DNA of 29,056 nt from a virus: positions 1-29,056 of IMG/VR virus record IMGVR_UViG_3300022707_001441. The stretch is one strand, 5' to 3'. Position 1 is the first letter of the stretch; each line of letters begins with the position of its first letter. Of this stretch, positions 1-29,056 are shown piece after piece. The notes under the pieces are model-generated. The model was given only the letters and a program-made list of their open reading frames with translations. It was not told where the DNA came from and ran no database searches. The translations under genes were made by a program, and so were the position numbers.

Positions 1-1
1 A

Positions 2-3000
2 GAAGAAAAGGCCGATGTCATTGAGGAAGTGACTATTAGATTATCAAACGAACCTGTATATGTAGCAACAGAAAGATTGCGGTCCGCTCCTTCACGTAAA
101 AGTTTCGATGACATAATTACTGATATAGATAACAAGATAACTATTGCTAGAAAACAATTAAACGCCAAAAATGTATCTGATGAAGAAGTTGCTGACCTTA
201 CAAAAAAAGTCAATGATTTAAGATCACAGAAGTCAGACATAGAATCTCAGAGAAGCGAACTAGCTGTCAAGCTTGATCACGCGACTGTTAAGGAAATGGT
301 TGGTGAGATTAAAATCGACAAGCTTGGTCGAAAGTCCACCGTAATACCCGGCCGGTTAAGAGGCATGACAGCCAAAGGTCAAGCTGGTGTTCATCCTGAT
401 CAGGCTGCTGCATTCTTTGGTTTCAATAGTGGTTCTGAAATGCTGACTGCAATCACGACCGAACCCACTTTGAAAGTAGCTGCTGAAGCCGAAGCACAAT
501 CGATAATGATTGAACGTCACGGTGACATCATGAATGACGGCACCATTGAACAGCGTGCTGATGAAGCGGTTGCCAATGAAGAACGTGGTAAACTTATCCT
601 TCAGGAATTAAAAGCGTTAGCAAAAGACACAACTCAGATATCGCTTGACCGTCAAACTATCAAGGCAATAGCGAAAGAACGCATCGGTAGATTGTCATTC
701 CGTCAAATCCACCCCGGTAAATATCGCACAGCTGAAATAAGAGCAGCACAGGAAGCAGCACGAATGCTTGCTGAAGGTAATCGTGAAGGCGCGGCACGTG
801 CCAAGGCGAGACAGGTTACTAACTATTACCTGGGTCTGGAGGCCATGGAAGCCAAAAACGAAACAATTAAGATTGTTGATCGCATGAGTCGGTACAATAA
901 AAAGACCGTGCGTGAAGCAATCGTCAAAGCTGAAAACGGGTATTGGGATCAGCTGGTTAAAATACTGCGTCGTTTTGAATTCCGCAAAACCGCAACACTT
1001 AAATCAGTTGACCAAGCCAACCAGGATATCAATTCATGGTCGCGTGAACGCATTGAAATCGACGGTGATGGTTTGGTGTTGACACCGGCTATCCTTGATG
1101 AATCGTTCGTGACTCATTGGAAGAATGTACCGTTTAGCGACTTGACCGGCATCAGTGATTCAGTGAAAAACATTGAACACGTTGCCCGGTTTTCAAATCG
1201 CATGACATCGCAACAAGAAGAAATCGACTTCAAGAAACTGGTGAACAAATGGGTTGCCAGTATGGAAGAAAAAGTCAAAACCCAATTCGTGTCCCAACGT
1301 ACCACTGTAGTTGAAGGTCGCAAGTGGGGCCGGTGGGCGATGGCACAGATGACTAAGATCCCATTCATGGCGTCATGGCTTGACGGCGGCGAACGTGTTG
1401 GCTTGAGTCATGATATCCTGGTTCAACCGATGACCGATGCATACCACGAAGAATTGAAGATGTGGGATGAAGTTGGTAGACCGGTGATGGATCTTATTAA
1501 CGGCCGTAGTAAAGAAGACTTGAGACGCCATAACACTAAAATATTTATTCCTGAAATCAAGGATGACGTTAATGACGGTAACCTGATGGGGCACCAAGTC
1601 TTGTCAGTGGCGCTGAATGTCGGTAATGAATCCAACCTCCGTAAATTATTACTGGGTGAAGGTTGGGCTATTCCAGAGAATGACGCGACGATTAATATCG
1701 ATAACGTGAAACTTCAAGCGGTGCTGGCTCACATGACGAAATCTGACTGGGTGTTAGTTCAGTCAATATGGGATCAGATGGAGATACTCTTTCCACAACT
1801 TGCAGAAGTTCACCGTCGCACCACAGGATTAGCACCACCTAAAATCGAAGCAACTCAAATTGAAACAGAGTTCGGCGTTTTCCGTGGCGGTTACTACCCT
1901 ATCAAATACGATCCTAACCGGTCATTCCGGGCACAACAGAACGAAGACAGGCTGAATGCTGAAACTGAATCGATGTTCGGTGATATGGGTATACAGGCTT
2001 CGGTCAACACCGGTGCAACGAATGAACGTACCGGTTTTTATGCACCCATCAGATTAAGTCTTGATGTAGTGCCTAATCACTTCCAGGAAACGATTCATTA
2101 CATCACACATCACGATGCTATTCGCGAAATCAATAAGTTGATCAGAAACAAGTCGGTTGCCGATACCATCAGTAAAAAATTGGGCCCTGAAGAATTTGCA
2201 CAGTTGAAACCCTGGTTGAATGACATAGCCAAAGATGGACGTGATACACCGTTCAAAACCTTTTGGGGCGATATTCTACAAAGGTTACGCTTTGGTACAA
2301 CACTGGGTGTTATGGGTTTCAAAGCATCGACCGGTATCATCCAGATATCAGGACTGTCAAACAGTATGGCTGAGCTGGGTGCAGCGCCGGTGTTTAAAGC
2401 AATCAAGATGATACTGGGCAGCACAACAACAATGCGTGAAGCCTGGGACTTTGCCGTAAATAACAGCAAGGTATTATCACACCGCGTCAATACTATGGAC
2501 CGTGAGATACGCAGTGCGATGCAACGCATCGAAGGCAAACGCGGGTTCCTGGCAGCAGTACAAGAAGCATCAATGAAGCATATCGCGTTGATCCAGACCT
2601 ATATGGTTGACCTTCCGACCTGGCACGCGGCATACACCAAGAGCATGGAAGAAGACGGTGACGAACAGAAGGCATATCGATTTGCTGATTTCGTTATTGA
2701 AAACGTACAGGGTTCCGGTGTCACCAAAGACATGGCCGCGATATTCCGTAACCAAAGCCAGGAAGCACGTATGTTCACCATGTTCATGACGTTCTTCAGT
2801 TCGTTGTGGAATCTTGAACGTGACCTGGTGAAAGGTGCTAAATCGGGTTTATACTCCACCAGCAATATTGCAGCAAAAACAATGTTCTTATTCACCATCC
2901 CCGTATTGTTTGAAATGATAATGCGTGGTGAGTTCGACAAGGATGATGAAACTGAAGAAGAAAAACTTCAAAAATTCTTGTTGAATACTGCGTTATTCCC

Positions 3001-3310
3001 ACTGCAATCCGTGCCATTTTTACGCGACATCGTTTCAGGCGCTACTGGTAATTTCGGTTACAACATATCACCAATTGCACAATTACTTGAAACGGGTGTG
3101 AGAACAATACCTGAGATTGTCAAACGTGGTTTCACCGATGAAGAAATCACAAAGGGACAAATCAAGGGTGCAACTAAGTTCGTGGGTGCTGCAACAGGTA
3201 TACCGGGTGTGAACCAAGCCTGGGCAACCGGTGAACATTTATATGATGTGATGGAGAATGGTGAGGAATTAACGTTCCACCAATTGTTATTTGGTCCAAA
3301 GAAAGATTAA
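2..3310 (+). CDS. Large internal virion / ejection-type protein, 5' partial
   Basis: At least 1100 residues; the frame is open from the first bases of the window. The first possible start, GTG at 29, has its only Shine-Dalgarno-like sequence directly abutting it, so the true start probably lies upstream. The visible N-terminal part is charged and helical. The C-terminal third carries a conserved-looking block (about residue 750 onward, FGTTLGVMGFKAS) and hydrophobic segments around 945-965 and 985-1010. This resembles the C-terminal part of large polyvalent phage proteins (LPD38-like) and podovirus internal/ejection proteins. The tail-fibre gene follows after 36 nt, which fits a structural operon. 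I see no lysozyme or transglycosylase motif in the visible part. The family name is inference from general resemblance; an uncharacterised virion protein is the alternative. Confidence 0.6.
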   Translation, partial: EEKADVIEEVTIRLSNEPVYVATERLRSAPSRKSFDDIITDIDNKITIARKQLNAKNVSDEEVADLTKKVNDLRSQKSDIESQRSELAVKLDHATVKEMVGEIKIDKLGRKSTVIPGRLRGMTAKGQAGVHPDQAAAFFGFNSGSEMLTAITTEPTLKVAAEAEAQSIMIERHGDIMNDGTIEQRADEAVANEERGKLILQELKALAKDTTQISLDRQTIKAIAKERIGRLSFRQIHPGKYRTAEIRAAQEAARMLAEGNREGAARAKARQVTNYYLGLEAMEAKNETIKIVDRMSRYNKKTVREAIVKAENGYWDQLVKILRRFEFRKTATLKSVDQANQDINSWSRERIEIDGDGLVLTPAILDESFVTHWKNVPFSDLTGISDSVKNIEHVARFSNRMTSQQEEIDFKKLVNKWVASMEEKVKTQFVSQRTTVVEGRKWGRWAMAQMTKIPFMASWLDGGERVGLSHDILVQPMTDAYHEELKMWDEVGRPVMDLINGRSKEDLRRHNTKIFIPEIKDDVNDGNLMGHQVLSVALNVGNESNLRKLLLGEGWAIPENDATINIDNVKLQAVLAHMTKSDWVLVQSIWDQMEILFPQLAEVHRRTTGLAPPKIEATQIETEFGVFRGGYYPIKYDPNRSFRAQQNEDRLNAETESMFGDMGIQASVNTGATNERTGFYAPIRLSLDVVPNHFQETIHYITHHDAIREINKLIRNKSVADTISKKLGPEEFAQLKPWLNDIAKDGRDTPFKTFWGDILQRLRFGTTLGVMGFKASTGIIQISGLSNSMAELGAAPVFKAIKMILGSTTTMREAWDFAVNNSKVLSHRVNTMDREIRSAMQRIEGKRGFLAAVQEASMKHIALIQTYMVDLPTWHAAYTKSMEEDGDEQKAYRFADFVIENVQGSGVTKDMAAIFRNQSQEARMFTMFMTFFSSLWNLERDLVKGAKSGLYSTSNIAAKTMFLFTIPVLFEMIMRGEFDKDDETEEEKLQKFLLNTALFPLQSVPFLRDIVSGATGNFGYNISPIAQLLETGVRTIPEIVKRGFTDEEITKGQIKGATKFVGAATGIPGVNQAWATGEHLYDVMENGEELTFHQLLFGPKKD

Positions 3311-3346
3311 TGATATTCTTGTGGCAATATCCGGGAGTTAAAAAAC

Positions 3347-5617
3347 ATGACAGTCAACACGTTAAACATCACATCAGGACCGTTTGTCGGCAATGGTGTT
3401 GCAGATTCGTTTGCTTATACCTTCAAGATTGAAGATAAATCACAAGTAAAAGTGTTTGAAACAGATGATAATAAGGTCGAAACCGTACTTGTTGTCGATA
3501 CTGATTATACCGTTGCAGGTATTGGCGTTGATGGCGGCGGTACGATAACACGTGTTGCTGGCGCACTTCCTATAGATTTCACTTGGTTTATCCGTTCGGA
3601 TTATATTGAAACACAACTTACTGATTTCGATTCACAGGGTGGTTTCTTTCCAGACGTACATGAAGACGCACTGGATAAGTTAACATTCTTGATACAACAA
3701 ATCATTGATGAAAAAGACCGAAGTCCTTCTGTATCAAATTCTTACACCGGACCACTACCTTTATTAATGCCTGATCCGGTCGCGGGTAAAATAATTCGAT
3801 GGCTTGGTGATTTGAGTGGTTTTGAAAATATAGATGTATCGGACTTGTCACCAGGATTAACAACCAATGATCGTGTTATTTTCGCATTTAAGACGTTAGC
3901 TGAAGCTATTGCAAGCACTGACACTAACGTGATGAAAAACGGTGCTATTCTGCAAATAGGCGATAGAGCTAACGGGTTGTTTGATATTGTGTTAATTGGC
4001 ACTATCACACCTAATACGTTCGGTAAAATCGCGTTGGTAGGAGTGCCATCACTAGGTCTTCAAGTAAATACGTTAGCAGGTTTCAAAGTTAAAGAGTTCG
4101 GCGCGAAGACAGGGCAGCAATCTATCGATGCAATTGAAGCATGTATTGTCGCTGGTGGTGTTGGTGCCATAATCCATTATGGTGATGCTTCTGATAACTA
4201 TCTCGTTGATGCCGGTGTCGTTGGTGAACTTTCTATAATCGAAGGGCAAGTACATTGCTTTAACTGGTCACATTTAACCAGGACTGTTTTAGATAATGTT
4301 AATAGTGTTTACAGGAAGGAAACCGCTGTAAAAGACGTTATATTTAAGGAAGGTTTCATAAAAGCTTTCACGGATGATAATGTCGGCGGAGAGAGCGCAA
4401 CAAATGCATGTATTAGGATAGTTAATGCTGATAATATCAGACTGTATTGGATGGATTTGCAGGAAGGTGGATCTGGTTTTCATGCTTTCGGATGTACCAA
4501 TATTAAGGTGTATGACAGCAATATAATAGAAAATACCGTAACAGGAATTTCAGGCATAGCCGATAACGTTGAACTTAAACGCACCACGGTAAGATTAAAC
4601 GGATTTGGCAGCGGTGGATTCACACATGAAGTGTATTTAATCAATAGTTCGTTTGTGCAGATTATTGATTGTGATATAGGCGATAACAAGGATGGCGTAT
4701 CATCAGTAAACGCTAAAAACAAAAATGACACAGGCGGTTTCCCTGCATTCACCGAGTGTAAAAACTGGAGAGTTAAAAGTAGATTCTTTGGTGATGCCGG
4801 TTTACATTTCACCAATGCAGCAGCAGAGGGTGATACATCCGCACAACAAGCCCCCCATTCTAAGCACTTAATATCAGGGTGCACATTTACATCTGGTGCA
4901 GGATTATTAATCCGGTCACCCGACGAGGTTGTCGTTCACGGGTGTCATGGTGTCGACGGTACTCGATGTGCGATAACAGACAGTTCCACCTTTGCTGGTT
5001 ATGTACCTTCTTGTCAGATAGGTGGTAGTACGTTTGGGACTTTTGCTGCAGCAAGTACTACTAACTTTGACGCAAATACTAGAAATATAGTATTCAAAGG
5101 CTGCACCGCGTTAACTTCGGTTGACGCGTTGATTGAAGTCGCGAGTTTCGGTGGTTCATTCAGAGCAACGATAGCGGGTATGGATGCACCGTTTGCTACT
5201 AACGCGTTTGATACTGCTGTATTGGCTATCTATGTGGGCGGTACCGGTATATTGGTCAGGGGTGATATTGGTGATTTTAGAGGGTTAGCCTTTAAAACCA
5301 TATTAGCGACAGCAAGCGGACTCAATCAAAAACCCGTAGTCTATGGTATCAGACAGGAAATAGAAGTGTTTGGTACCAGTAACACCGGTGTCACTATTGA
5401 TAATACTGACGCTATGCCTAATGGATCTATACTAGAGTTTTTCATACAGCAAGACGGAACCAGTGGAAACCGGACTGTAGCTTTTGGTACTGCTTATAAA
5501 CTAACGGCAAATCTAACAGCATCGAAATCGATTAATGTTCAGGGTCAATTTTTACACCTCGTATTTATAAGGCGTGGTGGATTTTGGCATCAAAGTTTCG
5601 AGACTGATTGGGTGTAA
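3347..5617 (+). CDS. Tail fibre / tailspike with T7-type N-terminal domain
   Basis: A 756-residue protein. Residues 1-130 match the T7 tail-fibre N-terminal domain that attaches fibres to the tail: the start TSGPFVGNGVADSFAYTF, then DYTVAGIGVDGGGTITRV, and later FFPDVHEDALDKLTFLIQQ. From about residue 240 to 600 the sequence consists of short Asn/Gly/Val-rich strands (CIRIVNADNIRLYWMDLQ, GCTNIKVYDSNIIENTVTGI), typical of a right-handed parallel beta-helix, then a beta-rich C-terminus. This architecture belongs to receptor-binding tailspikes that often hydrolyse or lyse surface polysaccharide; no catalytic residues can be assigned here. The start ATG has a GGGAG site about 9 nt upstream. Confident as a fibre/spike; enzymatic activity is inference. 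Confidence 0.85.
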   Translation: MTVNTLNITSGPFVGNGVADSFAYTFKIEDKSQVKVFETDDNKVETVLVVDTDYTVAGIGVDGGGTITRVAGALPIDFTWFIRSDYIETQLTDFDSQGGFFPDVHEDALDKLTFLIQQIIDEKDRSPSVSNSYTGPLPLLMPDPVAGKIIRWLGDLSGFENIDVSDLSPGLTTNDRVIFAFKTLAEAIASTDTNVMKNGAILQIGDRANGLFDIVLIGTITPNTFGKIALVGVPSLGLQVNTLAGFKVKEFGAKTGQQSIDAIEACIVAGGVGAIIHYGDASDNYLVDAGVVGELSIIEGQVHCFNWSHLTRTVLDNVNSVYRKETAVKDVIFKEGFIKAFTDDNVGGESATNACIRIVNADNIRLYWMDLQEGGSGFHAFGCTNIKVYDSNIIENTVTGISGIADNVELKRTTVRLNGFGSGGFTHEVYLINSSFVQIIDCDIGDNKDGVSSVNAKNKNDTGGFPAFTECKNWRVKSRFFGDAGLHFTNAAAEGDTSAQQAPHSKHLISGCTFTSGAGLLIRSPDEVVVHGCHGVDGTRCAITDSSTFAGYVPSCQIGGSTFGTFAAASTTNFDANTRNIVFKGCTALTSVDALIEVASFGGSFRATIAGMDAPFATNAFDTAVLAIYVGGTGILVRGDIGDFRGLAFKTILATASGLNQKPVVYGIRQEIEVFGTSNTGVTIDNTDAMPNGSILEFFIQQDGTSGNRTVAFGTAYKLTANLTASKSINVQGQFLHLVFIRRGGFWHQSFETDWV

Positions 5618-5650
5618 CACAATGATGGGATGTATAAAAAGGAGATTGAA

Positions 5651-5941
5651 ATGGATAATGAAATTATTCTGTTACAGCAAAAACTTGACAACCACATCGA
5701 AGAATATGAGAGTTACATCGAAAATGACAAAAAACGTTGGGACAATCTTATTAATGTTCAAGAGCGTAACACACAGTCAATCAAAGAACTCACTGAATCA
5801 ACCGGTGATCTTATTTCAGCCTGGCAAGCAGCAACCGGCACCGTGAAAATGATGTCAGCAATTGGTGGGTTCATTAAATGGTTGGGTGGGTTCGCTATCC
5901 TTGGCACACTAATTAATTGGATCATTAACTACGGTAAATAA
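5651..5941 (+). CDS. Small coiled-coil protein with C-terminal TM helix (XhlA-like)
   Basis: A 96-residue protein. Residues 1-60 are charged and heptad-like (LQQKLDNHIEEYESYI), followed by a hydrophobic C-terminal helix (IGGFIKWLGGFAILGTLINW) ending in a few polar residues. This layout is that of XhlA-type haemolysin/holin accessory proteins found in phage lysis modules. I chose ATG 5651 because AAGGAG lies 6 nt upstream; the in-frame ATG at 5630 contains that site within its coding sequence and lacks its own. The holin-like gene starts 15 nt downstream. A role in lysis or membrane anchoring is inferred from context. Confidence 0.7.
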   Translation: MDNEIILLQQKLDNHIEEYESYIENDKKRWDNLINVQERNTQSIKELTESTGDLISAWQAATGTVKMMSAIGGFIKWLGGFAILGTLINWIINYGK

Positions 5942-5956
5942 TATAAGGTGGTTGAT

Positions 5957-6397
5957 ATGTCATTTTTCGGTAAGCTATTCGGTACAGATAAAGCCATTGA
6001 AGGCGTGGTGAAAAGCGTTACAGCAGGTCTTGATGCACTGGTGTACACTGATGAAGAAAAAGCAACCGATGCTGCACACGAACGGTCACAGGCACGCAGT
6101 ATGGTGGTGCAATGGATGCAATCAACATCGGGTCAGAACTTGGCACGTCGTCTTATCGCACTATCTTTGACGCTGATGTGGGGTACCATTCACGGTGTTA
6201 AAACTGTACTTGCCGCCATAGCACCATGGTTCCCTGACAAAGCGGATCAAATCATGTTGTCAGTCAAAGCACTGGAAGATTCAACCACACAGTTGAATGG
6301 TGCTATGATGTTAATACTGGCCTTCTACTTTGCCGCGCCACACATGGGTTCAATTGTGAAAGGTGCACTTGATAAATTTGGAAAGAAAAATGGCTAA
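5957..6397 (+). CDS. Holin-like protein (GTA/3TM holin type)
   Basis: A 146-residue protein. It has an amphipathic N-terminus (MSFFGKLFGTDKAIEGVV), a charged stretch, and two clear hydrophobic segments (RLIALSLTLMWGTI through TVLAAIAPWF, and NGAMMLILAFYFAAP), then a basic tail ending GKKNG. This matches phage 3TM holins of the gene-transfer-agent type, which form the inner-membrane lesion that releases or activates the lysis enzyme. The start is ATG 5957 with AAGGTG 6 nt upstream; the GTG at 5948 is in frame but overlaps that site. The gene overlaps the next by 8 nt. Family assignment is by layout. Confidence 0.65.
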   Translation: MSFFGKLFGTDKAIEGVVKSVTAGLDALVYTDEEKATDAAHERSQARSMVVQWMQSTSGQNLARRLIALSLTLMWGTIHGVKTVLAAIAPWFPDKADQIMLSVKALEDSTTQLNGAMMLILAFYFAAPHMGSIVKGALDKFGKKNG

Positions 6398-6521
6398 ACA
6401 CGCTGATAAACCAAGACCGGTTAGTGAAGAAACACTATTGACTGCAAAGCGCAAACGTAAGAAGCGCAAAGGCAGTACCCATAACAGTGCCCATCCGAAA
6501 ACATTGCTGACAGGTTTATGA
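6390..6521 (+). CDS. 43-residue highly basic peptide
   Basis: This short gene starts at ATG 6390, inside the end of the holin-like gene, with GGAAAG 4 nt upstream. Its stop shares ATGA with the start of the DUF5675 gene, so it is translationally coupled on both sides. The product has a central cluster KRKRKKRK and a polar C-terminus with no hydrophobic helix. The tight overlaps support a real gene. I do not recognise the family; nucleic-acid or anionic-lipid binding would fit the charge but is speculative. Confidence 0.6.
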   Translation: MAKHADKPRPVSEETLLTAKRKRKKRKGSTHNSAHPKTLLTGL

Positions 6522-6907
6522 ACCTATTCATCGACAGGAAATATTACGACGATTGCACCATTAGCCGTGTGACGTTCGGTGACTTTCAGTGTTGGTTTCT
6601 GGAACTACCCTGGTTGAACAACGCGCCGAACATCAGCTGCATTCCTGAAGGTGAGTATGTCGTTCGTAAGCGGTTTAGTCCTAGCAAGGGTGTGATGGTT
6701 CCTGAATATGTACTTGTGAAAGGTCGAAGCTTTATTCAAATGCATGTGGGCAACTACACCAGGCAGATACAAGGTTGTCAGTTACCGGGTGATGGTATCA
6801 AGTGGGTGGACGGTGACACCATTCCTGATGTCACCAACTCAGGTGCGACATTTAGGAAACTGATGTCACTGCTGCCTGATGAGTTTGGCGTGGTGATTAG
6901 TAGTTAA
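6518..6907 (+). CDS. DUF5675 family protein
   Basis: A 129-residue protein with the DUF5675 pattern: an N-terminal strand with TISRVTFGDFQCWFLELPW, then NISCIPEGEYVV, then FIQMHVGNYTRQIQGCQLPG. Conserved features are the Pro-Glu-Gly-Glu-Tyr turn, the HVGN motif and a GCxxPG segment. The family is common in phages and near lysis genes; its biochemical role is not known to me. It is the last gene of the rightward block and its stop overlaps the convergent gene end by 4 nt. No lysozyme, amidase or transglycosylase is visible beside it, so whether this protein contributes to cell-wall attack is an open question. Confidence 0.75.
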   Translation: MNLFIDRKYYDDCTISRVTFGDFQCWFLELPWLNNAPNISCIPEGEYVVRKRFSPSKGVMVPEYVLVKGRSFIQMHVGNYTRQIQGCQLPGDGIKWVDGDTIPDVTNSGATFRKLMSLLPDEFGVVISS

Positions 6908-7176
6908 ACTTTTGCATCAATTATTTTTTCTATCTTCATGGAAACTTTTGCGCCGGTGACTGAACCCGCTACTGTTCCAATAATATATGGTATTGCAAGA
7001 ATCCAATTTAAATCGGTAACCACTAGTTGATGCATTGTTGCAAACCATATTCCGTTACTGAATACAGAACATATTGTGTGATAAGTCATGTTGTCACGAT
7101 TACGTGAACGACTTACCATTGTAAACGAAATGTTCTGTATAAATGCTAGAACTAATATTATTAATATTGTACTCAT
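6904..7176 (-). CDS. Small conserved-type phage membrane protein
   Basis: A 90-residue protein with three hydrophobic segments: ILIILVLAFIQNISFTMV at the N-terminus, SVFSNGIWFATMHQLVV in the middle and ILAIPYIIGTVAGSVTGA near the C-terminus, with a polar SRSRNRDNMTYH loop after the first. The QNxSFTxVSRxRN and SNGxWF motifs resemble small membrane proteins I have seen in several tailed phages, function unknown. ATG 7176 overlaps the upstream gene's stop as ATGA. It is the last gene of the long leftward operon. Confidence 0.7.
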   Translation of the reverse strand: MSTILIILVLAFIQNISFTMVSRSRNRDNMTYHTICSVFSNGIWFATMHQLVVTDLNWILAIPYIIGTVAGSVTGAKVSMKIEKIIDAKV

Positions 7177-7484
7177 GACTCACCTTCCGCATGCTGTCTG
7201 ACTTCTTCCTTCAGGTTCATCAGATAGTCCATCGCTGTCATACCTGGTGTGATGAACTCGGTGACAGCATCGGCGGTTGACTGGTCTGCTGCATCAAAGA
7301 TACCGTCAAGGTCTTCAAACGTGCCACCCTGCAACACCATACCAGCGTCAAGCTGCTTGCCGTTATCAAAGTGAACGATGATTGACAGACGGGGTGTTTC
7401 TGTACCTTTGTCGTCGACGTTTTTATTCTTCATGATCAACACTTCCCGACCGTTTGACTCGAACACTTTTGCAAATTTATACAT
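7173..7484 (-). CDS. Hypothetical protein, 103 aa
   Basis: The start ATG has AAGGAG at ideal spacing (6 nt). The N-terminal half looks beta-rich (FAKVFESNGREVLIMKN, LSIIVHFDNGKQLDAGMVLQ) and the C-terminal half is acidic and helical (FDAADQSTADAVTEFI, MDYLMNLKEEVRQH). There is no signal peptide or TM segment. It overlaps its neighbours on both sides. I do not recognise the family. Confidence 0.7.
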   Translation of the reverse strand: MYKFAKVFESNGREVLIMKNKNVDDKGTETPRLSIIVHFDNGKQLDAGMVLQGGTFEDLDGIFDAADQSTADAVTEFITPGMTAMDYLMNLKEEVRQHAEGES

Positions 7485-7641
7485 TGTTATGCTCCTTCAT
7501 TAGTTTGTACACATACATAAACCTTTTAAATTCAACCATCGCTGACCAGCACGATTCACCTGTGACTATTATAGGGATTTTATCCCCTCTATTCTCGAAC
7601 ACACATACTGTACTTTTTATCTTTTTGAAATGTGGTTTCAT
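7477..7641 (-). CDS. Hypothetical protein, 54 aa
   Basis: This ORF starts at ATG 7641, 9 nt after the helicase stop, with AAGGACA 4-5 nt upstream, and ends 8 nt inside the next gene. It encodes a soluble, mildly basic peptide (MKPHFKKIKSTVCVFENRGD at the N-terminus, MVEFKRFMYVYKLMKEHNNV at the C-terminus). The good ribosome site, the spacing and the overlap support a real gene. Family not recognised. Confidence 0.6.
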   Translation of the reverse strand: MKPHFKKIKSTVCVFENRGDKIPIIVTGESCWSAMVEFKRFMYVYKLMKEHNNV

Positions 7642-7650
7642 AATATGTCC

Positions 7651-9150
7651 TTAAAAAAAGTTAACTTCTAAATCGTTAGTTGTCACACCGTCACGATACC
7701 GCTGCAACGCTGCCTTCAGTCCTTCCTGATCATCAGTCTTGCGTTCAAGGGCATCGGCAACCGCCAAGTCAATGGTGTCGCGGCACATGATACGGATGAT
7801 TGACACACTGTTGGTCTGACCCTGTCGGTCAAGGCGTCCATTCATCTGCTCATACAATTCAAGTGACCAGTTAAGACCGAACCATACAATGATGCTACCG
7901 CTATCCTGAAGACCATCGACACCGTGCCCCATTGACGCAGGGTGACCGATAAGCAGTTTGATACCGCCACTGTTCCACTTATCGATAACCTTCTCAGTAT
8001 CGGCTGACTTCGTTGCTGTGAGGTTGACCGGCTTGTATTTCTTGAATCGCTTCATGATACGTTCAGCATCTGCCTTGAACGTGTAACTGCAAAGCACCGG
8101 TGATCCACCAGCTTCTTCCAGGACTTCTTCAAGTGCATCAAGCTTTGCGTCATGCAGTATTTCATAGTCCTGTGAATCGCTCGAGAGGTAAGGGGATCCG
8201 TTGCAGAACTGTAACGTCTTATTTGACACACTAGATCGGCTGAACACTTCTATCTCAGCACCGTTGTCGAGCTGTGTGAACATCTGCTTTTCAACTTCCC
8301 GGTAGGCCTTGACTGCTTTCGGTGGCAGATCCACCATCATGTTAATGACATTCGTTTCAGGCAGATCCAGATAATCTTTGGCGTCCATTTTCTTGGTGAT
8401 GTCGCTTATCTTGTGCTCAATCCATTGCTTGCCTAATTCAGTGGGAGTGTATGACCAACCTTGATAGTCGCTGGCAAAGTATGAATCTTTGTAATGGGTG
8501 ATGAACTCACCGAGTCGTTTGCCGCCGTCGACCGCTAGGTATTGACCGTGAAGATCCAGATAACCATTACTCGCCGGTGTGCCGGTCAAGCCGGTGCGAT
8601 ACTTGAAGTGCTTTATTATCTTTTTCCAACCGATCACTTTGATTTCATATGATTCACCACGCGCATCCTTACGGTCACGCTTGCCGCCTTTCATGCGTAA
8701 TGTGGTTGAATTTTTCAGCTTTGACACTTCATCATAGACAACGAACTGAAAAGGTAACGGTTTATCCTGGTCCAGGTAATAGTGGCACAGTATTTCGGCC
8801 AACCAGTTCATATTTTCGTAGTTACACAGGTAAACATCAGCATCAACAAACAATGCCCTTGCACGTTTCTCTGGTTTACCGTGAATGACGCTGAAGCGGA
8901 GATGTGTGGTGTGTGACCACTTGCGTGCTTCACGTGCCCATACTGCCTGGATGACTCGCAGTGGTCCAAATATCAGGGTCTTCTGCACCTGACCAGCACG
9001 CATCCGGTCAACGATAGTGGTCAGCGTGATGATCGACTTCCCAAGTCCCATTTGAAGCCACAACATTGAATCGTTATGATACATTTGGTGAAGGATACAT
9101 TCACGCTGATACGCATATAATTGGTCAGGTGTTAAGTGTTGCGAATTCAC
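7651..9150 (-). CDS. SNF2-type superfamily 2 helicase/ATPase
   Basis: A 499-residue protein of the DEXD/H helicase class used by many phages with a DUF2800/DUF2815 replication module. Visible motifs: Q-motif region at the N-terminus; Walker A MGLGKS with K38; motif II as YDEVSK instead of DEAH; motif III-like TGTPASN; and a C-terminal RecA-like domain with motif VI QMNGRLDRQGQT. It lacks extra accessory domains. It probably remodels DNA or forks during replication or recombination. GTG 9150 is chosen because AAGGAG (plus-strand 9158-9163) lies 7 nt upstream; the TTG at 9153 is too close. That ribosome site lies inside the 3' end of the HNH gene. The C-terminus is DLEVNFF, like the tails of other proteins in this genome. 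Confidence 0.85.
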   Translation of the reverse strand: MNSQHLTPDQLYAYQRECILHQMYHNDSMLWLQMGLGKSIITLTTIVDRMRAGQVQKTLIFGPLRVIQAVWAREARKWSHTTHLRFSVIHGKPEKRARALFVDADVYLCNYENMNWLAEILCHYYLDQDKPLPFQFVVYDEVSKLKNSTTLRMKGGKRDRKDARGESYEIKVIGWKKIIKHFKYRTGLTGTPASNGYLDLHGQYLAVDGGKRLGEFITHYKDSYFASDYQGWSYTPTELGKQWIEHKISDITKKMDAKDYLDLPETNVINMMVDLPPKAVKAYREVEKQMFTQLDNGAEIEVFSRSSVSNKTLQFCNGSPYLSSDSQDYEILHDAKLDALEEVLEEAGGSPVLCSYTFKADAERIMKRFKKYKPVNLTATKSADTEKVIDKWNSGGIKLLIGHPASMGHGVDGLQDSGSIIVWFGLNWSLELYEQMNGRLDRQGQTNSVSIIRIMCRDTIDLAVADALERKTDDQEGLKAALQRYRDGVTTNDLEVNFF

Positions 9151-9616
9151 CAAAGTGCTCCTTTGCTGCTTTGTTGTAACATTCTGCTGCTAATTCAGGG
9201 GTATTGAATCTTCCTAAATATGTTACTTTACCGTTGATTTTTATTTGTGCGTGCCATTTTCCAGATTTGTTATTCAAAGATACGCCTCTATAACCAGATG
9301 TATTATGTGAAGGTATCCCCGAATTACCTGCATTACCTTTACAGTTTGCCGATCTTAAGTTCATCCACTTATTGTTTTTTCTATTCCGATCTTTATGATC
9401 CACATAGTTAGGTATCTTTCCCAGCACATATAAAAAAACCAACCGATGCAAACGATATATTTTCTGATGTATTATTGTGTGAAGATACCCTTTCCCATCA
9501 GTTGTACCTATGATTTGACCTTTCAATGACCGGGAACTACGGTATATAAGATTGGTGAACAAACCAGTATTAGGATCATAATGTAATATTTTTTTAAGTT
9601 CATCTTGTGTAATCAT
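9125..9616 (-). CDS. HNH homing endonuclease with AP2 DNA-binding domain
   Basis: A 163-residue free-standing endonuclease. The N-terminus MITQDELKKILHYDPNTGLF is typical of the family. The HNH core runs RLHRLVFLYVLGKIPNYVDH then KDRNRKNNKWMNLR (about residues 55-90). A C-terminal AP2-type domain follows: SGYRGVSLNNKSGKWHAQI, YLGRFNTPELAAECYNKAA. Start M at 9616 fits family N-termini; ATG 9631, five codons upstream, is also possible and neither has a strong ribosome site. The 3' end overlaps the helicase 5' end by 26 nt and supplies its ribosome site. Such genes spread by cutting unoccupied alleles; here it sits between the VRR-NUC and helicase genes. Its A/T-rich sequence differs from its neighbours, consistent with recent arrival. 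Confidence 0.85.
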   Translation of the reverse strand: MITQDELKKILHYDPNTGLFTNLIYRSSRSLKGQIIGTTDGKGYLHTIIHQKIYRLHRLVFLYVLGKIPNYVDHKDRNRKNNKWMNLRSANCKGNAGNSGIPSHNTSGYRGVSLNNKSGKWHAQIKINGKVTYLGRFNTPELAAECYNKAAKEHFGEFATLNT

Positions 9617-9677
9617 CGTAATTTTCCACATGTGATAAAGGTAATACTTTAAAATATTACAAAGGAAAGATCAATAT

Positions 9678-9977
9678 CTATTCAAGTCCCATTTTAAATC
9701 TAACACCATAAATAAAATCATCAACACCTTGCGATCCATAGACGGTGTACACCGCACAACCGAACTCTTTCAATCGAGCGTGCTCACGCCGTTGTACTTC
9801 CGACAATTTACCGTCAACCGTCTTGACTTCAATCAGAAAGATGGGCAAACCTGTGAAGAACACCAGGCGATCAGGTACACCGTCATAACCAGGACTGACC
9901 CACTTACGGGTAGTGCCACCAAGCTTTTCAACTTCTTTGTGGAGATACTTTTCAACTTTGTTTTCACGAACACCCAT
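9678..9977 (-). CDS. VRR-NUC domain nuclease
   Basis: A 99-residue single-domain nuclease of the PD-(D/E)XK superfamily. Visible catalytic pattern: an early Glu (E5/E9 region), GYDGVPDR with D36, then LIEVKT with E50 and K52, and the later VQRREHARL helix. This matches the phage VRR-NUC family, which acts on branched or forked DNA and often accompanies SNF2-type helicases. I start it at M 9977 (MGVRENKVEKYLHKEVEKLG), with GAGG about 9 nt upstream. The frame stays open upstream to 10082, but that stretch runs through the tRNA-like sequence and is unlike the family. Confidence 0.85.
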   Translation of the reverse strand: MGVRENKVEKYLHKEVEKLGGTTRKWVSPGYDGVPDRLVFFTGLPIFLIEVKTVDGKLSEVQRREHARLKEFGCAVYTVYGSQGVDDFIYGVRFKMGLE

Positions 9978-10002
9978 GATTATCAACCTCAAGTAATTAA
10001 AG

Positions 10003-10144
10003 TGGTGGTCAGCGGTGGAATCGAACCACCATTGAAGTCGTTTATAAATACCCAGTGGATATTGCTCCAGTCTTCCAGACATTAAGGGAATCGAACCCTA
10101 GTAATCCAACCTGACCTTACAATCTAACCGTAGTACAATGTAAA
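10003..10144 (-). other. Tandem tRNA-like sequence (degenerate)
   Basis: The 167-nt gap between the polymerase and VRR-NUC genes contains, on the minus strand, two perfect T-arm/B-box motifs GGTTCGATTCC exactly 70 nt apart. The second is flanked by a 5-bp T stem (GGTGG/CCACC) and followed by GCTGACC, A and an encoded CCA (ending at 10003), exactly the spacing of a tRNA 3' end. The first has a 4-bp T stem (AGGG/CCCT). I could not fold either into a full cloverleaf with a matching acceptor, D arm and anticodon arm. GGTCAG at about 10111-10116 could pair with CTGACC of the CCA end across a roughly 115-nt structure. Candidates: decayed tRNA genes, a tRNA-like RNA, or an attachment-site-like remnant. 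Confidence 0.45.
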
Positions 10145-12181
10145 TCATTTGTCAAGCAAAGGCTGAACTAGTTTTTGCGCTTCCGCGATATAGAATTCAT
10201 GATTGACTGTTTCATCAAACAGAGCGAACTCGTAACTATCCAGATTATTACAAAGCATAACAGTCCAACCTGTATTAATACCACTGCGACGCTCTCCATA
10301 CTTTGACTGATTTTTCGTGTGAATCCTTTCATCCCACTCATCCCCCACTTGTGACAGGATTGCCAGGTAATCTGCTTCAAGCAAACCGTTCTTACGTTTA
10401 TATTGTCCGATGGTTCCCAATGGTGGCATGATCTTCTCAAGGATATCACCGTCGTTACTCACATAATAACGCACGATGTTTGACACCTTGTTGCCGCCCC
10501 ACTCGAGCACGTTGCTGCGCGGTACCTTAGCACGCAACATGAAGTCAAGCGGGTCACTGTGCTTGGTGATGAACTCTCTGATATCGATACCGTGGACCAG
10601 TGCGGCTTCTGCTGCCTTGGGTACCACTAACGCACTATGGTTCTGGTGCCAGCCTAAACGCTCTTTCAGTTTATAGCCTTTCTCATGGGCACCGATACCG
10701 ACGTAAGCACCTTTGCGCTTAAGCTTACCGTCGGTTTCTTCAGCAATGTAATTGTTCACATCGCGGATCATCATACGGCTATACTCAACCTGTTCAAGCT
10801 CCAGACCTGTCACCTGCTCCCACCAGCGTGATACTTCACCGACCCAATCAATCATGTTGCGAGGCACCTTGACGGTCATACCATCCGTATTGATTTGTAT
10901 CATGGTCAAGTCAGCACATTTCAACAGTGCTTCAGCCAACATACACAACATCAGCTGACCATTGATGGTGATTGCCATGGTGTACTGTGGGTCAAAGAAA
11001 GGGCTGTATTGATTGTTGCTGTCACCATAAACACCATTGAGGGCCAGCTTTAACATTTCATTTTCGGCGGATCCTTTCTTGTGGCGTTTACGTTCTTCAT
11101 ACAGCTCTTTGTAAATCTGACAGAATGTTATACCAAGATGTTCAGGATAAAGCCCGTTGGCAATTGCAATGTTTGGGTAGTAACTTTTCACATCGATATC
11201 AAGAAGTGCATAGTGTTCGTCACTGCTGACAATCTGTGAGTCAACACTGCCATGGATCCCCCCGGTGCCGAAGTCATACTGAAACCCGTTGATGTTACAA
11301 TTGATATCTTTGAAACTACCTTTCGTTTCAGTAACTGTTTGGTGATTCATCCAGATAAGGATCCGTTGGAATTCATGATTGTCGAATTTGACATAAGGCA
11401 AAATGATGTCAGACAGTTTAATACCAGCATCACGGTTAGTCTGTACTATGCGCTTCCTCCCACCTTCCATACGGTAGCAACAACCTGGTGATACTTTCTC
11501 AAGTTCCATGATGAAGAAGTCTTTACCGATTTTCGTGTCATTGTGGTTGATGAAGTTCTTGCCCAGTTTTTCAGTGAGCTTTTCACGAAAGGCGAGTTGT
11601 TCTTTTGTCTCATGGTAGAACAGTACCGTGGCATCAACGTCATGGTCATTGTATTCAGCCAATACATCAGCCTGTTCATGGTTAAGATCAAGACCGACAT
11701 CAAATGGTAAGTCTTCGATGTTGTCCATTCGCATGTTGAACTCCAACACCTTCAGGCTGGTGGACTTTGCCATATTATCGAAGTGGTGGATCATAAACAA
11801 ATCAACTTGTGGCACCACGTGATCAGACTCCCACACCCTGTGTGCAAACCTGTTGTTAAACGGTGTGTTAATAATCGACATTGCTTTTTGATAGATGTCA
11901 CCGACTGTCATGAAACCAGAACGATGTTGGTAGATGTGATGCATCACCGGGTAATCGAAACCAATATTGTTGAACCCTACCCACCGGTTGCCGCCACGCT
12001 GACATGCTTCGATGAACAAACATAATGCGTACAAATCCCACCGTCTGAAACTCATTTCGAAATACCACTTCTCACCAGTGGCGGTGTGGGTTGCCCGGAA
12101 GGTGAAGATGTTGGGATATGTTTCCAGATCGTAACATATGTCCCCTGATGGGATATTAAATAAAAAATTAATTTCGTTCAT
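10145..12181 (-). CDS. Family B DNA polymerase with 3'-5' exonuclease
   Basis: A 678-residue replicative polymerase. The exonuclease motifs are visible: Exo I YDLETY (D18, E20), Exo II FNNIGFDYP, Exo III YNDHDVD. Polymerase motif A is DVKSYYPNI with D330; motif B is KLALNGVYG; motif C is INTDGMTV with D433, where the usual DTD reads NTD, so the first aspartate is replaced while the metal-binding second one is kept. Both catalytic aspartates are present, so it should be active. Start ATG 12181 (MNEINFLFNIPSGDICYDLE) is chosen because the exonuclease fold begins right after it; the frame upstream runs antiparallel in sense through the HNH gene's coding bases and is not protein-like. A GGAG site lies about 10 nt upstream, inside the HNH gene. 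Confidence 0.88.
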   Translation of the reverse strand: MNEINFLFNIPSGDICYDLETYPNIFTFRATHTATGEKWYFEMSFRRWDLYALCLFIEACQRGGNRWVGFNNIGFDYPVMHHIYQHRSGFMTVGDIYQKAMSIINTPFNNRFAHRVWESDHVVPQVDLFMIHHFDNMAKSTSLKVLEFNMRMDNIEDLPFDVGLDLNHEQADVLAEYNDHDVDATVLFYHETKEQLAFREKLTEKLGKNFINHNDTKIGKDFFIMELEKVSPGCCYRMEGGRKRIVQTNRDAGIKLSDIILPYVKFDNHEFQRILIWMNHQTVTETKGSFKDINCNINGFQYDFGTGGIHGSVDSQIVSSDEHYALLDIDVKSYYPNIAIANGLYPEHLGITFCQIYKELYEERKRHKKGSAENEMLKLALNGVYGDSNNQYSPFFDPQYTMAITINGQLMLCMLAEALLKCADLTMIQINTDGMTVKVPRNMIDWVGEVSRWWEQVTGLELEQVEYSRMMIRDVNNYIAEETDGKLKRKGAYVGIGAHEKGYKLKERLGWHQNHSALVVPKAAEAALVHGIDIREFITKHSDPLDFMLRAKVPRSNVLEWGGNKVSNIVRYYVSNDGDILEKIMPPLGTIGQYKRKNGLLEADYLAILSQVGDEWDERIHTKNQSKYGERRSGINTGWTVMLCNNLDSYEFALFDETVNHEFYIAEAQKLVQPLLDK

Positions 12182-12629
12182 TGTATTTGAGCTCCGACCA
12201 ACAATTTGTTTTTGGTGGGTATGTATAACCGCCATCAGTTCTACCGTCGCACCATTTTTTAATAACAGTGAATGTGACACCAAGTGATTCTGAAGCATGG
12301 GTTAGACTTTCATATCTGACACCATTTACAAACCACCATTTACTATTTCTTTTATTTCTAGCATTAACTATTTTTTTGACCCATTTGCAATTCGCGGGTG
12401 AATAATTTTTATCATTGTCAGTCCTGTCTATCTCATAATCACCTTCAGGTCGTTTACCCATGTCATCATAGAAATTTTGAAAATTATCAACCCATCTATC
12501 ACACAAAACAATACCCCTACCACCATAATATTCGTAGGTATTGTTGTTCGTGTTATAACATCGATTTTTCATATTGAGCCACGTCTCATATTCACGTGTA
12601 TATCTCAAACCGTGTCTCATTTTTTTCAT
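12168..12629 (-). CDS. HNH-type homing endonuclease with C-terminal DNA-binding repeat
   Basis: A 153-residue protein of a common phage homing-endonuclease type: EYETWLNMKNRCYN, YYGGRGIVLCDRWVDNFQNF, DMGKRPEGDYEIDRTDNDKN and YSPANCKWVKK. The C-terminal part (VNGVRYESLTHASESLGVTF) looks like a NUMOD1-type helix-turn-helix DNA-binding segment. ATG 12629 has AAGGTG 6 nt upstream; the GTG at 12638 overlaps it. The 3' end overlaps the polymerase start by 14 nt and carries its ribosome site, mirroring the other HNH gene at the helicase. Inferred role: selfish spread by cutting near the polymerase locus of relatives. Confidence 0.8.
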   Translation of the reverse strand: MKKMRHGLRYTREYETWLNMKNRCYNTNNNTYEYYGGRGIVLCDRWVDNFQNFYDDMGKRPEGDYEIDRTDNDKNYSPANCKWVKKIVNARNKRNSKWWFVNGVRYESLTHASESLGVTFTVIKKWCDGRTDGGYTYPPKTNCWSELKYNERN

Positions 12630-12688
12630 GATAATCACCTTCGACTAATGATATTTCAGTTTATCCTAAAAACATTAATCAGTCAAAG

Positions 12689-12868
12689 TCATACAATCCC
12701 ACCTGTTAACCTGGTGAATGTGCGGGTGAAACGGTGACGACCTAACTTGTTGATGTATTCACCATTCACACTTTTATAGTGAACGAGTTGACCGCCATCT
12801 ATCGGTTCAACTTTCAGCACTTCAACCTGTGCATTTGTTTTGCGGTTCATGTAAATGGTTTTGTCCAC
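12689..12868 (-). CDS. Hypothetical protein, 59 aa
   Basis: The GTG start at 12868 overlaps the stop of the MazG-like gene by one base, with AAGGGGA 6 nt upstream, a strong ribosome site. The product is small, basic and beta-like (VEVLKVEPIDGGQLVHYKSV, then YINKLGRHRFTRTFTRL). There is no TM segment or cysteine motif. It sits directly upstream of the HNH2/polymerase genes. Family not recognised. Confidence 0.65.
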   Translation of the reverse strand: MDKTIYMNRKTNAQVEVLKVEPIDGGQLVHYKSVNGEYINKLGRHRFTRTFTRLTGGIV

Positions 12869-13206
12869 TAGAAATCCCCTTCTTTAATAAATATTCCATC
12901 GCGCATGATACCTTTGCGATCTTTAATGTCGTTCCATGCTGTGGTTATACAATCGTCCATGGTTAAACCATTACGTTCAGCTAGGTTGACAAGTACAACA
13001 AAGATGTCACCGATGTCGTCACGTATATCTTGACCTTTGCATAAGCTTTCAGATAACTCTCCGATCTCTTGTGTGAGTTTCATGAACTGCTTATCATCAG
13101 TCGAACCATCAATGAGGTTTCTGTCGTAATGCCACTGAGTTATTAAACTAATATTCCTCGCAATATCAATATTATTAACTCCTAATGTATTTATTTTTGT
13201 GTTCAT
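12868..13206 (-). CDS. MazG-like nucleotide pyrophosphohydrolase
   Basis: A 112-residue all-alpha NTP pyrophosphohydrolase. The metal-binding pattern is visible: EIGELSE (E47, E50) followed by DDIGDI (D64, D67) in the next helix, then a C-terminal helix (DDCITTAWNDIKDRKG). Family members hydrolyse (d)NTPs to monophosphates; phages use them for nucleotide-pool cleaning or to alter host signalling. The start ATG 13206 shares ATGA with the stop of the upstream 30-codon frame, which supports it over TTG 13218. It ends KEGDF and is followed with a one-base overlap by a 59-aa gene. Confidence 0.8.
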   Translation of the reverse strand: MNTKINTLGVNNIDIARNISLITQWHYDRNLIDGSTDDKQFMKLTQEIGELSESLCKGQDIRDDIGDIFVVLVNLAERNGLTMDDCITTAWNDIKDRKGIMRDGIFIKEGDF

Positions 13207-13295
13207 AAATCCATCCAATTAACAATAGCCGCCAAACCCGCAACGGTGGCGGCAAATAAAAGAAACCCTACGTATAACGCTATTGCCCAATGCAT
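13203..13295 (-). CDS. TM peptide (30 aa) or displaced C-terminus of the DUF7448 gene
   Basis: From ATG 13295 this frame encodes one hydrophobic helix (ALYVGFLLFAATVAGLAAIV) ending NWMDL, and its stop overlaps the MazG start as ATGA. There is no ribosome site before ATG 13295. The same frame stays open upstream to about 13365 and reads YSESVNFVAVK immediately after the point where the DUF7448 gene loses its family-like sequence. It may therefore be the C-terminal part of that gene, split off by a frameshift, rather than an independent gene. Either way the hydrophobic segment is clear. Confidence 0.45.
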   Translation of the reverse strand: MHWAIALYVGFLLFAATVAGLAAIVNWMDL

Positions 13296-13299
13296 AGGT

Positions 13300-13692
13300 T
13301 TATATTTGACTGCGACAAAATTGACAGACTCTGAGTACGTATCCGTTAGATTCGCCGTACCATTTTAGCTTGACCGAACCCTTGGCTGTTTGGATGTCAT
13401 AGAGTGTCCAACTTTCTGATCCCGAATTATTGCAGCTATTTTCTTCTTCAAAGTGAATAATCTCAGCATCAATTAAATCAGAAATTTCGCCGCAAACATC
13501 GTTTAAAGATATTGGCTCACAACAATCCTGAGAATGATACATTTGATAAACCTCACCAGAATCCAATTCGAACATAATGAATTTTTTATCTTCATCAATA
13601 TGGATATCTTTAAACTTCTTACCCTCAAGCGATCCCAAATCAACATCATCACTGTAGTGCGAGCCATCACTAAATTTATCTTTTAATATCAT
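13300..13692 (-). CDS. DUF7448 family protein, probable C-terminal frameshift
   Basis: A 130-residue protein with the hallmarks of the DUF7448 phage family: LEGKKFKDIHID, MYHSQDCCEPISLNDVCGEI, WTLYDIQTAKGSVKLKWYGE followed by SNGY. In family members as I know them SNGY is followed by YSExV. Here the frame instead reads VLRVCQFCRSQI and stops. The +1 frame reads YSESVNF exactly at this point (GGATACGTACTC at about 13332-13343), so one extra base has probably been inserted. Read through, the protein would be 162 residues with a C-terminal TM helix. GGAG lies about 9 nt before the start. Function unknown. Confidence 0.75.
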   Translation of the reverse strand: MILKDKFSDGSHYSDDVDLGSLEGKKFKDIHIDEDKKFIMFELDSGEVYQMYHSQDCCEPISLNDVCGEISDLIDAEIIHFEEENSCNNSGSESWTLYDIQTAKGSVKLKWYGESNGYVLRVCQFCRSQI

Positions 13693-13755
13693 TTTTCTAT
13701 TCTCCGTTAATTAAGCAGTTTCACTGACAAAGCCGCGGCTAAGCGGCTAAGAAGT

Positions 13756-14520
13756 TTAAGCGAACGACGGCGTGACACCACCTGGCGGTAACATCATACC
13801 CTGGGATATCAACAGTTCATCACTCCAACCTTGACCGTTAGCAAGCAACTGATCGCGGGTGTGACCTGCTGCTTTGTCAGTCATTGTGTACACCGGTGCT
13901 GCGTTGGGTGCTGGACTCGGTGCTGCGTTGGGTGCTGGACTCGGTGCCTGTGGCGTTGGTACGGGGCCGGCTGCTGGTGCTTGCTGTTGTGTTGCTGTTT
14001 GTGGTGACGCACCAAACATCGTTTCAGCGGTAGGTTTGCTGCTCAGACTTTCAACAGGTATCGCGCCAACCTCGCCGGTATCCATCACACCGTTGAGATA
14101 TGCTTTAACACCTGAAGAACCTTTGTTGTAAGCCTGTATTGCTGAACAGTCAATGAACACAATTTTACCTGCTGAACTGCCATCCCATGACGGATCTATG
14201 ATTGGCTGTAAACCGACGTCGACCAACACCGGCCGACCAAATTCCTCTTTCGTACTTGCTCTTAACTGCATGTAATCACGCAAGGCCGGTGCACCTGGTT
14301 CGGTGACAGCCAAGTCAGTCCAGCAAATATTACCATCTGCAGGGAAGCCACCAGGAAAACCGTTTGCTTTCGCTGCTTCGTGTTCAGCAGTTATAACAGC
14401 ACATTGTGGATCCGATTTATGGATCAGAATACTAATTGAAAACTGTTTATTATCCGTATTCTTTGCTGCACTGGCCTTTATGGTATGGGCATAACGGGCA
14501 ATACCTTTAAATTTTGACAT
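13756..14520 (-). CDS. DUF2815 ssDNA-binding protein
   Basis: A 254-residue protein of the DUF2815 family, OB-fold ssDNA-binding proteins that accompany phage polymerases. The core covers roughly residues 1-160 (SKFKGIARYAHTIKAS, FSISILIHKSD, FPGGFPADGNICWTD, IIDPSWDGSSAGKIVFID). Then comes a Pro/Ala/Gln-rich linker with a duplicated PAPNAAPS unit, and a short C-terminal helix pair (TRDQLLANGQGWSDELLISQ) ending PSFA. ATG 14520 is chosen for its AAAGGA site 6 nt upstream; the upstream in-frame residues overlap the DUF2800 gene's end. It probably coats ssDNA during replication or recombination. Confidence 0.8.
   Translation of the reverse strand: MSKFKGIARYAHTIKASAAKNTDNKQFSISILIHKSDPQCAVITAEHEAAKANGFPGGFPADGNICWTDLAVTEPGAPALRDYMQLRASTKEEFGRPVLVDVGLQPIIDPSWDGSSAGKIVFIDCSAIQAYNKGSSGVKAYLNGVMDTGEVGAIPVESLSSKPTAETMFGASPQTATQQQAPAAGPVPTPQAPSPAPNAAPSPAPNAAPVYTMTDKAAGHTRDQLLANGQGWSDELLISQGMMLPPGGVTPSFA
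13895..13942. repeat. 24-nt tandem duplication in DUF2815 linker
   Basis: Two perfect copies of a 24-nt unit (13895-13918 and 13919-13942) encode the repeated PAPNAAPS of the flexible linker. The duplication is in frame, so it changes only linker length. Confidence 0.9.
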
Positions 14521-14530
14521 ATTTATTCCT

Positions 14531-15853
14531 TTAGAAGAATGAAGGTTCTTCAGTTTTAGTTTCAATATCACCGAACATTAATTCCGCTTTGTTATCGTCC
14601 AGTGCCTGGCTCTCGCGTGCCACTTTTTTCAGTGTCAGCTTACCGGCAACAACTGATATCAGTTTGGATTCTAGGTCTTTCTTCTGTCTGTCAGTCAGGT
14701 CAAGTTTCAATGCTTGAGCTGGTGACAACAGTTTGGCCGGGTAGATCTGATCCTTTTTGACCTTGCGACCTTTCAGGAACTTCTCAACTTCTTCCGGCGT
14801 ACCGAACCACTTTTTGGACGAGTTGCCTGGTACCATTCCATAACCTGATATTGTCTCACCTAGTTCAATACGCCGTTCAATTTCATCCTCAACCTGTTTG
14901 AAGATTGCCATCATGCCATCTTTCGCATCAGCTAATTCAGATAGTTTGTTCGATTCCAGGCTGGTCAGGTTACCCATTGATGCTTGAATAGTTTCAAACA
15001 AACTTTGGTCACCTACTGTTGTGACTTGGTTACTCATAGTTTCCACCACTTTTAGACTCTGTTCGCCTTGGGCAGTACAGGTACCGCCGCGTTTAGGATT
15101 ATGTTTACACCACTGGCAGTGTTTGCCGGGTATCAATGGTGCATCGGGATCATCGGTTTTGTGTGCTGCAACACTCAAATCTTCCAACCGTTCGACTAAT
15201 ACCCTGGTTTGGATTTCCTCATACCGGATCGGCGGCATTGTCTTAGGTTGTACGATGGTCATTCGACCGGCTCTCATGCGTTCGGGCCTGAACGGTCGTA
15301 CAAACTCAGGACCAGACGCGATAAACTTGCGTGCTTTACCACCGAGATAGGATGTCAGCTGGGTGTTCTCAGCAGCATTGACCCAACCACGACCATCTTT
15401 GTAATCAATCGCTTCGATAAACACACACTTGTCACCATCCATCACCGTGATGGTGATGTCACAAGTACCGTTCCAATCATCGCGGCCAAACATACCGCCG
15501 GGATCAGAATGACTTTCAGCTTCAATGGTGAGCTCTGCATTAGGGTACAGTGCTTTGAGTTCATCATAGCGACGCTTGACGTAATCAAGACAAATCTGAA
15601 CACGGTCAATACGGTCTTTGTGGATCAGCCAGCCATTCGGATTGTCTTCATGGTTGGTGCCGATGATTTGACCTTCATACTGGATTGGGAGTACTGCATT
15701 ATCCAGGCACATTTCAAGTAACAAGTGTGAACCTATGCCATCGATAGCTGCTTCACCAGATATGTCAGCATAGTTTGCTTCTTCACGCGGTGACCCTGGG
15801 CAATAGGGCCATCTTGCGTTAGAAGGGCTTAAACGAGCGTGACCGGTGCTCAT
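14531..15853 (-). CDS. DUF2800 nuclease (Cas4/RecB-like PD-(D/E)XK)
   Basis: A 440-residue DUF2800 protein, a common partner of DUF2815 in phage replication modules. The family N-terminus is visible (HARLSPSNARWPYCPGS, then GIGSHLLLE). The nuclease core shows D132 (GTCDITI), E147/D150/K152 (EAIDYKDG) and a following Gln helix (NTQLTSYLGGKA). Cys18 and a later HCQWC...GGTC cluster could bind a metal or an Fe-S cluster as in Cas4/AddB-type nucleases; this is inference. The C-terminal third is helical and charged, ending TEEPSFF. The start ATG overlaps the preceding gene's stop (TAATG). Probably an exonuclease acting with the DUF2815 protein. Confidence 0.85.
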   Translation of the reverse strand: MSTGHARLSPSNARWPYCPGSPREEANYADISGEAAIDGIGSHLLLEMCLDNAVLPIQYEGQIIGTNHEDNPNGWLIHKDRIDRVQICLDYVKRRYDELKALYPNAELTIEAESHSDPGGMFGRDDWNGTCDITITVMDGDKCVFIEAIDYKDGRGWVNAAENTQLTSYLGGKARKFIASGPEFVRPFRPERMRAGRMTIVQPKTMPPIRYEEIQTRVLVERLEDLSVAAHKTDDPDAPLIPGKHCQWCKHNPKRGGTCTAQGEQSLKVVETMSNQVTTVGDQSLFETIQASMGNLTSLESNKLSELADAKDGMMAIFKQVEDEIERRIELGETISGYGMVPGNSSKKWFGTPEEVEKFLKGRKVKKDQIYPAKLLSPAQALKLDLTDRQKKDLESKLISVVAGKLTLKKVARESQALDDNKAELMFGDIETKTEEPSFF

Positions 15854-16341
15854 TATAGCGCCTTCACAGCAGCGATCAATGCTGCATACTGTTCTGGCGG
15901 TAAGGTGGTCACCGATGCATTACCGTTGTTCAACAACTTGATTGCCGCGTCAATACCTTCACGACCACCTAACCGTTTGAATTCCTCAACCAGTGTCGCG
16001 TTAAGCTGTTCGACGGTGATGGTTGCGGCCGGCGTTGGTGTCGGCGTTGGTGTCGGGGTTGGTGTCGGGGTTGGTGTTGGTGTCGGGGTTGGTGTTGGTG
16101 TTGGTGTTGGTGTTGGTGTTGGTGTTGGTGTTGGTGTTGGTGTTGGTGTTGGTGTTGGTGTTGGTGTCGGGGTTGCTGCTGGTGATACTACAATTTCAAC
16201 CGCACCTGATACCGTTACCTTCTCAGGTATCAATAGGTCAGCCAGATCAGTTAACAATGCAACACCTCGTGCCTTAGTTTCTGCCACGCTCATCATGACA
16301 CTACCTAGTTTAATAATTTCTTCAGCGTTTTTAATCGACAT
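15853..16341 (-). CDS. Thr-Pro repeat protein with two helical end domains
   Basis: A 162-residue protein. The N-terminal ~50 residues are helical ([34 protein letters not shown]). About 25 consecutive Thr-Pro dipeptides then form a stiff linker. The C-terminal ~55 residues form a helical domain ([20 protein letters not shown], then [11 protein letters not shown]) of a type that recurs at the ends of phage proteins. Two domains joined by an extended rod suggest a tether or scaffold for the replication proteins encoded just downstream; this is inference. ATG 16341 overlaps the regulator gene by 11 nt. The linker is encoded by a hexanucleotide repeat. Confidence 0.7.
16030..16176. repeat. Hexanucleotide tandem repeat encoding (TP)n
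   Basis: About 147 bp of near-perfect hexamers GGTGTT with scattered GGTGTC/GGGGTT variants. Because the unit is 6 nt, changes in copy number keep the frame and only alter linker length. The variants cluster at both ends and the middle is uniform, as expected from repeated slippage. Confidence 0.95.
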
Positions 16342-16537
16342 AATAAAGTTGCTCCATAGCTTCTTTGTGTTGGGTGCCCATCTTCATGCGCAAACGTCCG
16401 TCAACAATAGCTGACATCATTTCACGTATTAAGTCGGACGGTTCAATTTTCAGTTCATCACAACGTTTCTTGAAATCCTGAAGGTCAGCTTCATTCGTTC
16501 GCACGTTGAACATTTTTGTTAAATCTTTCTTAGCCAC
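16331..16537 (-). CDS. Ribbon-helix-helix DNA-binding protein
   Basis: A 68-residue Arc/MetJ-type protein: basic N-terminus, a strand ([16 protein letters not shown]), a first helix ([10 protein letters not shown]), the turn [16 protein letters not shown], and a basic C-terminal tail. Such proteins bind operators as dimers. It is the first gene of the leftward replication operon, transcribed from the adjacent promoter, so it probably autoregulates the divergent promoter region. The start is GTG 16537 with GGGAG 7 nt upstream. Confidence 0.75.
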
Positions 16538-16562
16538 AATGCTTCTCCCGTTGTGTGATTAA

Positions 16563-16591
16563 ATACTTACACGTTGTAAAACATGTGTCAA
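16563..16591 (-). promoter_or_regulatory. Leftward promoter for the replication operon
   Basis: On the minus strand, a perfect -35 box TTGACA (16591-16586) is followed after 17 nt by AAGTAT (16568-16563, preceded by TGT), about 30 nt upstream of the GTG at 16537. The spacer contains TGTTTTACAA, shared with the promoter near 26470. Confidence 0.6.
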
Positions 16592-16604
16592 CAATAGTTT
16601 GACA
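16586..16604. promoter_or_regulatory. Back-to-back -35 boxes forming an inverted repeat
   Basis: TGTCAA (16586-16591) and TTGACA (16599-16604) form a perfect 6-bp inverted repeat with a 7-nt centre and are at the same time the -35 boxes of the two divergent promoters. A dimeric regulator here would control both operons. Confidence 0.55.
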
Positions 16605-16627
16605 TTTTTAATGATTGATTTTACTAT
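16599..16627 (+). promoter_or_regulatory. Rightward promoter for the primase operon
   Basis: TTGACA (16599-16604), 17-nt spacer, TACTAT (16622-16627). It lies 50 nt upstream of ATG 16677. Perfect -35, good spacing and an A/T-rich spacer favour a host sigma70 promoter, consistent with early expression. Confidence 0.65.
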
Positions 16628-16676
16628 GTGGTACATTAGTTTAATTGACGATTAATTACAAGTGAGGAATTTAGTG

Positions 16677-17033
16677 ATGAAATGGAATAATGCGCTAATA
16701 GAGTGGGAAAGCGGCGGTCTTGAAGATGTACCAACTGAGAATATTAAAGAATTCATTTCAGATCTTGAAACTGAGTTAACGATGCGGGGTCATGGTACGG
16801 AGTGTGTTACTAAAGTTGATGATAATTATGTAGTAGCCGTAGATGGTATGTGGATTGAAGGGTCTTACACAACGGAAAAATTAGCAAGATATGCATCGAC
16901 TCTACCCTGTGAAATTGTATCGGAAGCAAGAGATATGGCTATCAAATCCGATAAAGGCATCATTGGAACTAGATGTCTCAAGATGATCTGTCAAAGTAAC
17001 GGCATTGAATGGGATGATAGAGCGCAAGAATAA
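16677..17033 (+). CDS. Hypothetical protein, 118 aa
   Basis: First gene after the rightward promoter. ATG 16677 has GAGGAA 7 nt upstream; the in-frame GTG 16662 overlaps that site. The protein is acidic and soluble: a helical N-terminus (WNNALIEWESGGLEDV, NIKEFISDLETELTMR), a central strand region (VDDNYVVAVDGMWIEGSYTT) and a C-terminal helical part (IGTRCLKMICQSNGIEWDD). No known domain is recognised. Its early position suggests a host-directed or regulatory role, but nothing in the sequence proves this. Confidence 0.7.
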   Translation: MKWNNALIEWESGGLEDVPTENIKEFISDLETELTMRGHGTECVTKVDDNYVVAVDGMWIEGSYTTEKLARYASTLPCEIVSEARDMAIKSDKGIIGTRCLKMICQSNGIEWDDRAQE

Positions 17034-17076
17034 ACACCTGTCTAAAGTCACAGATGATAAATAGTTTTTCATTCGT

Positions 17077-17082
17077 TATAAT
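17077..17082 (+). promoter_or_regulatory. Possible -10 box upstream of primase gene
   Basis: A perfect TATAAT lies 31 nt before ATG 17114, in the 80-nt gap after the 118-aa gene. No convincing -35 box is found at 16-18 nt, so this is only a weak promoter candidate. Confidence 0.3.
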
Positions 17083-17113
17083 GATTAGTCCACCAAAACT
17101 CACGGTGTTATAA

Positions 17114-19669
17114 ATGCAAATATCAAATATTGAATTCTTAAAAGCTTTATTTGCTGAAGATTTTGAGTTAGTACATGTCACTGATTTCAGTTACGATCCT
17201 AACAATATACCGAACAACCGTCACCTGGCAGCATGGTCAGGTGATTACTTCAAGCAATATCAATTCGGGCAGAACACCAATCAGTACTTCACCATCAGTA
17301 ACTTCCACAGTGACGAAACCGGACGGGCCCGACGGCGCAAGGCATTATTCAAACACACACGGGTTATCGTACTTGATGATGTGAAAGAAAAACTGTCAAT
17401 GGTTGAGGTATCTAAGCTTCCGTCACCGTCGTGGATCCTCGAATCATCAGCTGGTTCGGAACAGTACGGGTACATTCTCAATGAACCTTGCACCAATCGG
17501 TTCATGATAGAAAACCTACTTGACGGGCTGGTGGCTAACGGGCTGGCACCCGACGGTCGCGACCCTGGCATGAAGGGCGTAACACGGTATGTCCGGTTAC
17601 CCGAAGGTATTAACAATAAAGCAAGCAAGCTGGTGGACGGACGCCCATTCAACTGTCAAATCACGTTGTGGAACCCATTCAGCACAGTGACACTTGAACA
17701 ACTGGCGGCACCGTTTAACGTCAATCTTAACGCTGAGCGCCGGGAACAACGTGTTGACGGTGCTGCTAACGTTGAAGGGCACCCACTGCTTGATGTTCAT
17801 GATGTGATCCATATCAAGGAAGTACGGTCTGACGGTCGGTTCGACATCACTTGTCCCTGGGTGGATGAGCACACAGGCGGCGATGATAGCGGTAGTGCAG
17901 TGTTCACCAATGATGACGGTTCTATCGGGTTTAAATGTCACCACGGTGCGTGCCAATCCCGTACCGGGCGCGACTTGCTAAAGCTTATTGAGAACAAGTC
18001 ACCAGGTTTCGGTGCCACGCTGGCATCCTGGAAGTCATTGCGTTCATTCGCTGATGTATCAAATCTGTCGTTCATGGATCCACCAGTCTCGTTCATGGAG
18101 TCATCACCGTCACCAACCGTCACCACATTGGAACCTCCGACCGATGGGTTGCAGACAGCACTTGACGGATTACGCCGCGAGCGCCCGACATCGCCAAAGG
18201 CCCGACAGTTATCGCAGCATATATTGCAAGCTGTTGAAGAATTACCAGTGATGGACAAACTGCATTACCATGATCAAGTGTGTGATCTGATGTGTTGGTC
18301 AAAGGCTGATTTTAAAACCATCATCAAGGATTTACGTGAACAGTGGTACAGCAACGGGACACAATCCGCTCAATTTTTCGATGACATGGTATTCATCAAA
18401 GAACAAAATCAATTCTATAACTATCGCAACCAGATTTTCTATTCAGCAGAAGCCTTTCAAAACTCATACTCAGATCAGGATATCGAAGCACGTAAGACAG
18501 CGTTGCAGGAAGGCCGTGTTCAGAAAGTTGACAAACTTGATTATGCACCGCGTCAACCGCGTATATTCACCGAAAACAATATCGTCTATGCAAACACATG
18601 GGATGAAAACACACTGACACAGGGTGTGGTGGGTGATCCCTCACCCTGGTTGAATCACTTTGACGCATTGGGTTGGGAAAAAGAGAAGAAGCACATTCTT
18701 CAATGGATGGCTTACACGCTGCAGTTCCCCGAAAACAAAATTAATCACATGATTATCTTGGGCAGTGGTGAGGGTTGCGGTAAGGATTTTCTACTAAGCC
18801 CGTTGGTTCATGCCATGGGTAATAACAGTACGACGATTGATGGTGATACGCTGTTAGAACCTTTCAATGAATACCTGCTTGGTACCAAGTTCTTGTGCAT
18901 TAACGAGACCGAACTGGGTGACCGGCGCGAAGCGACCGCGGTCAGTAACAAACTCAAACCACTAGCGGCTGCACCACCAAAGGTCTTACGAGTCAACCAA
19001 AAAGGCATCAAAGCGATAAAAATTCGCAACATTGTCAGTGCGGCGATGACTACAAACAGCCAGCTGCCAATACGTATTAATAATGTATCGCGCCGATTTT
19101 TTGCAGTATGGTCTGACCTCACTACACGTGATGACCGTGATGAAATATTGCCTGAATGGGAAAGTTACTGGGAAAGTCTATGGTCCTGGATGGATAACGG
19201 TGGTGTTGAAATGTGCATATACCATCTACGTAATTGTGTCGATTTAAGCGACTTTAAACCGGCATCGTCGCCGCCAATGACTGAATTCCTACGTGACATC
19301 AGAGAAGCATCGAAGTCACCATACCAGCAAACCATCGAGGCATTCATCCGGTTACGCATCGGTGCATTCGCCAGTGATTTGGTTACCGCGGTTGACATGG
19401 TTAGCACACTTAAAGCCGGCGAGTTAATTGCACCAGATTCAATGTACTGTAACGGTCAGTTCTTCACACCAGTTAAGGTGGGTCTGATCTTAAGAGAAAT
19501 GCAAGGCTGTCGTAAACTGAGAGGTCGACAAGGTCAGGTAGAAGTGAGCCCCTGGTCAATACGCAACACCAGCAAGCACAGTAACATGAATGCTGAAGAA
19601 GTTTACGACGAGTACGAGCGTCAGAACCAGGCAGCGAGACAACAACAAGGTTTAACGGTGGTGAGATAA
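17114..19669 (+). CDS. Primase-helicase (AEP-like primase, SF3/D5-type helicase)
   Basis: An 851-residue fusion. The N-terminal part carries archaeo-eukaryotic-type primase signs: VIVLDDV (about residue 93), ESSAGSEQYGYIL (about 115) and TRYVRLPEGINNK (about 157). A Cys/His segment (CPWVDEHT, then FKCHHGACQ, about 248-282) may bind zinc. The C-terminal helicase has Walker A GSGEGCGKD (about 550), Walker B FLCINETE, sensor SAAMTTNSQLP and an arginine-finger region SRRFFAVW, the pattern of DUF5906/D5-type superfamily 3 helicases. It should prime and unwind DNA for the family B polymerase encoded on the opposite strand. Only a weak GGTG precedes the start. The stop overlaps the methyltransferase start (TAATG). 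Confidence 0.85.
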   Translation: MQISNIEFLKALFAEDFELVHVTDFSYDPNNIPNNRHLAAWSGDYFKQYQFGQNTNQYFTISNFHSDETGRARRRKALFKHTRVIVLDDVKEKLSMVEVSKLPSPSWILESSAGSEQYGYILNEPCTNRFMIENLLDGLVANGLAPDGRDPGMKGVTRYVRLPEGINNKASKLVDGRPFNCQITLWNPFSTVTLEQLAAPFNVNLNAERREQRVDGAANVEGHPLLDVHDVIHIKEVRSDGRFDITCPWVDEHTGGDDSGSAVFTNDDGSIGFKCHHGACQSRTGRDLLKLIENKSPGFGATLASWKSLRSFADVSNLSFMDPPVSFMESSPSPTVTTLEPPTDGLQTALDGLRRERPTSPKARQLSQHILQAVEELPVMDKLHYHDQVCDLMCWSKADFKTIIKDLREQWYSNGTQSAQFFDDMVFIKEQNQFYNYRNQIFYSAEAFQNSYSDQDIEARKTALQEGRVQKVDKLDYAPRQPRIFTENNIVYANTWDENTLTQGVVGDPSPWLNHFDALGWEKEKKHILQWMAYTLQFPENKINHMIILGSGEGCGKDFLLSPLVHAMGNNSTTIDGDTLLEPFNEYLLGTKFLCINETELGDRREATAVSNKLKPLAAAPPKVLRVNQKGIKAIKIRNIVSAAMTTNSQLPIRINNVSRRFFAVWSDLTTRDDRDEILPEWESYWESLWSWMDNGGVEMCIYHLRNCVDLSDFKPASSPPMTEFLRDIREASKSPYQQTIEAFIRLRIGAFASDLVTAVDMVSTLKAGELIAPDSMYCNGQFFTPVKVGLILREMQGCRKLRGRQGQVEVSPWSIRNTSKHSNMNAEEVYDEYERQNQAARQQQGLTVVR

Positions 19670-20418
19670 TGTTTATAGATCAATGGTTGATACAAGGTGA
19701 TTGCTTACAAAAAATGGGTGAAATCCCGAGTGGTTCAATTGATATGATATTGACTGATCCGCCTTATGGTACTACAGCTTGTAAATGGGATTCTATTATT
19801 CCTCTTGAGCCAATGTGGGAGCAGTTAAAGCGGATCATTAAGCCTAACGGGGCGATCATAATGACTGCGAGCCAACCTTTTACTACCAAGTTAATTAGCT
19901 CTAACTATAAAATGTTTAGATATTGCTGGGTCTGGGACAAAACCAAGGCGACAAACTTTATGAACGCAAAATGTATGCCTCTATTAAAAACCGAAGACAT
20001 TTGCGTGTTCAGTCACGCAACAGCAAATGCAATGTCAAAGTTAAAAATGAAATATAACCCGCAAGGCGTAGAAAGCGTAGAATGGGACAAGACGAATGGG
20101 AGTAACGTCGGGGGCGAAGTCGGAAAGGCTAGAGGGGCTGTATTCAAGGGCGATTACAAGCAAACAACAACAGGATACCCAAAAAACATTTTGGATATCC
20201 CTAATGATAATAATAAGCTGCACCCAACCCAAAAGCCCGTTGCACTAATGGAGTATTTAATAAAAACCTACACCAACGAAGGTGACTCGGTTTTAGATTT
20301 TACAATGGGTAGCGGTAGTACAGGTGTAGCATCTAAGAATTTAAACCGTAAATTTATTGGTATCGAATTAGATGAAAACTATTTCAATATTGCAAAGAAT
20401 AGGATTCATGACTCATGA
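19669..20418 (+). CDS. DNA methyltransferase (beta-class, DPPY)
   Basis: A 249-residue N6-adenine or N4-cytosine methyltransferase. Motif order is beta-class: catalytic motif IV TDPPY (D30-Y33) near the N-terminus, and the SAM-binding motif I DFTMGSGSTG near residues 210-219. KLHPTQKPVALMEYLI, typical of the class, lies before motif I. No restriction endonuclease is adjacent, so it is an orphan enzyme that may protect phage DNA or change promoter activity. It is translationally coupled to the primase-helicase and to the next gene (ATGA). Its codon use is noticeably more A/T-rich than the primase gene, suggesting acquisition. Confidence 0.88.
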   Translation: MFIDQWLIQGDCLQKMGEIPSGSIDMILTDPPYGTTACKWDSIIPLEPMWEQLKRIIKPNGAIIMTASQPFTTKLISSNYKMFRYCWVWDKTKATNFMNAKCMPLLKTEDICVFSHATANAMSKLKMKYNPQGVESVEWDKTNGSNVGGEVGKARGAVFKGDYKQTTTGYPKNILDIPNDNNKLHPTQKPVALMEYLIKTYTNEGDSVLDFTMGSGSTGVASKNLNRKFIGIELDENYFNIAKNRIHDS

Positions 20419-20678
20419 GACATTCACGCGACTTTAGAATTGATGATCTGGTAATAGCAACATCACCTTATAGGGTGATGAGGGGAAGAATAGGAAAGAT
20501 AGATTCAGACTTTATATATCTTAATAACGGTCTTCCTTTCCCAAAAGATAACGTTCATCGGGTTAAGTACAAAGACCAACACACGTCTATGGTGTACGAC
20601 AGGATAAGTGACACCAAAGAAGAAATGATGGTATCGCGTGAGACTATTGAATATCTTGAAAATATGATGAACTGCTAA
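20415..20678 (+). CDS. Hypothetical protein, 87 aa (possible SH3/KOW-like)
   Basis: ATG 20415 overlaps the methyltransferase stop (ATGA). The first ~55 residues look like a small beta-barrel (FRIDDLVIATSPYRVMRGRI, then GKIDSDFIYLNNGLPFP), similar to KOW/SH3-type segments; the rest is a charged helix. Function unknown. Its 3' end overlaps the convergent gene by 4 nt. Confidence 0.65.
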   Translation: MRHSRDFRIDDLVIATSPYRVMRGRIGKIDSDFIYLNNGLPFPKDNVHRVKYKDQHTSMVYDRISDTKEEMMVSRETIEYLENMMNC

Positions 20679-20968
20679 CAATACGGTGTGCATTTAGGGC
20701 ATGGGCAAGACAACATATAAACAATTTTCCCGCCATAATGGTTAAATTTTGGCAGGTCATCAAACATACATTTTGTTGCTTTTTTCAAACGCAAACCTGT
20801 TCCAAGCTCAATATGTCCCAGATCTATTTCGTTGTGAATGGTATTTTGAATCTCTTTATGGGAGTAATCTTTTTGTTGTAAAGATTGAACTAGCTCGGAT
20901 GGAGAGATACTGTCGTTACTTGCAGCAGTAAAGATTTTTTCGATATCTTGTAATATGTTAATCATCAT
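20675..20968 (-). CDS. Hypothetical winged-helix-like protein with Cys-rich tail, 97 aa
   Basis: The N-terminal 60 residues are predicted helical and resemble a winged-helix core (SISPSELVQSLQQKDYSHKE, then IELGTGLRLKK). The C-terminus ends with four cysteines in CPCPKCTPYC, a possible metal site. A GGA site lies 6-7 nt before the ATG. It lies beyond the strong leftward terminator at 21012-21039, so it needs its own promoter or read-through. The assignment as DNA-binding is inference. Confidence 0.6.
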   Translation of the reverse strand: MMINILQDIEKIFTAASNDSISPSELVQSLQQKDYSHKEIQNTIHNEIDLGHIELGTGLRLKKATKCMFDDLPKFNHYGGKIVYMLSCPCPKCTPYC

Positions 20969-21011
20969 TAAATTTCCATACTTTTAATTAATTCTATCTT
21001 AGCACAAACGC

Positions 21012-21039
21012 AAAAAACCCGCTACTTGTCGGCGGGTTT
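21012..21039 (-). terminator. Rho-independent terminator of the leftward accessory operon
   Basis: An 8-bp stem AAACCCGC (21015-21022) / GCGGGTTT (21032-21039) with a 9-nt loop. On the minus strand it reads into a run of six T. It lies 6 nt after the stop of the 21045-21350 gene and ends the operon that begins near 26.4 kb. Confidence 0.85.
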
Positions 21040-21044
21040 CTCGG

Positions 21045-21350
21045 TTAGAAAGTATAATGTCGTTCGAAGTTTTGGTTCTGCTGTTTGGCAGGGTTTTTGA
21101 TACAGACTGTCTTATACATCGGTGTGAAAGCTACAGGTTGTGCACCATAATCCATGGCAACAACATTGAAGCTGGCTAGTTGCGGTGCAACGGCAACCAT
21201 ATCTTGACTGTCTTCCATCGCGACGGTGAGCGTGTCAGGCTCTGTTATCATCGTGGCTGTAAGCGTGTCAAGTGGCTGTGGCAGTAACAGAGCAATCGCC
21301 ATAATTGCGCCAATAAGTGCCGCACTATATCCTAATAAAAAATCACGCAT
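21045..21350 (-). CDS. Membrane-anchored hypothetical protein, 101 aa
   Basis: ATG 21350 has GGGAG 5 nt upstream. An N-terminal hydrophobic segment (LLGYSAALIGAIMAIALLLP) acts as a signal anchor or signal peptide; no lipobox or clear cleavage site is seen. The rest is polar and Thr/Asp-rich, presumably periplasmic, with a basic C-terminus. Last gene before the terminator. Family not recognised. Confidence 0.65.
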   Translation of the reverse strand: MRDFLLGYSAALIGAIMAIALLLPQPLDTLTATMITEPDTLTVAMEDSQDMVAVAPQLASFNVVAMDYGAQPVAFTPMYKTVCIKNPAKQQNQNFERHYTF

Positions 21351-21427
21351 TATATCTCCCAAGGGTTTTAGTGATTGAAAGCCCAACATCCTGTCAGGCC
21401 AGGTTTTAATATCGCATAACGGTGGTA

Positions 21428-21619
21428 CTATTTCAAATCCAATTTAAGTTTAATTACGCCGCCATTATGGTTTTTTAATACTAAACCTATACCGTTACAC
21501 CAGCTACACGGACCCATACTTTTATAGCTGCCCATGCCACAACCAGCAGTATAAACTTGCTCAGTCTCTCCTTTACCTTTACATACAGTACAATCCGATA
21601 AGTTTTTGCGTGTTACCAT
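21428..21619 (-). CDS. DnaJ-type zinc-binding small protein
   Basis: A 63-residue protein with two CxxCxGxG motifs (CTVCKGKG and CSWCNGIG) separated by about 20 residues, the arrangement of a DnaJ central zinc domain. The C-terminus is a basic strand. Phage genomes often carry such stand-alone zinc proteins, role unknown. Its ribosome site GGAGGAT and start lie inside the last codons of the preceding gene. Confidence 0.75.
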   Translation of the reverse strand: MVTRKNLSDCTVCKGKGETEQVYTAGCGMGSYKSMGPCSWCNGIGLVLKNHNGGVIKLKLDLK

Positions 21620-21801
21620 TTCAAATCCTCCGATGTTAGTTTACGATATCCATTTATTGACTTTGGGACTGTGGCAACTATCGTTCTGATGCTCCCACCC
21701 ATTGCCCAGTCGTGACGAATTATTTTACCTTCATCGTCGTGGTAAAAATCAATAGCATTCTGACCCATTGGCCCGAAACCTTTTCTGAATTGTGCTAACA
21801 T
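21613..21801 (-). CDS. Hypothetical protein, 62 aa
   Basis: A small soluble protein (FGPMGQNAIDFYHDDEGKII, IRTIVATVPKSINGYRK). It ends LTSEDLKW, which at the DNA level holds the ribosome site and start of the next gene. The upstream gene ends with the closely similar LTAEDLRC. Its own ribosome site GGAGG is embedded in that gene. Family not recognised. Confidence 0.65.
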   Translation of the reverse strand: MLAQFRKGFGPMGQNAIDFYHDDEGKIIRHDWAMGGSIRTIVATVPKSINGYRKLTSEDLKW

Positions 21802-22172
21802 CTTAGGTCCTCCGCTGTTAGTTTGAAGTGCTTGGCTTCTGCGATGGTGTCCTTTCGGGTTCTCCTGTGGACTTCTCCGTAGTGTGATAAATACAAATCA
21901 CCATTAACATCGTCTACACTATGCAATGTTAACCCGCCGTGCGAGTAATCATAAGTTGTAATATCAAACTCTTTGCGCGGGATAGGTTTAGCATCTTCAG
22001 TTATGCCATTATTACCCCCAACTATAATTCCACCGACGTATTGATAACAGTAATCTGCGACAGGAATGTTTCCTTCATAACAGATACGATCATTATCTGT
22101 GAAATCGCCTATACAATAATGCGTAGCCCATTCAGGCTTATCATCGATTTCTTGCTGTGTTAAGTCTCTCAT
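21795..22172 (-). CDS. Hypothetical protein, 125 aa
   Basis: ATG 22172 has GGAG 8 nt upstream and overlaps the preceding stop (AAATGA). The N-terminus MRDLTQQEIDDKPEWATHYC is typical of small phage proteins with a short helix followed by a beta domain. The body is acidic and aromatic. The C-terminus LTAEDLRC embeds the next gene's ribosome site. Function unknown. Confidence 0.7.
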   Translation of the reverse strand: MRDLTQQEIDDKPEWATHYCIGDFTDNDRICYEGNIPVADYCYQYVGGIIVGGNNGITEDAKPIPRKEFDITTYDYSHGGLTLHSVDDVNGDLYLSHYGEVHRRTRKDTIAEAKHFKLTAEDLRC

Positions 22173-22330
22173 TTGCTTTGCTCCTGTATGCATTCAAGCC
22201 CAAACAGCCCTTGAACAAGCTTGCCGTCACATTTTGAGTAGGACACGGCAATATAGAATATCGAAAACACAACGATTACAGCAATGATAGTTACCATAAT
22301 TTTATTCATTTTGTTATCGTATTCACTCAT
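22169..22330 (-). CDS. Single-TM peptide, 53 aa
   Basis: From ATG 22330 (AAGGA 8 nt upstream; the ATG at 22336 is too close to it) the peptide has a polar N-terminus, one TM helix (IMVTIIAVIVVFSIFYIAVS) and a polar tail with two cysteines. The stop overlaps the next start (ATGA). Role unknown; one of several tiny membrane peptides in this operon. Confidence 0.6.
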   Translation of the reverse strand: MSEYDNKMNKIMVTIIAVIVVFSIFYIAVSYSKCDGKLVQGLFGLECIQEQSK

Positions 22331-22332
22331 TT

Positions 22333-22515
22333 TCATATTCCTTGAAAGTCTGATATCAATTTCTGGACAAGACCATCAACGCAATAATCTAAAAACTGCT
22401 GTGATTTTTCGTGATCTACCCATGATGCAAATACAAAATAAGGACCGGCTAGGCATGCCGCGATAAATATTAACGATATTATAATCGTCCATTTGATAAA
22501 TTTTAATAATTTCAT
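22333..22515 (-). CDS. Single-TM peptide, 60 aa
   Basis: A basic N-terminus (MKLLKFIKW), a TM helix (TIIISLIFIAACLAGPYFVF) and a soluble acidic tail. The helix ends near a Cys that could be read as a weak lipobox (FIAAC), but this is uncertain. AAGGA lies 6 nt upstream and the start overlaps the upstream stop (ATGA). Confidence 0.6.
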   Translation of the reverse strand: MKLLKFIKWTIIISLIFIAACLAGPYFVFASWVDHEKSQQFLDYCVDGLVQKLISDFQGI

Positions 22516-22799
22516 TTCGATTCCTTATTGTATCGCGATGACAAATTGAGTATGCATTGGTGAGTCAGGTAACACTGCTTGGCAACCTCCTTGTATGTCA
22601 TGATGAGTTCACCGGTCTTAATCTGAACGATTAGCTTCATGGCTTTCTCACTGCGTGTCGGTTGCTTCTTCTGTCCGCGTAAGTCCTGGTACTTCTTCTT
22701 GTACTTACCGGCGCGTGTAACCGCCGTACGGAGCTGGGTTTCAAGCTCCTTGATACGGTGTTCCTGCGTAATGTAGTGGTCCAGGCTTAGGTCGTCCAT
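22512..22799 (-). CDS. Coiled-coil plus HTH-like protein, 95 aa
   Basis: ATG 22799 follows the upstream stop after 2 nt. The N-terminal half is a charged coiled coil (HRIKELETQLRTAVTRAGKY) and the C-terminal half has a helix-turn-helix-like segment (MTYKEVAKQCYLTHQCILNL). This could be a DNA-binding accessory regulator; the family is not recognised. The frame is open further upstream but overlaps the preceding gene. Confidence 0.6.
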   Translation of the reverse strand: MDDLSLDHYITQEHRIKELETQLRTAVTRAGKYKKKYQDLRGQKKQPTRSEKAMKLIVQIKTGELIMTYKEVAKQCYLTHQCILNLSSRYNKESK

Positions 22800-22801
22800 T
22801 G

Positions 22802-23495
22802 TTAGAGCCTGGAAAACACATAGTCGCGCAGTTCTTGGGATAGTTCTCTGGAAACAGCAGAACAACTTATGGTCATACCTGACTCTGTATCAATGTCTGA
22901 AATATAACCATGATCGTCATTGCGCGTGACAGTTCTTCTAAATCGTTCAGATGATTCAGGCTTCTTGCGGTAGCCGGCTTTGATCATTTCACGTACTGTT
23001 TTTTCTTCAGTACTGCCCACGATACCTCCGAGTTCACAGGCTTCTTCAACCAGCTCATCTTCCTCACTCATCAACGGTTTGACGGTGTTGATGTCGACAA
23101 TGGCATGACGCATGGTTGATTTGTGGTATAGCACCAGATCGTTGTCATTGGCATGACCTACCACAGTGACCGGCGTCCTGGCGGGGTACGTTATTTGAGT
23201 CCCTTCTTTGTTACCAGAGAACACTGTGGAACGGGTTAACATCATTTCGGTGACGGGCACCCCAATGTGCGAGAATGTGGTTGGTAGTTGTATGTCAGGG
23301 CGTTTGGTGACTTTGTAATTACTTTTGTTATATGCCTGTTCTAAACTCAACCACACACCGTTAGGTTGTTCATACCGTTCATCAATAACATTTCCTTCAT
23401 TGATTACTTTATAAAAATAACCCTTACCATTTTTTAATCCCTTCAATGTAGAAGTCGTACCCTTTCGGTGCGTCTTTCCAGTCAAACTTTTTCAT
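22802..23495 (-). CDS. Hypothetical protein, about 230 aa, split by an N-terminal frameshift
   Basis: The natural start is ATG 23495, which has GGAG 6 nt upstream and overlaps the previous stop (ATGA). From it the frame reads MKKFDWKDAPKGYDFYIEGI and stops after 23 codons. The long frame (from about 23485 to 22802, reading KGYFYKVINEGNVI and onward) lacks a ribosome site. The two join perfectly if one A is removed from the A6 run (plus-strand T6 at 23430-23435). The span is 694 nt, one more than a multiple of three. The product is soluble: an N-terminal 60 residues, a beta-rich middle (TYPARTPVTVVGHANDNDLV) and a helical, acidic C-terminus. Function unknown. Mutation, sequencing error or programmed shift cannot be separated here. 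Confidence 0.65.
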
Positions 23496-23680
23496 AGTTT
23501 TCTCCATGCTAAGTCATAGTTTTTACGTGATTCCACCCAGTAACCCCATGGCGTCCTGACTAAAGGTTTACGCTGACTGTATGGTGTGTTTTGTGGTATT
23601 GCCCACTTACCGCCGCCGCCCCACGATTTAAGTTTACCGTTGATACGACGTTTATAATTCTTGCTGTAATATCTAGCCAT
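23492..23680 (-). CDS. Basic aromatic hypothetical protein, 62 aa
   Basis: A very basic, Trp/Tyr-rich protein (MARYYSKNYKRRINGKLKSW, a GGGG turn, then TPWGYWVESRKNYDLAWRKL). The start overlaps the previous stop (TAATG) and the stop overlaps the next start (ATGA). Composition suggests nucleic-acid binding, which is inference. Family not recognised. Confidence 0.6.
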   Translation of the reverse strand: MARYYSKNYKRRINGKLKSWGGGGKWAIPQNTPYSQRKPLVRTPWGYWVESRKNYDLAWRKL

Positions 23681-23835
23681 TATTCAAGCTCTCCATCTAA
23701 TCGTGTCACTTTCGTGTCGTGGGTTTCCATCCAATTGGGAATGTACTTGTCTAGCCATTCAATCGCTTCACGGTCAGTCATGTGATGCAGTGTCAGGTTG
23801 TCGACTAAGGCAAGTACTTCGGCATAGGTTTTCAC
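23680..23835 (-). CDS. Hypothetical protein, 51 aa
   Basis: A GTG start at 23835 overlaps the preceding stop as GTGA, and the stop overlaps the next start (TAATG). The product is a soluble helical peptide (YAEVLALVDNLTLHHMTDRE, AIEWLDKYIPNWMETHD). Its compact overlaps on both sides support a real gene although no ribosome site is seen. Confidence 0.6.
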   Translation of the reverse strand: MKTYAEVLALVDNLTLHHMTDREAIEWLDKYIPNWMETHDTKVTRLDGELE

Positions 23836-24299
23836 TTGTTGGTCAATTTTCTAATGTAATAATACTGGTCAGCACCAAGGTCAAACTCGTCACGGATCTT
23901 CTTAGAAGACCAACCTTGGTTTACTCGAGCTATCACCTTGTCACACAATTCTTTGGTGTAGAATGACTCCGGTGCCAGACAGTCAACAAGCTGTGGGAAG
24001 TGTGACTTGACCAGCTGCCTGGCGTTGTACCGGGTCACGCACAACTGTTTAGCCAGTTCATTCATATCATTTGATATCTTCAGTGAATCCACCAACGTCT
24101 GACGACCAGCGGTTGTGTCGTAAAACCCGCTACTGACGAAACCCTTGAACAGTTCTGGAAAGTGTTTCTGCACACCTGAAGCAAATGATACAGTGGATAT
24201 ACCTAATAACCTGGCTGCTTCTCTGCGTGTCAAACCAGTATTAGCAATAGCTTCAATTGCCTGACGGGTTTCAGGTTTCTTCCAACTGGTTCGCGTCAT
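23832..24299 (-). CDS. Protein with repeated helix-turn-helix segments
   Basis: A 155-residue protein with three HTH-like repeats: LTRREAARLLGISTVSFASG (about residues 23-42), MNELAKQLCVTRYNARQLVK (about 79-98) and SSKKIRDEFDLGADQYYYIR (about 131-150). The first two are each followed by HFPEL/HFPQL and a segment with SGFYDTT/ESFYTKE, so the units look like internal duplications. It could bind an extended DNA site as a monomer. Start and stop overlap neighbouring genes by 4 nt. Likely a phage regulator or a DNA-binding accessory protein. Confidence 0.7.
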   Translation of the reverse strand: MTRTSWKKPETRQAIEAIANTGLTRREAARLLGISTVSFASGVQKHFPELFKGFVSSGFYDTTAGRQTLVDSLKISNDMNELAKQLCVTRYNARQLVKSHFPQLVDCLAPESFYTKELCDKVIARVNQGWSSKKIRDEFDLGADQYYYIRKLTNK

Positions 24300-24604
24300 T
24301 TCGGTTGCCTCACCATTTGTTTGAGGAATTCTTTGACCCAGTTCATCGGATCCATATGAGTACCCAGTTCAGTCTCGTTATTAATTGCAAACTGTTCTTT
24401 GTATTCCACCGAAATATTAAATCTGATGTTCAGTTCATCGGTTTCACCAATATAAACATCGTCAGGTCTCATCTTAGTTTTAACGGCACTCGACCTGGTG
24501 TACCGGATCCATAGTCCGGCAATCTCGACATACAGTTTGGGTGGATTACCGACACGACTCATGAACTCAATCTGCTGTTCACTGTAGAAGAAGTGTTTGT
24601 TCAT
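24296..24604 (-). CDS. Hypothetical protein, 102 aa
   Basis: ATG 24604 overlaps the stop of the upstream TM peptide (ATGA), which decides the start over the in-frame upstream ATG. The N-terminus MNKHFFYSEQQIEFMSRVGN is followed by a beta-rich core (LYVEIAGLWIRYTRSSAVKT, DELNIRFNISVEYKEQF) and a C-terminal helix with basic end. No family recognised. Confidence 0.6.
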   Translation of the reverse strand: MNKHFFYSEQQIEFMSRVGNPPKLYVEIAGLWIRYTRSSAVKTKMRPDDVYIGETDELNIRFNISVEYKEQFAINNETELGTHMDPMNWVKEFLKQMVRQPK

Positions 24605-24687
24605 GATATATAATCGGACATCAAGTAAGCCGCCATTATCAGACTGAGTGTAAGCAGGAAGCACAGGTAAGGCTTAAATTTACGCAT
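24601..24687 (-). CDS. TM peptide, 28 aa
   Basis: ATG 24687 has AAGGA 6 nt upstream, a strong site, and the stop overlaps the next start (ATGA). The peptide is a basic start followed by one hydrophobic helix (YLCFLLTLSLIMAAYLM) and a short polar end. The regulatory signals, not length, support it as a gene. Confidence 0.55.
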   Translation of the reverse strand: MRKFKPYLCFLLTLSLIMAAYLMSDYIS

Positions 24688-24696
24688 GATTATTCC

Positions 24697-25113
24697 TTAA
24701 TCGTTAATAGTGATACCGTTCAAGTGGTCAATTTCATGCTGGACACAGAACGAGCTGAACCCTCTCAGTTTCTTTTTGACTGGTTGCCATTTCTCATCAA
24801 ATCCTACAACAGTAATGATGCTGCTTCGTGTCATTGTCACACGCTTGCCCGGAAACGACAGACAACCTTCGACACTACGTTTATTACCACGTCGTTTTGT
24901 AATGACCGGGTTTATAATGACACCGGCAAAACCTTTGGTGTTGACAATGATAATACGTTTGAGCACACCAACCTGGTTAGCAGCGAGTCCTGCACCCTTG
25001 TGCTGACGTAAAACTGCCCACATTCCTAACAACATCTCTGATACATTTTCATTCAATGATATAGGTTGTGCTACTTGTGACAGTACTTCTGAACCTTCAC
25101 GTTTAAGTTTCAT
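24697..25113 (-). CDS. def: Peptide deformylase
   Basis: A 138-residue phage-type peptide deformylase, the metalloenzyme that removes the formyl group from nascent N-termini. All three catalytic motifs are intact: GAGLAANQVG (residues 40-49), EGCLS with metal ligand C84, and QHEIDHLNG (125-133) with ligands H126 and H130 and catalytic E127. It lacks the C-terminal helix of bacterial enzymes, as phage versions do. AAGGA lies upstream and the start overlaps the previous gene by 11 nt. Phage deformylases are thought to support translation of phage or organelle-type proteins during infection; the reason for its presence here is inference. Confidence 0.92.
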   Translation of the reverse strand: MKLKREGSEVLSQVAQPISLNENVSEMLLGMWAVLRQHKGAGLAANQVGVLKRIIIVNTKGFAGVIINPVITKRRGNKRSVEGCLSFPGKRVTMTRSSIITVVGFDEKWQPVKKKLRGFSSFCVQHEIDHLNGITIND

Positions 25114-25372
25114 GATGTTCTTCCTTAATCAGTGCTACTGTGAATGGTGGGTGGTTCCTGTCTGCTACCTTATAGACTGTGTAGCCGAATATTTTATTCC
25201 TTGATTTGATTTGATCACGCTCAACATAAGACTCCAACTCATAAAGCTCTTTCAGTAATTCATCCAGGAAACCATTTCTCATGTACACAACAACCTGAGC
25301 ACCTTTTAATGGTATGACGGTGGATATGAAGTGCTGAATGCTGTCATAAACTTTAGCCAGTAGTTGTGTCAT
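25103..25372 (-). CDS. Hypothetical protein, 89 aa
   Basis: ATG 25372 overlaps the stop of the TM peptide upstream (ATGA). The protein is mostly helical at the N-terminus (LLAKVYDSIQHFISTVIPLK), then a charged helix (FLDELLKELYELESYVERDQ) and a C-terminal strand pair. It is coupled to the deformylase gene by an 11-nt overlap. Function unknown. Confidence 0.6.
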   Translation of the reverse strand: MTQLLAKVYDSIQHFISTVIPLKGAQVVVYMRNGFLDELLKELYELESYVERDQIKSRNKIFGYTVYKVADRNHPPFTVALIKEEHHET

Positions 25373-25473
25373 AGTAAGCACCATAAATAAATTTCGAATA
25401 TGCCAAGACCGATTATCATCAGTGCGGTGATAGTCATGTGAATTATTCTTAGCTTCATTTCTTTGTTAGACAT
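25369..25473 (-). CDS. TM peptide, 34 aa
   Basis: ATG 25473 has GAGGTG just upstream, lies within the end of the preceding gene, and the stop overlaps the next start (ATGA). A basic N-terminus (MSNKEMKLRI) precedes a single hydrophobic helix (ITALMIIGLGIFEIYLW). Role unknown. Confidence 0.55.
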   Translation of the reverse strand: MSNKEMKLRIIHMTITALMIIGLGIFEIYLWCLL

Positions 25474-25805
25474 TTCGCACCTCGTTGACGTTTCTCAAAC
25501 TTACGGTACCAACCGTCGGGATGGTTTGGCTGTGGTTCGGTGGGTGGGTATCCTGGTGCCATGGCTATAACAGCACCGATGTCATATCTTCCTGGCGCCC
25601 AGAAAATTGTCCCGACGTTTGCCTTTATCTGTTCGATAACCACGAATGTATCAGACAGTTCGACAGGCTCAATACGTATCACGTCATGACTGTGTGAAAT
25701 GATAAACGGTTCGCCGGGTGTGATACCTCCCATCTTGCGTTGAAGGTCATAAATCTGATCCAATAACCAACCTTCAAAGATGGTGGTATTAAAATCTTTA
25801 TACAT
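25455..25805 (-). CDS. Hypothetical protein, 116 aa
   Basis: The start overlaps the previous stop (TAATG) and GGGGAG lies upstream. A helical N-terminus (IFEGWLLDQIYDLQRKMGGI) precedes a beta region (VIRIEPVELSDTFVVIEQIK, FWAPGRYDIGAVIAMAPG) and a basic tail. A Pro-rich YPPTEPQPNHPDGW loop precedes the tail. Family not recognised. Confidence 0.65.
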   Translation of the reverse strand: MYKDFNTTIFEGWLLDQIYDLQRKMGGITPGEPFIISHSHDVIRIEPVELSDTFVVIEQIKANVGTIFWAPGRYDIGAVIAMAPGYPPTEPQPNHPDGWYRKFEKRQRGAKCLTKK

Positions 25806-26008
25806 TATTCATCTCCCCATGTGCAACGACGTTCGATAAGCGTACAGTCTATTATTTTAATATTACTCGCGTTCAGCATTAATATACCGCCCGTTATCAC
25901 CCGGTTCGGTGTTAAAGTTAATTTTTTAGTTGGCCAGTCCTTAAATATATCAGCCTCTAATTTCTCAACTGCTAATTTTAATGCGTCTTGACCTTTGATC
26001 GCTTCCAT
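25805..26008 (-). CDS. Hypothetical protein, 67 aa
   Basis: ATG 26008 has GGGAG 7 nt upstream. An amphipathic helix (LKLAVEKLEADIFKDW) is followed by short strands (LTLTPNRVITGGILMLNASN, IKIIDCTLIERRCTW). Soluble; function unknown. Its stop overlaps the next start by one base. Confidence 0.6.
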   Translation of the reverse strand: MEAIKGQDALKLAVEKLEADIFKDWPTKKLTLTPNRVITGGILMLNASNIKIIDCTLIERRCTWGDE

Positions 26009-26023
26009 ATCAGTACTCCCTAG

Positions 26024-26116
26024 TTATAGCATCCACGCCAGGGCAAGCCCGACGATGATTAACGTTTCAATGTAATAGAACCCGCGTTCGGCTCTGTGGT
26101 GGTCATCTAGTCTCAT
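26024..26116 (-). CDS. TM peptide, 30 aa
   Basis: ATG 26116 has AAGGAC 8 nt upstream. A charged N-terminus (MRLDDHHRAERGF) precedes one hydrophobic helix (YYIETLIIVGLALAWML). It fills the gap before the 67-aa gene. The ribosome site and the repeated pattern of such peptides in this operon support it. Confidence 0.55.
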   Translation of the reverse strand: MRLDDHHRAERGFYYIETLIIVGLALAWML

Positions 26117-26146
26117 GACTCAATGTCCTTATCAGTAAATATTCAA

Positions 26147-26170
26147 TAGCACACTGGTTAGAATGTGCTA
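26147..26170. repeat. 7-bp inverted repeat between accessory genes
   Basis: TAGCACA (26147-26153) and TGTGCTA (26164-26170) with a 10-nt centre, just after the 81-aa gene's stop. No T run follows, so an attenuator, RNA-processing hairpin or operator is more likely than a terminator. Confidence 0.45.
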
Positions 26171-26181
26171 CAGGCTATCGA

Positions 26182-26427
26182 CTAATTACAGGTGTCAGTG
26201 ATAATTTTTACTTTAGCAATCGGCAACATTGCCCATGGATGTCCTTCACTTATACAGTTTCTATACATATCATAATCACCGGTGGGTTGCATCTCAGACA
26301 TGTGTACCATCACTACAGTGCCGTTAGCGTGAACCCCTGCCGGTACTATTGTATGTACATTACCGATAACACCACTACCTAATGATTCCATAACTACTCG
26401 GTGTGAAACTTTGATTAGTGCTTCCAT
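26182..26427 (-). CDS. Hypothetical protein, 81 aa
   Basis: First gene of the leftward accessory operon; ATG 26427 has AAGGAG 7 nt upstream. The sequence is beta-rich (IKVSHRVVMESLGSGVIGNV, HTIVPAGVHANGTVVMVHMS) and looks like a small barrel. It follows the promoter directly, so it should be made early and in quantity. Family not recognised. Confidence 0.7.
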   Translation of the reverse strand: MEALIKVSHRVVMESLGSGVIGNVHTIVPAGVHANGTVVMVHMSEMQPTGDYDMYRNCISEGHPWAMLPIAKVKIITDTCN

Positions 26428-26458
26428 GATTAAACTCCTTATTATTAATACCTACAAC

Positions 26459-26485
26459 AGTATAACATTGTAAAACACAAGTCAA
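26459..26485 (-). promoter_or_regulatory. Leftward promoter for the accessory operon
   Basis: On the minus strand TTGACT (26485-26480), then TGTGTTTTACAATGT, then TATACT (26464-26459) preceded by TGT (extended -10). A 15-nt spacer is short; TACTGT (26462-26457) at 17 nt is the alternative. The core TGTTTTACAA is shared with the leftward promoter at 16.58 kb, suggesting a common regulator. Confidence 0.6.
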
Positions 26486-26491
26486 GCGGTA

Positions 26492-26905
26492 CTACATAAA
26501 CGACGGTTCGTCTTTCTTGTTGTCATCGGTTAACTTTTTAACATAGTCAGTGTTAGGTGGTGACGTTGCTGCTGTGCTGTGTGCTGCCCTTAACCTCTTA
26601 GCATATACTTCTTCACTGACAGAAGGGGTATAACCCTCTGGTGTTTCAGTATCGAATCGTTGGACGCGTTCTTTGGGGCCTATGATTGCCTTGTTCAGAT
26701 CCTGGAGCTGTTGCCGGTGTTCAATAGCTTCAGCAAGCAGTGGTTCACACAGCTCCCAGTTGTTTATCACCATTAGTAATACAGCTGACGTGGTTACCGT
26801 GCCGGTGCGTTGACGTGCTACTGCTGACCGGCATATATCTAGCTTTACACCGAGCTCACGCATCGTGCAGTCCTGGATTTGATAAAATTGGTCCATGGTA
26901 ATCAT
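26492..26905 (-). CDS. Putative HTH regulator, 137 aa
   Basis: The N-terminal 50 residues (MDQFYQIQDCTMRELGVKLD, ICRSAVARQRTGTVTTSAVL) resemble a small phage Cro/XRE-type HTH: a helix, the turn at KLDICRSAV, then a recognition-like helix. The C-terminal half is charged and probably disordered, ending KKDEPSFM. AGGA lies 8 nt upstream of ATG 26905. It ends 7 nt before the -35 box of the accessory-operon promoter, so it is transcribed separately and could control that promoter and its copy at 16.58 kb; this is inference from position. Confidence 0.55.
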   Translation of the reverse strand: MITMDQFYQIQDCTMRELGVKLDICRSAVARQRTGTVTTSAVLLMVINNWELCEPLLAEAIEHRQQLQDLNKAIIGPKERVQRFDTETPEGYTPSVSEEVYAKRLRAAHSTAATSPPNTDYVKKLTDDNKKDEPSFM

Positions 26906-26944
26906 GAGAATTATTCCTATTTAGAAATAGTTGAAAATAAATGA

Positions 26945-26992
26945 TGTCTAAAAGCACGGGGTTAGCCGCAATCGGACTTATGCTTTTAGACA
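26945..26992. repeat. 12-bp inverted repeat (hairpin)
   Basis: TGTCTAAAAGCA (26945-26956) pairs perfectly with TGCTTTTAGACA (26981-26992) around a 24-nt loop. The loop contains CGGGGTTAGCCGC, which is complementary to 27156-27168, so a hairpin-loop/long-range pairing is possible in RNA. Confidence 0.75.
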
Positions 26993-27003
26993 CTCTTGCA
27001 TTT

Positions 27004-27052
27004 TTGACAGTGTACATAAGCTATCGTATCAAATTATCTTACACAGTGTCAA
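27004..27052. promoter_or_regulatory. Face-to-face promoter-like boxes
   Basis: Plus strand: TTGACA (27004-27009), 17 nt, TATCAA (27027-27032). Minus strand: TTGACA (27052-27047), 18 nt, TACGAT (27028-27023). The two -10 boxes overlap, so the promoters would compete. The minus one could drive the HTH regulator gene. Confidence 0.4.
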
Positions 27053-27093
27053 TAAGAGACTGTTAGACTGTTTTTAGGTGTAAATGCTCTGAA

Positions 27094-27116
27094 AGTCAGG
27101 CTGTGTGGCACTATAA
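27094..27116 (+). repeat. 23-bp direct repeat, copy 1 (phage-promoter-like)
   Basis: The unit runs from AGTCAGG to CTATAA and differs from copy 2 (27242-27264) at two positions. GGCACTATAAGG at its 3' end is reminiscent of single-subunit RNA polymerase promoters, whose usual length is also about 23 bp. Confidence 0.5.
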
Positions 27117-27241
27117 GGTTTCGTGAATGTCGATAAGACACTCAATGGTTCCATCGCGGCTAACCCCGTCCTAGACCGTTAAAGGCAGGGGGCTGTAGAG
27201 TACCTCGGGGTTAGTCTCAGGCCGACCTACCCCGTGCTGAT

Positions 27242-27264
27242 AGTCAAGCTGTGTGGAACTATAA
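27242..27264 (+). repeat. 23-bp direct repeat, copy 2
   Basis: Matches copy 1 at 21 of 23 positions, 148 bp downstream, in the same orientation, reading CTGTGTGGAACTATAA in its conserved core. Confidence 0.5.
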
Positions 27265-27441
27265 CTGGTCACATGAGAACCGGATCGTCTTTTTTAACCA
27301 ATATTAGTAAGATATAAAATCGATATACTGTCAATCTCAAATCTTGAATATTAGTAAAAGTGAATAGTGTCTTATAGACATAGCGGATATACATACAGTA
27401 GTTTTTATTGGCATACCAGTTGCATAGTAAAATGAGCCTAT

Positions 27442-27471
27442 TTGTGGTGTGGTAGCCCCCTGGTGTATAAT
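27442..27471 (+). promoter_or_regulatory. Promoter for the terminase small subunit gene
   Basis: TTGTGG (27442-27447), 18 nt, perfect TATAAT (27466-27471), 32 nt before ATG 27503. The good -10 compensates a weak -35. Confidence 0.5.
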
Positions 27472-27502
27472 CAGTGCAACAGCAATAACGTGACACGGTA
27501 TT

Positions 27503-27967
27503 ATGAGCAAGCGGTTAAAGTGTAGGGACTTCCCGAAACTATCATTCAAAGAAGCAGCCTTCGTGATTGAATACACGAAAGACTTTGCGCCCCGGCGTGC
27601 TGCTGAAGCGGTGGGACTATGTCCTGACTCTGGTTATCAATGGGTGAAAAAGGACAACATCCAGGAAGCCATTGATGATGTTCTGGTGATGAGACTGGAC
27701 AATTACCAGATTGATGCTGAGTGGGTATTGTATGAAGCCGTTGATAATCACCTGATTGCCCGGCAGTGTGGCAACATCACCGCCAGCAACACCGCCCTGA
27801 AACTTATTGCTCAACACACCCTGGTGGACGCCATGGCAGCCAAGCGGGTTGATGTTGACTTCCAGACCGATGAAGAAGTGATGAAGCGGCTGTTGCGCGG
27901 TAGACAGCGCTTACGTGAGCAAGGTAAACTGCCAGCACTGCCTGACGACAACGTGTCGTTCTTCTAA
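27503..27967 (+). CDS. Terminase small subunit
   Basis: A 154-residue protein with the layout of phage small terminase subunits: an N-terminal HTH region (LSFKEAAFVIEYTKDFAPRR, AAEAVGLCPDSGYQWVKKDN), a central helical oligomerisation segment (IDAEWVLYEAVDNHLIARQC, NTALKLIAQHTLVDAMAAKR) and a polar C-terminal tail (LPDDNVSFF). It recognises the packaging site and recruits the large ATPase/nuclease subunit, which is not in this window. The gene-free repeat region upstream could contain its binding site. Only a weak ribosome site is seen. The next gene follows after 11 nt. Confidence 0.75.
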   Translation: MSKRLKCRDFPKLSFKEAAFVIEYTKDFAPRRAAEAVGLCPDSGYQWVKKDNIQEAIDDVLVMRLDNYQIDAEWVLYEAVDNHLIARQCGNITASNTALKLIAQHTLVDAMAAKRVDVDFQTDEEVMKRLLRGRQRLREQGKLPALPDDNVSFF

Positions 27968-27978
27968 GGGGTATAACT

Positions 27979-28935
27979 GTGTTACTAAAACCAATGCTGC
28001 AACCGATGCTGAATACATTAACGGATTTGGATAGGCGAATATTCATCACCCACGACCCAATACTGCAAACCCACGGTACAATGCAGAACACTAAGACGTA
28101 TACTGCTGATTTTAAATTTATCTTTCTAATTGTACCTAACACTCTGGCGTCCACTCTTGGGATACTCGGACACACTACAGGGGCAACTGTTGATTTTATC
28201 GCCCTTTTAAGTCCGGGAATTATTAGGGTCAGGATGGGAGGGGCAGACCACGACTTTACAACAAACCCATTAATCGTTGCCAAGCTTAATATCGTTGAAG
28301 TAGAACGAATAGGTACCACAACAACAGTGACCATTAATGGTGCTAGCCAAGCTATTGTTACAGGAGCAGCATCGGTAGTATATAATTTAACAGGTGCTAT
28401 AGGCGCAGGGTTTTTCTTTGATGGCGCTTACGCAGACCCAATCCTAACCGACCTAACAACACCTGGAAACTCAGAATCATGGAAACTCGACCAACCGTTC
28501 CCAATCACAACAGAGCAGTCGAGCAGTGGTAGTAATCTGCTAACATATGTTAATGCAGCAGCTAGTACTCGTGAGTTGTTTACGCGGGTTGACGCAGGTT
28601 GGTTTGGGGTTGAGAGAGCTAGTATAATTGCCGTTAACCAAACAGATGTGCCACCGTCTACAACATTATCCTTGCTCATGCAAGGAACAACCCCCAAATT
28701 GGGGGAAACATATAGGTTGTCTTTTAGAAATATTGTTCTTTCTAGTGGGACAATTAATAGACTATTCAATAATGTATTCACTGATGTAGCGACTTCGGGC
28801 GACGACATTAGTGATGTTATTATGACTGATGTTCAAAACTCTGCGACATGGAGAGTTCAAACTAACTCAAGCAATCCAGGAAATATTGACGTAAGCGTAG
28901 ATGTATCAGCCAAACGATTCCTAGAGGTAGCATAA
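27979..28935 (+). CDS. Phage structural protein with a LamG-like jelly-roll domain
   Basis: A 318-residue protein starting at GTG 27979 (AAGGGG about 7 nt upstream). Residues ~35-155 are strand-rich with the rhythm of concanavalin/LamG domains (TYTADFKFIFLIVPNTLAS, IRVRMGGADHDFTTNPLIVA, VTINGASQAIVTGAASVVYN, GFFFDGAYADPILTD). Residues ~155-200 carry a Ser-Trp linker (SESWKLDQPFPITTEQ), and the rest is a second beta region (IVLSSGTINRLFNNVFTDVA). Such proteins occur as decoration, tail or appendage components that bind carbohydrate. The stop overlaps the next start (TAATG). Family assignment is by fold-like pattern. Confidence 0.55.
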   Translation: MLLKPMLQPMLNTLTDLDRRIFITHDPILQTHGTMQNTKTYTADFKFIFLIVPNTLASTLGILGHTTGATVDFIALLSPGIIRVRMGGADHDFTTNPLIVAKLNIVEVERIGTTTTVTINGASQAIVTGAASVVYNLTGAIGAGFFFDGAYADPILTDLTTPGNSESWKLDQPFPITTEQSSSGSNLLTYVNAAASTRELFTRVDAGWFGVERASIIAVNQTDVPPSTTLSLLMQGTTPKLGETYRLSFRNIVLSSGTINRLFNNVFTDVATSGDDISDVIMTDVQNSATWRVQTNSSNPGNIDVSVDVSAKRFLEVA

Positions 28936-29056
28936 TGTCATACTACGTAATGTCTACTCAATACTCAGGTGATTACTACCTAGACAGTGTTGCGAAATAC
29001 GATAATGACCAATGGGCCATATCAAGTGATGCACCGGTAAACTTCACAGGCGATAT
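28935..29056 (+). CDS. Protein fragment, 3' truncated by window end
   Basis: ATG 28935 overlaps the previous stop by one base. About 40 residues are visible (MSYYVMSTQYSGDYYLDSVA, then KYDNDQWAISSDAPVNFTGD), rich in Tyr, Asp and Ser and probably a virion protein. The gene continues beyond the window. Confidence 0.6.
   Translation, partial: MSYYVMSTQYSGDYYLDSVAKYDNDQWAISSDAPVNFTGD

Follow-up and report, generated by a model that had tools for sequence, protein, structure and literature searches.

Inverted word array in the noncoding gap upstream of the small terminase gene of a virus contig: a possible iteron-type replication origin

The origin of P4 combines iterons with an AT-rich tract and an initiator that is an element-encoded primase-helicase. 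PICI/SaPI origins are likewise made of short words acting as iterons, an AT-rich tract and an element-encoded primase-helicase, the PICI origins always having two iteron sets that flank the AT-rich region and lying directly 3' of the initiator gene (PMC6092414). Packaging sites can also carry short binding sites next to the gene for the small terminase subunit (TerS). In lambda, cosB adjoins terS and combines an IHF site with TerS sites that face both ways, three R sites in 120 bp; the cosB of N15 has a second, inverted copy ~200 bp away (PMC4669245). In SPP1 pac, three sets of direct repeats lie upstream of and into terS, covering the terS promoters and the gene start (PMC4737164), while the pac site of phage P1 occupies 161 bp inside pacA and contains several copies of a short, Dam-sensitive TGATC word together with an IHF site (PMC10028697).

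Here we compare these systems with a locus in a linear virus contig of 29,056 bases, analysed over its whole length (the window), whose relatives are the Vibrio phages MZH0603, PS25B.1, 1.021 and 1.185, BPP-1-like phages being more distant. A 597-base noncoding gap separates a leftward 137-aa gene from terS, and the features discussed below are as follows.

17114-19669, + strand: DUF5906 primase-helicase, the candidate initiator (PF19263; conserved in relatives)
26492-26905, - strand: leftward 137-aa gene, C-terminus DEPSFM (ORF list)
26906-27502, no strand assigned: noncoding word array (gap in the ORF list; top 500-bp interval of the contig for inverted 8-mers)
26945-26992, no strand assigned: 12-bp inverted repeat, 24-nt loop containing one CGGGGTTAG word (read and recomputed)
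26957-26967, + strand: CGGGGTTAGCC word, copy 1 (word scan)
27158-27168, - strand: CGGGGTTAGCC word, copy 2, in opposite orientation, inside the 27156-27169 half of a 14-bp match
27206-27216, + strand: CGGGGTTAGTC word, copy 3 (word scan)
27224-27234, - strand: CGGGGTAGGTC, diverged copy 4 with 2 mismatches, forming a dyad with copy 3
26988-27372, both strands: six [AT]GACA[CG]T words (26988+, 27005+, 27045-, 27136+, 27327-, 27366-)
27089-27264, + strand: 28-bp direct repeat, 27089-27116 and 27237-27264, 89% identical (repeat scan)
27285-27430, no strand assigned: AT-rich tract, 28% GC, with two AATATTAGTAA repeats (27300, 27347), a candidate melting region
27503-27967, + strand: terS, small terminase subunit (PF03592; profile matches SF6-type TerS structures)

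All of the elements listed in the initial annotation were recovered where it had placed them, upstream of terS. The perfect 12-bp inverted repeat pairs TGTCTAAAAGCA (26945-26956) with TGCTTTTAGACA (26981-26992); it is the sole case in the contig with an arm of at least 11 bp and a loop of up to 40, and over 150 dinucleotide shuffles the region never reached an arm of 12, the longest being 10. The long-range complement holds over 14 bp, ACGGGGTTAGCCGC at 26956-26969 pairing perfectly with 27156-27169, a length reached in none of 500 shuffles. A further hairpin at 27206-27234, reported as CGGGGTTAG/CTACCCCG, is present as an imperfect one (9 vs 8 bases, with one bulge). What the first reading overlooked is a repeated word, CGGGGTTAGNC, which occurs as exact copies at 26957 (+), 27158 (-) and 27206 (+) and nowhere else in the contig at up to 1 mismatch. 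The diverged copy at 27224 (-), taken alone a chance-level match, has AGCACGGGGT in common with position 26953. We propose that the hairpin and the long-range match reflect a shared set of words placed in opposite orientations and not the folding of an RNA, and that both are best regarded as copies of short DNA words within a control region, packed with repeats, of a Vibrio-type phage.

The whole gap contains 21 repeated 9-mer pairs in either orientation, compared with 2.75 +/- 2.11 in shuffles (maximum 11), and the top 500-bp interval of the contig, located here, has 22 inverted 8-mer pairs against a mean of 3.06. The [AT]GACA[CG]T words number six, three per strand, where 0.42 would be expected from the rest of the contig, an enrichment that is indicative only since the pattern was picked after inspection. 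The AT-rich tract at 27285-27430, with its repeated 11-mer, adjoins the array; a second tract lies at 26993-27090 (34% GC). Neither is clearly flanked by word sets, the 27285-27430 tract sitting beside the words. The 28-bp direct repeat, which ends in ACTATAA, is possibly a pair of promoters or bend sites; its similarity to the IHF modules of relatives, of which it might have been a diverged form, was not significant. A leftward promoter is predicted at 27052-27023 (TTGACA-18-TACGAT), and a TATAAT stands at ~27466, before terS. The latter suggests that terS transcription would start downstream of all the elements, whereas the hairpin would fall in the leader of any leftward transcript made from the predicted promoter. 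GC skew gave no origin signal and tracks the coding strand.

The neighbouring genes were examined by profile and structure. The leftward 137-aa product matched no family at the default cut-off, and its predicted structure is of low confidence. TerS of the window matches the SF6-type TerS structure 3zqp by profile (E 0.002), and a fold search with it returned no significant match. Directly after terS lies a 318-aa ORF (27979-28935, +) with no Pfam or PHROG match, at the place where relatives carry terL. Further away, the ORF at 15853-16341 (-) encodes a long (PT)n repeat derived from a short tandem repeat, the opposite strand being open as (GV)n. An acidic tail plus [PVI]SF[FLM] ends 3-4 proteins per genome (in the window, C-termini at 14531 (-), 26492 (-) and 27967 (+); it also occurs in loci L051, L052 and L053); it is carried by TerS, by a DUF2800 protein, by the product of the gene to the left of the array and in some cases by that of the ORF preceding terS, and resembles a common docking tail for a single partner.

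Among public phages, the search for close DNA relatives of the window gave a single short match; scanning viral contigs with terS and the leftward gene as single-sequence queries, and scanning genome contigs, found no close relative, and of two word-pattern scans of viral contigs one gave 2 matches, about the number estimated for chance, and the other 0. An alignment search yielded 22 terS loci. In 17 of 19 family sequences, window included, inverted words peak in the stretch upstream of terS, which is also the top interval in the complete records of 1.021, 1.185, PS25B.1 and BPP-1, with a slim margin over the next interval in 1.021 and PS25B.1; in the whole MZH0603 genome it is not the top one. 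The words themselves vary by phage (TGACACAT, TGACACGT, TTGACACTA, TGACGCAT, CCGTGACG, ACACGGGA and others), usually with a common TGAC core, and 13 of 18 sequences show enrichment of TGAC[AG]C (P below 0.005). Perfect IHF-consensus sites are over-represented in the relatives' arrays, often mixed with the words. Upstream of terS in locus L025 (4471-4705) there are five such sites spaced 54-55 bp apart, each within a GCTAAGTCATTGAT repeat. In the window, the 1 kb preceding terS contains no perfect IHF consensus. MZH0603 and locus L020 form the closest informative pair: their TerS proteins are 98% identical and differ only near the C-terminus, their words shift at matching positions, and one hairpin is lost without compensatory changes, which in this one pair favours DNA sites over RNA structure. 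In the LS06 record (OP947166.1, locus L059) the first ~126 bases repeat the record end, inside the array, which reflects either an assembly overlap or a terminal repeat.

Which protein would read the words can be narrowed by comparing gene content. Family A5, to which the leftward gene belongs, has a member next to the array in 13 of 23 records (L002 2434-3315, L003 2537-2995, L018 4003-4443 and others), and its conserved C-terminal domain, of QGRRWF type, is present twice in MZH0603 and L020. It is missing from several records with strong arrays, which rules out the leftward gene as a universal binder and leaves TerS and the DUF5906 primase-helicase as the widely conserved candidates. In LS06, which lacks a detectable homologue of the window TerS, the primase is present together with a TGAC[AG]C array. 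AF, whose TerS is weakly similar, and HU1 both have helicases of the DnaB type, and neither shows such an array by terS. In pAN a strong array lies at the 3' end of the DUF5906 primase gene; in MW202483 and VP2 strong arrays lie nearer the terminase genes. PW916 and ZP6 have primases related to that of the window and no strong array, and the scores of five control phages reach 14-20, the window scoring 22. With more phages added, the case for dividing arrays cleanly by replication module became weaker, and the words track neither TerS nor primase similarity simply. The link between array and primase type is suggestive only, and the comparison leans towards replication as the role of the array reader, though not cleanly.

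Several lines of evidence lead us to favour, tentatively and at somewhat less than even confidence, the reading that the elements are words serving as DNA binding sites within an iteron-type origin of PICI/SaPI/P4-like character used by the phage DUF5906 primase-helicase. The initial annotation had suggested an origin or a packaging site, and the words in both orientations and the recurrence of the array upstream of the relatives' terS support that pair of possibilities. For an origin in particular speak these same inverted words, which make the stretch the top interval of the contig and of most family sequences, the adjoining AT-rich tract with its repeated 11-mer, the excess of IHF sites in relatives, the array of LS06, the position of the pAN array where PICI origins lie (PMC6092414), and the arrayless DnaB-type phages AF and HU1. 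We infer that the words would be bound by an initiator, for which the SF3-type (DUF5906) primase-helicase of the phage is the most likely candidate, after which the AT-rich tract would melt and the helicase load; in relatives, folding of the complex would be aided by the IHF sites interspersed with the words. As in PICI/P4-type origins, multiple copies of a short word are present (three exact and one diverged CGGGGTTAGNC, six [AT]GACA[CG]T) and the element encodes a primase-helicase (PF19263 in 17114-19669). Unlike PICI origins, which are directly 3' of the initiator gene, the window array, for which initiator binding is putative, adjoins terS, and the primase gene ends at 19669, ~7 kb from the array start at 26906. 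Also against an origin are the AT-rich tract lying beside rather than clearly between two word sets, the GC skew, the loose relation of words to primase similarity, and PW916, ZP6 and the high-scoring controls.

The main and serious rival, which we nevertheless consider rather unlikely, is a pac or cosB-like packaging-initiation site at which TerS would bind the words immediately in front of its own gene and TerL would cut nearby, IHF or a similar protein bending the DNA in relatives; origin and packaging may share the place. In BPP-1 and the Vibrio relatives the array precedes terS, with or without an intervening ORF, and the window words, in both orientations upstream of terS, could serve as TerS sites in the manner of lambda and N15 cosB. 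The arrays here are longer than cosB, and the window has no perfect IHF site between the candidate TerS sites, although several relatives have one. PF03592 and the 3zqp profile match relate the window TerS to the SPP1/SF6 type, and SPP1 pac, too, has repeats upstream of terS; these are direct repeats, whereas the window array consists mainly of inverted copies, and the DNA-binding domain of SF6 TerS has little sequence preference (PMC4737164). The several copies of a short word recall P1 pac, whose Dam-sensitive words have no counterpart identified in the window array. The records of 1.021 and 1.185 begin within or next to the array, at positions that are not start codons, and some records of that collection were cut at coverage-defined ends (PMC6029569); as physical ends, these starts are suggestive only. 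Weighing against packaging are the TGAC[AG]C array kept in LS06 without a detectable homologue of the window TerS, the lack of an array in AF despite its weakly similar TerS, and the differing words of MZH0603 and L020 despite TerS proteins that differ only near the C-terminus.

It is less probable still that the gap is a promoter/operator in which a phage regulator binds the words and switches between leftward and rightward (late) transcription. The gap does lie between divergent genes, holds the predicted leftward promoter and the TATAAT before terS, has a direct repeat that could be two promoters, and is often accompanied by A5; yet a promoter scan found sites no more numerous than in shuffles, several strong-array records lack A5, and some arrays come after a rightward gene and hence are not divergent junctions. 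Far down the scale comes a structured RNA, as the initial annotation had also envisaged, or an antisense RNA, with loop-loop pairing of 26957-26969 with 27156-27168. Predicted folds are stable (z -2.7 for the + strand, -5.1 for the - strand) and the loop-target duplex is predicted at about -32 to -35 kcal/mol, but any DNA with many inverted repeats should fold strongly on both strands. The RNA reading fared poorly: Rfam at gathering thresholds gave 0 matches, including to C4/P4-type antisense RNA, the relatives carry different words and no shared structure, and the MZH0603 hairpin is broken in L020 without compensation.

The array marks a likely start of replication or packaging in a little-studied Vibrio-type podovirus group. 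Its related phages form a natural series in which the array is fixed in place and the words change, and this makes the identity of the array reader testable. We regard it as quite improbable, though worth stating, that one combined origin/packaging array is kept across a family of phages at a fixed place beside terS with its recognition word rewritten from phage to phage by a binding protein; if so, replication and packaging specificity would change together, separating co-infecting relatives.
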